A program made the position numbers and the translations under genes. Positions 1 through 64,000 of a DNA stretch of 64,000 nt are shown here, piece by piece. The stretch spans positions 124,001 through 188,000 of the forward strand of contig NC_018068.1 in NCBI RefSeq assembly GCF_000255115.2, read 5' to 3'. The notes beneath the pieces are model-generated. The model saw only the letters and a list, made by a program, of their open reading frames with translations. It did not search any database and was not told the origin of the DNA. Source of the stretch: Desulfosporosinus acidiphilus SJ4. Lineage in GTDB: Bacteria; Bacillota; Desulfitobacteriia; Desulfitobacteriales; Desulfitobacteriaceae. Within the stretch, counting starts at the first letter, position 1, and each line of letters begins with the position of its first letter.

Positions 1-132
1 TGCATAATTTTCCTACTTATCTGAATCTAAAATATAGAAATTAGAATTATTGTGTGCAAGATTTTTGCGGAGGTTCTTCCGAAAACCCAGCAGTTATGCC
101 ATGCCTGAGCCTTTCTGCGAGTTTCTATTTGT

Positions 133-148
133 TGGCATAGTTTTTGCT
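133..148 (+). promoter_or_regulatory. sigma-54 (-24/-12) promoter of the dehydratase operon
   Basis: The sequence TGGCAT-N5-TTGCT fits the sigma-54 consensus TGGCAC-N5-TTGCW with one mismatch. GG lies at 134-135 and GC at 146-147, the required 12 bp offset. Transcription would start near 159, leaving a leader of about 130 nt before the gene at 292. A sigma-54 activator is encoded at 3309-4676. The imperfect palindrome CGGA-N6-TCCG at about 67-82 is a possible activator site (inference). Confidence 0.75.
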
Positions 149-291
149 TTATTATTCAGAGAAGAAAACCAGTAATCATAACACTGTATGGAAATGCCCA
201 TGAATAGAAGCAGTCATGAAATGCGGTGGTAAGAAAGGAGTCAGTGAAAAAAATATATCATCTAAATACAACAACATTGGGGGGAAAACAA

Positions 292-1152
292 ATGAAGGAA
301 ATTTATGTTGACGAAATCACTTCAGCGGTTGAAAAGCTTTGTATAGAATCTAATTACGACCTTGGGTCGGACATCATGACGGGGTTCGAAAAAGCCTTGC
401 AAACCGAACGTTCACCCTTAGGGATTGAGGTGATGGAACGTCTGATTGAGAACGCTCAAGTGGCGCGGCAGGAGAGAGTTCCCATGTGCCAGGACACAGG
501 GATGGCAATCATCTTTGTCGAACTTGGTCAGGATTTGCATGTTGTCGGCGGGGCCTTAACTGAGGCAATAAATGAAGGGGTACGTCTCGGTTATGAAAAA
601 GGCTATTTACGCAAATCCGTTGTAAGCGATCCTTTTGAGCGGATCAATACCGGGGATAACACGCCGGCAATTATTCACTATGACATTGTACCGGGCGATT
701 CTCTGCGCCTGATCGTGGCTCCGAAGGGATTCGGCAGCGAAAATATGGGCGGTTTGAAAATGTGTAAGCCCTCAGAGGGCTTGGAAGGGGCCATGCAGTT
801 TGTCGTGGATACGGTGGACCGGGCAGGCGGAAATCCCTGTCCACCGATCATTGTCGGAGTGGGTGTAGGCGGCTCGATGGAGAAAGCGACCTTCCTTGCC
901 AAGAAAAGTTTACTGAGAGCGGTAGGCAAACATAATCCGGAAGAGCGTCTGGCAAAAATTGAGGAAGAATTATTAAGCCGTATTAACCGGCTTGGCATTG
1001 GACCCCAAGGCTTTGGCGGGGTGACAACAGCGCTTGCGGTTAACGTCGAAGTCTATCCCACGCATATTGCCGGGATGCCGGTTGCCGTGAACATTGGCTG
1101 CCATGCGACCCGTCACAAAGAAATTGTCATACAAGGGAGGAATGGCAGATGA
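292..1152 (+). CDS. Class I fumarate hydratase (or L-tartrate dehydratase) alpha subunit
   Basis: This is the iron-sulfur catalytic subunit of a two-subunit class I hydro-lyase, which interconverts fumarate and malate or dehydrates tartrate in the cytoplasm. The three expected [4Fe-4S]-ligand cysteines are visible in VPMCQDTG, GGLKMCKPS and NIGCHATRH. The 286-residue length fits the separate alpha chain. The reading frame stays open upstream to a GTG at 226, but ATG 292 follows a G-rich ribosome site (278-284) at good spacing and begins the family-like MKEIYVDE. It overlaps the beta-subunit gene by 4 bp (ATGA), which suggests translational coupling. A sigma-54 promoter lies upstream. Fumarase and tartrate dehydratase alpha chains are homologous and I cannot separate them by eye. 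The neighbouring carboxylate-type carriers fit either. Confidence 0.9.
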   Translation: MKEIYVDEITSAVEKLCIESNYDLGSDIMTGFEKALQTERSPLGIEVMERLIENAQVARQERVPMCQDTGMAIIFVELGQDLHVVGGALTEAINEGVRLGYEKGYLRKSVVSDPFERINTGDNTPAIIHYDIVPGDSLRLIVAPKGFGSENMGGLKMCKPSEGLEGAMQFVVDTVDRAGGNPCPPIIVGVGVGGSMEKATFLAKKSLLRAVGKHNPEERLAKIEEELLSRINRLGIGPQGFGGVTTALAVNVEVYPTHIAGMPVAVNIGCHATRHKEIVIQGRNGR

Positions 1153-1706
1153 GCAAATCCATACGGATTGAAACTCCCCTTACCAAAGAGAAGCTTAAGA
1201 GTCTGAAAGCAGGCGATAGTGTCCTGATCAGCGGTGTCATCTATACAGGACGGGACGCAGCCCATAAGAAAATGATCGAGGCCCTGGCGAAAGGCGCTGA
1301 TCTTCCCTTTTCGGTAAACGATCAAATCATTTATTTCGTAGGACCGACTCCGGCTAAAGAAGGTCAGGTAATCGGCTCCGCCGGCCCGACAACCAGCGGG
1401 CGGATGGATGCCTATTCTCCCACGCTAATCGCTGAAGGGTTAACTGGAATGATCGGCAAAGGCTTGCGTTCTCCTGAAGTGATTGACGCTATGAAGGAAC
1501 ACAGTGCCGTTTACTTCGGGGCGATTGGTGGAGCGGGTGCTATCATCTCCAAATGCATTGTTTCCGCAGAAATAATTGCCTACCCCGAGCTGGGAACAGA
1601 GGCCGTCCGGCGCTTAACCGTCAAGGATTTTCCTGTCATCGTGGTCATTGATTGTTATGGCAACAATCTTTATGAGATAGGGAAAGCACAGTACCGGAGT
1701 TTATGA
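1149..1706 (+). CDS. Class I fumarate hydratase (or L-tartrate dehydratase) beta subunit
   Basis: This is the C-terminal-type subunit that completes the active site of the two-chain class I dehydratase. Its 185 residues match the usual beta-chain size. Family landmarks visible are GPTPAKEGQVIGSAGPTTSGRMD, split here as GPTPAKEG and GPTTSGRMD, followed by SPTLIAEGLTGMIGKG and a C-terminal segment ending in IVVIDCYGNNLYEIG. Its ATG overlaps the alpha-subunit stop by 4 bp and has the ribosome site GGGAGG at about 1136-1141. A hairpin terminator follows within 60 bp, so the two dehydratase genes form a compact transcription unit separate from the two-component genes downstream. Substrate (fumarate/malate versus tartrate) is unresolved. 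Confidence 0.9.
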   Translation: MSKSIRIETPLTKEKLKSLKAGDSVLISGVIYTGRDAAHKKMIEALAKGADLPFSVNDQIIYFVGPTPAKEGQVIGSAGPTTSGRMDAYSPTLIAEGLTGMIGKGLRSPEVIDAMKEHSAVYFGAIGGAGAIISKCIVSAEIIAYPELGTEAVRRLTVKDFPVIVVIDCYGNNLYEIGKAQYRSL

Positions 1707-1755
1707 TGGCAATCTTAGCAAGGGCATAGGGTGCCGCTGTCACATAGAGCACGAA

Positions 1756-1800
1756 GATTCCAAGAGCACCCGTCCAAGGGGCGGGCTGTTCTTGGAATTT
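1756..1800 (+). terminator. Hairpin terminator after the dehydratase genes
   Basis: An inverted repeat pairs ATTCCAAGAG (about 1757-1766) with TTCTTGGAAT (about 1789-1798) around a GC-rich loop. The downstream T-tract is short, so termination may be partial and allow some read-through into the kinase gene. Confidence 0.5.
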
Positions 1801-1891
1801 ATTGAAAGTTCATTTTATTAATACTTCTTTAAAGGGAATTTTGGTAAACAGACGAATAATAAGGTACTGACTAGAGATGGAGGCTTACCAG

Positions 1892-3316
1892 ATGAAGTTC
1901 CGCGCAAATCTGATATTGTCCATTTTCTTACTCGTTGTGACCCCCATTGTTATAACCAGTTTAATCACCATGGAAGCCGCGGATAAGGCTTTACAAAGCC
2001 AAGCCCTTGAATTAGGACATCCTCTTAGCAGGGAGCAAGTGGAGATAGCCCGCTTGCGGGAAAATATTGTCTATATTGTCATCATCGGTACGGTTGTCAG
2101 TTTAACCGGCGCAGGAATTTTCACGAGTGAACTGTCCAGATCAGTCAATAAAATCAAGCAAGGTCTGGATAATTTAAGTCATGACGCCAATACAGCTATT
2201 GATGTTCAGCGGGGGATAATGGGAGAAATAGCCGCTTCCATTAATCAATTGGCTGCCAACTTAAGAGAGACACGCAGCCACAGAGATGCTTTACTCGAGA
2301 GCAGTCCGAATGGTATCATTACGGTTGATAAAATAGGTAAGATTATACTCTTTAATCCTGCGGCCTCAATCCTGACGGGGATTCCGCCGGGAAAAGCCTT
2401 AGGTACAAATTATCAGGAGATTGGACTGCCTCCCGCTTTAATCCGCCATTTAGAAGATGCCTTAACCAGGCAGTCTTCAGACATGACTAAGGAAGAAATC
2501 TTTTCTCGGCCTGATGGGAATTCCATAGCCGTGGCTATCTCAATCTCAAGACTGCATGATGATGAGGAGATCGTTGGCGCTTTAGCTATGATTTTCGATT
2601 TACGTGAGAAGCGCCTGCTGGAGGCCAAGGTCCTGCGCGCTAACCGACTTGCGGGTTTGGGGGAATTAGCGGCAGGTATTGCTCACGAAATCCGCAATCC
2701 GTTCACGGCAGTCAAAGGATACTCACAGGTTTTAGAGGATGAGTTGGATATTGATGACCCGAGGCGTGAATACACCGCCGTGATTGTGAAAGAGGTAAAC
2801 CGTCTTGACCGAATTGTCCAGGGACTTTTAGATTTTGCCAGACCTTCGGTCAGTAAGTTTGAACTCGATAATCTCAATCAGATTATCGAAGAAACCTTGG
2901 TTTTAATCGAAAAGTCGGCCTTTAAGGACCGGATTGAATTGCAGAAGGACTATGGCGAGAATGTCCTGGCGGAAGTTGATAAGGATCAAATTAAACAGAT
3001 TTTGCTGAATATGTTCATCAACGCCGGTCAATCCATTCAGGATCAAGGAACGATCAGAATTGTCACCCGGCGGGAAGGGGAGCAGGTCGCTATCCGGATT
3101 ATTGACTCCGGCATGGGAATTTCTCAGGCTATTATCGATAAGCTGTTTGACCCCTTCTTTACCACCAAAGAGAAGGGTACGGGGTTAGGCTTGGCAATCG
3201 CCCATCAATTGATTGAACTCCACGGCGGAAAAATTGAAGTCTGCAGCCGGCCAAACTCAGGGGCAGAATTCAAACTTATTTTACCGATTCGACAAGGGGG
3301 TGTTATAAGTGTCTGA
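1892..3316 (+). CDS. PAS-containing sensor histidine kinase (NtrB/AtoS-like)
   Basis: This is a membrane sensor kinase for the regulator encoded directly downstream. Two membrane segments lie near residues 4-24 and 60-82, separated by only about 35 residues, so there is little room for an external ligand domain. A HAMP-like linker is followed by a PAS domain (about 125-235), a HisKA domain with phosphoacceptor His265 in the H-box AGIAHEIRNP, and a HATPase domain with N-box NMFINAG, G1 box DSGMGIS and G2 box GTGLGLAIAHQL. The frame also offers ATG 1877, but GGAGG at 1879-1883 is correctly spaced only for ATG 1892. The 3' end overlaps the regulator gene by 8 bp. The signal sensed is unknown; an organic acid or redox cue read by PAS is an inference from the neighbours. 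Confidence 0.9.
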   Translation: MKFRANLILSIFLLVVTPIVITSLITMEAADKALQSQALELGHPLSREQVEIARLRENIVYIVIIGTVVSLTGAGIFTSELSRSVNKIKQGLDNLSHDANTAIDVQRGIMGEIAASINQLAANLRETRSHRDALLESSPNGIITVDKIGKIILFNPAASILTGIPPGKALGTNYQEIGLPPALIRHLEDALTRQSSDMTKEEIFSRPDGNSIAVAISISRLHDDEEIVGALAMIFDLREKRLLEAKVLRANRLAGLGELAAGIAHEIRNPFTAVKGYSQVLEDELDIDDPRREYTAVIVKEVNRLDRIVQGLLDFARPSVSKFELDNLNQIIEETLVLIEKSAFKDRIELQKDYGENVLAEVDKDQIKQILLNMFINAGQSIQDQGTIRIVTRREGEQVAIRIIDSGMGISQAIIDKLFDPFFTTKEKGTGLGLAIAHQLIELHGGKIEVCSRPNSGAEFKLILPIRQGGVISV

Positions 3317-4676
3317 GTCCAAAGGCTCAATCCTGGTTGCTGACGATGAAGAAAGTGTACGCAATTTGACCAGCCGGGTCTTGAGCAAAATGAATTACAC
3401 GGTTACCACTGCAAGCAACGGCGAAGAAGTTTTGGACAAAGTTAGAAACTGCAGTTTTGACCTCCTGATCATGGACATCCGGATGCCTAAATTAGACGGA
3501 ATGGAAGCGTTCAAGACACTGCGCATCAACTATCCCGGACTGCCCATTATTATGATGACAGCCTTTAGTACGGTAGAAACAACGCTTGAGGCTATGCGTC
3601 TGGGCGCTTTTGATTACCTGACAAAACCCTTTGATATTTCGGAAGTAAAAACCGCGGTCGAAAAAGCTTTTTCCTCCCGACTGGAGAACGATGTCCAGAG
3701 TGATACCCCTAAACAAGCAAGCGGTTTGCAGATAGATGCCTTTGTCGGGTCCAGTCCTCTCATGCAGGAAGTGTTTAAGACGATTGGAAGGGTAAGCGTG
3801 AGTAATTCATCGGTTTTAATCCAGGGAGAAAGCGGGACAGGCAAAGAGTTGGTGGCCCGTACCCTGCATCAATACAGTAATCGCAAAAACAAACCGTTTG
3901 TGACGGTTAATTGCGGCGCGATTCCGGAGGGAATTCTGGAAAGTGAGTTTTTCGGGCATGAAAAAGGAGCGTTCACAGGTGCTCACAGCCGGAAAATCGG
4001 GAAATTTGAATTTGCCGACGGCGGCACTATCTTCCTCGATGAAATTGGAGAAATGAGCCCGATGCTGCAAGTTAAGCTCCTGCGGGCTCTGCAGGAAAGA
4101 GAATTTGAAAGGATTGGCGGCAACGAAAAAATAGCGGTGGATGTCCGGGTGGTTGCGGCCAGCAACAGAAACTTGCGCGAAAGCATTAAGGAAAAAACCT
4201 TTCGGGCCGATCTGTTCTATCGTTTAAATGTCGTCTCGATTTTCATACCCCCCTTGCGTGAAAGGAAAGAAGATATCCCTTTGCTCGCCGCTTATTTCCG
4301 AGATAAATTCTGCGCTAAGCTTGGCAAACAGCCCAAAAGGATCTCTCAGGAGGTAATTGAGGTATTACAGAATTATGATTGGCCAGGGAATGTACGGGAA
4401 CTGGAAAATATCATTGAGTATGCGATTGTCATGGGGAATGGACAAGTTATCTTAGCTGAGGACCTTCCCCTGGAAATAGCCACGGCCACAAAATCTCAGT
4501 TTTCCGATAAGGAGGGAAAGCCGGAGACACTGCGGGCCATGGTAAAATCTCTTGAAAAAGGCGCCATTGCCGCTGCCTTGCAAAAGACTGGGGGAAATAA
4601 ACTGCAGACTTCCAAGGTATTAGGTATCAGCAGACGGGCTTTACAATACAAGATTGAAGAATATGGCATAGAATAG
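3309..4676 (+). CDS. Sigma-54-dependent response regulator, NtrC family
   Basis: This is the transcriptional activator partner of the upstream kinase. An N-terminal receiver domain has the acidic pair ADDEE and phosphoacceptor Asp56 in LLIMDIRMP. The central AAA+ domain has Walker A GESGTGKE near residue 173, the sigma-54-contacting loop GAFTGA near 220 and the Walker B segment GGTIFLDEIGEM. A Fis-type helix-turn-helix ends the protein (TSKVLGISRRALQYKI). The 455-residue length is normal. Translation starts at GTG 3309 with an AAGGGGG ribosome site, overlapping the kinase gene by 8 bp. Two sigma-54 promoters in this window, at 133-148 and 6423-6438, are the obvious candidate targets (inference). 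A carrier gene follows after 10 bp and is probably co-transcribed. Confidence 0.95.
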   Translation: MSESKGSILVADDEESVRNLTSRVLSKMNYTVTTASNGEEVLDKVRNCSFDLLIMDIRMPKLDGMEAFKTLRINYPGLPIIMMTAFSTVETTLEAMRLGAFDYLTKPFDISEVKTAVEKAFSSRLENDVQSDTPKQASGLQIDAFVGSSPLMQEVFKTIGRVSVSNSSVLIQGESGTGKELVARTLHQYSNRKNKPFVTVNCGAIPEGILESEFFGHEKGAFTGAHSRKIGKFEFADGGTIFLDEIGEMSPMLQVKLLRALQEREFERIGGNEKIAVDVRVVAASNRNLRESIKEKTFRADLFYRLNVVSIFIPPLRERKEDIPLLAAYFRDKFCAKLGKQPKRISQEVIEVLQNYDWPGNVRELENIIEYAIVMGNGQVILAEDLPLEIATATKSQFSDKEGKPETLRAMVKSLEKGAIAAALQKTGGNKLQTSKVLGISRRALQYKIEEYGIE

Positions 4677-4686
4677 AGAGATAGCG

Positions 4687-6099
4687 ATGAATAAGAATAA
4701 TTTCTGCTTTAACCCATTACCTGAGCGGAAAATAACTGAACGAGAAGTGACTGAGAGAAAATTGCCCGGCCGGAAATTCGGATTTTTACTGTCCGGAAAT
4801 ATTACCCGCCAGCAATGGCTGGTTCTTCTGGCTGCATTTATTGGCTGGGTTTTTGACTCTATGGACTCCACCATTTACGCCATGGTCCTGCCCTCATCCT
4901 TAAAAGACCTTTTGGGAACTACAGCCAATAAAGCGGATATAGCCTCACACGGAGGAATTATTTTAGCGATTTTTTTAGTGGGATGGGCAATTGGGGGGAC
5001 TCTATTCGGTACGCTGGCAGACTACTTTGGACGCAGCAGGACTCTGGCTATCTCCATTCTCTTTTATGCAGTCTTCACGGGCGTGGCAGCCTTATCTCAA
5101 AGCTGGGAACAGCTAGCCGTTTTTCGCTTCCTGACGGCGCTGGGCATCGGCGGCGAGTGGTCTGCGGGCTCCGCTTTAGTCGCTGAATCCTTTTCGGATA
5201 AATATCGGACAAAAGTGCTTAGTCTGATGCAAAGCGCCTGGGGTGTGGGCTTTTTCCTCGCGGCCCTGGTCAATTTATTTATTGTCCCACTGGCGAGTGC
5301 TCACCAATTTACTCCCTGGAGGGCCGTTTTGATTATCGGTATTTTCCCGGCGATCTTTGCAGCCTTTATCCGGGAAAAGGTCCAGGAACCTGAGAAGTGG
5401 CTAGAGGTCAAGAAAAGACGAGAGAATATGAAAAAATCGGGAAATCCGGCAGCCGTCAGCAAAAATCTGACGGTACTTACCCTTAAGCAGATTTTTTGGC
5501 CGGATCTTCGGCGCGATACGATTGTAGGGACGCTCTTGTCCTTTTCCGCCACCTTTGGACTGTGGGCTGTAACGAACTGGACTCCAACCTTTGTCGAGGA
5601 ATTATTGCATGTCCATCATCTGCCGGGAGCAGTTATTTCGGACTATAAGAGTTATGCTATTATGGCACTAAATACAGGAGCGATTCTCGGCTATGTGTTC
5701 TTTGGCCCTATTGCTGAACGTCTCGGGCGCAAGAAAGCGTTTCTGATTTTTTTCCTGGGCAGTCTCCTTTTGGCCCCGTACATTTTTTACAACGTGACAA
5801 ATTTCACCACGCTGATGTTGCTTCTGCCGGTATTAGGGTTCTTCAATAACGGGATCTTCTCGGGGTTCCCGATTTATCTGGCCGAGCTTTACCCGACAAG
5901 ACTGCGGGCAACCGGGCAGGGGTTTTGCTTTAATTTTGGGAGGATTTTAGCCGCTACCGGTCCGTTATTGACAGGTTTCCTGGTAAATAATTTTGGCTCC
6001 TATGCTAAAGCGGTTACCGCAGTTTCTTCGATTTACATTGTTGGGATTATTACCCTCTTGTGGGCTAAGGAAACTAAAGGTAAACCTTTGCCTGATTGA
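4687..6099 (+). CDS. MFS transporter, carboxylate/sugar-acid type
   Basis: A 470-residue major facilitator superfamily carrier with about 12 membrane segments. An unusual charged N-terminal tail of about 35 residues, rich in ERK-type residues, precedes the first helix (QQWLVLLAAFIGWVFDSMDS). The inter-helix motif between segments 2 and 3 reads GTLADYFGRSRTL, and the fourth-helix region reads LGIGGEWSAGSALVAE, a pattern seen in proton-coupled carboxylate and sialate carriers of the family. It starts 10 bp after the sigma-54 activator gene, so transport and regulation are probably one transcript. With the dehydratase genes upstream, uptake of a C4-dicarboxylate or related hydroxy-acid is a reasonable guess, but substrate cannot be read from the sequence. 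Confidence 0.85.
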   Translation: MNKNNFCFNPLPERKITEREVTERKLPGRKFGFLLSGNITRQQWLVLLAAFIGWVFDSMDSTIYAMVLPSSLKDLLGTTANKADIASHGGIILAIFLVGWAIGGTLFGTLADYFGRSRTLAISILFYAVFTGVAALSQSWEQLAVFRFLTALGIGGEWSAGSALVAESFSDKYRTKVLSLMQSAWGVGFFLAALVNLFIVPLASAHQFTPWRAVLIIGIFPAIFAAFIREKVQEPEKWLEVKKRRENMKKSGNPAAVSKNLTVLTLKQIFWPDLRRDTIVGTLLSFSATFGLWAVTNWTPTFVEELLHVHHLPGAVISDYKSYAIMALNTGAILGYVFFGPIAERLGRKKAFLIFFLGSLLLAPYIFYNVTNFTTLMLLLPVLGFFNNGIFSGFPIYLAELYPTRLRATGQGFCFNFGRILAATGPLLTGFLVNNFGSYAKAVTAVSSIYIVGIITLLWAKETKGKPLPD

Positions 6100-6245
6100 G
6101 CCGGCACTTTAGCCTCATCATACATATTCATTAAATGGGATTCTTTTCCGGACAGCGTTTGTTTAGCCGGTAGAGAGTCCTATTCTTTATTCAAAAAACA
6201 TAAATAATTCAGTAATATGGTTGCTGCGTATTGATTTCTGAAATT

Positions 6246-6306
6246 ACAGAAGAATGTGCATATTTTTTAAGCATCTAATGCCTAAAAAGTATGCACATTC
6301 TTCTGT
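6246..6306. repeat. 61 bp near-perfect palindrome (29 bp arms, 3 nt loop)
   Basis: Arms of 29 bp match at 27 positions; one of the two differences is a G-U pair if transcribed. The loop is CTA. It lies between the convergence-free ends of the first carrier gene and the sigma-54 promoter of the second. It could act as a bidirectional terminator or insulator, although no strong T-run follows. It is too long and too perfect to be incidental. Confidence 0.75.
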
Positions 6307-6422
6307 TAATTTAACGTAAGAACCGCAAACACTCCGACTAACTCGATTGATATTAGACTATAAGTTCTTATTCTACCGCGCATTTAAGGCTATAAGTTAT
6401 AAAAAAATTTATTTTGAAGTCT

Positions 6423-6438
6423 TGGCATGATAATTGCT
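6423..6438 (+). promoter_or_regulatory. sigma-54 (-24/-12) promoter of second MFS gene
   Basis: TGGCAT-N5-TTGCT has GG at 6424-6425 and GC at 6436-6437, the exact 12 bp offset, and uses the same TGGCAT variant as the promoter at 133-148. The transcription start would be near 6449, about 110 nt before the gene at 6560. The rest of 6100-6550 contains the 61 bp palindrome and AT-rich DNA; upstream AAGAACCGCAAA near 6318 resembles the reverse complement of sequence upstream of the first promoter and may be an activator site (weak inference). Confidence 0.75.
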
Positions 6439-6559
6439 ATTAACATATAATTAAGAATTTTCCGCAAAATAGCAAAAATAGGGAGGAGGATAGATTTAAT
6501 CATCACCGCTCTCATAGCTCGACACAGTTTTACACTGACAGAAAGTAAAGGAGATGAGT

Positions 6560-7879
6560 ATGTTGAAGACAAATTATCGTTGGTTTATCATTTTCATGGT
6601 CTTTCTTATTACTATTGTAAATTATATTGATCGTTCGGCGATTGCTTTTGCCATGCCGTTACTCAGCAAACAGTTTCATATGACTCCGGAGGATATTGGT
6701 TTAACTCTTGGTGCCTTTAACGTAGGTTATGCAGTTATGGTTTTCATAGGCGGACTTATGGTAGATAAATGGGGTTCCCGCAAGATTTGGTTGATAACAG
6801 CTTTGGTTTGGTCGCTGAGTATTCTGTCTACAGCCGCAGCTACCGGCTTTGCGATGTTATATACCGTTCGTTTAATTCTTGGTTTAGCTGAGGGTCCAAA
6901 CTTCCCGGCTCTAAATCGTGTTGTCGGTGACTGGCTGCCGGGCAAAGAAAGGGCGCTGGCTCTGGGCAACGCCTTGGTGGGTGTACCGATTGCCTTGGCA
7001 TTCGGCGGTCTTATTGTTGCTTATCTGGCAAATTTGTTTACATGGCGAGGCATGTTCATTATTCTAGGAGCTTTAGGAATAATCTGGGCTCCGATCTGGT
7101 ATTTCTGCTTCCGCGATTTCCCGGAAACCTCGGGAAAAGTTAATGATGCCGAATTGAAATACATCAAAGAAACTGACAAGATTTCCCGTAGTTCTGAACA
7201 AGAAATTCGTCGCCAAAGTCATGCTTCCAAGCCTGGAATGTGGAAATTTTTATTAACGAACCCAACCCTGCTTTCCAACGATTGGGCGTTCTTTGTATTC
7301 GGCTACAATCTCTTCTTCTTTATGGGCTGGCTGCCGACATTCTTAAACAAAACCTATCACATGAACCTCAGCCAGGTTGGCAGTTTCACGTTCCTGCCCT
7401 GGATAACTGCGGCACTTATGTTATATCTCGTGGGCATTATCTCCAACCGCATTCTGAAGTCCACTGGGAAATATCGCCTGGCCCGTTCCCATCCGCTTTG
7501 GATTACTCAGTTGTTAGGCGCGATTTTCCTCTTACCAATTCTTTACTATCATTCTGTAGGTGTTGCCTTACTTTCGATTTCACTGTGTGTAGGCTTCAAT
7601 ATGGCTCCAAACAGTATTTTCTACGCCGTTAATATCGATATTATTAAAGAACGTTCCGGGACTGCTATGGGAATTACGGATTTGTTCTTCGCTGTCGCCG
7701 GTTTGATCGCTTCGACCTTGACCGGCTTCATTATCCAGATCAGCGGCTCCTTCCAAGGTGCTTTTATTCTCGTAATCGTTCTCAATATAAGCTCAGTTAT
7801 TGGAGTAATACTTTTCCATAATCCAGACCGCGAGAACAGTAGGATTCAGACAACTCAAAGTACGAAATTAGCTTCCTAA
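6560..7879 (+). CDS. MFS transporter, anion:cation symporter (ACS)-like
   Basis: A second major facilitator carrier, about 439 residues with 12 predicted membrane helices. The N-terminal segment with NYIDRSAIAFAMPLL, the loop GLMVDKWGSRKIWL and LILGLAEGPNFPALNRVV in helix 4 are typical of the ACS group, which imports organic anions such as hexuronates, glucarate and other sugar acids. ATG 6554 abuts the AAAGGAG site, so ATG 6560 (spacing 6) is the better start. It is a single-gene unit: a sigma-54 promoter precedes it and a strong hairpin terminator follows 37 bp after the stop. Control by the NtrC-type regulator at 3309 would make it part of the same regulon as the dehydratase (inference). 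The exact substrate is unknown. Confidence 0.87.
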   Translation: MLKTNYRWFIIFMVFLITIVNYIDRSAIAFAMPLLSKQFHMTPEDIGLTLGAFNVGYAVMVFIGGLMVDKWGSRKIWLITALVWSLSILSTAAATGFAMLYTVRLILGLAEGPNFPALNRVVGDWLPGKERALALGNALVGVPIALAFGGLIVAYLANLFTWRGMFIILGALGIIWAPIWYFCFRDFPETSGKVNDAELKYIKETDKISRSSEQEIRRQSHASKPGMWKFLLTNPTLLSNDWAFFVFGYNLFFFMGWLPTFLNKTYHMNLSQVGSFTFLPWITAALMLYLVGIISNRILKSTGKYRLARSHPLWITQLLGAIFLLPILYYHSVGVALLSISLCVGFNMAPNSIFYAVNIDIIKERSGTAMGITDLFFAVAGLIASTLTGFIIQISGSFQGAFILVIVLNISSVIGVILFHNPDRENSRIQTTQSTKLAS

Positions 7880-7916
7880 GATATCACCATATTTTTTCTG
7901 GATTGTTAATACATGT

Positions 7917-7947
7917 GAGCTCGTTCTGGTGAATGAGCTCTCTTTTT
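7917..7947 (+). terminator. Rho-independent terminator after second MFS gene
   Basis: The stem GAGCTCGTTC/GAATGAGCTC (7917-7926 with 7931-7940) closes a TGGT loop and is followed by TCTTTTT. Confidence 0.9.
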
Positions 7948-7989
7948 ATTGCGTTCTACTTTGGATCCCTCGTTTGAGGTCCTTTCTCA

Positions 7990-8018
7990 TTGATATTTTT
8001 GCTTATGTCTAATATACT
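7990..8018 (+). promoter_or_regulatory. SigA-type promoter for speA-speE
   Basis: TTGATA (7990-7995) and TATACT (8013-8018) are separated by 17 bp. The implied leader to the start at 8175 is about 150 nt and contains GC-rich segments (8080-8150) that could fold, but I do not recognise a known riboswitch in it. Confidence 0.7.
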
Positions 8019-8174
8019 AATAATGTTGTTTTTAAGAGGGTATTTTTATAATAAGTTATGAATAACTATGAACCTTAAAAGCAGGTCGGATAGTGCTGCT
8101 GAAAGCTCTTGGAGGAAGAACTGTTACTCAGCGAGGCGGCTATTTGAATTACGATAAGAAAGGTGGTGCTTTAC

Positions 8175-9629
8175 ATGCATTCACTTTGGCAGGGCAAGGC
8201 ACCCATTTATGAAGCACTGCAAAACTATCAGTCCATGCGCGTGGTACCGTTTGATGTGCCTGGTCATAAACAAGGCAGAGGGAATCCGGAGCTGGTAAAA
8301 TTTTTAGGCCAACAGTGTCTTTCGGTTGATGTCAACTCCATGAAGCCGCTTGATAATCTTGTTCATCCTGTTTCCGTGATAAAAGAAGCAGAGGAATTAG
8401 CTGCAGATGCGTTTGGTGCCGACCATGCTTTTTTCATGGTAAATGGTACTACGGCTGCTGTTCAAGCGATGATTATGAGCGTTTGTAAGTACGGCGATAA
8501 AATTATTATGCCCCGAAATGTTCATCGCAGTGCTATCAATGCCCTAATTATCAGCGGTGCAGTTCCTGTTTATGTTAATCCGGGTGTTAATAGACAATTG
8601 GGAATACCCTTGGGAATGTCGGTAAATGATGTAGAAAAGGCTATCGCAGAAAATCCCGATGCTAAAGCTATATTTATTAATAATCCAACGTATTATGGAA
8701 TATGTTCCGATTTAAAAACCATCACTGAGCTCGCTCACTCTCATAACATGTACGTTCTCGTGGATGAAGCGCACGGAACACATTTTTACTTTGGTTCTGA
8801 CTTGCCTATGAATGCGATGGCAGCCGGAGCGGATATGTCAGCGGTCAGCATGCATAAAACGGGTGGATCCTTGACCCAGAGCTCTTTTTTGTTGAAGAGC
8901 GATCGCCTTAGTACGGGGCATGTGCGTCAGACGATTAATCTAACACAAACAACCAGTGGTTCCTATTTGCTCTTATCTTCACTGGACATCTCTAGACGTA
9001 ACTTGGCTTTAGACGGCAAAAATATCTTCAATAAAGTCTCATCTCTTGCGAATTATGCACGGGATGAGATCAATAAAATTGGTGGTTATTATGCCTTTTC
9101 AAAAGAACTGATTAATGGCGATTCTGTGTTTGATTTTGATCATACTAAGCTTTCGGTTTATACCCGTGAAATAGGTCTGGCGGGAATTGAAGTTTATGAT
9201 ATTTTGCGTGATGATTATGGGATACAGATCGAATTGGGTGATATCGGCAATATTTTGGCCATTATTTCCGTAGGGGATCGAGAGCTGGCTCTAGAACGCC
9301 TTGTATCCTCTTTATCGGAGATTAAGAGACTCTATACCAAGGACAAATCGGGGATGCTTGATCATGAATATATTAATCCAGATGTTGTAATGACGCCTCA
9401 GCAAGCCTTTTACTCCCCGCAGCGGTCCGTTGAACTTGAAAAATGCAATGGGCATATTTGCGCAGAATTTGTTATGTCTTACCCGCCAGGTATTCCAATA
9501 TTAGCTCCAGGCGAACGGATAACCGATGAAATTATTGATTATATCTCCTACGCAAAGGCCAAGGGTTGTTTCTTGACAGGGACGGAGGATATGTCGGTTA
9601 AGAGCATTAAAGTATTGGAGGGATTGTAA
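8175..9629 (+). CDS. speA: Arginine/ornithine/lysine decarboxylase, PLP-dependent
   Basis: A fold-type I pyridoxal-phosphate decarboxylase of the Orn/Lys/Arg family. The 484-residue length and lack of a long N-terminal wing domain match the short Bacillus SpeA type, which makes agmatine from arginine. The PLP-aspartate and histidine motif VDEAHGTHF and the Schiff-base lysine in SMHKTGGS are visible, and the C-terminal AEFVMSYPPGIPILAPGE substrate-binding segment is present. AAAGGTGG at 8158-8165 supports ATG 8175, rather than GTG 8163 which lies inside that site. The spermidine synthase gene follows after 1 bp, so the operon makes polyamines. An agmatinase gene (speB) and a decarboxylase for S-adenosylmethionine are not in the window. 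Arginine specificity is inferred from family and context. Confidence 0.88.
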   Translation: MHSLWQGKAPIYEALQNYQSMRVVPFDVPGHKQGRGNPELVKFLGQQCLSVDVNSMKPLDNLVHPVSVIKEAEELAADAFGADHAFFMVNGTTAAVQAMIMSVCKYGDKIIMPRNVHRSAINALIISGAVPVYVNPGVNRQLGIPLGMSVNDVEKAIAENPDAKAIFINNPTYYGICSDLKTITELAHSHNMYVLVDEAHGTHFYFGSDLPMNAMAAGADMSAVSMHKTGGSLTQSSFLLKSDRLSTGHVRQTINLTQTTSGSYLLLSSLDISRRNLALDGKNIFNKVSSLANYARDEINKIGGYYAFSKELINGDSVFDFDHTKLSVYTREIGLAGIEVYDILRDDYGIQIELGDIGNILAIISVGDRELALERLVSSLSEIKRLYTKDKSGMLDHEYINPDVVMTPQQAFYSPQRSVELEKCNGHICAEFVMSYPPGIPILAPGERITDEIIDYISYAKAKGCFLTGTEDMSVKSIKVLEGL

Positions 9630-9630
9630 T

Positions 9631-10485
9631 ATGGAATTGTGGTATACAGAACAGCATACGGAAAATGTCCGTTTTTCTATTAAGGTAGATAAACCTCTCT
9701 ATACAGGGCAAAGTGAATTCCAAAGAATTGACATCTTCAAGTCCAAAGAATTTGGGACTATTTTTACTCTGGACGGTTTAATGATGGTCACAGAAAAAGA
9801 CGAATTTATCTATCATGATATGATTGTTCATGTACCGATGGCAACCAATCCGGCAATCAAAAATGTTTTGGTTATTGGTGCCGGTGATGGCGGAACGGTA
9901 AGAGAACTTACGCGCTATAATTCAATAGAACGTATAGACATGGTGGAAATTGATAAGTTGGTAGTCGATGTCTGCCGTGAATATTTACCCCAAACTGCCT
10001 GTAAATTGGACGATCCGCGCGTGCATTTGTTTTTTGAGGATGGGTTGAAATTTGTTCGATCCAAAGAAAATGCCTATGATCTGATTATTGTCGATTCCAC
10101 GGATCCCTTTGGACCAGGGGAAGGGCTATTTACTAAAGAGTTTTACGGGAATTGCTTTAAAGCACTTAAAGAGGACGGTATTCTTGTCAATCAGCACGAA
10201 AGCCCATATTATCATGAATATGCTCAGTCAATGCAAAGGGCTCATAAGCGCATCAAGGAATTCTTCCCGGTTTGCAGAGTCTATCAAGCGCATATTCCAA
10301 CGTATCCGTCAGGACACTGGCTGTTTGGATTTGCCTCCAAAACTTATGATCCGGTGAACGATTTAAATGAGCAGGCTTGGAATAGTCTGGGATTAAAAAC
10401 AAGGTATTATAACACGGATATTCATAAAGGATGTTTTGCTCTGCCAACCTATGTAAAGGAGCTTTTAGGAAATAAAGAAGAATAA
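9631..10485 (+). CDS. speE: Spermidine synthase (polyamine aminopropyltransferase)
   Basis: Transfers an aminopropyl group from decarboxylated S-adenosylmethionine to putrescine in the cytoplasm. The 284-residue protein shows the small N-terminal beta domain beginning MELWYTEQHTENVRFSIKV, then the Rossmann-like motif VLVIGAGDGGTVRELTRY, the MVEID nucleotide-binding acidic residue, and the catalytic-aspartate loop YDLIIVDSTDPFGPGEGLF. The GGAGGG ribosome site lies inside the end of speA, giving a tight operon. A terminator follows within 35 bp, so the operon ends here. Length and motifs are normal for the family. Confidence 0.95.
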   Translation: MELWYTEQHTENVRFSIKVDKPLYTGQSEFQRIDIFKSKEFGTIFTLDGLMMVTEKDEFIYHDMIVHVPMATNPAIKNVLVIGAGDGGTVRELTRYNSIERIDMVEIDKLVVDVCREYLPQTACKLDDPRVHLFFEDGLKFVRSKENAYDLIIVDSTDPFGPGEGLFTKEFYGNCFKALKEDGILVNQHESPYYHEYAQSMQRAHKRIKEFFPVCRVYQAHIPTYPSGHWLFGFASKTYDPVNDLNEQAWNSLGLKTRYYNTDIHKGCFALPTYVKELLGNKEE

Positions 10486-10519
10486 ACTTTATGATAAATT
10501 TTCAATATTACGGATAATT

Positions 10520-10557
10520 AGGCTGCAACAAATTTTTTGCTGCAGCCTGATTTTTTT
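10520..10557 (+). terminator. Rho-independent terminator after speE
   Basis: The stem AGGCTGCA/TGCAGCCT (10520-10527 with 10541-10548) is followed by GATTTTTTT. Confidence 0.9.
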
Positions 10558-10741
10558 CTAATTAAGATTTTTAAAATTAATGCTTATGGAAGAGGCTTAC
10601 TATTCTTTTCCCGGAACTCAAAAAGAACAGTTAATCCCCATCTTATAGAAGTGATATAAGAAAATAATAATCGAAACAGCCCAAAAATCGTACCATGGTC
10701 TTACCCCTAAGTTCGTAAAAAAATAATAGTATAATCCCCAA

Positions 10742-11054
10742 ATAAGTGAACTCGTTCAGCTAAAGCTGAACATCGGGGCTTCGGTGGGGGACTCTCCCCT
10801 CACCGAAGCAGAGACGGGGACCACTCCCACAAGAAGTGGGAGTCTCACGATTAGATAAACTAGCCGATGTAAGAAATTTTGCAATTAACCTAGCTTTAAG
10901 ATAGGAGGGAGTCGCCCATGGAATGGCTGAGATAGTAAGGAAATATTATTAGAAGCATTGCATATATTAATCAAAAGATTGAGATATTTAATAAAATTAA
11001 AGGAATTATACACTGCATCTCGAATATTAGGATAAAGTTAATCAGTTCACTTAT
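10742..11054. repeat. Structured non-coding element bounded by 11 bp inverted repeats
   Basis: ATAAGTGAACT (10742-10752) recurs as its exact reverse complement at 11044-11054. Inside are three successive hairpins: GTTCAGCT/AGCTGAAC (10754-10771), CTTCGGTG/CACCGAAG around a G/C-rich core (about 10779-10809), and ACTCCCAC/GTGGGAGT (about 10823-10844). No plausible gene is encoded. Hairpin clusters of this kind occur at ends of IS200/IS605-type elements, so a transposon-end remnant, MITE or structured RNA are the candidates. Another hairpin (CATGCCG/CGGCATG, about 11074-11091) lies between it and the next gene. 10558-10741 shows nothing I can name. Confidence 0.5.
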
Positions 11055-11113
11055 GTATAAAAAGTCCACTCCATGCCGCTTACGGCATGAAGACTCAAGG
11101 GATGTGAAAAACG

Positions 11114-11857
11114 GTGCATATTACTGATTATGAAATTGCCCTAAGATTATTGCTGGCATGTATCTTTGGAGGAATTGTAGGCCTCGAACGAGAACGAAAT
11201 GATAGTCCGGCAGGATTTAGAACACATATCTTGGTGTGCATGGGTTCTGCCTTGATTATGATTATATCAATGTATGGCTTTAGTAATTTTACCTCCATTA
11301 ATAAAGATCCTGCTCGTTTAGCTGCACAAGTAGTTTCAGGGATCGGCTTTTTAGGAGCAGGTACAATATTGAGGGATAAGACATCAATCAGGGGTTTAAC
11401 TACTGCTGCATCCTTATGGGTTGTATCCGCTATTGGATTGGCAACTGGTGCGGGATTCTATTTTTCCTCAACTTTAACTACTTTTTTAGTTTTTATTACA
11501 CTGGAACGGATTGTTGAAAACTACTTTTTTAGAAATAGTCAATCCCTTAAAGTAGTTGCCGTCAACGGAACCTGCCGGGTAAAAGAGATAAATAGAGTTA
11601 TCGAATCTCATAATATAGTTCCGCAGAATATCTCCATGACGTTGCAACAAGAAGAGCAAAACAAAACAATTATCCTGTATAAATTAAGGACTCCCTTTCG
11701 AAATCTGGACATGAATCGTTTAATCGAGGACATAAACGAAATTGACGGTGTTTATTCTGCAGAACGAGCGCTGAATAACCAAAGTGATTCGATTCTGTCC
11801 GTTTTTTCACGTAAAAAGAAGTTATCAGAGAATAATAATAATAGTTTATCTCTATAA
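11114..11857 (+). CDS. MgtC/SapB family membrane protein
   Basis: A 247-residue inner-membrane protein of the MgtC/SapB family. Four hydrophobic helices fill the first about 140 residues, with the family signature GGIVGLERERNDSPAGFRTH split here as GGIVGLERE and AGFRTHILVCMGS, then QVVSGIGFLGAGTI and GLTTAASLWVVSAIGL. A soluble C-terminal domain of about 100 residues, ACT-like by position, follows. Family members are linked to magnesium-limitation adaptation or P-type ATPase modulation. Start is GTG 11114 with a weak upstream AAGGG site. It stands alone, with a terminator after it and the structured element at 10742-11054 upstream. I found no recognisable M-box magnesium riboswitch in the leader. 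Confidence 0.9.
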   Translation: MHITDYEIALRLLLACIFGGIVGLERERNDSPAGFRTHILVCMGSALIMIISMYGFSNFTSINKDPARLAAQVVSGIGFLGAGTILRDKTSIRGLTTAASLWVVSAIGLATGAGFYFSSTLTTFLVFITLERIVENYFFRNSQSLKVVAVNGTCRVKEINRVIESHNIVPQNISMTLQQEEQNKTIILYKLRTPFRNLDMNRLIEDINEIDGVYSAERALNNQSDSILSVFSRKKKLSENNNNSLSL

Positions 11858-11891
11858 TAACAGAAACTAATTAAAGAGTTCCTATGAATAC

Positions 11892-11927
11892 AAAAGCTTT
11901 CCAGTTTTAAAATTGGAGAGCTTTTTA
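11892..11927 (+). terminator. Hairpin terminator after the mgtC-like gene
   Basis: AAAAGCTTTCCA pairs imperfectly with TTGGAGAGCTTTTT around a TTTTAAAA loop, ending in a T-tract. Confidence 0.75.
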
Positions 11928-12101
11928 GTACGTTTCGAGAAGACCAAACGCCGGGGGAAAGAATAAAGGAGTTATATATTGGCAATAGTATGGAATGTCT
12001 AGGGTATCTTTCAAAAATTTATTGTTTGAAAGGGTCCAAGAGATTGGCCATTCGAAATATGGCTTCAACAAAGTCATATACTCTAGTATGGGGGGATGCC
12101 A

Positions 12102-12971
12102 GTGGAACATTCCGTACGGTTAGGTACACAAAAATACCATGACAATATATGTGAATGCTTACGTGAATTAGGTAAACGTGAACAGCTTCCGGTAGAGATC
12201 ATTGAAAGGAAACAAGGAAGGCGTTGGCTAATCCAATGTAAGTTTCTTAATACGTCTCTTGAAGAGACTGATAATGAAGAAATGGTCCAGAAAATCCAAC
12301 AATACTATCTTGCCAATGCTCTGGCAGAAACAATCTTGCTTTATTGGGAGAAGGAACAAGTACAAGGAATCATAAAGAAGAATAATTTAGTCGAGGCTAA
12401 AGATCGGGAAATTCTTAGCAAGGCTTTGGAATATTTGAACAAGGGATTGGGCCAAGACCGCGGCTATCGAGTAAACCGCAAAACGAAGTTAGTAACCCAG
12501 ATCTTAAGCTGCTTGAATCAATCTCCAATTTTTGATCTTGAAGGTTTTTTGAGTTTCCGGGCACAGGAGTACAAACGTGATGTCACTAAAGCGGTAGAGT
12601 TTGCCATTGAAGAATATATCATAGAAAAGGAATATCTGGAATTTATTCAGCTTTTAAAGCATTTTGTTGATACCCAAACTCCCCAATTAGAGAAACTGCA
12701 TGTGGGAATGAACTCAAAAGGCGAGTTTCATCTTTTTAACAACGAAGGGGAGGATATAACCCTTGACTATCTTGAAGATTATCAATTGGATAATTTAAAT
12801 GACTTAGGCTACGAAGACCTTCTTGTCAGCGCTCTTATCGCAGTCGCGCCAAGGCAGATTACTTTGCACATTCGTAACAACAGATATAGAGATACATTGC
12901 AGACTATCCGAAGTGTTTTTGGAGAAAGAGTCCGCGATTGCAGCGGTTGTTCAATTTGTGAGGATTTTTGA
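12102..12971 (+). CDS. ytxC: YtxC-like putative sporulation protein
   Basis: A soluble protein of about 289 residues resembling YtxC, a sporulation-associated protein of unknown biochemical role commonly encoded upstream of thrS in spore formers. Recognisable segments are ALAETILLYWEKEQV, FLSFRAQEYKRDVTKAVEFA and TPQLEKLHVGMNSKGEFHLF; a CxxC pair (CSGCSIC) occurs at the C-terminus. ATG 12096 abuts the GGGGGG ribosome site, so GTG 12102 (spacing about 6) is the more likely start. The stop codon overlaps the -35 box of the thrS promoter. Identification rests on motif memory and synteny; function is not known. Confidence 0.75.
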   Translation: MEHSVRLGTQKYHDNICECLRELGKREQLPVEIIERKQGRRWLIQCKFLNTSLEETDNEEMVQKIQQYYLANALAETILLYWEKEQVQGIIKKNNLVEAKDREILSKALEYLNKGLGQDRGYRVNRKTKLVTQILSCLNQSPIFDLEGFLSFRAQEYKRDVTKAVEFAIEEYIIEKEYLEFIQLLKHFVDTQTPQLEKLHVGMNSKGEFHLFNNEGEDITLDYLEDYQLDNLNDLGYEDLLVSALIAVAPRQITLHIRNNRYRDTLQTIRSVFGERVRDCSGCSICEDF

Positions 12972-12996
12972 CAAACGAGTAAGCTTTTTGTATAAT
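12968..12996 (+). promoter_or_regulatory. Consensus SigA promoter of thrS
   Basis: TTGACA (12968-12973), 17 bp and TATAAT (12991-12996) are a perfect consensus match. The -35 box overlaps the ytxC stop codon, so thrS transcription starts close behind that gene. Confidence 0.92.
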
Positions 12997-13039
12997 GAAA
13001 CTATTATTTTGGGTATAGTATTGGTATCGGAAAATTTGA

Positions 13040-13290
13040 TTTCTAAAGCTATATTCGTAAATCGTTGAAAGGGAAAGTACCCTGATCTTAGGTGCTAGAG
13101 AAGAAATGCCGTGGCTGCAAGCATTTCCCGCAAAGGTTCAGGTGAAGACCACCCTGGAGTGCAAGGCTGAAAGAAGTAAGCTCTGCCGTTTCCCGCGTTA
13201 AGGGTGATCGAGCGGAAGGATAAATTCCTTTCAATTGGGTGGAACCACGGGAGTAAACTCTCGTCCCTTGTTTGGGACGAGGGTTTTTTA
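13040..13290 (+). ncRNA. T-box leader of thrS (threonine)
   Basis: A tRNA-sensing antiterminator leader. The conserved T-box sequence GGGTGGAACCACGGG lies at 13237-13251 and the terminator stem CTCTCGTCCC/GGGACGAGGG at 13258-13283 with TTTTTT after it. An AGTA element (about 13075) fits the stem I S-turn, and an ACC triplet at 13148-13150 after GAAG is a plausible threonine specifier. Uncharged tRNA-Thr pairing would stabilise the antiterminator and permit thrS transcription. Boundaries of stem I are approximate. Confidence 0.92.
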
Positions 13291-13490
13291 TACTATCCGA
13301 AAGTATAACCTTTGGTTGTATACTGCAAGAAGAGTTAATACGTGCGAAGACAGTGTCTTCGTCCTCTGACATAAGTGCAACTAGGCAGCCACCGGCCACG
13401 GATGGCCAAGTGTCTCTGAAGCCATGGATGGCGGGAAGAGACCACCTGCGCCTGCGGCTTGCTGCCAGCCAAGTTTTCTTTATGTACTGT
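13289..13490. repeat. Dispersed repeat family A, copy 1 (long form)
   Basis: It begins at the poly-T tail of the T-box terminator with TATACTATCCGAAAGTATA and continues through CTGCAAGAAGAGTTAATACG, the palindromic core CGAAGACAGTGTCTTCG, and ends GCCAAGTTTTCTTTAT. Copies at 16840-16963 and 27544-27639 share both ends; this copy has about 75 extra bases with GCC-rich hairpins before the end. It sits between the T-box and the thrS start, so it is part of the thrS leader mRNA. Confidence 0.85.
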
Positions 13491-13520
13491 CAGAAACAAC
13501 AAACTTTAGGAGTGATCGTA

Positions 13521-15449
13521 ATGATTAAGGTGACTTTGAAAGATGGTTCAATTCGTGAGGTTGAGAAGGGAACGACTCTGGCAGAATTGGCGGCCTCAAT
13601 TTCACGCGGTTTGGCCAAAGCTGCTGTCGCAGGAAAAGTAAATGACAATCTTAAAGACCTTTCCTATCCGTTAATGGAGAATGCGTCCGTAGAGATTGTG
13701 ACGCTGGACAGTGAAGAAGGGCTGGAAGTCCTTCGCCACTCTACTTCTCACCTGATGGCGCAAGCGGTAGAGAATTTGTTCCCTGGGACAAAGTTGGGAA
13801 TAGGACCGGCCATTGCGAAGGGTTTCTATTATGACTTCGATTCTGAACATGTATTTACACCTGAGGACTTAGAGAAAATTGAGAAGGAAATGGTTAGGCT
13901 CGCCAAAGAAAACTACACTTATCAGCGCAAGGAAGTTGCGCGATCTGAGGCTTTGGATTACTTTGGCAAACTCGGAGAAAATTATAAAGTTGAGCTAATT
14001 GAAGGTCTCCCCGAGGATGCAACGATCTCAATGTATACTCAGGGGAATTTCACAGATCTTTGTGCAGGACCGCATATTCCTTCCACCTCAATTATTAAAG
14101 CATTTAAATTAATGAGCTTGGCAGGCGCTTACTGGCGCGGCAATGAGAAAAATAAGATGTTGCAGCGGATTTACGGTACAGTCTTTGCAAAAGCGGCTGA
14201 TCTCGAAGACTATCTATTTAAATTAGAAGAGGCAAAGCGACGTGACCATCGCAAGCTTGGCTTGGAACTAGATCTCTTTAGCCTTCATGACGAAGGCCCT
14301 GGATTCCCCTTCTTCCATCCTAAAGGAATGGTTTTGCGCAATGCTCTTGAGGATTTCTGGAGACAAGAGCATCGTAAGCGGGGCTATCAAGAAATTAAGA
14401 CCCCGATAATTTTAAATCGCTCTCTTTGGGAGCAATCCGGTCACTGGGATCACTACAAAGAAAATATGTATTTCACGAAGATTGATGACCAAGATTTTGC
14501 CGTTAAGCCCATGAACTGTCCAGGCGGCATGATCATGTACCGTACTAAATTGCGCAGCTACCGGGACTTGCCCTTACGAGTTGGGGAGCTGGGTCTCGTC
14601 CATCGCCATGAGTTGTCAGGTGCTCTTCATGGATTGCTGCGGGTTCGGAACTTCACTCAAGATGATGCCCACATCTTTATGCTTCCCTCCCAAATTAAGA
14701 GTGAACTCCTTGGAGTTATAGAACTGGTGGACACTTTCTACAAAGTGTTTGGCTTTGAATATCACGTGGAACTATCCACCAGGCCGGAAGATTCTATGGG
14801 TTCAGATGAGGATTGGGAAACCGCAACTCGGGCACTTCAGGCGGCCCTCGAAGAAAGAGGCTTGGATTATAAGATCAATGAAGGCGATGGAGCTTTTTAC
14901 GGACCGAAGATTGATTTTCATGTTAAAGATTGCTTAGATCGAACTTGGCAATGCGGAACGATACAACTCGACTTCCAAATGCCGGAGAAATTTGATTTAA
15001 CCTATATTGGAGAAGACGGACAAAAGCACCGTCCGGTGATGATTCATCGAGTTATTTATGGAAGTATTGAACGGTTTATTGCCCTTTTGACAGAACACTA
15101 TGCAGGAGCTTTTCCGACATGGTTAGCCCCCGTTCAAGTTCGTATTCTGCCGATCAGTGAGCGTCACCAGGAGTATGCCAAAGCCTTAGCAGCTCGTTTC
15201 AATGAATTGGATATACGAGTTGAAACGGATGACCGTAAAGAAAAAGTTGGCTACAAAATCCGCGAAGCACAAACTGAAAAGATTCCCTATACGTTAGTCG
15301 TCGGGGATCAAGAAGCGGAAACTGATACAGTTGCTGTACGCCGTTATGGTCAAGGTGATGCCGGAGAAAAAATGACGGCAGCTGACTTCATTAGCCTTAT
15401 CCAAGATGATATTAAAAGCAAGAGACTGTTAACAGCCCTCGCACAATAA
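13521..15449 (+). CDS. thrS: Threonyl-tRNA synthetase
   Basis: Class II synthetase charging tRNA-Thr. The 642-residue protein has an N-terminal TGS domain (MIKVTLKDGSIREVEKGTTL, residues 1-60), a second additional/editing domain with HSTSHLMAQA, a catalytic core with zinc-ligand cysteine in KPMNCPGGMIMY, motif 2-type RVGELGLVHRHE and RNFTQDDAHIF, and FYGPKIDFHVKDC, then a C-terminal anticodon-binding domain (residues ~540-642). The reading frame is open far upstream through repeat A1, but AGGAG at 13508-13513 and the TGS domain fix ATG 13521. Expression is controlled by the T-box leader and consensus promoter upstream. Confidence 0.97.
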   Translation: MIKVTLKDGSIREVEKGTTLAELAASISRGLAKAAVAGKVNDNLKDLSYPLMENASVEIVTLDSEEGLEVLRHSTSHLMAQAVENLFPGTKLGIGPAIAKGFYYDFDSEHVFTPEDLEKIEKEMVRLAKENYTYQRKEVARSEALDYFGKLGENYKVELIEGLPEDATISMYTQGNFTDLCAGPHIPSTSIIKAFKLMSLAGAYWRGNEKNKMLQRIYGTVFAKAADLEDYLFKLEEAKRRDHRKLGLELDLFSLHDEGPGFPFFHPKGMVLRNALEDFWRQEHRKRGYQEIKTPIILNRSLWEQSGHWDHYKENMYFTKIDDQDFAVKPMNCPGGMIMYRTKLRSYRDLPLRVGELGLVHRHELSGALHGLLRVRNFTQDDAHIFMLPSQIKSELLGVIELVDTFYKVFGFEYHVELSTRPEDSMGSDEDWETATRALQAALEERGLDYKINEGDGAFYGPKIDFHVKDCLDRTWQCGTIQLDFQMPEKFDLTYIGEDGQKHRPVMIHRVIYGSIERFIALLTEHYAGAFPTWLAPVQVRILPISERHQEYAKALAARFNELDIRVETDDRKEKVGYKIREAQTEKIPYTLVVGDQEAETDTVAVRRYGQGDAGEKMTAADFISLIQDDIKSKRLLTALAQ

Positions 15450-15493
15450 AGAAAACAGCAAACGGCAAATATTTAGCAAAAAGTTTAATAGAG

Positions 15494-15522
15494 TTGACAA
15501 AGTTGGAGAGTTGATATACAAT
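15494..15522 (+). promoter_or_regulatory. SigA promoter of infC-rpmI-rplT
   Basis: TTGACA (15494-15499), 17 bp and TACAAT (15517-15522) form a near-consensus promoter for the downstream leader and operon. Confidence 0.88.
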
Positions 15523-15528
15523 GTTCGT

Positions 15529-15652
15529 TGTCAAGTAGAAGCCATCCGCTTCTCACCTTACGGCTAAAGTCGGTAAGGTATCTTCTGGGCTTGGGCTAAA
15601 TATGTGCTCATGATTGTTTAGAAGACGGGTGGTATACATCCGTCTTTTTCTA
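15529..15652 (+). ncRNA. Ribosomal protein L20-type autoregulatory leader
   Basis: The untranslated leader of infC-rpmI-rplT contains hairpins GAAGC-CATCC-GCTTC and ACCTTAC-GGCTAAAGTC-GGTAAGGT (about 15540-15580), the usual L20-binding features in Firmicutes. It ends in a terminator hairpin GACGGGTG/CATCCGTC with TTTTTC (15623-15650). By analogy with the known L20 leader, excess L20 would bind and favour termination. Confidence 0.8.
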
Positions 15653-15681
15653 TTGGCTGATTTTTATGGGGGTGGTTTCTT

Positions 15682-16197
15682 ATTAGCAAGGACTTAAGAC
15701 TCAATGACGAAATCCGGGTTAGGGAGGTCCGTCTTGTTGGGGAAGAAGGAGAACAACTTGGAATTATGGCGGTTCGAGATGCCTTGAACCTAGCAGTCGA
15801 GAAGTCTTTAGATCTCGTAGAGATCGCACCGACGGCCAAACCGCCGGTCTGCAAACTAATGGATTATGGCAAGTATAAGTATGAGCAGGCGAAGAAGGAC
15901 AAGGAAGCCCGTAAAAAGCAAAAAAGCATGGAAATCAAAGAAGTCAAGCTGCGTCCCAACATTGAGGACCATGACTTTGAAACCAAAGCCCGCAGTGCTC
16001 AACGTTTCTTAAGTGAAGGGGACAAGGTGAAGGTTACAATTATGTTCCGGGGGCGGGAAGTTACTCACCCGGAACTGGGAAAAACACTTTGCCTCAGACT
16101 TGCCGAATTTTGCAAAGCAGAGTCTAGCATAGAGCGTGAACCTAAACTTGAGGGCCGCAATATGATTATGATTTTAGCTTCCATTAAACATGACTAA
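15682..16197 (+). CDS. infC: Translation initiation factor IF-3 (AUU start)
   Basis: Binds the 30S subunit and checks start-codon pairing. The N-terminal domain has LRLNDEIRVREVRLVGEEGE and ALDLVEIAP-like SLDLVEIAPTAKPPVCKLMDYGKY, and the C-terminal domain has KEVKLRPNIEDHDFETKARSA, both split here only for description. The first ATG in frame (15766) would remove about 28 conserved residues. No ATG, GTG or TTG lies in frame between the upstream stop at 15658 and 15766, whereas ATT 15682 follows GGGGGTGG at correct spacing and yields the standard N-terminus ISKDLRLNDEIRV. AUU initiation is the known device by which IF-3 represses its own translation. It is the first gene of infC-rpmI-rplT. Confidence 0.95.
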   Translation: MSKDLRLNDEIRVREVRLVGEEGEQLGIMAVRDALNLAVEKSLDLVEIAPTAKPPVCKLMDYGKYKYEQAKKDKEARKKQKSMEIKEVKLRPNIEDHDFETKARSAQRFLSEGDKVKVTIMFRGREVTHPELGKTLCLRLAEFCKAESSIEREPKLEGRNMIMILASIKHD

Positions 16198-16218
16198 TAC
16201 CGAGAGGGGGATACTCAA

Positions 16219-16416
16219 ATGCCTAAAATGAAAACTCACCGTGGTGCGGCTAAGCGCTTCAAAAAAACCGGAACAGGTAAAATTGTCCGTATGCACGGCT
16301 TTACTAGCCACATTCTGGAGAAGAAATCTCCGAAAAGAAAACGTAATTTACGCAAAGCTGTGGTTATGAACAAATCTGATGTTAAGAGAATTAAAAACTT
16401 GATCGCTTATCTATAA
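16219..16416 (+). CDS. rpmI: 50S ribosomal protein L35
   Basis: A 65-residue, strongly basic ribosomal protein of the large subunit. [18 protein letters not shown] at the N-terminus and the [16 protein letters not shown] segment are diagnostic. The ribosome site GAGAGGGGG lies upstream. It sits between infC and rplT in the standard order, co-transcribed under the L20-type leader. Confidence 0.97.
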
Positions 16417-16443
16417 AGTTGCAGTTAAAAGGAGGTTTTTGGG

Positions 16444-16803
16444 ATGGCCCGTGTTAAAAAAGGCATGACAAAACATCATAGACATAAAAAGATCTTAAAA
16501 TTGGCGAAAGGTTATCGCGGTGGGAAAAGCAAGCTTTACCGCCCCGCGAATGAACAAATTTTAAAATCTTTAGCCTATTCTTATGCTCATAGAAAAGACA
16601 ACAAAGCTAACTTCCGTAAGCTTTGGATTGCAAGAATTAATGCTGCCGCACGTATGAATGGTATTTCCTACAGCCGTTTAATGAATGGCTTGAAGAAGGC
16701 CGGCGTTACAGTAAACCGTAAGATGTTAGCAGAACTAGCAATCAGTGATGCAGCTGCGTTTACTGAAATTGCAAATGTCGCGAAAGTTCAAATTAACGGC
16801 TAA
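16444..16803 (+). CDS. rplT: 50S ribosomal protein L20
   Basis: A 119-residue primary-binding protein of the large subunit, required early in assembly, and the expected autoregulator of this operon through the leader at 15529-15652. [35 protein letters not shown] and [18 protein letters not shown] are family signatures. The AAAGGAGG ribosome site is strong. A terminator follows 10 bp after the stop. Confidence 0.97.
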
Positions 16804-16812
16804 TTGCCGAGC

Positions 16813-16839
16813 GATGAGGATGCGATAGCATCCTCTTTT
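16813..16839 (+). terminator. Rho-independent terminator after rplT
   Basis: GAGGATGC/GCATCCTC with a GATA loop and a TTTTT tail. Repeat A copy 2 starts at the end of this T-run. Confidence 0.93.
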
Positions 16840-16963
16840 TATACTATCGGAAAGTATAACTTTCGGTTGTATACTGCAAGAAGAGTTAATACGTGCAAAG
16901 ACAGTGCCTTCGTCCTCTAGCATAAGTGCAACTAGGCAGCCGCCTGCCAAGTTTTCTCTTTAT
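16840..16963. repeat. Dispersed repeat family A, copy 2
   Basis: TATACTATCGGAAAGTATA starts directly at the T-tail of the rplT terminator. CTGCAAGAAGAGTTAATACG, the AGACAGTGCCTTCGTCC core and GCCAAGTTTTCTCTTTAT follow. It is highly similar to copy 1 (13289-13490) over about 105 bp and lacks the extra GCC-rich segment of that copy. 16964-17076 contains no gene; a GGATAG/CTATCC hairpin lies at about 17038-17057. Confidence 0.85.
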
Positions 16964-17090
16964 ACGACCTGAAAGGTTGTACTTTTAGGCTTTGAACGGC
17001 TAAAGCTCGGTCGAATTTTATAATTAACCTTGCTAATGGATAGACAATATCTATCCTAAAGGTGGTCCTTATGCCTTTGGAGGTGGAACT

Positions 17091-17885
17091 GTGCTGGAGT
17101 CCTTACAAAATGAACAGGTGAAATTTGTTGCTTCTTTACAGCGACGGAAAGTTCGCGACGAGACACAGCTCTATGTCATAGAAGGATGGCGATTTGTTGA
17201 AGAGGCCGTACATAGGAATGCTCCGTTAAAAAAAGTATATGTTAGTTCCAAGCGGAATCCATCGGATTGGGAATCCCTAAGAGAGGGATTACTGGCCCGG
17301 AATATCCCCTTTGAAGAAACAGATGACCGCGTTTTGCGTAAGATGTGTTCCACCGAAGAACCGCAAGGGATTTTGGCGGTAGTTCAGCAAATAAAGTATA
17401 CTTGGGAAGACGTTGTACTTGACAAGGGGTCGGTGTTTCTTATCTTAGACGGAGTTCAGGACCCGGGAAATTTGGGGACAATTCTCCGCACAGCGTTAGC
17501 TGCCGGAGTTCGCTATATCTGCTTAACTTCCGGGACTGTCGATGTTTATAATCCCAAAGTGCTGCGCAGCACTATGGGGGCAATTTTTTCTTTGGTAATT
17601 CTCTCAAACCTTTCTCCTGATGACGTGTTGGTTTTCTGCCAAGAAAAAGGTTTAAGAGTATTTATGGGAGATACGAAAGGGAGAGTCCTTTACCAGGCCA
17701 ATTTAAAGAATGGCCCCCTGGCTTTGCTTGTTGGCAATGAAGGAAATGGACCTTCTCGTTCCTTTCGCAATGCGGACGTTGAAAGAGTGACAATTCCTAT
17801 GGCTCAGAGCGTAGAATCCCTTAATGTAGCTATGGCTGCGGGAATTCTCTTGTACGAGATCGTACGTCAAAGGGATTTCTTGTAA
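17091..17885 (+). CDS. TrmH/SpoU family RNA 2'-O-methyltransferase
   Basis: A 264-residue SPOUT-class methyltransferase that would methylate a ribose 2'-OH in rRNA or tRNA. An N-terminal substrate-binding domain (residues 1-95) precedes the knotted catalytic domain with motif 1 DGVQDPGNLGTILRTALAAG, motif 2 LLVGNEGNGPS and motif 3 IPMAQSVESLNVAMAAGILLYE, each described separately. GTG 17091 follows TTTGGAGGTGG at good spacing. Placement before pheST is common in Firmicutes. Which RNA and nucleotide it modifies cannot be told from sequence. Confidence 0.92.
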   Translation: MLESLQNEQVKFVASLQRRKVRDETQLYVIEGWRFVEEAVHRNAPLKKVYVSSKRNPSDWESLREGLLARNIPFEETDDRVLRKMCSTEEPQGILAVVQQIKYTWEDVVLDKGSVFLILDGVQDPGNLGTILRTALAAGVRYICLTSGTVDVYNPKVLRSTMGAIFSLVILSNLSPDDVLVFCQEKGLRVFMGDTKGRVLYQANLKNGPLALLVGNEGNGPSRSFRNADVERVTIPMAQSVESLNVAMAAGILLYEIVRQRDFL

Positions 17886-17909
17886 TTTCCAAGGATGCTA
17901 TGCTATAAT
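17880..17909 (+). promoter_or_regulatory. SigA promoter of pheST
   Basis: TTGTAA (17880-17885), 18 bp and TATAAT (17904-17909). It overlaps the end of the upstream methyltransferase gene. Confidence 0.7.
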
Positions 17910-17929
17910 AACGTGAGAAAATGTTGATG

Positions 17930-18190
17930 GATTATAAAATATAAGCGATGATTGGGTAAAAAGGATGCTTTTCTTCACAGGGAGGCAGGCCGAAGACTGT
18001 AAGCCTGCTAAGAAAATATCCTCCTCTTAGAGTAAGAGGTTAAAGTTCGCCTAGGAGTGGCCTTCTGATCTGTAGGAAGGTACGGTTTCCTCCGTTATCA
18101 GGAACATGAGTGTGGCAGAAAAAGCCAAACCAGGGTGGTACCGCGAGAATGACGCTCGTCCCTATTAGGGGATTGGGCGTTTTTATTATT
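17930..18190 (+). ncRNA. T-box leader of pheST (phenylalanine)
   Basis: The T-box core AGGGTGGTACCGCGAG lies at 18132-18147, followed by terminator pairing ACGCTCGTCCC with GGGGATTGGGCGT and a TTTTTATT tail (about 18151-18187). Stem I elements precede it from about 17950. The phenylalanine assignment comes from the downstream pheST genes; I could not fix the specifier triplet with certainty. Confidence 0.9.
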
Positions 18191-18325
18191 TCGCATACTT
18201 CTGCAGTGTGCATTGGTCGAGTGTCTCTGATGCCAAACAAGTGCATACTCTCCACTGGAGACCTTCGGGATGGCGAGAAATGGATAAGGTTGTAGTATCG
18301 ACAGATTCAGGAAGTTTGAGAATTC
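18191..18325. other. Non-coding insert between the pheS T-box and start codon
   Basis: About 135 bp separate the T-box terminator from pheS. The segment GAGTGTCTCTGATGCCA (about 18219-18235) resembles AAGTGTCTCTGAAGCCA in the long form of repeat A1 (about 13409-13425), and GTGCATTGG/CCAAACAAGTGCAT could pair. It may be a diverged relative of that repeat's 3' portion. Confidence 0.4.
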
Positions 18326-18332
18326 GGAAGGG

Positions 18333-19364
18333 ATGGTTGACTTGAAGAAAGAAATACTTCGCATTGGAGAAGAGGCTTTGCGCGAATTGCAGCAATTGGA
18401 TAAGTCAGAAGCACTTCAGGAGCTTAAAGTGAAGGTGCTTGGCAAGAAAGGAACCTTAACCGCCTTGCTGCGCCAAATGGGCAGTTTAAGCCCTGAAGAG
18501 CGTCCGATTATGGGGCAAGTAGTTAATGAGATGCGCAGCCGCTTGGAAAAAGCCTGGGACGAACGGAGTGGTGAGTTAGAGGCTGTCGCTTTAGAAAAAC
18601 GGTTAGCAGCGGAACGCATCGACATATCCTTGCCCGGCAGTCATGTTACCCGCGGACATTATCACCCTTTAACTCAAGTTGTTGAAGAGATTGAAGATAT
18701 TTTCCTGGGCATGGGCTTCCAGATTGCTGAGGGACCGGAAATTGAATCGGATTATTACAATTTCGAGGCCTTAAATCTTCCTAAAGATCACCCGGCCAGG
18801 GAAATGCAGGACTCTTTTTACATTACGGAAGAAATATTGCTGCGGACTCAAACGTCTCCCGTACAGATCCGAACCATGGAGAAACTTCGCCCCCATTTGC
18901 CTGTAAAGGTTATCGCTCCTGGAACAGTTTATCGTAATGACGACGATGCCACACATTCTCCGATGTTCCATCAGGTTGAGGGACTTATGGTGGATCGGGG
19001 GATTCGAATGTCTGATCTTAAAGGAATTCTGCTGAATTTCTCTCGTCAGATGTTTGGTGAATCTCGGGAAATTCGCTTAAGGCCCAGCTTTTTCCCATTT
19101 ACTGAGCCCAGCGCTGAGGTTGATGTTTCCTGCATGCTTTGCGGAGGAGCGGGGTGTCGCCTTTGCAAGGGTACAGGGTGGATTGAAATATTAGGGTCAG
19201 GAATGGTACACCCCAAAGTCTTGGAAATGGGTGGATATAATCCCAAGGATGTTACAGGATTTGCTTTTGGCATGGGTGTGGAGAGAATTGCCATGCTGAA
19301 ATTCGGAATAGAGGATATGAGACTTTTATTTGACAATGATTTACGCTTCTTGCAGCAGTTTTAA
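18333..19364 (+). CDS. pheS: Phenylalanyl-tRNA synthetase alpha subunit
   Basis: Catalytic subunit of the alpha2-beta2 class II enzyme that charges tRNA-Phe. The 343-residue chain has an N-terminal coiled coil (to about residue 85), then the class II core with [15 protein letters not shown], the [14 protein letters not shown] motif region, [11 protein letters not shown] (motif 2 area), [18 protein letters not shown] and the motif 3 [14 protein letters not shown]. The GGAAGGG ribosome site abuts ATG 18333; TTG 18342 is a possible alternative start with better spacing. It is followed closely by pheT and is controlled by the T-box leader. Confidence 0.96.
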
Positions 19365-19377
19365 GGGGGGAAAGACC

Positions 19378-21783
19378 ATGAAAGTTAGTATGGAATGGCT
19401 TCGCCAACTGGTGGATGTCGATCAGAACGCCGAAGAGTTGGCGGAAACCTTAACCAGGGGCGGAATTGAAGTAGAAAATGTTGAGAATCTTAGTAAGGGA
19501 TTTGAAAAAGTAGTCATTGGGGAAATTAGTTCTCTCACGAAGCATCCTGATGCCGATAGACTATGGGTTTGCGATGTAAATGTAGGTGAAGGAAAGGTTA
19601 CTATCGTTACAGGTGCCCAGAATTTGCAGGAGGGAGATAAAATTCCTGTTGCCATGATTGGTGCTGTCTTGCCTAATGACTTATCGATTCGCAAGTCAAA
19701 GCTCAGAGGGGTCGTTTCCGAAGGGATGCTCTGCTCCCGCGAAGAGCTTCTCCTTGATAATTCGGTAGGCTTGGCGCGCAGTGAAGGAGGTATTTTGGTC
19801 CTGCCTCCTGATGCACCCCTAGGAGAGAACTTCGGTAAATATCTTGGGCGGGAAGACAGTGTTTTGGACTTGGAACTTTATCCGAATCGCCCCGATTGTT
19901 TAGCAATGGTCAATGTGGCTCGCGAAGTGGCCTCCCTTACCGGAAAACAGCCGCATTTGCCGAAATGGGCTGATAAAACGAAGGGATTGGACCTTCCCGC
20001 TGCCGGGGATTTTCAGATAATTATTGAAGAGGAAGACTTATGCTGGCGCTACGCCGCTTTAGTTGTTGAGGATGTTCATATTGGCCCTTCTCCTGAGTGG
20101 ATGCAGCGGAGACTTAAGGCAGCCGGAGTTCGGCCTATCAGTAATATTGTCGATATTACAAACTACTGTATGTTGGAGATGGGGCAACCCTTACACGCCT
20201 TTGATCGGGATAAGATTAAGGGGAATATTCATGTCCGCACAGCCAAGGCAGGAGAGAAACTAGTTACCCTCGATGGGGTCGAACGTTCCCTTCAGACGGA
20301 TACCCTGCTTATTGCCGATGATCGGGAAGCTTTGGGAGTTGCGGGTGTTATGGGTGGTTTCGACAGTGAAATAACGCAGGAAACAAAGCGTTTATTAATC
20401 GAGTCCGCTCATTTTTCGGGAGTGAGTGTACGCAGAACAAGCCGCAGGCTGGGACTTAGGTCCGAAGCCTCAAACCGGTTCGAAAAGGGTGTTAATCCTT
20501 ACGGCTGTGTTGCAACGTTAGGCCGAGTGTGCGAATTGCTGATTGAATTAGGGGCAGGGCGCCCGGTGGCATTGCTTGATGAGCTGAAAACTCTCCCTCC
20601 TCGACGTCAAATCAGCCTTTCGGTAGAGCATACTGCCACTGTTCTCGGCTTGGAATTGAAGAATTCAGACGTTCGACAAGTCCTGGAAAACCTGAACTTT
20701 AAGTTCGAGGAAAAGGAAAATCTCTTTAATGTGGAGATTCCAACCTATCGGGCGGACTTGGAGATTGAGGAAGATCTCATGGAGGAGGTTGCCCGTCTAA
20801 GAGGTTACGATTTAATCCCTACAACCTTGCCGCAAGGAGATACGACCCAGGGAAGAAGGACAGCGGAACAAGAGTTTCGCCGTCGGCTGCGCAGGGTACT
20901 TGTCCAATCCGGAATGGATGAGGTAATGACTTATACCTTCACAGGTGCTGCCAGAGATGCTCAATGGGGGAGCGCTCAGCATTCCATTCCCTTACTCAAT
21001 CCCTTAAGGGAAGAACTTAGCGTAATGCGTACGTCGCTGGTTCCCGGACTATTAGAGGTCGCAGCAAAGAACGTCGCTCGGCGCAATACGGTGGTGAGTA
21101 TTTTTGAAGTTGGGATGACGTATTGGGGAGAGGAGAAACCGCTGCGCCGGCTCCCTCGTGAAGTATTGCAGGTAGCTGGGGTTGCCGTTGGGAAAAGCGG
21201 CCGGCATTGGCTAAATTCAGCAGTCCAGTATGATTTTTACTACCTCAAAGGGATATTGGAGGAAATTGCTCAGGAATTTGGACTTAAATTTGACTATCGA
21301 GTGCCTGAAAAACGTCCTCTCCTACATCCTGGTCGTTCTGCAGATATCTACCTTCACAAGGAATGTGTTGGCTTTTTGGGCGAGCTTCATCCTGCCCAAG
21401 AAAAAGAATGGGCTTTGGAGAAAGCAGTACTCTTCGAATTAGATTTAGGTGCTTTATTTAAGCACATGCGGCCGGTTGTGCGCGCTCAATCCATTCCGCG
21501 CTTTCCCGCCATCAATCGGGATTTGGCAGTGGTAGTATCCTTAGAGACTTCAGCGGCAGCGGTGATGACTAGGATTCGCAAGCTTGGGGGAGAACTATTG
21601 CAGAATGTGGAAATATTTGATGTCTATACAGGTAAGTCTATTCCGGAAGGCCGCAAAAGTCTCGCTTTTTCCTTAAGGTACCAATCTCTGGAACGAACCT
21701 TAACTGATGAGGAAGTAAATGCCTTGAATTCGCGCATTTTAGAGGGAATTCAGCAGGAATTTGACGCGGAATGGCGAAAATAG
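19378..21783 (+). CDS. pheT: Phenylalanyl-tRNA synthetase beta subunit
   Basis: Beta subunit of 801 residues, with tRNA-binding and editing roles. The N-terminal EMAP/tRNA-binding domain (about 40-150) contains KHPDADRLWVCDV and TGAQNLQEGDKIPVA. The B3/B4 editing domain includes PNRPDCLAMVNVARE and DITNYCMLEMGQPLHAFD, the B5 domain and a class II-like core follow, and an FDX-ACB domain ends the protein (IPRFPAINRDLAVVVS). The frame is open from 19330, within pheS, but AAGGGGGG and the conserved MKVSMEWLRQLV fix ATG 19378, 13 bp after pheS. Confidence 0.97.
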   Translation: MKVSMEWLRQLVDVDQNAEELAETLTRGGIEVENVENLSKGFEKVVIGEISSLTKHPDADRLWVCDVNVGEGKVTIVTGAQNLQEGDKIPVAMIGAVLPNDLSIRKSKLRGVVSEGMLCSREELLLDNSVGLARSEGGILVLPPDAPLGENFGKYLGREDSVLDLELYPNRPDCLAMVNVAREVASLTGKQPHLPKWADKTKGLDLPAAGDFQIIIEEEDLCWRYAALVVEDVHIGPSPEWMQRRLKAAGVRPISNIVDITNYCMLEMGQPLHAFDRDKIKGNIHVRTAKAGEKLVTLDGVERSLQTDTLLIADDREALGVAGVMGGFDSEITQETKRLLIESAHFSGVSVRRTSRRLGLRSEASNRFEKGVNPYGCVATLGRVCELLIELGAGRPVALLDELKTLPPRRQISLSVEHTATVLGLELKNSDVRQVLENLNFKFEEKENLFNVEIPTYRADLEIEEDLMEEVARLRGYDLIPTTLPQGDTTQGRRTAEQEFRRRLRRVLVQSGMDEVMTYTFTGAARDAQWGSAQHSIPLLNPLREELSVMRTSLVPGLLEVAAKNVARRNTVVSIFEVGMTYWGEEKPLRRLPREVLQVAGVAVGKSGRHWLNSAVQYDFYYLKGILEEIAQEFGLKFDYRVPEKRPLLHPGRSADIYLHKECVGFLGELHPAQEKEWALEKAVLFELDLGALFKHMRPVVRAQSIPRFPAINRDLAVVVSLETSAAAVMTRIRKLGGELLQNVEIFDVYTGKSIPEGRKSLAFSLRYQSLERTLTDEEVNALNSRILEGIQQEFDAEWRK

Positions 21784-21825
21784 AAAGCATTCCAGCAAAG
21801 CAGTAAGAGAGAGCGAGGGAAAAGT

Positions 21826-22083
21826 GTGACTCAAGAATCTGTCAAAATTGCCGTCGAAATTTTTGGAGAGAAGCATGTGGTCCGCGGTGAAGGAACAGAA
21901 GCATACATTCTAGGTTTGGCTCACGAAGTGGACAAAAAGATGCGTTTAATTTCCCAGCGGCTCCCTCGTTTAAACATTCATCAAATTGCGGTGTTAACAG
22001 CTCTCAATTTGGCAGATGATCTTGCTAAGCTGCGAGAGGAACAGGAAACTCTAATGCAGCTGCTGGGTGAAAAGACAGATTAA
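21826..22083 (+). CDS. zapA: Cell division protein ZapA
   Basis: An 85-residue FtsZ-associated protein that promotes Z-ring bundling. The N-terminal IAVEIFGEKHVVRGEGTEAYI matches the ZapA globular head, with AHEVDKKMRLISQRLP and an alpha-helical, coiled-coil C-terminus (NLADDLAKLREEQETLMQLL). GTG 21826 follows GAGGGA. Downstream of pheT is its usual place in clostridial genomes. A terminator follows. Confidence 0.88.
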   Translation: MTQESVKIAVEIFGEKHVVRGEGTEAYILGLAHEVDKKMRLISQRLPRLNIHQIAVLTALNLADDLAKLREEQETLMQLLGEKTD

Positions 22084-22098
22084 CAAGGATGATGTATG

Positions 22099-22125
22099 AG
22101 GCACCTGGGACTACCAGGTGCCTTT
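22099..22125 (+). terminator. Rho-independent terminator after zapA
   Basis: AGGCACCTGG pairs with CCAGGTGCCT (22099-22108 with 22113-22122); the T-tail is short (TTTG). The rest of 22126-22314 shows no gene. Confidence 0.75.
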
Positions 22126-22314
22126 GAAATTGCGGCGTTTGAGTAAAATTCTTATGAAGTAGTGTTAAATTTTATAAGAACTTTGCTTCTAAGAATTCTT
22201 TAAGTAAATGATAGAGGATTAATTTTCCTGGACAGTTTTGGTCTGGGGAGGAGAGAGGGATCATCCTAAAGTTGGTGCCAAAACTCATGGAAATATTGTG
22301 GGAGAGTATGGGAA

Positions 22315-22344
22315 TTGTACATATCGGGGCTAAACAATTATAAT
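22315..22344 (+). promoter_or_regulatory. Probable SigA promoter of the U32 peptidase gene
   Basis: TTGTAC (22315-22320), 18 bp and TATAAT (22339-22344), 53 bp upstream of the start codon. Confidence 0.6.
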
Positions 22345-22396
22345 AAAGTAAGTTTAATACCAATGAACAAGATATTGAGGGTGGAGCGAATATTTC

Positions 22397-25003
22397 ATGG
22401 ACAATCTCAGAGAACTAATAAAGGAAACAACGGAAACAACGGAAACAACAGAAACAATAGAAACAATAGAAACCCCAAAACGCCCTCTTGAGCTTCTGGC
22501 ACCTGCAGGGAGTTTTGAAGCCTTTAAAGCGGCTGTGGAAAACGGTGCCGATGCAGTTTACTTAGGAGGTAAGAGTTTTAGCGCTCGGGCAAGTGCCGCT
22601 AATTTTGATATGGAGGAACTGCGTAAAGCCGTTCGCTATGCTCACCAGCGTCAGGTTAAGGTGTACCTTACGGTTAATATATTAATTGCAGATCAAGAAT
22701 TTAAAGAATTGATGGACTATCTTTATGCGGTGTATGAGACTGGCGTGGACGCAGTAATATTACAGGACTTAGGGGTCGCGGCTCTCATTCAAGCTATTTT
22801 GCCGGAAATGGAAACGCATGGCAGCACGCAAATGACGATAAATAACACATGGGGTGTTCAACATTTGGAAAACCTTGGTTTCCGCCGGGTCGTCCTTGCC
22901 AGAGAAACTTCAGCAGCTGAAATGAAGACCTTGGCTGAGAACACGCCCTTAGACCTTGAAGTTTTTGTTCATGGAGCTCTCTGTATATGTTATTCAGGAC
23001 AGTGTTTGATGTCCAGCTTTATTGGCGGACGGAGCGGGAATCGAGGTACTTGCGCCCAGCCCTGCCGCATGACCTACCAACTTGTTGGTCAGGATCGTAA
23101 GAATCTATTGGCAGATAAAAACCTGGGTGAACATCTATTAAGCCCTAAGGACTTAAAGTTAGTGGAGGAATTAGCTGAATTAGAGCGTATCGGTGTTTAT
23201 TCCCTGAAAGTAGAAGGACGCATGAAACGTCCGGAGTATGTGGCTACGGTAATTAGGCTTTATAGGCAGGCCCTTGACCGGATTGAACATCAACAGGAGG
23301 ATAGCCCACTGCTCACTGACGAGGAGCATCAAGAATTATTGCAGATTTTCAACCGGGATTTTACCAAGGGATATTTAAAAGAAAACCCCGGTGCCAATTT
23401 GATGAGCTACAGTCGTCCGAACAATCGGGGGACACGCCTTGGAAGAGTGGTTGGCCTCAAGGGGGGACGGTTAGCACTTAAACTGGAGGCTGTTATTCAC
23501 ACTGGTGATGGGATTGAATTCTGGACTGGACGGGGGCGGGAAGGAATTACCGTCGGGACTATTTGGAAGGACGGTAATCAGCATGATGAAGGATTGCCCG
23601 GAGAAATTGTTCAGATCGAATTTTCAGCAATAGCCCATCCTGGGGACCGGGTTTTTAAAACAAACGACGTAAAACTGATGGAAAAGGCTCGTGAAAGCTT
23701 CCAAGAGGGTAATGAACAACGCAAACGCCCCTTAACAATGGTCTTGAGCGGACATATTGGCGATAAAATGATTTTAGAGGTGAACGAGGGTCCGCGGAGA
23801 GTTAAGGTATATTCGGCTAATCCGGCACAGAAGGCTTTGAAGCGGCCATTGACTTGGGAATATGCCTATCAGCAGCTTGGAAGATTAGGAACGACACCTT
23901 TCTGGCTTGATCAGCTGGAGGTGGAAGTTGATGAGGGCTTGATGCTGCCCGTGAGTGATCTTAACGAAATGCGTCGAATGGCCGTAGAGGAACTTCTCAG
24001 GGAAACCACTCGGCCGACAGTGGATCGGACTGTTTACAGACAAAGAATTGCCGTGTGGAAAGATCGACTGGAGAAAGAAAGGTCCGGTTCGGAAACGAAA
24101 GATGTCCCCCAAGTCTCTGTGGCTGTGAGTGATCCGGAAAGTCTTCATGCTGCTCTGGAGGCAGGAGCAAGAAGAGTTCTCATTGGTGGAGAACACTGGC
24201 GCTCGCGTCGAGGTTTTAAAATGGAAGAAATACGAGCGGGGTTTGAAATATGCCGTAAAGAAGCCATTGATTGTGTGTGGCGGCTGCCAAGGGTCTTGAA
24301 CGAGGCTCAAAGCTTAACACTTTTGTCAGAGCTTAAACAAGCCGCGCATTGGACTAAAAAGCCCAAAGTCATGGTCTCGAATCTCGGGGAATTGGAAATC
24401 CTGCATTCTTTAGATCCGGACTGGCCCTTTGAAACAGATTATTCCTTAAACGTATTTAACGAAGCAGGCCTTGCCCACTTTTTGCGTTTAGGTGCTCAAA
24501 GGGTGACCTTGTCTCCCGAATTACATCATGAACAGTTGGCTCATTTAGCAAAATGGGGAAGTATAGAGTATTTGGTTTTTGGCGATTTGGAAATGATGGT
24601 CAGTGAATACTGTCCCGTAGGCTCGACTTTGGGCGGTAAACAAGGAAATCATTGTTCGGGAGCCTGTGTCAAGGAACGTCATTATCTGCGAGATCGCTTG
24701 GGCTATGATTTCCCGTTGGAAACAGATCAGGAATGCAGGATGCATCTATATAATGTCAAAGTCTTAAATTTGTATGAGGAATTGCCTCAGCTTAAACGGA
24801 TGGGCGTCTCCAATATACGTTTACAGCTAACCCGTCAATCTTCTGAACAAGTTAAGCGGATTATTCGTTTATTTCTTGAGGCTTGGAATACGCAGCAGCT
24901 TGGAAAACGGACCCAGTGGACAGCGGATGAAGGTATGGCGGAGTTAACCTCTATGTTCGCGCAAGGTTTTACGAAGGGCCATTTTTTCAGAGGCGTTTTG
25001 TAA
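22397..25003 (+). CDS. U32 family peptidase with DUF3656-type C-terminal region
   Basis: An 868-residue member of the U32 collagenase-like family. After a low-complexity Thr/Glu-rich N-terminus (residues 10-25), PLELLAPAGSFEAFKAAVENG opens the TIM-barrel-like U32 domain; the family signature EVFVHGALCICYSGQC and the cysteine set GNRGTCAQPC are present near residues 195-220. A long middle and C-terminal region (about 330-868) matches the extended form, with further cysteines in CSGACVKE. Family members include RlhA, which hydroxylates a 23S rRNA cytidine, and protein-hydroxylation or protease roles have been proposed for others, so the reaction is uncertain. It is a single gene with its own promoter. 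Confidence 0.88.
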   Translation: MDNLRELIKETTETTETTETIETIETPKRPLELLAPAGSFEAFKAAVENGADAVYLGGKSFSARASAANFDMEELRKAVRYAHQRQVKVYLTVNILIADQEFKELMDYLYAVYETGVDAVILQDLGVAALIQAILPEMETHGSTQMTINNTWGVQHLENLGFRRVVLARETSAAEMKTLAENTPLDLEVFVHGALCICYSGQCLMSSFIGGRSGNRGTCAQPCRMTYQLVGQDRKNLLADKNLGEHLLSPKDLKLVEELAELERIGVYSLKVEGRMKRPEYVATVIRLYRQALDRIEHQQEDSPLLTDEEHQELLQIFNRDFTKGYLKENPGANLMSYSRPNNRGTRLGRVVGLKGGRLALKLEAVIHTGDGIEFWTGRGREGITVGTIWKDGNQHDEGLPGEIVQIEFSAIAHPGDRVFKTNDVKLMEKARESFQEGNEQRKRPLTMVLSGHIGDKMILEVNEGPRRVKVYSANPAQKALKRPLTWEYAYQQLGRLGTTPFWLDQLEVEVDEGLMLPVSDLNEMRRMAVEELLRETTRPTVDRTVYRQRIAVWKDRLEKERSGSETKDVPQVSVAVSDPESLHAALEAGARRVLIGGEHWRSRRGFKMEEIRAGFEICRKEAIDCVWRLPRVLNEAQSLTLLSELKQAAHWTKKPKVMVSNLGELEILHSLDPDWPFETDYSLNVFNEAGLAHFLRLGAQRVTLSPELHHEQLAHLAKWGSIEYLVFGDLEMMVSEYCPVGSTLGGKQGNHCSGACVKERHYLRDRLGYDFPLETDQECRMHLYNVKVLNLYEELPQLKRMGVSNIRLQLTRQSSEQVKRIIRLFLEAWNTQQLGKRTQWTADEGMAELTSMFAQGFTKGHFFRGVL
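22424..22474 (+). repeat. 9 bp tandem repeat inside the U32 peptidase gene
   Basis: Five full units of GAAACAACG-like sequence (GAAACAACG, GAAACAACG, GAAACAACA, GAAACAATA, GAAACAATA) encode repeated Glu-Thr-Thr/Ile. Slippage would change N-terminal length without shifting frame. Confidence 0.9.
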
Positions 25004-25120
25004 ATACAGATCTATGATGAGTAGTTCTCTTGAGTCTCTAATCTAAAGACGAAAGTAAAATTCGTGTGTTACTGAGGTAGTTGCGTTTTAGTGTATTTGA
25101 GGAGGAGAAAACCAGGAACT

Positions 25121-27487
25121 ATGGGAATCGAAGATAAGGTTTTAAATAAATTGGATTTTCCCAAGGTTTTGGCACGTTTAGGTGAATATTGCCTGCTGCC
25201 AAGGGCCAAAGAATTAGCCGAGGGGTTAACTCCGAAAGTTGATTGGGAAGAGGTGCATTTTGGACTCCAAGAAACGGATGAAGGTAAAAATCTTATCCGG
25301 GGCAATCCGCTTTTTTCTGTCCGTGGTGCTAAGGAGATACGGCCTTACCTTGAGCGCTGCTTGCTCGGAGGGGTTATTCACGGCGAGGAGCTGCTTGAGA
25401 TTCGGGATACCTTACAGGTTGGAAGAAGGTTAAAACAGTTTTTCCAGGAATCCCAAGAGGAATTTCCTAGACTATGGGAGGTCAGTCTTTCTATCGAACC
25501 CCAAAAGGCTTTGGAAGATGAGATTTCCCGTTGCATTGCTGAGGATGGGAAGGTGGCAGACAATGCATCCCCCGAATTGGCAGAATTGCGGCGTGCTATT
25601 TATCGTTTGCAAAACAGAATTCGAGAGAGCTTGGAAGGGACCCTGCGTAACCCCGCCTATCAAAAAATGCTCCAAGACCCGATCATCACTCAGCGCTCAG
25701 ATCGTTATGTTATTCCCATCAAACAGGAATATCGTGGGGCTTTTCCAGGTATAGTCCATGATCAATCAGCCAGTGGAGCAACTCTGTTTATTGAGCCTAT
25801 GCCGGTTGTTCAATTGGGTAATGAACTGCGTGAAGTGGTTCTTAAGGAACAGCGGGAGGTTCAGCGCATTCTGCAAATGCTCTCCGCCCAGGTTGAGACA
25901 CGGGCAGAAACAGTGGCAGACCTCCATGAAGCCCTAGCCAAACTTGACTTTGTTCTGGCCAAAGCTAATTTAAGTGTGTCCATGAATGCAGGGGCCCCTG
26001 AATTAGTTGAAAAACAACAATTGAAGCTTATTCAAGCACGACATCCTTTGATTGGCGGTAAAGTTGTTCCCCTCTCCGTTGAATTAGGAATCGGGTTTGA
26101 TACTTTAGTCATTACCGGGCCGAATACCGGAGGAAAAACAGTGGCCTTGAAGGTTATCGGGCTTATGGCGGCGATGACTCAATCCGGTCTGCATATCCCG
26201 GCGGAGAGCAACTCCAGTATGGGGGTTTTTAGCCAAATTTTTGCGGATATTGGGGACGAACAAAGCGTTGAGCAATCGTTAAGTACCTTTTCGGGGCATA
26301 TGAAAAATATAGTTGAAATCATTGATCGCTCCGATGAACGGTCCTTGGTTTTGCTCGATGAAGTAGGTGCCGGAACAGACCCGACAGAGGGTGCAGCTTT
26401 GGCTATGGGCATTCTCGCGGAACTGCATTCGCGAGGGTGCAGAACCGTTTCTACCACCCATTATGGAGCGTTAAAAACCTTTGCCTATGAAACTCCCCGT
26501 GTAAAAAATGCTTCTGTGGAATTTGATACGGAGACCCTGCGCCCGACATACCGATTGTTGATTGGGATTCCGGGTAAAAGCAATGCCTTTACCATTGCCA
26601 GAAGGTTAGGATTAAGTGAAGGAGTCCTTGAACGGGCAAATACATTTGTGACCGAGCGGGAAATGCAGGTTGCCGATCTTATTGAAAATTTGGGTGAGAC
26701 GCACCGGGAAATTGAGTTAGAAAAAGAAAAGGTTCAATCAGGACGGCAAGCTGTGGAACAACAAACGAAAGCCCTGGAAGAAAAATCACAGCGTTTGGAT
26801 GAGGATTATGACCTTTTGATGACCCTGGCGAAAGAGGAAGCCGCTGAGCTTGTTCGAGAAGCAAAGCGTGAAGCGGAAGCCATTATAGCTGAGCTGAAAG
26901 AAGCTCTTAAGAAGGAGACTAAGCAGCAACAGGATATTGAAAAAGCTCGCCAAGGATTTCGTCGAATCTCCAATAAGCTTGATAAAGGACGGGCGGTTAA
27001 GCAGACCGGCAGTGGTTTATCTGCGGATCAAATTATGCTGGGACAGACGGTACTGATGACAAAACTCAGACAGAAAGGGCAGGTCCTGAAGCTCCCGAAT
27101 GCCAGCGGTGAAGTCCTTGTCCAAGCGGGTATTATGAAGGTAATGGTGCCGTTAGCCGAACTGAAGTTGGTTCGTGAAGAAAAGGTATCTCCCCCTAAAA
27201 GTTCCCGCAAAGGGAATAGCCTTGGACTGCAAAAGGCAGAGGAGATTCGAGCGGAGATCGATCTGAGGGGCATGTTGGTAGAAGAAGGCACTGAAGTATT
27301 AGATAAGTTTCTCGACGATGCGGTTCTGGGTGGCATCGGTTTGGTCTATGTGATTCATGGCAAAGGAACAGGTGCCATGCGGGCAGGAATTCAAGACTTT
27401 CTACGAGGGCATCCCCATGTACGGAGCTTTAGGCTTGGAGAATATGGTGAAGGAGACTCGGGCGTCACTGTCGTAGAGTTGAAATGA
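25121..27487 (+). CDS. mutS2: MutS2 family DNA mismatch/recombination ATPase
   Basis: A 788-residue MutS homolog lacking the mismatch-recognition domain. MutS2 proteins act on branched DNA or collided ribosomes depending on species. Core and lever domains precede the ATPase with Walker A GPNTGGKTVALK and Walker B LVLLDEVGAGTDPTEGAAL; a long coiled coil (about residues 515-630) follows, and a C-terminal Smr nuclease domain is seen in EIDLRGMLVEEG and YVIHGKGTGAMRAG. The frame is open from 25091, but ATG 25121 (MGIEDKVLNKLDF) matches the family start and has AGGA at 25113-25116, with a stronger GAGGAGGAG further upstream. It converges on the penicillin-binding protein gene. Confidence 0.93.
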   Translation: MGIEDKVLNKLDFPKVLARLGEYCLLPRAKELAEGLTPKVDWEEVHFGLQETDEGKNLIRGNPLFSVRGAKEIRPYLERCLLGGVIHGEELLEIRDTLQVGRRLKQFFQESQEEFPRLWEVSLSIEPQKALEDEISRCIAEDGKVADNASPELAELRRAIYRLQNRIRESLEGTLRNPAYQKMLQDPIITQRSDRYVIPIKQEYRGAFPGIVHDQSASGATLFIEPMPVVQLGNELREVVLKEQREVQRILQMLSAQVETRAETVADLHEALAKLDFVLAKANLSVSMNAGAPELVEKQQLKLIQARHPLIGGKVVPLSVELGIGFDTLVITGPNTGGKTVALKVIGLMAAMTQSGLHIPAESNSSMGVFSQIFADIGDEQSVEQSLSTFSGHMKNIVEIIDRSDERSLVLLDEVGAGTDPTEGAALAMGILAELHSRGCRTVSTTHYGALKTFAYETPRVKNASVEFDTETLRPTYRLLIGIPGKSNAFTIARRLGLSEGVLERANTFVTEREMQVADLIENLGETHREIELEKEKVQSGRQAVEQQTKALEEKSQRLDEDYDLLMTLAKEEAAELVREAKREAEAIIAELKEALKKETKQQQDIEKARQGFRRISNKLDKGRAVKQTGSGLSADQIMLGQTVLMTKLRQKGQVLKLPNASGEVLVQAGIMKVMVPLAELKLVREEKVSPPKSSRKGNSLGLQKAEEIRAEIDLRGMLVEEGTEVLDKFLDDAVLGGIGLVYVIHGKGTGAMRAGIQDFLRGHPHVRSFRLGEYGEGDSGVTVVELK

Positions 27488-27510
27488 TTTGCCAAAAGGT
27501 TGTAAAAAGA

Positions 27511-27543
27511 TGACACCAACCAAGATTGGTGTCATCTTTTTTA
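27511..27543 (+). terminator. Rho-independent terminator after mutS2
   Basis: TGACACCAA/TTGGTGTCA (27511-27519 with 27526-27534) is followed by TCTTTTTT. Repeat A copy 3 begins at the end of the T-run. Confidence 0.93.
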
Positions 27544-27639
27544 GTACTATCAGAAAGTATAACCTTTGGGTGTATACTGCAAGAAGAGCTAATTCGTGCG
27601 AAGACAGTGTCTACGAGCGCCAGCTAAGTTTTCTTTATT
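27544..27639. repeat. Dispersed repeat family A, copy 3 (short form)
   Basis: GTACTATCAGAAAGTATAAC starts at the terminator T-tail, then CTGCAAGAAGAGCTAATTCG, AGACAGTGTCTACGAGC and CAGCTAAGTTTTCTTTAT. Compared with copies 1 and 2 it lacks the internal CTCTGACATAAGTGCAACTA region. It fills the gap between the convergent mutS2 and PBP genes. Confidence 0.85.
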
Positions 27640-27659
27640 CGGCTGATTGCCAGCCGTTG

Positions 27660-30377
27660 CTAGTCAGTTATTGTTAATTTTACGCTATCTGAAGATGGCC
27701 CAACACCTGTCCCATTCGGGTTTTTGAAAGCTGCCCAGAAGAGATAGTCTCCGGGAATGGGAGGCTTTCCGTTGTCTGCAAGAGAGATGGAAATAGAGGT
27801 CTTTTGAGTGTGGGAGGCATTTATGGAGAAGCTTTCTACGGTAGACTGACCCGAGCGTTGAAGGTAAAAAATTGTTGAATCATTTTCGCTGTTAGCAGGG
27901 ATTGTCATGGGGATAACTGCAGTATAGGTTTTGGGGTCGTACTTCACTTGACCAAGAGCAGGTTTGGGGAGAGTGGAAAGAGTGGGATCTACTTGGGGGG
28001 CAGTATTGGAATTACTCCCGGATGAATTAGCTGCAGCTGAATTAGCAGGTGTCGAATCCGGATTCGTTGAATCGGGTGCCGTATTTTGGGTGGTTGAGCC
28101 CGGAGCGGTTGTATTATCTAACCCTATGCCGCTGGGAGGTCTATATGGTGCTTCACTTGGCGGCCACGGCCAAGAGGGGCTGCGATCGGGCAAATTAAGG
28201 AATACCTTCGTGACGACGTTTTTGGTTGCAGCATTTGCTAAGACGTTAGGGTTATCTGCATCCACATTTTTTTGAACCCAAACATCGCTTACACGAGTAG
28301 GAAAATCCCCTTGGGCAGCAATTTCAGTAGAGATGAATTGCTGTGGAGTCAAAGTGCTGGGAAGAAGTCCTGATTTTGTATCGAATTGTCCGCTGACAAT
28401 ACCTGCCGGTTCTTTAAACTCCGTTTGAACTGGGAGATCTTGGAGGGCCACAGTCATGACCTTCTTCCAGATTTGAGCTGGATAACTACCGCCATAAACA
28501 TTGTGTAAATAATGCTGACCATCCGGGTCAGAATCGTATCCCATCCAGACGATTCCCGCAAAATTGGGAGTATAGCCGGCAAACCAGGCATCCGGATTTC
28601 CAGACTTATTGCCGTATTTATCCGGGTCTAAAGATGTGGTCCCTGTTTTTCCGGCAATAGCCCAGTTCCCTATTTGGGCGCTGTAGCCTGTACCGTCGGT
28701 TACAACACTGCGCAGCATATTGTTAATAATATAGGCTGTCGTTTCTTTCATAACTCGGTTCTTTAAAATTTTAGGGGTAATAATCGTGTTGTCATTAGCG
28801 TCATTGACTTTTACGATGGCGTGAGTCGTGACTTTAACTCCGTTGTTGGCATAAACTCCATAGGCTGAGGCCATATCTAAGGTACTTACTTCCGGTGTTC
28901 CAAGAGCTAAGCTTAAGACCTTATCTTTTTGTTCGAGAGGCAGGCCAAGGTCGTCTTTGCCAAATTTCCATCCATAATCTACCCCGATGAGATTAAGGAG
29001 TTTCACTGCATAGACATTAACGGAATCTTCCAGGGCGTAACGCATCGTAATTAAGCCCTTCCATCCTTTGTCTATGGTGTCAAAATCAGTAGGGGTCCAA
29101 GCCTTACCGTTTCCGCCATTATAACTGACTGGCATATCATCGAGAACTGTTCCGGGGAAATATCCGCCTTTTTCAATAGCCGGACCATAAACAACCAAGG
29201 GCTTAATCGTTGATCCGGGCTGCCGCTTAGATTGCCAGGCTCTATTCAACCCGCGGGTGGTATAGTCTCGTCCGCCGACCATTGCCAGTATTCCGCCGGA
29301 AGTGGGATCGATAACTGTCATAGCGCCCTGAATCTTTGTGTTATCAATTCCTTTCGGGAAATTTGCAGGGTCTGCAAAAGCAGATTCGGCGGCGCTCTGG
29401 ATTTTTGTATCTATGGTTGTATATATCTTTAAACCACCGCTGTAAATTTGATCAGGAGTCAAGTTATAGGCTGTTTCCAGTTCTTCTACAACATAGTCAA
29501 TAAAATAAGGGTATTTGTAATTTGTGCTGGATACTGTCGTAGTATTCCCAGCACCGCCTTGTTTTTTCTTGGAATCCACATAAGTAAAGGGAGCATCTTT
29601 ATATTCGTTGTATTGGCTGGCCGTGATCAATCCGGCATCTTTCATAACTCCGAGCACAATGGTGCGACGGTTTTTGGCAGCTTCAGGATGGATATAGGGA
29701 TTATATTGACTGGGGGCTTGGGGAAGACCTGCTAAGAGAGCGATCTGATCCGGCGTCAGATCCTTGAGATCTTCCCCAAAATATGTTTTTGCAGCGGCTT
29801 GGATCCCAAAGGATGATTCGCCTAAAAAGATTTTATTAAGATAGAAGGTTAGAATCTCATCTTTGGTGTATTCATGCTCCAATTGAAGGGCTATAATCGC
29901 TTCTTGTATTTTGCGTGTTAGGGTTTTAGCCGTGGGATCTTCAATGAAAGCATTTCTGGCAAGCTGAACTGTGATGGTGCTTGCCCCTTCCTTAGCGCTT
30001 CCTGAGCGAATGTCATTGAGTGCTGAACCAATGATTCTAATGGGGTCAATGCCAAAATGCTGATAGAAACGTTTGTCTTCTACCGCCACAAACGTTTTTT
30101 TAACGAGATCTGGAATTTGAGAGGATTGAACAACCTGACGGTTAACGACACCGTATAACTGAGCAACTTGTACATTGTTTTTATCATAGATATAGGAAGT
30201 TTGTTGTTGGTTGCTTAGTGTACTGGGATCCCATTTAGGAGTATGTAAGGCAACAATTCCAACAAAAATCCCTCCGCCAATGATGGCCAAGAGTATGATG
30301 CTGACAAGAGACAAAATAACTAATCGAAGTCTTGACGGACGTTTTTTACGAGTATTTCTTGATTTCCGAGACGGCAT
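27660..30377 (-). CDS. Bifunctional class A penicillin-binding protein (PBP1A type)
   Basis: A peptidoglycan glycosyltransferase/transpeptidase anchored in the membrane and acting outside it. After a basic N-terminus (PSRKSRNTRKKRPSRL) a single membrane helix spans about residues 19-42. The GT51 domain has the catalytic glutamate in VEDKRFYQHFG and EGASTITVQLARN. The transpeptidase domain has SxxK as SKRQPGSTIKPL, SxN as EDSVNVYAV and KTG as AGKTGTTS. A Pro/Ser/Asn-rich linker (about 740-810) leads to a beta-rich C-terminal module of about 90 residues, plausibly a fibronectin-III-like extension. The 905-residue length is normal for clostridial PBP1. ATG 30377 has a GAGGAGGTT site. Confidence 0.95.
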   Translation of the reverse strand: MPSRKSRNTRKKRPSRLRLVILSLVSIILLAIIGGGIFVGIVALHTPKWDPSTLSNQQQTSYIYDKNNVQVAQLYGVVNRQVVQSSQIPDLVKKTFVAVEDKRFYQHFGIDPIRIIGSALNDIRSGSAKEGASTITVQLARNAFIEDPTAKTLTRKIQEAIIALQLEHEYTKDEILTFYLNKIFLGESSFGIQAAAKTYFGEDLKDLTPDQIALLAGLPQAPSQYNPYIHPEAAKNRRTIVLGVMKDAGLITASQYNEYKDAPFTYVDSKKKQGGAGNTTTVSSTNYKYPYFIDYVVEELETAYNLTPDQIYSGGLKIYTTIDTKIQSAAESAFADPANFPKGIDNTKIQGAMTVIDPTSGGILAMVGGRDYTTRGLNRAWQSKRQPGSTIKPLVVYGPAIEKGGYFPGTVLDDMPVSYNGGNGKAWTPTDFDTIDKGWKGLITMRYALEDSVNVYAVKLLNLIGVDYGWKFGKDDLGLPLEQKDKVLSLALGTPEVSTLDMASAYGVYANNGVKVTTHAIVKVNDANDNTIITPKILKNRVMKETTAYIINNMLRSVVTDGTGYSAQIGNWAIAGKTGTTSLDPDKYGNKSGNPDAWFAGYTPNFAGIVWMGYDSDPDGQHYLHNVYGGSYPAQIWKKVMTVALQDLPVQTEFKEPAGIVSGQFDTKSGLLPSTLTPQQFISTEIAAQGDFPTRVSDVWVQKNVDADNPNVLANAATKNVVTKVFLNLPDRSPSWPWPPSEAPYRPPSGIGLDNTTAPGSTTQNTAPDSTNPDSTPANSAAANSSGSNSNTAPQVDPTLSTLPKPALGQVKYDPKTYTAVIPMTIPANSENDSTIFYLQRSGQSTVESFSINASHTQKTSISISLADNGKPPIPGDYLFWAAFKNPNGTGVGPSSDSVKLTITD

Positions 30378-30414
30378 GATTGAACCTCCTCTAGTAAATA
30401 TGAGGTTTAAATAG

Positions 30415-30441
30415 ATGATATAATTCCTTGAATTATATCAT
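30415..30441. promoter_or_regulatory. Perfect 11 bp inverted repeat upstream of the PBP gene
   Basis: ATGATATAATT-CCTTG-AATTATATCAT is a perfect palindrome lying 38 bp upstream of the PBP start, and each arm contains a -10-like TATAAT on one strand. It could be an operator, or paired divergent -10 elements. Confidence 0.55.
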
Positions 30442-30503
30442 ACTTCTGCAATTCTAAGGAAATTGTAATTCAATATAGGTGTACAGATATCTGATTCGGT
30501 CAG

Positions 30504-30532
30504 TTGCGAGTCGGGCTTAGAAAAGGTATAAT
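30504..30532 (+). promoter_or_regulatory. SigA promoter of tyrS
   Basis: TTGCGA (30504-30509), 17 bp and TATAAT (30527-30532), directly upstream of the T-box leader. Confidence 0.7.
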
Positions 30533-30559
30533 ATGCTAACAAAAGCTTATAAAGTGAAT

Positions 30560-30790
30560 GGTATGATTGAGAAAGAACTTGGCTGAAGGCTGCAGAGAGA
30601 CGGTGTAAGGTGCAAACCGTCCCGGAAACCAAGCGATACACCTCAAGACTAGAGTTAAAAACTCTCGGAGTAGTTCCGTTAGCGCTACAGAGCTGGGTGT
30701 CCGTTAAAGAGAACGGCATCAATGTGGGTGGTACCGCGGAGTATTTTCGTCCCTCAACGTTTGTTGGGGGATTTATTTATTTTTCGTTTA
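30560..30790 (+). ncRNA. T-box leader of tyrS (tyrosine)
   Basis: The T-box core GTGGGTGGTACCGCGG lies at 30724-30739. A terminator stem pairs CCCTCAACG with TTGGGGG region (about 30750-30770), with a T-rich tail. A TAC triplet at 30637-30639 in GCGATACACC is a plausible tyrosine specifier in the 3' side of stem I. Stem I hairpins with GACGGT/ACCGTC are visible near 30599-30620. tyrS follows. Confidence 0.92.
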
Positions 30791-30888
30791 TTCTTATTTG
30801 CTTTGAGCAGTAATGAGACCTTTTCGGTACCACAATTAGATGAGTATCTCAATGTAAAAAGGTTAAAATATTTTTTGGAGGTAATATT

Positions 30889-32157
30889 ATGGATCTGTTT
30901 CAAGATTTAAAAGATCGAGGGCTTATTTATCAGCATACGGACGAACAAGCGTTGCGCAAACGATTAGCTTCGAGTCCTATTACGTTGTATTGTGGATTTG
31001 ACCCTACGGCAGACAGCTTACACATAGGAAGCTTGCTCCCAATCCTGATATTGAAGAGATTTCAGTTAGCGGGGCATAAACCTATTGCTTTGGTGGGCGG
31101 CGGAACCGGCTTGATTGGTGATCCCAGCGGTAAGGTTTCGGAGAGAGTGCTCAATCCTAAAGAAATTGTCGAAGAATGGGCTGATAAGATTAAAGCTCAG
31201 TTAAGCCGTTTTTTAGATTTTGAAAGAAAGGAAAATCCGGCGATCATTGCCAATAATTATGATTGGCTCGGTTCCTTGCAAGTTATTGGATTTTTAAGAG
31301 ATATCGGCAAGAACTTTCCCTTAGGAACTATGTTGGCTAAAGAGTCCGTTGAAACGCGAATGAGCAAAGGAATTTCTTATACAGAATTTAGCTATATGAT
31401 CTTACAATCCTATGATTATATGAAGTTGAATGAATTGCATGGCTGTGAACTACAAGTCGGAGGCAGTGATCAATGGGGAAATATTACTGCAGGCATTGAG
31501 TTAATTCGGCGGACCACTGTCGACCAAGATAAGGAAATGTATGGTTTAACGATGCCGCTTGTCACCAAAAGCGATGGAGTCAAATTTGGAAAAACAGAAG
31601 GCGGAGCAGTTTGGTTAGACCCTGCCAAGACATCTCCCTACAAATTCTATCAGTTTTGGTTGAATACAGACGATCGTGATGTTGTTAAGTTCTTGAAATA
31701 CTTCACCTTCTTATCGCTAGCTGAGATTTCAGCCTTAGCAGATGAGCTGGAAAGAGAGCCTGAAAAGAGAAAGGCCCAGCGGACCTTAGCCGCTGAAGTG
31801 ACAAAGTTAGTTCACGGTCAAGAAGCTCTGCTTCGGGCAGAAAAAATAACAAATGCTCTTTTCGGAGGAGGATTAAACGGTTTATCGGCGTCAGAGATCG
31901 AAGAAGGATTAAGCGATGTGCCGTCCGCTGAGTTGGAAAGCCCTGAAATAAGCTTTGTTGATTTGTTAGTTCAAGCGGGGGTTGTTTCTTCCAAGCGGCA
32001 GGCTAGAGAATCAATAGAGAATGGGGCTATTTATATTAATGACCTTCGCTATAATGATTTGGAAACTCCCGTACCACAATTGGAACGCCTAGATGGAAAG
32101 TATCTTGTTGTGCGGCGAGGGAAAAAGAATTATTATCTAATTAAATTTATGCAGTAA
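30889..32157 (+). CDS. tyrS: Tyrosyl-tRNA synthetase
   Basis: Class I synthetase for tRNA-Tyr, 422 residues. The nucleotide-binding HIGH motif appears as DSLHIGSLLP, the tyrosine pocket as SYDYMKLNELHGCELQVGGSDQWGN (split: YDYMKLNE and QVGGSDQWGN), and the KMSKS loop as VKFGKTEGG, the normal variant for the bacterial TyrS type. A C-terminal S4 RNA-binding domain (about residues 345-420) includes SSKRQARESIENGAIYIN. GGAGGTAATATT precedes ATG 30889. T-box control in the leader matches the product. Confidence 0.97.
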   Translation: MDLFQDLKDRGLIYQHTDEQALRKRLASSPITLYCGFDPTADSLHIGSLLPILILKRFQLAGHKPIALVGGGTGLIGDPSGKVSERVLNPKEIVEEWADKIKAQLSRFLDFERKENPAIIANNYDWLGSLQVIGFLRDIGKNFPLGTMLAKESVETRMSKGISYTEFSYMILQSYDYMKLNELHGCELQVGGSDQWGNITAGIELIRRTTVDQDKEMYGLTMPLVTKSDGVKFGKTEGGAVWLDPAKTSPYKFYQFWLNTDDRDVVKFLKYFTFLSLAEISALADELEREPEKRKAQRTLAAEVTKLVHGQEALLRAEKITNALFGGGLNGLSASEIEEGLSDVPSAELESPEISFVDLLVQAGVVSSKRQARESIENGAIYINDLRYNDLETPVPQLERLDGKYLVVRRGKKNYYLIKFMQ

Positions 32158-32202
32158 CTCTATGGACAACTAGATTCGTAGATTATAGAGCAGCATATTT
32201 GT

Positions 32203-32229
32203 ACGGAACTGCAGATATTGCAGTTCCGT
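32203..32229 (+). terminator. Hairpin after tyrS
   Basis: ACGGAACTGCA/TGCAGTTCCGT is an 11 bp perfect stem with a 5 nt loop. The following sequence is only moderately T-rich, so terminator efficiency is uncertain. Confidence 0.6.
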
Positions 32230-32284
32230 AGTTATGTTTAGTCAAATGGCCAAAAAAAAGTACAAAAAAACGGTAAAAGTATTG

Positions 32285-32313
32285 TTGACAAGATAAAAAT
32301 CAAATGTTAATAT
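32285..32313 (+). promoter_or_regulatory. rRNA operon promoter
   Basis: TTGACA (32285-32290), 17 bp and TAATAT (32308-32313), about 180 bp upstream of the 16S gene. Region 32314-32493 is leader with a boxA-like and processing-stem character but no gene. Confidence 0.8.
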
Positions 32314-32493
32314 ATTTAAGTGCCGCAAAACAAAAGACTTAAAAGTAGCGGCTTCCAAGACATCCAGATTAATTATTCAGGTCTTTGAAAACTAAACAAC
32401 AAGGACAGCCAATGAGAGAAACTCGCAAGAGTTTCAAAAGAATCATGAAATCATGAGCAAGAAATCATCTTCTTACGAAGAAGTTGAATAACT

Positions 32494-34071
<1,578 letters not shown>

Positions 34072-34261
34072 CGGTTTAGAGCTTAGGCTTTAAACGAACA
34101 TCCTATGGGTCGATGCTCTTATGAAGAAAACGAAGGTTAAACTTAAGTTTTAAATAAGAGATCAAAAAAGAGTCGCAAGGCTCAAGCCGAGGGATCGGCA
34201 ACTCATTGGCAAAGCTGTTGTTTAGTTTTGAGAGACCAGGAATGGTAACTCAATATGATGT

Positions 34262-34337
<76 letters not shown>

Positions 34338-34468
34338 TTTTATTATGTAAAAATTCTTGCTCTTTGAAAACTGCATAGAGAAATAATTTCTAGTAAGTCA
34401 AAGGAAACATCACCTCAAAACGACGTGTCAACGAAGTTTTGAGAAACCCTAATGTAGTATAGATTTTA

Positions 34469-37383
<2,915 letters not shown>

Positions 37384-37499
37384 TTGAACTACGGCAGGAA
37401 CGTGGCTCAGTGTTTCCGAAGAAGACGAAACTAGAAAGAAGACTCTATGTGGTTTTGAGAGAGCAGGGTTCTGTAAAAGAAAACTGAAAATCTCAGAGA

Positions 37500-37615
37500 T
37501 CTGGTGATCATGCCGGAGGGGTTCCACCCGTTCCCATACCGAACACGGAAGTTAAGACCTCCAGGGCCGAGCATACTTGGGGCATAGCCCCTGGGAAATT
37601 AGGTCATCGCCAGGT
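37500..37615 (+). rRNA. rrf: 5S ribosomal RNA (intact)
   Basis: TCTGGTGATCATGCCGGAGG at the 5' end pairs with TCATCGCCAGG at the 3' end. The conserved CCCGTTCCCATACCGAACAC and GAAGTTAAGACCTCCAGGGC are present. It is 116 nt. This is the only complete 5S in the window; three broken copies follow. Confidence 0.95.
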
Positions 37616-37623
37616 AAACAAGC

Positions 37624-37655
37624 GAAAGACTGCCTTATGGGCAGTCTTTCTGTGT
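37624..37655 (+). terminator. rRNA operon terminator
   Basis: GAAAGACTGCC/GGCAGTCTTTC with a TTAT-type loop and TGTGTTC tail. The copies of this hairpin that follow the broken 5S repeats keep the stem with compensatory changes (GATAGACTGCC/GGCAGTCTATC at 37874-37901). Confidence 0.85.
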
Positions 37656-37705
37656 TCATAGTAAGAATTATGTAGGCATATTAAGTTAATTACAAGAAGG
37701 AAGTC

Positions 37706-37865
37706 CGGGGTTCCACCCGTTCGATCCACGTTGCAGGAGTCTGCGTTACGGGACGCAACGTGGCGAAAAGCTCGTCCGCTTTTCGTATACCGAACACGGA
37801 AGTTAAGACCTCCAGGGCCGAGCATACTTGGGGCATAGCCCCTGGGAAATTAGGTCATCGCCAGG
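37706..37865 (+). pseudogene. Degenerate 5S rRNA copy A with a two-hairpin insertion
   Basis: This copy lacks the first about 20 nt of 5S, starting at CCGGGGTTCCACCCG, so it cannot form the terminal helix. The 5S sequence is interrupted after CCCGTTC by insertion B1 and resumes at TATACCGAACACGG through CATCGCCAGG. The terminator-like hairpin follows. It is a partial tandem duplicate of the 5S 3' region and its terminator. Confidence 0.85.
37723..37785. repeat. Two-hairpin element B, copy 1
   Basis: Hairpin 1 has stem CCACGTTGC/GCAACGTGG around a loop with AGGAGTCTGCGTTACGGGAC; hairpin 2 is CGAAAAGC-TCGTCC-GCTTTTCG. The element is inserted within 5S copy A between CCCGTTC and TATACCG. Confidence 0.88.
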
Positions 37866-38006
37866 TAACAAGCGATAGACTGCCAATTATGGCAGTCTAT
37901 CTGTGTCTATCCTGAAAACTAAGTGCTAAAGGCTGTGAAAACAAAAAAAGTCCAACCATACTCAGGTAGAAACCTGAGCACACATAAATCTTATCTTTAG
38001 GATTAT

Positions 38007-39254
38007 TTAACTAGGGACTAAATTGCTGTAACAGGCAGCACTACTTTGTTCAATAGTAACGCTAAATCCAAGAGTTTGAAGTCGTTTTACGGACTTTTTA
38101 ACGATATCCGCTTTCCGACCGGCGTCAAAAAAGTCGGCTCCTAATTCTTTATATACCGTATTATTTTTGAGCATGTAGTACAGCGCAGTGAGAATAGAGT
38201 GAGCCACGGCTACTGCAGCACGATTTTTACCTCGTCTTGCGGCTATTCTTGAAAACTGAGAACTTAAATAAGTATTTTTTTGATGTGCTGCTGATTTAGC
38301 ACATTCAATAAGCGTGGTTCTAAGTATGTCGTTTCCCTTGCGGGTTTTGCCATTTTTGCGCTTGCCTGCACTTTCATTGTTACCCGGACAAATGCCAACC
38401 CATGATGCAAGATTCGACGATGATGGAAACTGATTCATATTAATCCCAATTTCGGCAATTAAGACTTGCGCACTACGCTCACCTACACCGGGAATAGAAT
38501 CGGCAATTGTCACTTGTTCATTGACAGGTTTCATCTTTTCCCGGATTTGCTGATCAAGTGAAAGAACTTGTTCTTCAAGAGTATCAATGTGCTTGAGCAT
38601 TAGACCCAATAATATCCGTTGATGTTCGCCCATAAACCCGTAAAGTGCTTCTTTAATTTGGGGTATCTTCCTTCTCATACGCATCTGTGCCTTATCTGCT
38701 ATCAGATCGACATCATTACAGCCAGCAATTAGCATGTCAAGCATATCACGGGATGATTTGCCATCAATATTGCTCACAACAGAAGCTAACTTAATATTCG
38801 CGCCTTCAAGTACCTTTTGAATACGGTTTAACTCCCTGGCACGTTCTTGAACAATGCTCCTGCGATATCGAACAAGCTCTTTGAGTTCGCGTTGCTCACG
38901 ATTAGGAATAAAGCTGCCGTTTAGGAGACCATGACGAAGTAAATCAGCAATCCACTCGGAATCTTTAACATCAGTTTTTCGACCGGGCACAGCTTTTATA
39001 TGTTGTGCATTAACAACTAAGGTTTTCATCTCCTTCATTTCTAAAAGATTGTAAATAGGCTTCCAGTATGCTCCTGTTGCTTCCATGGCGACACACTGAC
39101 AATTAGCGTTTTTCAACCAGTCGACAAGACCTAGAAGCGATGAAGTCATTGTACTGAAAGTCCTGGTTTCCTTTTTTCTTCCTAGAATTAAACAGGCAAC
39201 AATAGTGTTTTTATGGACATCCATACCACAACAGCACTCGTAAATAACGTTCAT
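38007..39254 (-). CDS. IS110-family transposase (DEDD recombinase)
   Basis: A 415-residue transposase with the two-part IS110 architecture. The N-terminal RuvC-like DEDD domain starts CCGMDVHKNTIVACL, with the acidic residues also seen in AMEATGAYWKPIY and GRKTDVKDSEWIADL. A coiled-coil middle region leads to the C-terminal Tnp_IS116/IS110/IS902 domain containing SIPGVGERSAQVLIAEIG, SWVGICPGNNESAGKRK with the candidate catalytic serine, and KGNDILRTTLIECA. The length is normal and the frame is intact, so it may be active. ATG 39254 is near the left end of the element, with about 225 bp of non-coding sequence upstream, where IS110-group elements encode their bridge RNA. Confidence 0.95.
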   Translation of the reverse strand: MNVIYECCCGMDVHKNTIVACLILGRKKETRTFSTMTSSLLGLVDWLKNANCQCVAMEATGAYWKPIYNLLEMKEMKTLVVNAQHIKAVPGRKTDVKDSEWIADLLRHGLLNGSFIPNREQRELKELVRYRRSIVQERARELNRIQKVLEGANIKLASVVSNIDGKSSRDMLDMLIAGCNDVDLIADKAQMRMRRKIPQIKEALYGFMGEHQRILLGLMLKHIDTLEEQVLSLDQQIREKMKPVNEQVTIADSIPGVGERSAQVLIAEIGINMNQFPSSSNLASWVGICPGNNESAGKRKNGKTRKGNDILRTTLIECAKSAAHQKNTYLSSQFSRIAARRGKNRAAVAVAHSILTALYYMLKNNTVYKELGADFFDAGRKADIVKKSVKRLQTLGFSVTIEQSSAACYSNLVPS

Positions 39255-39480
39255 TGAATGGCCTCCAATGAGTAAATTTACGGCGGGCCTCCTGTAGATG
39301 CATTAATCTACCCTACGTGCTCATGGCAACAATTTGTGGTGCAAGCAGGAAGCCTTGATCAGTCTATAACATCGGGCTAATAGCACCAAGACACTTCGAC
39401 CTTATGCCGCAGCAAAAGTATTTCCACTAGAACCCAGTTTTCATTCATTTGATGGTGTGGAACGAAGGACCACATGGAGG
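39255..39480 (-). ncRNA. Candidate bridge RNA region of the IS110 element
   Basis: The 226 bp upstream of the transposase is non-coding and lies where IS110-group elements make a bridge (guide) RNA that pairs with target and donor DNA. It contains GTCTATAACA (39362-39371), identical over 10 bp to the insertion-site sequence GTCTATAACAAG, and a GTAGAT/ATCTAC hairpin at about 39295-39312. Assignment as a guide loop is an inference; RNA ends and loops are not defined. Confidence 0.5.
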
Positions 39481-39509
39481 TCTATAACAAGAGATATAAA
39501 GCAAAACTA

Positions 39510-39672
39510 CCGGGGTTCCACCCGTTCGGACCCACATTGCAGGAGAATGCGTTACAAGTCGCAATGTGGCGAAAAGCTCGTCCGCTTTTCGTATACCGAA
39601 CACGGAAGTTAAGACCTCCAGGGCCGAGCATACTTGGGGCATAGCCCCTGGGAAATTAGGTCATCGCCAGGT
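39510..39672 (+). pseudogene. Degenerate 5S rRNA copy B with a two-hairpin insertion
   Basis: It has the same architecture as copy A: 5' about 20 nt missing, interruption after CCCGTTC, then TATACCGAACACGG to CATCGCCAGG and the terminator-like hairpin GAAAGACTGCC/GGCAGTCTTTC (39681-39707). Confidence 0.85.
39528..39591. repeat. Two-hairpin element B, copy 2
   Basis: Hairpin 1 stem is CCACATTGC/GCAATGTGG, a compensatory G-to-A/C-to-T change relative to copy 1. Hairpin 2 is CGAAAAGC/GCTTTTCG, unchanged. It occupies the same position in 5S copy B as copy 1 in copy A. Confidence 0.88.
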
Positions 39673-39757
39673 AAACAAACGAAAGACTGCCTTAATGGCA
39701 GTCTTTCTGTGTCTATAACAAGAAATATAAAGCAAACTACCGGGGTTCCACCCGTTC

Positions 39758-39821
39758 GGACCCACATTGCAGGAGAATGCGTCACAAGTCGCAATGTGGC
39801 GAAAAGCTCGTCCGCTTTTCC
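39758..39821. repeat. Two-hairpin element B, copy 3
   Basis: Same stems as copy 2 (CCACATTGC/GCAATGTGG and CGAAAAGC/GCTTTTC), same insertion point, one T-to-C change in the loop. Confidence 0.88.
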
Positions 39822-39844
39822 GTATCCCGAACACGGAAGTTAAG

Positions 39845-39907
39845 GATCCACACTGCAGGAGCATGCGTTACGAGACGCAGTGTGGCGAAAAGCTCATCCG
39901 CCTTTCG
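39845..39907. repeat. Two-hairpin element B, copy 4
   Basis: Inserted at a different 5S position, after GAAGTTAAG. Hairpin 1 stem is CCACACTGC/GCAGTGTGG, again compensatory. Hairpin 2 is CGAAAAGC-TCATCC-GCCTTTCG. The loop keeps AGGAGCATGCGTTACGAGAC. Confidence 0.88.
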
Positions 39908-39952
39908 TTCCAGGGCCGAGCATACTTGGGGCATAGTCCCTGGGAAATTAGG

Positions 39953-40017
39953 ATTCACACGGCAGGAGTCTTCGTCACGGGAAGCCGTGTGGCGATAGTC
40001 TCCACCGGAGACTATCG
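39953..40017. repeat. Two-hairpin element B, copy 5
   Basis: Inserted at a third 5S position, after AAATTAGG. Hairpin 1 stem is CACACGGC/GCCGTGTG with loop AGGAGTCTTCGTCACGGGAA. Hairpin 2 has a wholly different but still perfect stem, CGATAGTCTCC/GGAGACTATCG. Confidence 0.88.
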
Positions 40018-40292
40018 TATCGCCAGGTAAACAAGCGAAAGACTGCCAATTAAGACAGTCGATTTGTGTTCATATTTTAGAGAATGTGTCATCTTCACGA
40101 CAATAATAATGTCACGAAGATAACATCTTTTTAGTCACGGGTTAGACATATAAGAGCATAGGTAACTTGTTATAATATACGCAAGCTCAATAATAACGAA
40201 AGTAGGGTGTTGGCAATGTAAGAAAAGAAAAGTCATGTTTGTGAAAGTCTGGGGAAGTTCAAAATTTGTTCCAATAAAGTGAGGAGTTTGTT

Positions 40293-40700
40293 ATGTTGGC
40301 TGGGTTTGCAATTATTGATAAAGTATTACACCCTCACCGTAAAAAACAAGATAAACTAATGTCTAAAATGACGGAATACAGGGAATTAGCGTCATTGGCC
40401 TATGAAAATGATAACAAGGACATGTATTCATTGTTGCAACGGGAACTAAATGAGATGTTCTGTGAATACTTGGCCTGGTCCTTTCTTGACGGCATTGGTT
40501 TTCTAATCCCCCACTTCTTCATCATGGGATTCATAAGTTTATGGCTGCCGTATATCATGCTGCCATTTAATTTACCTGTGATTGGCGATCATGCTTATGT
40601 GATTGTCTGGTACCCACTAGCAATGGTTATGTTTTATCTTGGTCGCCGGTTGCTGCGCAGGTATACCGGCAATGTTCCGGCTCAACCTGTAACAAGATAA
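40293..40700 (+). CDS. Small membrane protein in the TauE/DUF169 operon (unknown)
   Basis: I do not recognise this 135-residue protein. The first about 55 residues are hydrophilic and charged (HPHRKKQDKLMSKMTEYREL), followed by two hydrophobic segments at about 62-92 and 100-117 and a basic tail. GTGAGGAG precedes ATG 40293. It is 30 bp upstream of the TauE/SafE gene and probably co-transcribed with it, so a helper or subunit role in export is possible (inference). Upstream, 40081-40150 holds an imperfect inverted repeat with ATCTTC/GAAGAT arms and a -10-like TATAAT at 40171-40176. Confidence 0.7.
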   Translation: MLAGFAIIDKVLHPHRKKQDKLMSKMTEYRELASLAYENDNKDMYSLLQRELNEMFCEYLAWSFLDGIGFLIPHFFIMGFISLWLPYIMLPFNLPVIGDHAYVIVWYPLAMVMFYLGRRLLRRYTGNVPAQPVTR

Positions 40701-40730
40701 GCTGGATAAGAATTTTGGAGGTGCACAAAA

Positions 40731-41687
40731 ATGGTCTTTCATATTGCGGGTGTAACAGTTAATCCTATCGTTGTGATAATCTGGATGGCGTTTGTCGGGT
40801 TCGTGTTTTCCACTATTGGAGCAGCCGGTGGTATTTTGGCCGGTGTAGGACACATTACTATCTTCGGAATGAAAAAAGCTAACGTCATTAAACCTATGAA
40901 CCAAATTCTTACCTTAGTCAGCCCAATCATATCGACTCCTTTATATTTGCGGGAAAAACGCCTCGTAGTTCCTGCAGCCATAAGTTTAGGGGTAGGCGGT
41001 ATCATCGGAGCCCTGCTTGGATCTTGGCTTTCTCACACTTATTTAAAGGACATGGCCTCTTATCAGCCGCTCTTTGGCGTTATTACTTTCGTAATTGCCG
41101 GTCGTATGTGGTATGAAATGACTCCGAAATTCCGTGAAAAACAACAAAAAGTAAAAAAGGCAACCAAAGCCTTTGAAGAAAAGGTTAAAGAGCTGAAAGC
41201 TGCCGGCAAAATGAGTGAGATTAAAGAAATCGGTGTTAACTTCAGTGAAGTGGGCATTAAAAACACCTTTACCTTTGCCGGGGAAACGTTCCGTTATAAT
41301 ACCCTTGCTCCTTTCCTGGCCGGAGTATTTGTTGCTATTATTTCAGCGGCTCTCGGCGTTGGCGGTGGATTCCTTCTCGTACCGTTCCTGAGCAGTGCCC
41401 TTGGTTTCCCTATGTTCATCGTTGCAGGTACTTCGACTATGTCCATCGTAATTTCCTCTCTGACTAGTATCAGTAACTACCTGCGCATGGGAAGCAAACT
41501 GGATTTGCCAATGGTTGGCTTTGAATTAATTGGTATCCTGATTGGATCTTACCTCGGCCCTATCCTTTCTAAGTATATCAAAGGCATATATCTTAAAGGC
41601 TTTTTGGCTGTAGTACTCACATATATCGGTATTGGCTATGTATTTGGACCAATGATTCAACACGCTTTTGGATTCAGAATTATCTAA
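40731..41687 (+). CDS. TauE/SafE family sulfite/organosulfonate exporter
   Basis: A 318-residue membrane protein of the TauE/SafE (DUF81) family, whose members export sulfite, sulfoacetate or related anions. It has about 8 hydrophobic helices in two halves with the repeated glycine-rich family pattern: VGFVFSTIGAAGGILAGVG in the first half and SAALGVGGGFLLVPFLSSAL in the second. A charged cytoplasmic loop (about residues 135-170, EKQQKVKKATKAFEEK) separates them. GGAGGTGCACAAAA precedes ATG 40731. It sits between a small membrane protein and a DUF169 protein, an arrangement that suggests sulfur-compound handling. Confidence 0.88.
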   Translation: MVFHIAGVTVNPIVVIIWMAFVGFVFSTIGAAGGILAGVGHITIFGMKKANVIKPMNQILTLVSPIISTPLYLREKRLVVPAAISLGVGGIIGALLGSWLSHTYLKDMASYQPLFGVITFVIAGRMWYEMTPKFREKQQKVKKATKAFEEKVKELKAAGKMSEIKEIGVNFSEVGIKNTFTFAGETFRYNTLAPFLAGVFVAIISAALGVGGGFLLVPFLSSALGFPMFIVAGTSTMSIVISSLTSISNYLRMGSKLDLPMVGFELIGILIGSYLGPILSKYIKGIYLKGFLAVVLTYIGIGYVFGPMIQHAFGFRII

Positions 41688-41760
41688 TCATAACCCAGGT
41701 GAACACCAAGAATATACGTGAGAGAAGTTTTCGCTTCCAGTTTGAAAGGAGAAGGTTAAA

Positions 41761-42540
41761 TTGTCCAATACAGAAATGACTTATGCAGAAGCACAGGAAC
41801 TGTTTGAACGTTTGTTGAAACTTGATTATCATCCGGTTGCCATTAAATTTTTCAAATCCGAAGAAGAAGCTGCGAAATATCCCGCCGAGAAAAAGGCAGC
41901 AGCAAAAATGACTTTCTGTCAGTTTACTGCAGCTTCTCGCATGGCTAATTATGTTCTAAAAGGCAATAACAATAATATCCTGTGTGAAAACTGTCTGACC
42001 AGTTTTGGCTATACTGCCCCTTCGGATGAAGAAGCGAAAGGTCATTTCAAATATGTTGTTGACGATGAGTATGCTAAAGAAGTAATGGCTGGTAAGCCGC
42101 GCATGCCGTTAGGAGAAGTCAAAGAATTTATGACCGCTCCGTTGGCAAAGACTCCGGTTGAACCTGATGTTGTTATGTTTGTCTGCAATCCGCTGCAAGC
42201 CTATCATATTTTGAATGATTACGTTGGCGCTTTCCATGTACATCCGCTCCAATTCAATCATACCGTTAATTCCGCTGTCTGCGGAGGTGCTGTATGGTCC
42301 TTTATTAATCATAAACCCAATATGAACACGATGTGTTCAGGAAGTTATACTTCTGGTAAAACCGAAAAAGGTGAAGTCAACGTCTTCATCCCAGGCGACC
42401 AAATACTTGATGTGGCACGTCAACTGGCTCATCGCACCGAAGTAATGGGCGGTGCCTCCTTCCCGTATAACGGCAACGAATGGCCTGGTCTGGATGCTTG
42501 CAAAAAATGTCCGATGATACGCTTCAAAGATGTTGAATAG
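41761..42540 (+). CDS. DUF169 family protein
   Basis: A soluble 259-residue protein of the DUF169 family, whose function is not established. YHPVAIKFFKSEEEA near the N-terminus and PDVVMFVCNPLQAYHI in the middle are typical. It is cysteine-rich: CQFTAA, CENCLTSFG, VCGGAVW, NTMCSGSYTSG and CKKCPM, so metal or cofactor binding is possible. The start is TTG 41761 with AAAGGAGAAGG upstream; ATG 41776 is an alternative. It is 73 bp after the exporter gene and a terminator-like hairpin follows. Confidence 0.85.
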   Translation: MSNTEMTYAEAQELFERLLKLDYHPVAIKFFKSEEEAAKYPAEKKAAAKMTFCQFTAASRMANYVLKGNNNNILCENCLTSFGYTAPSDEEAKGHFKYVVDDEYAKEVMAGKPRMPLGEVKEFMTAPLAKTPVEPDVVMFVCNPLQAYHILNDYVGAFHVHPLQFNHTVNSAVCGGAVWSFINHKPNMNTMCSGSYTSGKTEKGEVNVFIPGDQILDVARQLAHRTEVMGGASFPYNGNEWPGLDACKKCPMIRFKDVE

Positions 42541-42614
42541 TGTCAAACTAGAAGATAACGAGATAAATAATTTGTAATACGTCAGAAAGCTGTTTAAAAA
42601 CTTTTTGTTATCTT

Positions 42615-42653
42615 AGGGGCCGTGTAGAAAAATAATTTTCTCACGGTCCTATT
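42615..42653 (+). terminator. Hairpin terminator after the DUF169 gene
   Basis: AGGGGCCGTG pairs with CACGGTCCT, with an inner AGAAAA/TTTTCT stem. The tail ATTAAATT is weak in T. 42654-42799 shows no gene. Confidence 0.7.
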
Positions 42654-42799
42654 AAATTGGTCAATAATCGTTAGAATCAACGGTCAGAGGCCTTCCAAGC
42701 TTTCAACGGCCGGTTGATAATAATTGAGTTGATGCTTCCCGGGAATAAGAACCATTGCTGCTCGGCGGTGAAAGTGAAGTAGTAATTTCGTTTTTACCA

Positions 42800-43018
42800 T
42801 TAAAGGAGTGAACGAATAACAAAGGTCAAGATTTTAATGGGATTAGGCAGTTTAATACCGATAATCAGTAAAAAGTTCAAGACAAAGCCAATACATAAGA
42901 GAATGATTACAAAGGTAAGCTCCTTTCGTTGTTTATTTTTCAGAAGCGAAGGAATTTGTGAAAGCGATATGAGCGTAAAGACAAAAATCAAAACTATGAT
43001 ATAAAGGAAAACGTTCAT
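42800..43018 (-). CDS. Small membrane protein of the germination operon
   Basis: A 72-residue protein with two membrane helices (residues 2-22 and about 35-56), separated by a basic loop KNKQRKEL. Its ATG directly follows the gerC-type stop, with GAAGGAAGTGG as ribosome site inside that gene's end. Short two-helix proteins are found in some germinant-receptor operons and modulate receptor function, but I cannot assign a family by eye. Confidence 0.7.
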   Translation of the reverse strand: MNVFLYIIVLIFVFTLISLSQIPSLLKNKQRKELTFVIILLCIGFVLNFLLIIGIKLPNPIKILTFVIRSLL

Positions 43019-44206
43019 CTAGCCACTTCCTTCACTGGTATTCGGCAGGATCGGTTTATTTAGATAGCCCGACCAATGGAGCTTGGCGTCGACTAATATA
43101 GTTACTTGTATTTCTTTAAATTCCTCCCGCCAGTTTTTTTCTAATTCGGGCCATTCTTTAGGATATTTGCGATGCACCTCTGTGCCAAATTTAAAGATGT
43201 CTACGTCCCAGTTCTGGGCCTTGTCGACAGCTCGTTCGATTTCCTCTTTTATTGCCGAACCCATTCTGTTTTCGAGCTCATTGAAACGTTCGGGTTTGAC
43301 TATGTCTGTATTCCCCATTTCTTCCCCAAGATTGGCGTCTACATGAACGTTAATTGTCATGAAAAGATTGCCGGCTGATATCTCCGGTACAACACGGCTA
43401 TTAGCTTTGATAATCTCAATTCCAGATTTCTTGTTTTCATTTCCGGGAGTTGGAATATCAATAATCCCGCTCTTTACTTTGCCAAGAACCCACAAGACAC
43501 CTCTGGTTTCCTTAGCATCAAACCAACCGATCATTCTATCGCGCTTTAAAATCGCCGTCCCTTCTAGTTTTAGACTTTCTTCGCTGGGTTCTTTATTATC
43601 CTCCTGCACTAACTCAATCCCAGGAATAATTGAATCATTGGTTTTGCTGGCGAAGTTTTTGAGGAGATCAATTAGTTGGATTTTAGGGACTTTAGAAGCT
43701 GCAAAGGATACTTTTGCGAGTTTCTCAATTGCTTGGCCCGGTATTTTTTCTTGCTCGTAGTCACTTCTTATGATATCTTCTGCTTTCCCTCTCGTTATAA
43801 AAACATAAGGTAATTGACGAAGTTCGGAATCACGGCTAAATAGGTCAAGTTCATCGCTAATCCCACTCCTGGCGAGTGCTTCGGAAAAGACATAAACAGT
43901 ATTGTGAGAAAAATATGCCTTGCGGTCCGTTTGTAAAGAAGCATTTCGTATGGCATCAAAAACTGTTTCACCTTTGCTTGTAACGACCCAAACACTTTTC
44001 GAACCGCTGGCTTTATCTGAAGTTGAGGATTGAATTGCGCTTGGTTTTAAAATCTGAAGTGAGACACTGATTTCACCGTCTTCAGTCCGGTCAACGCCTA
44101 GAGCTTGAACAATTGCCAGAGTATTAAGCTCTCTCCGATTCCAACAACCGGGTAGAAAAAGCAATATAAGAATAGTTGGGATTATTATAAAAATCCTTCG
44201 TTTCAT
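43019..44206 (-). CDS. Ger(x)C family spore germination lipoprotein
   Basis: The C subunit of a nutrient-germinant receptor, a lipoprotein on the outer face of the spore inner membrane. A signal peptide with lipobox LLFLPGCWNRREL ends at Cys22. ALGVDRTEDGEISVSLQILKP and RNASLQTDRKAYFSHNTVYVF in the N-terminal domain are typical. The 395-residue length is normal. It overlaps the B-subunit gene by 4 bp, which indicates translational coupling. Confidence 0.93.
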   Translation of the reverse strand: MKRRIFIIIPTILILLFLPGCWNRRELNTLAIVQALGVDRTEDGEISVSLQILKPSAIQSSTSDKASGSKSVWVVTSKGETVFDAIRNASLQTDRKAYFSHNTVYVFSEALARSGISDELDLFSRDSELRQLPYVFITRGKAEDIIRSDYEQEKIPGQAIEKLAKVSFAASKVPKIQLIDLLKNFASKTNDSIIPGIELVQEDNKEPSEESLKLEGTAILKRDRMIGWFDAKETRGVLWVLGKVKSGIIDIPTPGNENKKSGIEIIKANSRVVPEISAGNLFMTINVHVDANLGEEMGNTDIVKPERFNELENRMGSAIKEEIERAVDKAQNWDVDIFKFGTEVHRKYPKEWPELEKNWREEFKEIQVTILVDAKLHWSGYLNKPILPNTSEGSG

Positions 44207-45303
44207 GCGTTTGTTTCACCTAGCTTTCTGAAGAAGGCCACAGCAAGAAGTATCGAAGGGATAACGACAATAAAAATAAGGTTAACCCAGGATACTATTG
44301 TATAAGACAAAAATTCATTGAGGTCTGAGATGTTGCTCTGATAAGAGAGGGATACGGGAAGAAGTATCGTAAGAGTTGCTAGGACAAGAGGTTTATAATC
44401 TTTAATCCCAACAATTTGACTCAGTCCGATTAGAATACAATAGAAATATAAGATAATTCTCAGGTAACCACTGAGAATCCATATTGAGAGATGAATAGAT
44501 TCAATTCGTTCAATGAAATCACCGATATTCACTAAACGAACGGCTGAAAAGTAGGCAAACTGAAGCGTTTTAGAAAATTCAATCCCTAACGTTGCTAAAA
44601 CAGAGATTGTCGTGATAAGCCAAAATAGAGCAATCAGAGAATAACCGGATAGCAAAACAAGTTTTGTTTTTTTACTGTTTAGTTGTAAATGAGGTAATAA
44701 AATTGCAAGTACTACTATTTCAGATGTTCTTAATCCCATGACAAAGGCCCCTGCTAATATGGATATCATGCTTTTTTCCATGACCGGCGTAAAAATCTTA
44801 AAATCCATGTCTTTTGCCAACAGCAGAAATATAACCAGAATTCCCCCAAAGACTAAAGGTGCTATGAATTCGGCAAACCGTGAAATTACTTCGATGCCCT
44901 TTAGAACAGCATAAGCGCAAAACGGGAAAAGAAAGAGGAGAATGAAAAGGACTGGAGTTTCAGGCATAATGGCGGTTGTTAAGAAGGCACACCATTCGTA
45001 TAAAAATATTGACAACTCATGAATAAAATATAAGACGTAAAGAAGGGTAACTGCTTTACCGGTTCTGCCTAAGATTGTCTGAGTATATTCAAAGAGTGAC
45101 TGTTTCGGAAAGCGCTTCCATAATAGATAAAAGGGAACGGTTAAAAGTAGATGAACAGGCAGACTTAAAACTTCCGATATCCATACATCCTGATTCCCCG
45201 GAGGCCCGGCAAAAACAGGGAAAAAAGTGATCGCAATGACGATTCTGCTAATTACTAAAACAAAGATAAATTGTCTTGGAGTGATTTTTGCATTTTCTAA
45301 CAT
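44203..45303 (-). CDS. GerAB/spore germination permease (B subunit)
   Basis: An amino-acid-polyamine-type integral membrane protein of 366 residues with about 10 helices; in germinant receptors this subunit is thought to bind the nutrient. ITPRQFIFVLVISRIVIAITF opens helix 1, and WISEVLSLPVHLLLTVPFY and RTGKAVTLLYVLYFIHELS follow. It precedes the C-subunit gene with a 4 bp overlap. Upstream, 70 bp containing repeat A copy 4 separate it from the A-subunit gene, a larger gap than usual. Confidence 0.93.
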   Translation of the reverse strand: MLENAKITPRQFIFVLVISRIVIAITFFPVFAGPPGNQDVWISEVLSLPVHLLLTVPFYLLWKRFPKQSLFEYTQTILGRTGKAVTLLYVLYFIHELSIFLYEWCAFLTTAIMPETPVLFILLFLFPFCAYAVLKGIEVISRFAEFIAPLVFGGILVIFLLLAKDMDFKIFTPVMEKSMISILAGAFVMGLRTSEIVVLAILLPHLQLNSKKTKLVLLSGYSLIALFWLITTISVLATLGIEFSKTLQFAYFSAVRLVNIGDFIERIESIHLSIWILSGYLRIILYFYCILIGLSQIVGIKDYKPLVLATLTILLPVSLSYQSNISDLNEFLSYTIVSWVNLIFIVVIPSILLAVAFFRKLGETNA

Positions 45304-45333
45304 AGACTCTCCTTCGAAGAAGGGATATTTATT

Positions 45334-45386
45334 TGGCTAATTCGTGCGAAGATACTGTCTTAGTGAGCGTCAGCTAAGTTTTGTTT
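45334..45386. repeat. Dispersed repeat family A, copy 4 (partial)
   Basis: GCTAATTCGTGCGAAGATAC, TGTCTTAGTGAGCGTCAGC and TAAGTTTTGTTT match the 3' half of copy 3 (27588-27635). It occupies the gap between the germination A and B genes and extends across the A-subunit stop codon. Confidence 0.8.
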
Positions 45387-46963
45387 AAAGTGCCGGGATC
45401 TTCAGGAGGCCGGGGAGTTAATGAATTAGCCTGTCTCGTTGTATTTCTGCTTAAAACAGGGGGTCTGGAAGTCATAGCCCACCAGGGTTTCCGAATAATA
45501 ACATCCGTTAAGCCGGCACCGCTAAGAGGGACTAAAGGAGACATATAAGGTACTCCAAAAGAACGAAGGGAGAGCTGATGAATAACAAATCCTGCGAAGC
45601 CGAGCATGACTCCGTAAAGACCTGCGAAGCTTGATAAGATGAGAAGGGCAAAGCGGGCTATCGTGGTGACATCTGTTAAGGCTGGGACGACAAAGGAGGA
45701 AATCCCTGTAAGTGCCACTACGACAACCATTGGAGCTCCAACTAATCCGGCGGAAACCGCTGCTTCACCAATGACCAGGGCCCCGACAATACTAACGGCC
45801 TGTCCTACTGCCTTTGGCAGGCGAAGGCCGGCTTCTCTTAAAATTTCGTAAGCAATTTGCATCAGAAGTGCTTCGACAATCGTAGGGAAAGGGGAGCCTT
45901 CATTCGCGCTGGCAATACTGATTAAGAGGGACGTTGGCAATAGCTCTTGATGATATGTCGTTATGGCAACATATAAAGCGGGTACAAAGGTAGAAATAAA
46001 GAAAGACAGCCAACGCAGCCAACGGATAAACGTTGCGAGATAAGGCCGTGAATAATAGTCCTCACTATTTTGAAAGGCCTCAACGAATAAATAAGGTACT
46101 GTTAAGACAAAGGGAGTTCCGTCAGTCAGTATTGCAATCCTCCCCTCCAGCAATTTTGCACAAACAATATCTGGTTTCTCGCTGTTTCCTATGGTTGGGA
46201 ACAAAGAATAGGGTGCATCCTCAATGAAGGATTCAATATAACCGGATTCGAGAACGGAATCTGTCTCGATTCGGCCTATTCTATCCTTAACTTCTTGAAC
46301 GATCTCGTCATTGGCGATTCCATGAATATGTAAGATGCATAATGATGTTTTGGTTTGTTTCCCCACGGTCACTTTCTCAACCATTAAATTTGGGTTTTTA
46401 ATTTTCCTGCGTATGAGGGAAATGTTGGTACCCAGAGATTCCACAAACCCTTCTCTGGGACCACGAACGACAGATTCAGTCTCCGGTTCTTCCACCCCGC
46501 GAGCTTCCCAGCCTCGAATTGAAGCAATAAGAATGCTATCGGCTCCATCAATGAATAAGGCAGTATCACCCGATAAAATTCCAGTCACGGCATCGTCGAT
46601 GGTTTGCACTTCTTGAACACTGGAAACGGTTAAAATGCTATCCTTTATAATTTTTAGAGGAGAGCCTGAACGTTGATTATCGTATAACGATAGTAACGGT
46701 TTAATGAGATTTTCATTAACGGAATCTTCATTAAATAAGCCGAAAATCATAACCGCGAAAGCCTGAACGGGATCTTGGGTTCCAATTGTGAGCTCTCGAA
46801 TGACGAGGTCGTCGGCTTTGGGAAAGATTGTTAGAATCGCCTGGCGGTTGTCTTCAAGTTTTTTGGACAAGGACATGGGGATTCCTGATGGACCTTGTGA
46901 GAGAATCTCAGTTGATTGGCAGCGTTTTTTTCGAGTAGACTTTCTTATGATTTTTGTTAGCAT
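45374..46963 (-). CDS. GerA family spore germination protein (A subunit)
   Basis: The A subunit of the germinant receptor, 529 residues. A soluble N-terminal domain (about 1-300) contains DAVTGILSGDTALFIDGAD, VVRGPREGFVESLGTNISLIRRKI and RIAILTDGTPFVLTVPYLF, and the C-terminal part has about five membrane helices (SFFISTFVPALYVAITTYH, ANEGSPFPTIVEALLMQIAYE). Charged tail-like residues start the protein; ATG 46963 has AGAGGTCAATT upstream with GAGGAGG further out. The last residues LNKT and the TAG stop lie in repeat A copy 4, so the native C-terminus may have been changed by that insertion. Confidence 0.93.
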   Translation of the reverse strand: MLTKIIRKSTRKKRCQSTEILSQGPSGIPMSLSKKLEDNRQAILTIFPKADDLVIRELTIGTQDPVQAFAVMIFGLFNEDSVNENLIKPLLSLYDNQRSGSPLKIIKDSILTVSSVQEVQTIDDAVTGILSGDTALFIDGADSILIASIRGWEARGVEEPETESVVRGPREGFVESLGTNISLIRRKIKNPNLMVEKVTVGKQTKTSLCILHIHGIANDEIVQEVKDRIGRIETDSVLESGYIESFIEDAPYSLFPTIGNSEKPDIVCAKLLEGRIAILTDGTPFVLTVPYLFVEAFQNSEDYYSRPYLATFIRWLRWLSFFISTFVPALYVAITTYHQELLPTSLLISIASANEGSPFPTIVEALLMQIAYEILREAGLRLPKAVGQAVSIVGALVIGEAAVSAGLVGAPMVVVVALTGISSFVVPALTDVTTIARFALLILSSFAGLYGVMLGFAGFVIHQLSLRSFGVPYMSPLVPLSGAGLTDVIIRKPWWAMTSRPPVLSRNTTRQANSLTPRPPEDPGTLNKT

Positions 46964-47257
46964 AATTGACCTCTGCGCCTCCTCTGTTAGAATAGTTTTT
47001 ACGCAAAGGGATGGATTTATTACAGACAGTCGGGGATATACCCCTTAGTCAACATAGGGCGTGAACCTTCAGCATAAGTTTATAATCTGCTATCAGCCCC
47101 TATGCCTGAGCGGTACCACGAGTAAATAGTAATCATTGAAATATTACGTCTTGAGAGGATACCCATAAAGGAAGGGGACTGCATTGCTGCAGCCCCTCTT
47201 ATTAGCCCTAATACATTAAAAAATCAAATAAGTAATTGTCTGAATTTCTTCAACCTC

Positions 47258-47392
47258 TTACTTTTTAGCTCGTAAAGCTTCCTCCTGGGAAAGCCCATGA
47301 TTATCTCGTGAATCCATGCTTGGTTGGTGATTAGGTGGAGCGGGTTTTGTATCCGGATTAGGATTTTTTTCAGAAGGCATCTTTTTTTTCAA
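47258..47392 (-). CDS. Short hydrophilic protein, 40-44 residues (unknown)
   Basis: A small reading frame encodes a hydrophilic, Pro/Asn-rich peptide ending in SRDNHGLSQEEALRAKK. With TTG 47392 it has GGAAGGAAG at good spacing and starts MKKKMPSEKN; with ATG 47380 it starts MPSEKNPNPD. Coding is suggested by composition and the ribosome site, not by a recognised family. It lies between the germination operon and nrdR. Region 46964-47257 contains no other gene I can support. Confidence 0.5.
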   Translation of the reverse strand: MKKKMPSEKNPNPDTKPAPPNHQPSMDSRDNHGLSQEEALRAKK

Positions 47393-47553
47393 GGTTGTAT
47401 CACTTCCTTCCTAAAATCATGATCATGCTTCCAAGTTATTTTGTCCTTTTTGCGCTGAGGAATACTATTTTTAAAAAAGCAAGAAAGAAGGAGATAGTAA
47501 GAAGAAACGAACGATGAACTGAAAGTCGGACTAAAAATATGACTAATGGCCCG

Positions 47554-47583
47554 TTGACACACTATATATAGTGTGGTTATATT
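47554..47583 (+). promoter_or_regulatory. SigA promoter of nrdR-nrdJ
   Basis: TTGACA (47554-47559) with TTATAT/TATATT at 47577-47583 at 17-18 bp spacing. NrdR box 1 fills the spacer, so repressor binding would block polymerase. Confidence 0.75.
47559..47574. promoter_or_regulatory. NrdR box 1
   Basis: ACACTATATATAGTGT is a perfect 16 bp palindrome matching the NrdR box consensus. It overlaps the -35 box and spacer. Confidence 0.93.
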
Positions 47584-47589
47584 TATAAC

Positions 47590-47605
47590 ATACTATATAT
47601 AGGGG
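47590..47605. promoter_or_regulatory. NrdR box 2
   Basis: ATACTATATATAGGGG shares the ACTATATATAG core with box 1, exactly 31 bp downstream, which is three helical turns and the usual tandem spacing. It lies between the -10 region and the nrdR ribosome site. Confidence 0.88.
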
Positions 47606-47614
47606 GGTGAAGAA

Positions 47615-48094
47615 GTGCGTTGTCCATTTTGCGGAAACGAGGACACGAAAGTGCTTGATTCTCGGCAGGTCGAAGAGGGAACTACAGTACGAAGACGGCG
47701 AGAATGTGATCGATGTATGCGTCGGTTTACAACCTTTGAAACGTTTGAGGATTCGCCCCTTGTCGTTGTGAAAAAAGATGGGAGACGTGATGTATTCTCT
47801 CGTTCGAAAATGATGGCCGGAATGCTTAGGGCATGTGAAAAAAGGCCTATCTCTATGGAACAGATTGAAGAAACAGCCTATAGCATTGAAAAGACATTGC
47901 GTAATAAGCATGAACGGGAAGTGACGAGTGCTGAAGTTGGAGAAGCAGTTTTAGAGCAATTATTCGGATTAGATGAAGTTGCCTACATACGTTTTGCTTC
48001 TGTTTATCGCCAGTTTGGGGATATACAACGTTTCCTGGAGGAGTTACATGAACTCATTGAAAAGAGGGAAACGATAACATACAAGGATAAATAA
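47615..48094 (+). CDS. nrdR: Transcriptional repressor NrdR
   Basis: Nucleotide-sensing repressor of ribonucleotide reductase genes. The 159-residue protein has an N-terminal zinc ribbon (MRCPFCGNEDTKVLDSR and CDRCMRRFTTFE, four cysteines) and an ATP-cone domain (about 49-139, VVVKKDGRRDVFSRSK). GTG 47615 follows the GGGGGGTGA ribosome site. Tandem NrdR boxes in its promoter indicate autoregulation. The B12-dependent reductase follows after 28 bp and is probably in the same transcript. Confidence 0.97.
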   Translation: MRCPFCGNEDTKVLDSRQVEEGTTVRRRRECDRCMRRFTTFETFEDSPLVVVKKDGRRDVFSRSKMMAGMLRACEKRPISMEQIEETAYSIEKTLRNKHEREVTSAEVGEAVLEQLFGLDEVAYIRFASVYRQFGDIQRFLEELHELIEKRETITYKDK

Positions 48095-48122
48095 GAGATA
48101 ATAGGAAAGTTGGGGATTCTAA

Positions 48123-50525
48123 TTGAGTTTCGAAGGACAAGCACCAAAAAACTGGCAGAAAGCAAATTTAACTCCTAATGCACGAGTTGTTTTGGAAAAA
48201 AGATATTTAAAACAAAAAGATGGACAAGCTACTGAAACACCGGAAGATATGATGTATCGGGTTGCCAATGTGATTGCTTCTATTGAAGAAGAGATGTATG
48301 GCAAGGGTAAAGCAGAAACGAAAGCCCTGGCTAAGGAATTTTATACAATGATGGCTAACCTTGAGTTTATGCCTAACTCACCGACCTTAATGAATGCCGG
48401 GCGGGATCTCGGGCAACTGAGTGCCTGCTTTGTATTACCGGTCGATGACAGTATGGAAGAGATTTTTGACGCTATTAAAAATGCGGCAATTATTCATAAA
48501 TCCGGAGGAGGAACAGGTTTTAGTTTTTCTCGTCTGCGTCCTAAGAATAGTACGGTTCGTTCAACAGGTGGTGTGGCCTCGGGACCGGTTTCGTTTATGA
48601 AGGTCTTTAATTCCGCTACGGAGGCGGTTAAGCAGGGTGGAACCCGGCGTGGAGCTAATATGGGAATATTACGAGTCGACCACCCGGATATTTTAGATTT
48701 TATTCGCTGCAAAGAAGATAATAAGGAAATCACAAATTTTAATATATCCGTTGGAATAACGGAAGTGTTTATGAAAGCAGTTCGCGAGGGACGTGACTAT
48801 GATCTCATTGATCCCCATTCCGGCGCTTCAGTAGGTCAATTGTCCGCTCTCGAGGTTTTTGATAAAATCGTTGATCACGCTTGGAAAAATGGAGAGCCGG
48901 GAATCGTCTTCCTCGATCGTTTAAATGAAGGCAATCCCACACCTCAGCTTGGTGAAATTGAAGCGACAAATCCTTGCGGAGAACAACCCTTGCTTCCCAA
49001 TGAAGCGTGTAACTTAGGCTCCATTAATCTCAAACTCATGGTGACTGAGAAAAACGGTAAAATGGTTATCAATTGGGAGCGCCTAAGTTATGTTACCCGT
49101 TTGTCCGTGCGTTTTCTTGACAACGTCATTGATGCTAACCAGTATCCACTGGAGATCATTGACGAAGTTGTGAAAGGAAATCGTAAAATCGGACTTGGAG
49201 TCATGGGCTTTGCAGATATGCTCATTTTACTGCAAACTTCTTATGCGACGGAAGAAGCCGTGGAGTATGCGGAAAAGGTCATGAAATTTATTCAGACTGA
49301 AGCTCGTATTGAATCCCAGCGTTTGGCAGAAGAAAGAGGAACCTTCCCCAATTACGCGGGCTCTGTTTATGATGGTGTTATGAAACTGCGCAATGCGACT
49401 CTAACGACCATTGCTCCCACCGGGACGATCTCAATGATCTGCGCGGCCTCAAGCGGGGTTGAACCTCTCTTTGCGGTAGCTTATACAAAAACTGTCATGG
49501 ATGGGACATCGTTGGTGGAAGTGAACCCCCTCTTTGAAGCCTTTGCGAAGGACTATAACTTTTATTCTCCTGAACTAATGCGTAAGATTGCCGAAAAGGG
49601 AACCGTTCTGGGGTTGCCTGAAGTTCCTAACTGGGTGCAGGAAGTCTTCACCACAGCGCAGGAGATTACTCCGGAATGGCATATTCGCATTCAGGCAGCT
49701 TTTCAAAAATATACAGATAACGCTGTTTCCAAGACGATTAACTTTGCCAATTCCGCCACGAAAGAAGACATTGCCGAGGCTTATCGCTTAGCTGATGAGC
49801 TGAATTGTAAAGGATTAACGGTTTATCGCGACGGAAGCAGGGAGGAACAAGTGCTTTCCGCAGGGGCTTCGGTTCCGTCAGGTGTTGCCTCTGGAGAATC
49901 TGGAAAAAATGATATAGCAAAAGCTCAAACAGCTCCGGCACAGATCATCGCTCCCAGTACTCCGTTTGTTCCTGAAGTGAACACCGTGATGCCTCGTCCG
50001 AGACCAACGACCACCATAGGCGTTACTGAAAAGATCAAGATCGGCTGCGGCAATCTCTACGTTAGTGTCAATGCTGATGAAAAAGGCATCTGTGAAGTAT
50101 TCACGAATACCGGGAGGGCTGGAGGATGCTCCTCCCAATCAGAGGCTACGGCACGACTGATTTCAATCGCCCTGCGTTCCGGTTTGTCTGTTGATGCTAT
50201 TATCGAACAAGTAAAAGGAATTCGCTGCCCGGCATGTATGCGGCGTGAAGGAGTCAGTGTAACGTCCTGTCCGGACGCAATTGCCCGGGTCATTAAGAAA
50301 TACAACGAAGTTGGAATTAATGTTACTCAAGTTGCGGCCAGTGATATGGGAACTGTTTCAGCAAAGGAACTTTCAAGTGCCAAGGGTCGTCAGGGAAAGA
50401 CTTCAGAAAAGAAAGCCCTTTCGGGTGTTGCCCCTGAGAATGCTTGCCCAGAGTGCGGCATGCCCATTAATCACGAGAGCGGTTGCGTCGTCTGCACCCA
50501 TTGCGGTTATTCGAAGTGTGGGTAA
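48123..50525 (+). CDS. nrdJ: Adenosylcobalamin-dependent (class II) ribonucleotide reductase
   Basis: Reduces ribonucleotides to deoxyribonucleotides using adenosylcobalamin. The 800-residue protein has an N-terminal NrdJ domain, LSACFVLPVDDSMEEIFDA with the first redox cysteine, KSGGGTGFSFSRLRPK, the active-site ATNPCGEQPLLPNEACNLGS (reported in parts: NPCGEQPLL and EACNLGS) and APTGTISMICAASSGVEPLF. The C-terminal region carries cysteine pairs CPAC and CPECG...CTHCG, a zinc-ribbon-like tail. Translation starts at TTG 48123. It lies under NrdR control with nrdR. Oxygen-independent reduction fits an anaerobe. Confidence 0.96.
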   Translation: MSFEGQAPKNWQKANLTPNARVVLEKRYLKQKDGQATETPEDMMYRVANVIASIEEEMYGKGKAETKALAKEFYTMMANLEFMPNSPTLMNAGRDLGQLSACFVLPVDDSMEEIFDAIKNAAIIHKSGGGTGFSFSRLRPKNSTVRSTGGVASGPVSFMKVFNSATEAVKQGGTRRGANMGILRVDHPDILDFIRCKEDNKEITNFNISVGITEVFMKAVREGRDYDLIDPHSGASVGQLSALEVFDKIVDHAWKNGEPGIVFLDRLNEGNPTPQLGEIEATNPCGEQPLLPNEACNLGSINLKLMVTEKNGKMVINWERLSYVTRLSVRFLDNVIDANQYPLEIIDEVVKGNRKIGLGVMGFADMLILLQTSYATEEAVEYAEKVMKFIQTEARIESQRLAEERGTFPNYAGSVYDGVMKLRNATLTTIAPTGTISMICAASSGVEPLFAVAYTKTVMDGTSLVEVNPLFEAFAKDYNFYSPELMRKIAEKGTVLGLPEVPNWVQEVFTTAQEITPEWHIRIQAAFQKYTDNAVSKTINFANSATKEDIAEAYRLADELNCKGLTVYRDGSREEQVLSAGASVPSGVASGESGKNDIAKAQTAPAQIIAPSTPFVPEVNTVMPRPRPTTTIGVTEKIKIGCGNLYVSVNADEKGICEVFTNTGRAGGCSSQSEATARLISIALRSGLSVDAIIEQVKGIRCPACMRREGVSVTSCPDAIARVIKKYNEVGINVTQVAASDMGTVSAKELSSAKGRQGKTSEKKALSGVAPENACPECGMPINHESGCVVCTHCGYSKCG

Positions 50526-50540
50526 GAAGATTGTTCAATG

Positions 50541-50580
50541 ATAATAAAGTCTGCCACTTAATAATAAAGTTGGGCACTAT
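50541..50580 (+). repeat. Two 20 bp direct repeats after nrdJ
   Basis: ATAATAAAGTCTGCCACTTA and ATAATAAAGTTGGGCACTAT are adjacent and match at 14-15 positions. Such short iterations resemble transposase-binding sites at IS ends, but no transposase is near. 50581-50740 holds a GTTATTGGC/GCCAATAAC inverted repeat (about 50641-50672), a possible nrdJ terminator. Confidence 0.7.
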
Positions 50581-50765
50581 AGGACAACCGATGTTGACTT
50601 TGAAAGATTAATAACTATCAGGACTAACCAAAATGCATCTTAGCCAATAACTGAAATATTACGGTTATTGGCTTTTGCTTTTACTATTATGCATTTAAAA
50701 CCGTTTTGTCTAATAGTGAAGTTTAAAACTTGAAACTTAGAATTAAATGGAGGAATGAAAATTTC

Positions 50766-51200
50766 ATGAAATATTTGATGACTGATAATCCAAAAGGCCA
50801 AGATATAAGTGTAATTCTAGACAATTTGAGAAAATACAATCTTTCTCGTATTGAGTTAAATGTGGTTAAACCCCTAGCAATTTTCGTTAATGATGAAAAT
50901 GACAATATAATGGGGGGGATTTCAGCAGAAACTCATGGCAATTGGTTAAAAATATTATTTTTATGGATTGATGAAAAAATAAGAGCTCAGAAAATTGGTT
51001 CAAAGCTGTTGAAAGATGCTGAAGCAGAAGCAATAAAAAGAGGCTGTAAATATTCATTTGTTGATACTTTTAGTTTTCAAGCCAAGAATTTTTATATAAT
51101 GTCAGGATATAAGGAAGTTTTTACATTAGAAGAATATCCACTGACCAGTAAACGGCATTATTTTGTAAAACAATTGACGGGAGATAAAGTTACTCCCTAG
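50766..51200 (+). CDS. GNAT family N-acetyltransferase
   Basis: A 144-residue acyl-CoA-dependent acetyltransferase. The GNAT fold is indicated by the beta4 strand LKILFLWIDEKIRAQKIGSKL with the Q/R-x-x-G/A-type acetyl-CoA loop AQKIGS, and by SFQAKNFYIMSGYKEV at the C-terminus. The frame is open from TTG 50730 but ATG 50766 with GGAGGA upstream is preferred. AT-rich composition and isolated placement suggest accessory DNA. The substrate is unknown. Confidence 0.82.
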   Translation: MKYLMTDNPKGQDISVILDNLRKYNLSRIELNVVKPLAIFVNDENDNIMGGISAETHGNWLKILFLWIDEKIRAQKIGSKLLKDAEAEAIKRGCKYSFVDTFSFQAKNFYIMSGYKEVFTLEEYPLTSKRHYFVKQLTGDKVTP

Positions 51201-51483
51201 AGAACTAAAAAGTTTAGAAGTTAAAATCATTTTTATAGATGCAATGATATCGAGAACATAAGATACATATTTCAATTCTAGACTTCCCGTAATCGATGAT
51301 ATACCGATTAGGCTAAAAATGATAAGTTCCGATAAACCAGGTTAAGGAACAAAAAGTAGGAAACTGTGACGCATTCGAGGATATTGCGAAGCATGGAAAA
51401 GAAGGTATATAAACAGGAATTTATCAATGTTCATAATTCGTGCAAAAGGCAGATCAAATATATTTGGTAGGAGAAATTTTGAC

Positions 51484-51996
51484 ATGGCTATTTTGCGAAC
51501 ACCACGTTTGTACATGCGGAAAATACAAACAGATGATTATAGTTCTGTCTGCTCAATTTTGCAGGACATTGATGTCATGTATGCTTGGGAACATGCCTTT
51601 TCTGATGAGGAAGTAGTGCAGTGGATTGACGAAAATATTATGAGATACAATAGGGACGGTTTTAGTTACTGGGCAGTAATAGAAAAAGCGTCCGATAAGT
51701 TAATTGGGGTCACCGGGTTAATTTCTGAACAAGCTGATGATGAAAACTATGTTGGAGTTGGCTATATTTATCAAAAATCATATTGGGGAAATGCGTATGC
51801 CTTTGAAGCAGCTTTAGCTTGTGTTGATTATGCTTTTAATATTTTGCATCTAAATGAAATTACTGCGCAAATCCGACCGGAGAATACGGCTTCAAGAAAA
51901 GTGGCTGAAAGACTTGGCATGTCTATAAAGAAGCAGTTTATTAGACGTTATAAAAACAAAGACATACCTCATCTTCTTTATAGCCGTACAATATAG
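51484..51996 (+). CDS. GNAT family N-acetyltransferase, RimJ/RimL-like
   Basis: A 170-residue acetyltransferase of the Acetyltransf_3 type. LRTPRLYMRKIQTDDYSSV is the typical start, GYIYQKSYWGNAYAFEAALA is the acetyl-CoA region, and INEITAQIRPENTASRKVAERLG (in parts: ITAQIRPENTASRKV) is the C-terminal signature. TAGGAG upstream supports ATG 51484 over an open frame from 51427. The acceptor is unknown. 51201-51483 shows nothing identifiable. Confidence 0.88.
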   Translation: MAILRTPRLYMRKIQTDDYSSVCSILQDIDVMYAWEHAFSDEEVVQWIDENIMRYNRDGFSYWAVIEKASDKLIGVTGLISEQADDENYVGVGYIYQKSYWGNAYAFEAALACVDYAFNILHLNEITAQIRPENTASRKVAERLGMSIKKQFIRRYKNKDIPHLLYSRTI

Positions 51997-52080
51997 CATT
52001 GTTTTTGTCGTAGTTTATACTAACAATGTGAAGCTACAAATTCCGATTTGTTGAGTTTTGGCGGAAAAGGGGGAGAATCT

Positions 52081-52473
52081 ATGGAGGAAATCGCCTTTTG
52101 CGGAAATAATTGTACTATGTGTCCAAGATATACTGCTACTGTGAGTGGCGATATCTTAAGGCTTAAAGCGGTCGCAGAATTATGGTATCGTCTCGGTTAC
52201 CGCGATACGATTGTATCGACCGACAAAATTATGTGTTACGGATGTCCCTCCTCAAGTTTTTGTAGGTATGAAATACAGCAATGTGCTTCTGAAAAGAGAG
52301 TGAACAACTGTGGAAGTTGCAAAGAATATCCTTGTTATCTTATGATTAAATGTTTTGAACAGACGCAAAAGTATGCAGAGAGCTTAAAGTGGAAATGCAC
52401 GGAAAAAGAGTACCGCTGCTTAGAAATAGCTTTCTTTTCAAAAAAGGAAAACTTGGATAGTGCTAATAATTGA
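52081..52473 (+). CDS. DUF3795-type cysteine-rich protein
   Basis: A 130-residue protein with ten or more cysteines: IAFCGNNCTMCPRY at the N-terminus, then CYGCPSSSFCRYEIQQCA and NNCGSCKEYPCYLMIKCFE. This layout matches DUF3795 proteins, which probably bind a metal or cluster and whose function is unknown. AAAGGGGGAG precedes ATG 52081. Stand-alone gene in an AT-rich accessory region. Confidence 0.8.
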   Translation: MEEIAFCGNNCTMCPRYTATVSGDILRLKAVAELWYRLGYRDTIVSTDKIMCYGCPSSSFCRYEIQQCASEKRVNNCGSCKEYPCYLMIKCFEQTQKYAESLKWKCTEKEYRCLEIAFFSKKENLDSANN

Positions 52474-52830
52474 ATATGTGTTTTGCCACAGACTTTCGCT
52501 GATCTCCCATCAGTTAAGTTAACAAAATCCATAAACCATGGCAGTTTGTCTGTAACAGTAAATCGATGGAAACGAGAGTAAAATGAATTTAAAAATTCAA
52601 GTAAAAACACGCCTTCAACCTGCAAAAAGGTAGAAATCAAAAATACCCTAAATTGTCACTCACGGTCAAATATGACCTAAAATGTGGGATTTGCTTTTTT
52701 ATAAATATGTTGTCTCTTATCAGAACTAAGAAGTAAAATAAAGGTATAGATTCCATAAGTGACTAATGATTGAGATGTGCGATAAAGGATTTAAAAACGA
52801 CCGAGTCAATTTAAATAGGGAGTAATGCTT
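52474..52830. other. Gene-free stretch with possible IS-end remnant
   Basis: Reading the minus strand, TTTTAGGTCATATTTGACC (near 52675) and ATTTAGGGTATTTTTGA (near 52645) are related motifs 29 bp apart, suggestive of a decayed insertion-sequence end. No coding sequence or transposase fragment can be supported. Confidence 0.3.
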
Positions 52831-53589
52831 ATGGAGATAACTAACTACAAAAACATTGCTGAAATTTATGACAAGAATAAGTATCGCCAAGAGATTAAAC
52901 CCGATGAAGATTTGAAGAATTATATTGATGGTTGGACTACCTCAGATATTAATGCTTTAGATTTAGCCTGTGGGACTGGCATCTACTTGCTTAATCAGAT
53001 TAACTATTTTCAGGACCTTAATATCAAATGGTTTGGATTGGATGCTTCAGAAGAAATGTTACTCAAGGCTAAAAGTAAAATTTCTAACTGCAGGTTTACA
53101 AATGGTTTGGCGGAAGAGCTTCCATATGATTCAAGTTACTTTAATTTTGTCGTTAGTAACTATGCATTCCATCACTTTTGCCATAAGTCGGATGTTTTAA
53201 ACGAAGTAAGCAGGGTCTTAAAGAAAAATGGAGTTTTCAAAATACATAATATTTCGGTTCACGACATGAGGCATTGGTGGATCTATGAATTTTTTCCATC
53301 CACGTATTTTGAGGATCTTAAGCGATTCTGGCCAAAGGATTTAATATTTAATGAGTTATCGAATAGAGGTTTCGACGTTAATGTTCGCGTGGAGTATGTA
53401 ATGAAAGCTAATAAAATAGCTGACTTTATGGATCATGTCTATAACAGGGATATCTCTGCTCTTAACTTAATTAGTGATGAGGAATATCACCAGGGGATAG
53501 AAATAATGGAATATAAGATCAAAAGAGACTCAGAAGCGTTAGTAGTAGATGATTTTGCAGATATAGTTTTTGTAGCTTCGAAAAGATAG
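52831..53589 (+). CDS. Class I SAM-dependent methyltransferase
   Basis: A 252-residue Rossmann-fold methyltransferase of the UbiE/Methyltransf_11 group. Motif I is ALDLACGTGIYLLNQI, the post-I acidic residue sits in FGLDASEEML, and motif II is FNFVVSNYAFHHF followed by EVSRVLKKNGVFKIHN. ATG 52831 has AGGGAG at 8 bp; the in-frame ATG 52825 is too close to it. Substrate unknown. A hairpin terminator lies 38 bp downstream. Confidence 0.87.
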   Translation: MEITNYKNIAEIYDKNKYRQEIKPDEDLKNYIDGWTTSDINALDLACGTGIYLLNQINYFQDLNIKWFGLDASEEMLLKAKSKISNCRFTNGLAEELPYDSSYFNFVVSNYAFHHFCHKSDVLNEVSRVLKKNGVFKIHNISVHDMRHWWIYEFFPSTYFEDLKRFWPKDLIFNELSNRGFDVNVRVEYVMKANKIADFMDHVYNRDISALNLISDEEYHQGIEIMEYKIKRDSEALVVDDFADIVFVASKR

Positions 53590-53626
53590 ATCTGGGATGG
53601 CTATCCTTTGTAATCTAAAATAATTG

Positions 53627-53664
53627 AAGCACCAGCACAAAAAATGAAATGTTGGTACTTTTAA
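53627..53664 (+). terminator. Hairpin terminator after the methyltransferase gene
   Basis: AAGCACCAGCA pairs with TGTTGGTACTT (one G-U and one mismatch), followed by TTAAT. 53665-53867 shows nothing identifiable. Confidence 0.65.
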
Positions 53665-53867
53665 TAATCCGTTATTGGACTCTATCTTGCGGATCTTCGC
53701 CAAAGGCTAATTAGTAGAAGTTTCTAAAAGCACAGGACTGAAGCAGCTAAGTAGGATTATGGGAAGTAATGGATTATAATGAAATATATGTTCATGAGTC
53801 TTAAACAGTAACGCATTCGTAGAATATTATTCACTAATAGTGCTATTAGATATGTTATAAAAAATAA

Positions 53868-55750
53868 GGGGCCGTTGCAAAACGAACTAAAATAGTTCGC
53901 AAGCAACGGCCCTTTTTCTTACTAAAAATAGAAAACTGCGGGTCCCAAAGAACTCGCAGTTAGCGTATAATTTAAGTTATGCTAAAAACCAAATTACACA
54001 CTAAGAATTATAACGAATTAGGTGGACACTATCAATTAGCTTTGCCATTTAATTTTAACGTGTTAATACCAGAGGATGACTCCGTTCGACTACTAAGCCA
54101 CATTTTGGAGGGATTAAATTACGAAGCGTTGTATAAGGCCTACTCTTCCACTGGAAGAAAACCGGTAGTCGAACCCAAAATCCTGTTTAAAGTATTGACC
54201 TATGCCTATATGAATAACATTTACTCCAGCCGAAAAATTGAAGTCGCCTGTAAAAGAGACATTAACTTCATGTGGTTATTGGCAGGATGCAAAGCACCTG
54301 ACCACAGCACCATTGCTCGATTCCGAAAAGACTATCTGAAGGAAGCCATAGAAGACCTCTTTTTCCAAATGGTAAAGCATTTACATGAGCTTGGTGAAGT
54401 AGAGTTTAAGAACCTCTTTGTCGATGGAACAAAAATTGAAGCCAGTGCTAACCGTTATACCTTTGTCTGGAAAAAAGTCGTTAACAAAAATGAGGCAAAG
54501 ATGTTCTTGAAAATTCAGTCTTGTCTTGAGGAGATCAATTTGACCTATTTAAAGGACTTCAACGTAACCAAAGAGACGTTACTTAAGGATCTTAAGACTG
54601 CTATCTCTTACCTAGAAGAAAAATGTCAGCAAGAGCAGATTGAATTTGTTCACGGTATTGGAAAACGGAAATCAAAGCTGCAGAAATTTATAGAAAGCCT
54701 GAAGGAATTCTATACCCGGCAAGAAAAGTACAATGCACATCACCAATTCTTCGAAGGAAGAAATAGCTACTCTAAGACCGATCCTGATGCAACGTTCATG
54801 CATATGAAAGATGATCATATGCGCAATGCTCAGTTAAAGCCGGCTTACAATGTCCAGATTGGCGTGGAAAGCGAATATGTAACAGGGGTTGGGATCTTCC
54901 AGGATCGTAACGACATAGCCACATTAATTCCTTTTTTAAACATGCTTGAATCAAAACTACAGGCGCATTATGAGAATGTTACCGCAGACTCTGGTTATGA
55001 GAGCGAAGAGAACTATCTTTATCTCGAAGGAAAACATCAGACCTGCTACATAAAGCCACAGACCTATGAACAATGGAAAAAGAAGAGCTTCAAAAAAGAT
55101 ATTAGTAAGCGAGAAAACATGGCTTACAATGCGGAAATCGATGAATACACGTGTCATAATGGAAAACAACTCAAACCCGTTGGAATCACTCATCGAACAT
55201 CAGCAACCGGTTACCAGTCCGAAATAACAGTCTATGAATGTGAAGACTGCAGTGACTGTCCGTGTAAAAGTCGCTGTACAAAAGCTAAAGGCAATCGACG
55301 AATGCAAGTATCCAAAACGTTTGTGGCCAAACGCCAGATCTCGTATAGAAACATCACAACCAAAGAAGGAATACTGCTAAGAGTAAATCGGTCCATACAG
55401 GTTGAAGGAGCCTTTGGGGTCCTCAAAAATGACTATAACTTCAACCGCTTTCTAACACGAGGCAAAAACAGTGTGAAAACTGAATTTATGCTGCTGTGTT
55501 TTGGGTATAACGTGAATAAACTTCACTCTAAAATACAAAATGAACGAATTGGGAAACCCCTTCATCCACTAAAAACCGCATAAAAAGGAGAGAAAAACGG
55601 CCTAATCCTGAAGGCTTATTTTGTTATACTCAAATTTAAGAAGAAAGTAGAGATTAAGCATTTCAATCAAACCAATAAATATCTTTCAAGGGAAAAAGAA
55701 AAAGGGAGCATCGCTTGCTACTTTAGAAAAGTAGTTTTGCGACACCTCCT
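53868..55750 (+). mobile_element. IS1182-family insertion sequence
   Basis: The left end GGGGCCGTTGCAAAAC (53868-53883) and the reverse complement of the right end AGGAGGTGTCGCAAAAC (55734-55750) are related imperfect inverted repeats. Each end also folds on itself: GTTGCAAAACGAACT with AGTTCGCAAGCAAC on the left, ACTACTTT/AAAGTAG on the right, both followed inwards by CCCTTTTTCTT. The left hairpin resembles a terminator. A target duplication could not be confirmed. Confidence 0.82.
53979..55583 (+). CDS. IS1182-family transposase
   Basis: A 534-residue DDE transposase. The N-terminal DUF772-type domain includes FKVLTYAYMNNIYSSRKIE and APDHSTIARFRKDYL; the catalytic domain has NLFVDGTKIEASANRYTFVW (first Asp), VTADSGYESEENYLYLEG (second Asp) and VEGAFGVLKNDYNFNRFLTR (Glu). 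A cysteine cluster CEDCSDCPCKSRC precedes the last motif. The frame is intact, so the element may be mobile. Confidence 0.95.
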   Translation: MLKTKLHTKNYNELGGHYQLALPFNFNVLIPEDDSVRLLSHILEGLNYEALYKAYSSTGRKPVVEPKILFKVLTYAYMNNIYSSRKIEVACKRDINFMWLLAGCKAPDHSTIARFRKDYLKEAIEDLFFQMVKHLHELGEVEFKNLFVDGTKIEASANRYTFVWKKVVNKNEAKMFLKIQSCLEEINLTYLKDFNVTKETLLKDLKTAISYLEEKCQQEQIEFVHGIGKRKSKLQKFIESLKEFYTRQEKYNAHHQFFEGRNSYSKTDPDATFMHMKDDHMRNAQLKPAYNVQIGVESEYVTGVGIFQDRNDIATLIPFLNMLESKLQAHYENVTADSGYESEENYLYLEGKHQTCYIKPQTYEQWKKKSFKKDISKRENMAYNAEIDEYTCHNGKQLKPVGITHRTSATGYQSEITVYECEDCSDCPCKSRCTKAKGNRRMQVSKTFVAKRQISYRNITTKEGILLRVNRSIQVEGAFGVLKNDYNFNRFLTRGKNSVKTEFMLLCFGYNVNKLHSKIQNERIGKPLHPLKTA

Positions 55751-55811
55751 TGTAAAAGCTAATTAAGAAGAAATATTCTAGCTACCTCTCTTTAAATTCA
55801 TATATTATTAA

Positions 55812-55988
55812 TTAATTACTTGAAATGCATTTTTTAGGACAAGCAAGTTGACATGCACCGCAGTCAACACAACCAGATTCCTTGATTGTTCTCTTTCTAT
55901 CTTTCTCTTCTGTGATACATCCAATAATGCATACTCGTTGGCAAGTTCCACAACCTACACAATCTGATTTATTAATTTTTCTAGGCAT
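55812..55988 (-). CDS. 2[4Fe-4S] ferredoxin-like protein
   Basis: A 58-residue ferredoxin too short for usual gene filters. It has two cysteine clusters, CVGCGTCQRVCIIGC and CVDCGACQLACPKKC; the second is a classical CxxCxxCxxxCP motif, and the first has Gly in place of Pro after a changed spacing. AAGGAAAAG precedes ATG 55988. It lies 21 bp downstream of the flavin-binding protein gene on the same strand, so the two probably form an operon controlled from the palindrome at 56406-56440 and the divergent Rrf2 gene. Confidence 0.85.
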   Translation of the reverse strand: MPRKINKSDCVGCGTCQRVCIIGCITEEKDRKRTIKESGCVDCGACQLACPKKCISSN

Positions 55989-56009
55989 AATTTTCTTTTC
56001 CTTAAAAAA

Positions 56010-56381
56010 TTATAATGTTTGTTTACAAGAAGTAACTGTAATTTCTAATGTTCTTGTAAGGAATGGACACTTTTCTTTCATCATCTTAAAGTTATCTCCA
56101 TCTTTTAGGAATTTGGCAGTTCCTTCAAGTAAAAATCCAGTTCCCATATATTTGTAGCCCATTACTTCCTTACTACCAAGAGTCAATTTAACTTTAGGGT
56201 TAGCATTAATATTTTCTTCTGTTTTAATCATAGCAGCTGCAGGAATTAAAATTTTATTTCCTTCGACGATAATTAAATAACTGTTCCATGTATTAGAGAC
56301 ATGAGCTTCATCATTTGAACAGGTTACAATAGAAACTACACCTTCATGATTTAGGACTTCAAAAAATTTTTCTGTAAACAT
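56010..56381 (-). CDS. Pyridoxamine 5'-phosphate oxidase-like FMN-binding protein
   Basis: A 123-residue split-barrel flavoprotein of the PNPOx-like superfamily. FFEVLNHEGVVSIVTCSND is the typical first strand pair and MIKTEENINANPKVKLTLGS the flavin-contact region. ATG 56381 with GAGGGA is preferred to ATG 56402. Small members of this group reduce or bind flavin or F420-like cofactors or sense redox state; the substrate cannot be told. A ferredoxin gene follows on the same strand, and an Rrf2 regulator is divergent. Confidence 0.85.
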   Translation of the reverse strand: MFTEKFFEVLNHEGVVSIVTCSNDEAHVSNTWNSYLIIVEGNKILIPAAAMIKTEENINANPKVKLTLGSKEVMGYKYMGTGFLLEGTAKFLKDGDNFKMMKEKCPFLTRTLEITVTSCKQTL

Positions 56382-56405
56382 TTCATATTCCCTCTTTCTC
56401 AAAAT

Positions 56406-56440
56406 ATGGATAACAACTATCGTCGATAAACATTATCCAT
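56406..56440. promoter_or_regulatory. 35 bp palindromic operator between flavoprotein and Rrf2 genes
   Basis: ATGGATAA and TTATCCAT form the outer arms, TATCG and CGATA the inner arms around a central T. It starts 25 bp upstream of the flavoprotein start codon and, on the minus strand, lies just downstream of a candidate promoter (TTGACA at 56468-56473, TACTCT at 17 bp), where a bound repressor would block transcription. Rrf2 as the ligand is an inference. Confidence 0.7.
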
Positions 56441-56564
56441 AAAGAGAGTATAATTTTTATCCCTTTTTGTCAATAGAAATATTTTATAAAAGAGTATATA
56501 TTTAATGCTGTATGAGAGGTTATTATCATAAAGCAACAGATAATACATCAAAGGAGTACGAAAA

Positions 56565-57068
56565 ATGAAATTTTCAGTAGGAGTAGAATATGCAATACAT
56601 TGCTTATTATACATGGTAAATGCAGAAGAAGGTAAATCTGTGGGAATAAGGGATTTAGCGACATTTCAAGGTATCTCGGAAACTTATTTATCAAAAATAT
56701 ATGCAAAATTAAGTAAGTCAGGAATTATAAAATCTATACCAGGTGTAAAAGGTGGTTATGCACTAGCTCGTAATGCAGAAGAAATAACATTTTGGGATGT
56801 TGTTGAAGCAGTAGAAGGAAGTGAACCATTTTTTCAGTGTGCAGAAATACGACAAAATAATATATTATTAGACAAAGACAATTTACCAGATACATATACC
56901 AAATGTCCTTGTTTAATAAAAGTTGTAATGTCAGAAGCAGAAGATGAAATGAGAAAATATTTAAGTAATAAGACATTGGCCTGGCTATATGATGAGGTAT
57001 ATAACAAAATACTTCCGAAGGAAATGAGAAATGCAACAATTGAATGGTTTAGTAATGCGAGGAAGTAG
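56565..57068 (+). CDS. Rrf2 family transcriptional regulator
   Basis: A 167-residue winged-helix regulator. MKFSVGVEYAIHCLLYMVN, GISETYLSKIYAKLSKSGII and PGVKGGYALARNAEEITFWDVVEAVEG (in parts) match the Rrf2/IscR DNA-binding domain. Three cysteines (FFQCAEIR and TKCPCLIK) lie in the C-terminal sensing loop, so a 2Fe-2S or nitric-oxide/redox-responsive cofactor is likely, though the spacing differs from IscR. CAAAGGAG precedes ATG 56565. It is divergent from the flavoprotein-ferredoxin pair and is the likely controller. Confidence 0.9.
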   Translation: MKFSVGVEYAIHCLLYMVNAEEGKSVGIRDLATFQGISETYLSKIYAKLSKSGIIKSIPGVKGGYALARNAEEITFWDVVEAVEGSEPFFQCAEIRQNNILLDKDNLPDTYTKCPCLIKVVMSEAEDEMRKYLSNKTLAWLYDEVYNKILPKEMRNATIEWFSNARK

Positions 57069-57091
57069 TTGATAAGGTGAACTACACCATG

Positions 57092-57125
57092 GCTAACTTG
57101 AACAAAGTTAGTTCGCATTTTTCTT
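57092..57125 (+). terminator. Hairpin terminator after the Rrf2 gene
   Basis: CTAACTT/AAAGTTAG with a short GAAC loop, followed by TTCGCATTTTTCTT. Confidence 0.65.
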
Positions 57126-57209
57126 AATTCGCGACACAAAGAGTAGGATAATTAAGAGTTGGGGTAAATAGGGTTTGTCAAATATGTTTGGAGTTTAAGG
57201 AGAGAAGCA

Positions 57210-57953
57210 ATGAAAATTAAAACTTCATTTGCCACTTTGCTCATTATTATAGTCCTTCTAACTCCAGCCATTACTGCGAAAATGGTCATGGTAGATAATG
57301 GAACAATAACAAAAATTGCTGAACCATTTAGACCAATTGCGGTAAAGTTAACAGAGAACAGCAAATTCCCAATTTATCTACCAAGTTATTTACCTCCTCT
57401 TAATCGAGGAGAGGATTGGATTATTAAACCAGAAATAAACAATAACTCTTTTTCAATAGAAATTGACCAGCATGAATTTGGGGATAGGAATGGTGCTGGT
57501 ATGTATGATGGGGCACTTTTCAGTAACGTTGGGAACCCTCCAGAATCGCCGCTAGAAAATCAGTTTGTCAGCGAAAAAACAGAGGTAAAAAGCATCAACC
57601 TTCCTAATGGAATCACGGGAAAGGAATATATTATGGAACAAGGTGCGGATAAGGGGATCTCATGGGAAGTTGGCCAGTGGAGCTATTTTGTGGCAACTCA
57701 ACCAGACAGTGAAGTAAGTAGTGCTAAAGATTACGCCTTGCAAATCATTAAAACTATTGGATTAAACGGACTAGCCCTTTCGGATTCTCCAGGGAATTTA
57801 TATTTCTTCTATCTCAATCACACTTTCACAGAAATCTACTGGAAGGTTAATGACTCAGTATGGTATCAGTTAGTTTGGCAGCATGACCCATGTGAAGCCA
57901 TTAAGATTCTGCGGAGCATGAATTATATGAAAATTGGAATTGGCGAAAAGTAA
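57210..57953 (+). CDS. Exported protein of unknown function
   Basis: A 247-residue protein with an N-terminal signal or anchor (KIKTSFATLLIIIVLLTPAITA) and no lipobox. The mature part contains PIYLPSYLPPLNRGEDWIIK and LPNGITGKEYIMEQGADKG, reminiscent of the DUF4367-type domain found in exported and anti-sigma-linked proteins of Firmicutes; that link is a guess. TTTAAGGAGAG precedes ATG 57210. Followed by a long inverted repeat. Confidence 0.7.
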   Translation: MKIKTSFATLLIIIVLLTPAITAKMVMVDNGTITKIAEPFRPIAVKLTENSKFPIYLPSYLPPLNRGEDWIIKPEINNNSFSIEIDQHEFGDRNGAGMYDGALFSNVGNPPESPLENQFVSEKTEVKSINLPNGITGKEYIMEQGADKGISWEVGQWSYFVATQPDSEVSSAKDYALQIIKTIGLNGLALSDSPGNLYFFYLNHTFTEIYWKVNDSVWYQLVWQHDPCEAIKILRSMNYMKIGIGEK

Positions 57954-58003
57954 CCAATAGGTAAAGAATGATGCAGTTCATGTAGGGTTAAATTGTAATT
58001 TCC

Positions 58004-58071
58004 ATTGGTAATATAAAAGCACAAGTAAACGATCCGTATGGGTTGGATGCTTGTGCTTTTATATTACCAAT
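58004..58071. repeat. 68 bp inverted repeat with perfect 22 bp arms
   Basis: ATTGGTAATATAAAAGCACAAG (58004-58025, quoted in two halves ATTGGTAATAT and AAAAGCACAAG) is exactly complementary to 58050-58071. The 24 nt between contains a further ATCC/GGAT pairing. No T-tail follows, so it is either a bidirectional terminator or a MITE-like palindrome. Confidence 0.85.
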
Positions 58072-58238
58072 TAGAAGTTGATTTCCCTGTCAAATTAATA
58101 AGGTTGACAATCCACCTCTAAATGAACTCATTCGGGCATCATTGTCATTTCCAGTTTTGTTTAATGCAAAATTTGGAAGGTAAAAGAGGAATATTGCGAA
58201 ATATATGGAATTTAAATAATAGTAATGTCCCCAGTTGG

Positions 58239-58636
58239 CTGCATATTCCGCTTTCTCAAGATACCTCAACCGGCGAAGTTGAACACCTGCGCCGCATAAG
58301 TTTGACAGTGTCGCCGGTAGGGTTGAACATTGAAGTAGGTGCCTTCCAATGGCATCGTACATAAGCACTTACTCTTCCCGGAAAACCTGATAAGCGATAA
58401 ACCTCGGGTTCGGGCAGAGCCCGATGAGCCAAAGGCTCCTGTGCTACTGTCAAACCTCAGAATCTCGCGGTAGGTAATTGGTTATATTGATGACCTCCCT
58501 ATGGTCACGCATTCGTGTATAAAATCATAGTACCGTGTATATAGTGTTCAACGGCACCGGTAACCGTGTTCAATCTCGGCGGCGGAAATGTTCAACTCGT
58601 GCGGTCGAGGTGTTCAATCTTACGCGGAATATTCAG
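58239..58636. mobile_element. Non-autonomous IS21-like element with 22 bp-period iterons
   Basis: Outer motifs CTGCATATTCCGC (58239-58251) and GCGGAATATTCAG (58624-58636) are inverted with 12 of 13 matches. Inside the left end TTGAACA, TTTGACA and TTGAACA lie at 58279, 58301 and 58323; inside the right end TGTTCAA lies at 58545, 58567, 58589 and 58611. All intervals are exactly 22 bp and the two arrays are inverted to each other. The centre has hairpins TCGGGC/GCCCGA and GAGCC/GGCTC (about 58407-58438) and no ORF. The layout resembles IS21-type ends with the transposase genes missing. Confidence 0.75.
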
Positions 58637-59122
58637 TTGGCTTGACTTTAATTGCCGTATATTGAAGAATTGAGGCGAAAATAGTGAACTATCATCTTAG
58701 TATAATTGACGTTCTCAAAGCATGGTTTTTTCCGATTAATTTAATGTCAATTCTAGTTACTATTATTATCATATTGGCATCAATAAACGCTAGCAAGAAG
58801 GCATATCGTGATAGAGGAACACCAATGTTTCTTAAAAGTATTATCATTTTTTTGGCATTAATAGCTATTCCTGTGTTCCTTGTCGGTTCGGAATATGGCT
58901 CGGGATGGCAATTGCAAGGCGAAGAGTTATTACTTAAAGCCCCTCCATCTAACTCATCTATCAATTTGAAATCAACAAGGATAGCTTTGCTGTCTGGCTC
59001 CATCTCCAGTCAATGGACACCTGAATCAAGAACAATGGGGGTAGGAATAGCTGGTCTTGGCACAGGGTCATTTACTTTGAAGAACGGAAAGAATGCAGTG
59101 GTATTCTCATATTTACCTGTAA

Positions 59123-61125
59123 CCCGAGTTTGGCGACATTTTTTACCAGTACTGGACGTAGCAAGGCTTTAGACCATGTGTAAATTAATTTTTGTCACTA
59201 CAACGTGTTTTTCAGTAAGAAATCATCAAATTGGTTGATCACTTTTGGTTTCATCATTTTTTCGCAATGAAACAATTTGACCCATTGTTCCTGCTGTTCC
59301 GTCATCTCCGTAATAGTTAGAGAACGTTGGGTAGAGCTTTTTAAGCCAACCTGATTTAATTGACAACTGCTTACCTGCCTTAGTAGCTCTTCAGATGATA
59401 GTGCGATTCCTGAATTCCTGAGGATTATCTCGATTGAGTTTATCAGCAAGTAAGCTATAATGCATATGCTCACATGGGCTTTTACACGTTCTGGCCGTGT
59501 CAAATAGATAGGGCGTAGAGCAAGCTGTGATTTCATCTCGCGGAAAGCTTCTTCAATCTTATTTTTCTCTCGATACTTTTGAATCACATCCCTTTGTGGT
59601 ATGTTCAAATCGTTCGTAATAAAACAGGTTATTCCGTCCAATCGCCTTTTCTGCTGTTCCTTGTTCTTATCAATCTCGGCCGATAATCGGAAAGATTGTA
59701 CAATTCGTGTCGTCTTATCACTTTTAGTTACTGTCAGTTCAATAGGCGTAACAGTCACGAGAAGTACCGATTTGAGTTTTCGTTTAGCAATCATTGTCTT
59801 GATATCTCGCTCAATCGTTTCCTTATTACGCGACTTTTTGGCAACCGCCAGACTGTCATTTTTCTCCGTGATCCAAGCCATGGCCTGAGCTACTCGCTTT
59901 TCTCTTGATTCAATGTCCTCATAAAATCGAGTAACATCAAAAGAGAAAATGAATCGGCGCTGATCAATTTGCCCCTCACGTGTATAAAAAAACTGATTTT
60001 CATCCGTTGGCTGAAATTCATGAAGTGCTAGTATCTGCTCATAATCATCTTTTGAAGCAGGCTCTGGCATGAATTCGTTGAATAGCGAGTGGCTAGCCAT
60101 CTCATCCTTGTCCATTGCCGACAAATAGGTGAGTTCTTGCCGTTCAAGAAGGTTTAAATGATCATCGGACACCATGCCTCGATCAAATACAAGATGACAT
60201 CGAGTCAAACCAAATCGTTTTTTCAATTCTTTGACCACGTCAGGCAGCGTGGTGACGTCCTGAGTGTTACCTTCAAGCACCTTCCAATAGAAAGGAGAAC
60301 CAAGAGGAGTAACCATTAATGCGATTACAATTTGTTGCAAGTCGGGGCGGTGATCTCTCGAATAACCCAGCTTGGCAATAACACATTTGCTACCTTCCAA
60401 ATAAGTTGAAGTAATGTCATAGAAAAAGCCTTCCCCGACTGAAGGATCAAACTGCAGAAGTTGCTGATAGAGATGAGCCTGTAAGGCAGATTCCCGCTTG
60501 TTCAGATCATCTAATTCACGATAAACAGCAAAATCAGAAGGTTTGGCTGAACTACGGTGTATTGCTGGTAAAACCGTATCTTGAACCCACTCCATGACAT
60601 GGATTTTACTTCGAGGTTCTATACAACGATTGAGGACCATCGCTTCTGTAAGCAAGCCATTAGAGAAAAAGCGATGCAAGTTGAATTTCTCCCACAGCGA
60701 ATGTAATAGAAGGATGGGTAGAAACATCCAATGCTTTGTGACTACGATATCGGAACTCTTAGTAAGGGAAAGATCAGCATCCTGCTGAACCTGAAGAATC
60801 ATTTTCATCCTTGTGGCATCCTCGTCGGATAAAACACCAAGGTTTTGAATGAGACGGTGCTTGGGTTTTCCATCTTTATCTCGATAAGAAGCAACAATTT
60901 TGTAGTAACTGTAGGTTTTGCCTTCTTTTTTAATGGTAACTTTCTTTAGAAACATTTGTAGCCTCCAAGAGCAATATATTAGGACTACAAATATTATATC
61001 ACAAATACCTATAATTAGGTATATTTTTGATTTATTTTGCTAATTATTTAGGACTACATATTTAGAGGTGAGGCCTGAATCCCTTGCGCCGCAAGGGATT
61101 GGAAATATATGTCGCCAAACTCGGG
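59123..61125 (-). mobile_element. IS1634-type (IS4 superfamily) insertion sequence
   Basis: Terminal inverted repeats CCCGAGTTTGGCGACAT (59123-59139) and ATGTCGCCAAACTCGGG (61109-61125) are perfect over 17 bp. The flanks carry a 6 bp target duplication, CTGTAA, at 59117-59122 and 61126-61131. The element is 2003 bp. An inner palindrome AATCCCTTGCG/CGCAAGGGATT lies near the right end (61079-61101). Confidence 0.95.
59198..60955 (-). CDS. IS1634-family transposase
   Basis: A 585-residue DDE transposase. The N-terminal part VTIKKEGKTYSYYKIVASYR and HRLIQNLGVLSDEDA is typical. Catalytic segments visible are FFYDITSTYLEG (first Asp), CHLVFDRGMVSDDHLN (second Asp) and YREKNKIEEAFREMKSQL, the Y-(2)-R-(3)-E-(6)-K signature with the glutamate. 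The frame is intact and ends match, so the copy is probably recent. It starts at ATG 60955, about 170 bp from the right end. Confidence 0.95.
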   Translation of the reverse strand: MFLKKVTIKKEGKTYSYYKIVASYRDKDGKPKHRLIQNLGVLSDEDATRMKMILQVQQDADLSLTKSSDIVVTKHWMFLPILLLHSLWEKFNLHRFFSNGLLTEAMVLNRCIEPRSKIHVMEWVQDTVLPAIHRSSAKPSDFAVYRELDDLNKRESALQAHLYQQLLQFDPSVGEGFFYDITSTYLEGSKCVIAKLGYSRDHRPDLQQIVIALMVTPLGSPFYWKVLEGNTQDVTTLPDVVKELKKRFGLTRCHLVFDRGMVSDDHLNLLERQELTYLSAMDKDEMASHSLFNEFMPEPASKDDYEQILALHEFQPTDENQFFYTREGQIDQRRFIFSFDVTRFYEDIESREKRVAQAMAWITEKNDSLAVAKKSRNKETIERDIKTMIAKRKLKSVLLVTVTPIELTVTKSDKTTRIVQSFRLSAEIDKNKEQQKRRLDGITCFITNDLNIPQRDVIQKYREKNKIEEAFREMKSQLALRPIYLTRPERVKAHVSICIIAYLLINSIEIILRNSGIALSSEELLRQVSSCQLNQVGLKSSTQRSLTITEMTEQQEQWVKLFHCEKMMKPKVINQFDDFLLKNTL

Positions 61126-61453
61126 CTGTAAATGAGTTAATGGTTTTGGAAAGTGAAAATAAATATTACGTAATAACGTATCCTGGAGTCCAAGAACTGT
61201 ACAAGGAACTAACATCACGTGGCGTAAAAGTGGGGCTAGATTAAAACTGGTTAATTATAAAAGAATCTACGAAAAATTGGCAAAGCCTAACTTTCCTCCG
61301 AATCGTGGTTGATGAAGAACATAGCGAGGTTATATGTCTATAATACCTGTACCTATCAGAGGGTTTTGAGCGTATATTTTAGTGTTACTTGCTAATTGAA
61401 CTTCCGCTAATTCTTATTTGCAACCAAATGTAGGATAAAATGAGGCGAAAATT

Positions 61454-62275
61454 ATGTTCTCAAAATTCAATAAAACATCTGCTAAATGGTCGTTAGCAGT
61501 CCTAGCACTGACACTTGTCATAGGGTGTTCCAGCTTAAGCAATCCAAGCAACCAAAATGACTTAGTCAGTAATAATAATAGTCAACCCAGTAACTCTAAC
61601 GCTCACCAGAGCCAACCTAATAATACTGCTTCTAGCGAGTCAAACGTTCCGACTGGTCAATCGTCTTCTAATGTACAAAGAAGTATTGAAACCCCTCGTG
61701 GTTTGATATGGAATCCCAGACCCGCAATGAATAACAACAATTCCCCTGTGCCGCCGCTGGTTACTCCATTTTCCTTGTATCTAAGCCCAAGTAACAGCAA
61801 GCAATTACAAACGTCATCTGCCGAGACAATTCTGACTTTACCATTGACGGAATATACTTCAGCAGGTCAATTCAATGTTTATCTAAACAATTATTTCTTC
61901 AGCGATAATTGGATTATCTATTCTATATTTCTTATGAATCCAGGAATGGTTCAACCTTATAGCAACCAATTACGGGCAGTAAATATTGATAGCAAAAAAG
62001 ATATCTTACTCACAAACTTTTATGATGCAGGTGGGGATTTCTTTTCAATAGCTGTAAAAAATGATTGGATTCTATATTCACAGAAAACTCCAGGTCCTGG
62101 AGTCTCATATGTTAATCAAATAGCTATGTTTAATCTTAACAATGGTCAAAAAATGTCGGTTGACCAAAATGATTTAAAAGTTATCCCTGAAAAGAATGTA
62201 GTAAATTACTCGAAAAATGGCCAGACACTAACCTTTCAACTACAACTGGGTTCAACCACAACCGCATTTGAATAG
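61454..62275 (+). CDS. Lipoprotein of unknown function
   Basis: A 273-residue secreted lipoprotein. A signal peptide ends in the lipobox LVIGC (Cys25). A Ser/Asn/Gln-rich linker of about 55 residues (SNNNSQPSNSNAHQSQPNN) follows, then a beta-rich domain with repeated LYLSP, NVYLNNYFFSDNWIIYSIF and FSIAVKNDWILYSQKT segments, suggestive of beta-propeller blades but unassigned. GAGGCGAAAATT precedes ATG 61454, nearly the same ribosome-site context as the split gene at 58684. 61245-61453 shows no gene. Confidence 0.72.
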   Translation: MFSKFNKTSAKWSLAVLALTLVIGCSSLSNPSNQNDLVSNNNSQPSNSNAHQSQPNNTASSESNVPTGQSSSNVQRSIETPRGLIWNPRPAMNNNNSPVPPLVTPFSLYLSPSNSKQLQTSSAETILTLPLTEYTSAGQFNVYLNNYFFSDNWIIYSIFLMNPGMVQPYSNQLRAVNIDSKKDILLTNFYDAGGDFFSIAVKNDWILYSQKTPGPGVSYVNQIAMFNLNNGQKMSVDQNDLKVIPEKNVVNYSKNGQTLTFQLQLGSTTTAFE

Positions 62276-62503
62276 TGTTTACTTACTTTCAGTTAAGAAA
62301 ATGCCCTTTTATCTTTTATCCCACATTCTAATTGGTACTATATAGCTTCGCCTTCCTTAAGCTGCCAATTATTCTTAAACCCATAATAATGCCCCGCCAT
62401 TCAGTGTTGAAGGCATGAGTAGGGTAATGAGAAATATTGTATTTTAGTAAGGAATATGTAAATAAGTGCACGAAGACATACTAGAATTAACGGAGAAACA
62501 TCT

Positions 62504-62890
62504 ATGGGGCATCTGGGCTTTTCTTATGTTGGATTAATTTTTCTACTGATGTTGACAGTTCCTAACCTGATATGGACAAAGCATCAACCGAAGGAATACA
62601 ACACTCAGAATGAGAATAAAGTATTACTTGTTTTGGAAAGAGTCGGACAAGTTTGTGTCACAAGCACAGCTCTTGTGTTTTCCGACATTAATATTCATAG
62701 TTGGTCGGCTTGGAGCCTCTTGTTGATTGTGGCGGTTGTACCTATGATTCTGTACGAATGTTGGTGGATACGCTACTTCAAAAGTAAAAAGACGTTGAAA
62801 GACTTTTACAATAGTTTTTATGGTATACCTGTTGCAGGTGCGACATTGCCAGTTGTTGCATTCTTTTTCCTCGGGGTTTACGAAAAGTAA
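62504..62890 (+). CDS. Small multi-pass membrane protein (unknown)
   Basis: A 128-residue protein with four hydrophobic segments (about 4-22, 42-60, 67-86 and 106-124) separated by short charged loops such as TKHQPKEYNTQNENK. The start ATG 62504 has only a weak AACGGAG upstream. I do not recognise the family. 62276-62503 contains no gene. Confidence 0.65.
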   Translation: MGHLGFSYVGLIFLLMLTVPNLIWTKHQPKEYNTQNENKVLLVLERVGQVCVTSTALVFSDINIHSWSAWSLLLIVAVVPMILYECWWIRYFKSKKTLKDFYNSFYGIPVAGATLPVVAFFFLGVYEK

Positions 62891-63147
62891 TTTGGCTAAT
62901 GGTTTCTGTCATCATTTTGGGAATAGGTCATATTGGTATCCATTTACAACATCTTAAAGAAATACAATCGTAAATTATAATTTGCGGTGTGATTTTGGGT
63001 ATAATTAATATTTAAAGATTTTAGATGTATTTCTCACTATCTAAATGGTCTCGTGATTTGAGGATTCGCCCTCCATGGCGACATCTGAGTACGCATTTTT
63101 CTTAAACCGTGACCATGAGGTTGATATAAAGTTATAGGAGAATTTAC

Positions 63148-63477
63148 ATGAACAGCAAAAACCAATATAAGCAAATATGGCTTGAAACTGAAGATGAACA
63201 GGCTATGTGTGCATTGATTAACGGTGATAAGGGCTGGTTAATGTATCTGAGATATAATGGTGATTCGGGTTTCAGTTCAAGAAATCCAAATTATAATGGT
63301 GACCCAAGAGCAGTATTGGAATATTACCTCGATAATGGTCAATGCGACGAATACCCTTTATCTTGGACGCTACCAATAGTAGAAGTAGAGCGTGCATTGG
63401 ATTATTTTAAAAAAGAAAAGAAACCCCCTAAATTCATAACTTGGCACAATGACTCAGGAGATAACGAAACAATATAA
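63148..63477 (+). CDS. Imm1-family-like immunity protein
   Basis: A 109-residue acidic protein resembling Imm1, an immunity family of polymorphic toxin systems. Characteristic segments are YNGDSGFSSRNPNYNGD, LEYYLDNGQCDEYPLSWTLP and ALDYFKKEKKPPKFITWHND. TATAGGAG precedes ATG 63148. No toxin gene is visible upstream within the window, so it is either an orphan immunity gene or the toxin lies beyond the edge. The following disrupted gene overlaps its 3' end. Confidence 0.75.
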   Translation: MNSKNQYKQIWLETEDEQAMCALINGDKGWLMYLRYNGDSGFSSRNPNYNGDPRAVLEYYLDNGQCDEYPLSWTLPIVEVERALDYFKKEKKPPKFITWHNDSGDNETI

Positions 63478-63965
63478 TATACAGTTTCAGACTATTCTTA
63501 TTACTGTATCAATCGCTGGAGGAATATTTATTTTGAGAAGGTTGAGAGACGTATCCTATATCAATGCTTTTCCAGAGAATAATGAAATAGTGTATTACGG
63601 ATTGCAATTAAAAGAATTCATCAAATATGCTCCTGTAGAACTAAACCAACTACTACTCCTCGAAGCAGAGTATTATGGGAAAGGCGGGCTTAGGTCGGCT
63701 ACGAAGTTCGAAATAGTTGAAAAAGACATACCCTTTTCCACAAGACATAAAGATCAAATTACTGTCCTTGGCGGAAAATGGTTTGTTAATAGATTTTAGT
63801 AATATTCTTAAAGTAAACGGTTCTGTCCAGATACCCGTTTATTCTATTGGGAAGTTTCTCGATATGGATGAAATGTACAATGACTTAAAACGGCACATTA
63901 ACCATTCAAGGTATTCTGCTTATTTAGTACATAAAAATAGAATATGGGAATTGACCGATAAGTAA
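63449..63965 (+). pseudogene. Probable frameshifted gene downstream of the Imm1-like gene
   Basis: Two overlapping frames look like parts of one protein. The first (63449-63799) has a possible membrane helix (TILITVSIAGGIFIL) then YINAFPENNEIVYYGLQLKE and ends VLGGKWFVNRF. The second (from 63717, useful part about 63780-63965) continues with LLIDFSNILKVNGSVQIPV, SIGKFLDMDEMYNDLKRHIN and a stop at 63965. A one-base slip near GGCGGAAAATGG (63769-63780) would join them into about 170 residues. Function unknown; a second immunity-type protein is one possibility. Confidence 0.5.
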
Positions 63966-64000
63966 TCAAAGTCTGCTCGGCATTTACAGATATTCACTTC

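What the first reader, a model, noticed from the sequence alone, without database searches (positions are those of the whole stretch)
37706..40028. 5S-derived satellite array colonised by a covarying two-hairpin element
Three 5'-truncated 5S copies follow the true 5S. Five ~63 bp inserts sit at three different 5S positions. Hairpin 1 stems differ but always pair (CCACGTTGC, CCACATTGC, CCACACTGC, CACACGGC with their complements), and copy 5 has a fully different yet perfect second stem. The loop keeps AGGAG...GCGTTAC. Covariation implies selection on structure, so the element is a functional RNA or a DNA hairpin recognised by a protein, inserting repeatedly into 5S-like targets.
Basis: partly seen in the sequence, partly recalled or inferred. 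Interest (0 to 1): 0.8.

Follow-up and report, generated by a model that had tools for sequence, protein, structure and literature searches.

The report
Double-hairpin mobile repeat invading 5S genes
A 64-letter DNA repeat that folds into two hairpins has spread through the genomes of Desulfosporosinus bacteria, landing in broken 5S ribosomal RNA genes and in the loops of other hairpins and each time taking the place of about three letters, which makes it a small mobile element of a kind best known from mitochondria.

Summary
The array is real: a true 5S gene, three 5'-truncated 5S copies and five 64-67 bp two-hairpin inserts (E) at three 5S positions, split by an unreported IS110 element. A covariance model of the inserts finds 66 copies in this genome (E<=0.01): 15 in 5S arrays behind 6 of 8 rRNA operons, 51 dispersed. 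At E<=1e-4 it finds E in 25 of 29 genomes of the genus, 6 of 16 others of the family, 0 of 37 outside. Organism: Desulfosporosinus. Filled/empty comparisons show one unit (RATCC...CGT) replacing about three bases, usually RTC, in several unrelated hairpins and in 5S; other two-hairpin units sit inside E. E is best read as a non-autonomous mobile repeat, like REPs or mitochondrial double-hairpin elements. Inserted 5S remnants at operon ends were already published for this genus (Stepanov and Fox 2021), and their expanded 5S of Desulfitobacterium dichloroeliminans holds E at the published coordinates. My searches found no report of the dispersed family, the replacement rule or the nesting. Covariation does not point to a functional RNA: dispersed copies decay with little covariation, and G-T and A-C stem mismatches are about equally common. 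No mobilising enzyme was found.

The parts
37500..37615 (+). true 5S rRNA gene
   Evidence: Rfam RF00001, 93.8 bits
37624..37650 (.). hairpin after the true 5S; similar hairpins follow the remnants at about 37875-37901, 39681-39707 and 40037-40063
   Evidence: repeat pairs; the terminator rule is met on the minus strand only, so a terminator role on the rRNA strand is inferred
37705..37866 (+). 5'-truncated 5S remnant 1 with one insert (site 1)
   Evidence: sequence; weak 5S match 32.3 bits
37723..37786 (+). element E copy 1 (site 1; replaces CC)
   Evidence: 92.8 bits
37911..39479 (-). IS110-family insertion sequence; transposase ORF 38007-39254 on the minus strand; GTCTAT on both sides
   Evidence: absent at the same place in L029
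39510..39672 (+). 5S remnant 2 with one insert (site 1)
   Evidence: sequence; 31.0 bits
39529..39592 (+). element E copy 2 (site 1)
   Evidence: 92.3 bits
39740..40028 (+). 5S remnant 3 with three inserts (sites 1, 2 and 3)
   Evidence: sequence
39759..39823 (+). element E copy 3 (site 1)
   Evidence: 85.7 bits
39845..39908 (+). element E copy 4 (site 2; replaces ACC)
   Evidence: 90.3 bits
39952..40018 (+). element E copy 5 (site 3; replaces TC or GTC), with the other type of hairpin 2
   Evidence: 73.4 bits; hairpin type also seen in units of G013

Best explanation
E is a non-autonomous, two-hairpin mobile DNA repeat of the bacterial family that holds Desulfosporosinus and (by matching coordinates) Desulfitobacterium. 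Shown: a 64-bp unit (5' RATCC, hairpin 1 with a conserved loop, hairpin 2, 3' CGT) is dispersed; it stands in place of about three bases, usually RTC, in several unrelated hairpins and at three 5S positions, with the same two ends and, in the hosts displayed, the same orientation; other two-hairpin units sit inside E; copy number differs greatly between species; E copies in 5S remnants recombine with each other. Inferred: intact hairpins are needed for copying itself, so copying masters stay paired while inserted copies decay; a trans-acting or host enzyme acts on the folded strand and puts the element into a loop. The enzyme is unknown. In the 5S arrays E is probably mostly a passenger, spread by recombination between operon tails.
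For: 66 copies in this genome; 25 of 29 genus genomes, 6 of 16 others of the family, 0 of 37 outside at E<=1e-4. Empty counterparts for 27 of 70 host contexts at <=3 mismatches against 0 of 70 with shuffled flanks; the empty site holds 3, 2 or 4 nt in 18, 7 and 2 cases. Eight letter-identical copies at different places in G013. Flanks more complementary across the junction than random positions (duplex energy -10.7 against -5.9 in G013, -8.1 against -5.5 here; 4-bp stems in 16 of 29 and 16 of 47 hosts against about 10%). Nested units. Hybrid and tandem copies in arrays.
Against: No enzyme found; Y1 genes are not linked. My stricter test of the junction lying in a hairpin loop showed no clear enrichment (6 of 29 against 18% in G013; 13 of 47 against 16.5% here), and pairing of flanks against other loci's flanks was not significant here. 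Hosts are few types, so the 70 contexts are not independent; 2 of the 27 empty sites are tandem-element artefacts. No strain-level presence/absence at an orthologous site was shown. The strand bias seen here is not general.
Confidence: 0.6

Rival explanations
1. No dedicated enzyme: E is copied between hairpins by replication template switching or short-tract gene conversion, with shared stem and loop letters (GCC ... CWTGGC) as microhomology; arm-to-arm correction keeps stems perfect.
For: Many hosts share GCC-RTC-CWTGGC; recombination between copies is evident; no transposase is linked.
Against: The same two ends appear at three 5S sites whose flanks differ from those hairpins; eight identical copies in different G013 places look like a burst.
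Confidence: 0.27
2. E is a functional RNA or cis element of rRNA operon ends (processing signal, terminator or insulator), kept by selection on structure, with dispersed copies as by-products.
For: Presence at 5S remnants in at least three genera of the family; strong covariation among array and relatives' copies.
Against: No G-U over A-C excess; 2 of 8 operons lack it; hybrid copies have broken stems (L033); most copies here lie elsewhere; no Rfam family matches it.
Confidence: 0.1
3. Assembly artefact of repeated operon ends.
For: rRNA tails are hard to assemble, and many relatives' copies lie near contig ends.
Against: Distinct arrays behind six operons, the same anatomy in three single-contig relatives, and 51 copies outside the arrays.
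Confidence: 0.02

Closest known systems
5S expansion segments and inserted 5S remnants (Stepanov and Fox 2021, PMC7812874)
   Same: Truncated 5S copies with inserts behind the true 5S, named there for D. orientis and D. youngiae; loop C insertion site 34-37; the expanded 5S of D. dichloroeliminans contains E.
   Different: I found no statement in the main text that these inserts are a dispersed repeat family with an RTC replacement rule; the supplement was not available.
Mitochondrial double-hairpin or repetitive hairpin-forming elements (PMC2800124)
   Same: Small repeats of one or two hairpins, between genes and in rRNA genes, thought mobile, no known enzyme (passages).
   Different: Mitochondrial, no sequence relation tested; the replacement rule and the nesting are not described in the passages seen.
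REP elements and RAYT transposases; CGTC repeats (PMC3733652)
   Same: Short dispersed palindromes; CGTC repeats also lack a linked transposase (passages).
   Different: No GTAG tag at the ends of E, no E beside Y1 genes; E has two unlike hairpins.
MITEs
   Same: Short non-autonomous repeats.
   Different: E has no terminal inverted repeats and no target duplication; bases are lost.
23S rRNA intervening sequences (recalled)
   Same: Stem-loop inserts in rRNA genes.
   Different: E is mostly outside rRNA genes here.

Membership tests
5S expansion segment / inserted 5S remnant | extra structured segment inside a 5S core or a 5S remnant at an operon end | tested here: met
   five in the window; one in a full-length 5S in G062 at published coordinates
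5S expansion segment / inserted 5S remnant | retained in mature ribosomal 5S RNA | not testable with these tools
   no RNA data
Mitochondrial-type double-hairpin element | two adjacent hairpins, dispersed between genes and in rRNA genes | tested here: met
Mitochondrial-type double-hairpin element | located in mitochondrial DNA | tested here: not met
   bacterial chromosomes; resemblance in working, not membership
REP (GTAG type) | GTAG tag at one end | tested here: not met
   ends are RATCC and CGT
REP (GTAG type) | repeat flanks a RAYT gene | tested here: not met
   0 of 22 Y1 loci carry E
CGTC repeat | single short stem with CGTC at one end | tested here: inconclusive
   many dispersed copies read ATCGT followed by C, 5S copies do not; E has two hairpins
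MITE | terminal inverted repeats and target duplication | tested here: not met
Known Rfam RNA | match to a covariance model | tested here: not met
   no match on E in the window; only rRNA matches on nine element loci

The most novel reading that the evidence does not exclude
A superfamily of bacterial double-hairpin elements moves by recognising folded DNA and swapping itself for about three bases in hairpin loops, including loops of other members and of 5S rRNA genes, so that hairpins nest like Russian dolls: a structure-guided, small-replacement insertion mechanism with no described enzyme, and a source of rRNA expansion segments.
Probability: 0.3. Interest if true: 0.85.

Novelty: new variant of a known kind. 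Interest (0 to 1): 0.6.

Why it matters
It gives inserts in bacterial 5S genes, so far reported as expansion segments of unclear origin, a testable source: a dispersed mobile hairpin family with countable copies, empty sites and apparent bursts. It also offers a bacterial system for asking how double-hairpin elements, known from mitochondria without an enzyme, get into hairpin loops.

Tried and rejected
Lagging-strand insertion: a strong bias in this genome (42 to 44 of 51 by assumed terminus or local GC skew; 15 of 17 between convergent or divergent ORFs) went the other way in G013 (12 of 38; 9 of 35 at clear skew, p 0.006) and was 12 of 30 in other loci, which partly overlap G013. Dropped. 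Y1/RAYT as mobiliser: no linkage. Phage and plasmid collections: no match to one 75-base query of the dispersed form; viral contigs were not scanned. A dif-like site, to place the terminus: none. Flank complementarity against other loci's flanks: not significant here, where nearly all hosts are one repeat. Folding joined flanks with a GTC placeholder: no clear enrichment in loops; a simpler 4-bp stem test was positive. The promoter scan was not above chance by much (8 against 4.9, sd 2.3). Literature searches for the dispersed family (listings) showed none; most subscription papers and all supplements were out of reach.

Full report
The window lies at C3:124001-188000 of a 4.99-Mb, 3-contig genome. 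A pattern from the inserts, scanned over a collection of 84,980 named species genomes, hit 38 stretches, all titled Desulfosporosinus. The 4,926,837-base chromosome matches D. acidiphilus SJ4 from memory only.

After the 23S gene and a normal 5S (37500-37615) come three 5'-truncated 5S remnants with five inserts of 64-67 bp at three 5S positions. By my own alignment to E. coli 5S (recalled numbering) these lie in loop C (near 36-37), near 60-62 and near 107-108. Each insert is two hairpins; RNA folding z-scores run from -1.8 to -4.4. The genome has eight intact 5S genes. Six are followed by remnants with inserts; two, at 838 kb and 3669 kb, are not, in the 700 bases displayed.

The element is not confined to 5S. 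A covariance model of 12 insert copies (R1) finds 66 matches at E<=0.01 in this genome: 15 in the arrays and 51 elsewhere. At E<=1e-4, 25 of 29 genomes of the genus have matches, 6 of 16 others of the family and 0 of 37 outside the family (stricter filters). Of the four genus genomes without, G009 and G012 have one weak match each at E<=0.01, G022 and G024 none; one genome outside the family, G055, has one weak match, E 0.008. In G003, G007 and G015, 25 of the 30 copies I displayed (of 37) are 5S-associated and 5 dispersed, by eye; here and in G013 most are dispersed.

Most dispersed copies here sit in a second repeat, GACACTCGGCC-[E]-CATGGCCAGCGG. Empty versions read GGCC-RTCCAT-GGCC, a short hairpin with loop RTCCAT. 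In G013, E also sits in other hairpins, for example CGCTCCTTGCC-[E]-CTTGGCACCGCG and AAATGCGCC-[E]-CTTGGCGCA, and eight copies are letter-identical. Among 70 distinct host contexts (G013 plus this genome), 38 have a counterpart without E in about 1.0 Mb of held sequence at <=4 mismatches over 24 bases and 27 at <=3; shuffled flanks gave 1 and 0. For the 27, the counterpart holds 3 nt (18 cases), 2 nt (7) or 4 nt (2) where E stands. By eye, 24 read RTC (its A counted with the flank in some), one is CC of a 5S, and two are tandem-element artefacts; a few of the 11 at 4 mismatches are doubtful too. I group the hosts into about five hairpin types plus 5S, so contexts are not independent. At the 5S sites of the window the lost bases are CC, ACC and TC or GTC. 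So E = RATCC...CGT takes the place of about three bases with fixed ends. Hairpins GCC-RTCCWT-GGC are common: 35 (control 0) here, 61 (3) in G013, 19 (2) in G003, 8 (2) in G007, 15 (6) in G015, and 36 (0) in G034, a relative without E.

Tests that the site is a loop are mixed. Flanks pair across the junction better than at random positions (duplex energy -10.7 against -5.9, p 3e-9, in G013; -8.1 against -5.5, p 2e-7, here), and 4-bp stems close to the junction occur in 16 of 29 and 16 of 47 hosts against about 10%. But folding the joined flanks did not place the junction in a simple loop more often in G013 (6 of 29 against 18%) and little more here (13 of 47 against 16.5%), and own flanks pair no better than flanks swapped between loci here.

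Nesting is frequent. In G015, G003, G007 and G013 another unit, starting near TTCCTTCGCC and ending in a hairpin ...TATCGT, lies in the loop of E's second hairpin; in G013 some of these seem to carry a further insert. L282 and L283 show a related unit (AATCCTACAGCGC...CTATCGT in L282) placed inside a hairpin of the type that copy 5 of the window carries. Two-hairpin units with RATCC-like starts and TCGT ends therefore look like a wider superfamily, of which E is one branch.

Arrays evolve by recombination. Some remnants enter an insert at site 1 and leave at site 2 (L028 second copy, L033), losing the 5S between; L029 has two elements in tandem; relatives show hybrids of sites 2 and 3 and of sites 1 and 3. 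L033's hybrid stem is mismatched.

Covariation was tested, not assumed. In the 12 array copies, 16 cells changed on both sides against 4.6 in shuffles; in 79 distinct copies from relatives (5S and dispersed), 78 against 19.8. In the 51 dispersed copies here, pairing is 88.8% against 87.7%, with 8 double changes against 3.8 and a covariation score of 0.084 against 0.073: above most shuffles, but weak. If an RNA strand were selected, G-U mismatches should exceed A-C; the counts are 31 to 40 here and 15 to 16 in relatives. The alignments were fitted to the structure, which leans towards pairing. I read this as stems kept intact in copying masters, or corrected arm to arm, and decaying after insertion.

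Mobiliser. The genome encodes one RAYT-like protein (188 aa, 77 bits against a cut-off of 80), flanked by another palindromic repeat, and two Y1 fragments. E was absent from all 22 Y1 loci examined, a subset of the matches in 24 genomes, and G003 has E without any PF01797 match. One query of the dispersed form found nothing in the phage and plasmid collections.

A strand bias was striking but not general: 44 of 51 dispersed copies here (assumed terminus; 42 by local GC skew) lie on the strand opposite to leading synthesis, also 15 of 17 between convergent or divergent crude ORFs; but 12 of 38 in G013 and 12 of 30 in other loci, partly the same G013 copies. It is a property of this lineage.

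Prior knowledge. Stepanov and Fox (PMC7812874; text parts 1-6 of 8 and passages) describe expanded 5S rRNAs and truncated 5S remnants with insertions at operon ends, naming D. orientis and D. youngiae, and a loop C insertion site at 34-37. Their expanded 5S of D. dichloroeliminans lies at complement 2241573-2241816; the same coordinates in G062 (3,624,449 bases) hold a 244-nt, full-length 5S with E near its 3' end. The 5S side of this finding is thus known in kind. In that text I found no statement that these inserts are a dispersed family; it notes intergenic motifs similar to the Thermoanaerobacterium insert. Mitochondrial hairpin elements (PMC2800124, passages) are the nearest analogue; the REP survey (PMC3733652, passages) has no occurrence of Firmicutes, Clostridi or Desulf.

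Verdict: a real, widespread two-hairpin repeat that looks mobile and, in G013, recently active; 5S remnants are one of its homes. What moves it is unknown.

Noticed in passing
window 37911-39479: IS110-family element (RNA-guided transposase family) inserted between two 5S remnants, with GTCTAT on both sides; absent from the same place in L029.
   Followed up: partly
L178 (C3:4406656-4406982); repeats at L178 2144-2257 and 2575-2656: RAYT-like gene beside a different palindromic repeat family (GTACTCGCCGGAACGGCTCCCGGTGGTCTCCCGG).
   Followed up: partly
51 dispersed E copies of this genome: Strong replication-strand bias (42 to 44 of 51) that is reversed or absent in other species; cause unknown.
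   Followed up: partly
G034:C1:413556-441266 and 669121-676240; G003:C1:2306913-2350461: Clusters of GCCGTCCATGGC-type hairpins, many in one orientation, within tens of kb; context not examined.
   Followed up: no
L315 441-760 (G062): At 5S site 1 of a remnant, a different two-hairpin insert (GGCCTGCGCCACGTAGCC...), so several subfamilies use the same 5S site.
   Followed up: no
window 13056-13271 and 15527-15657: Ordinary T-box leader and L20 leader (Rfam).
   Followed up: no
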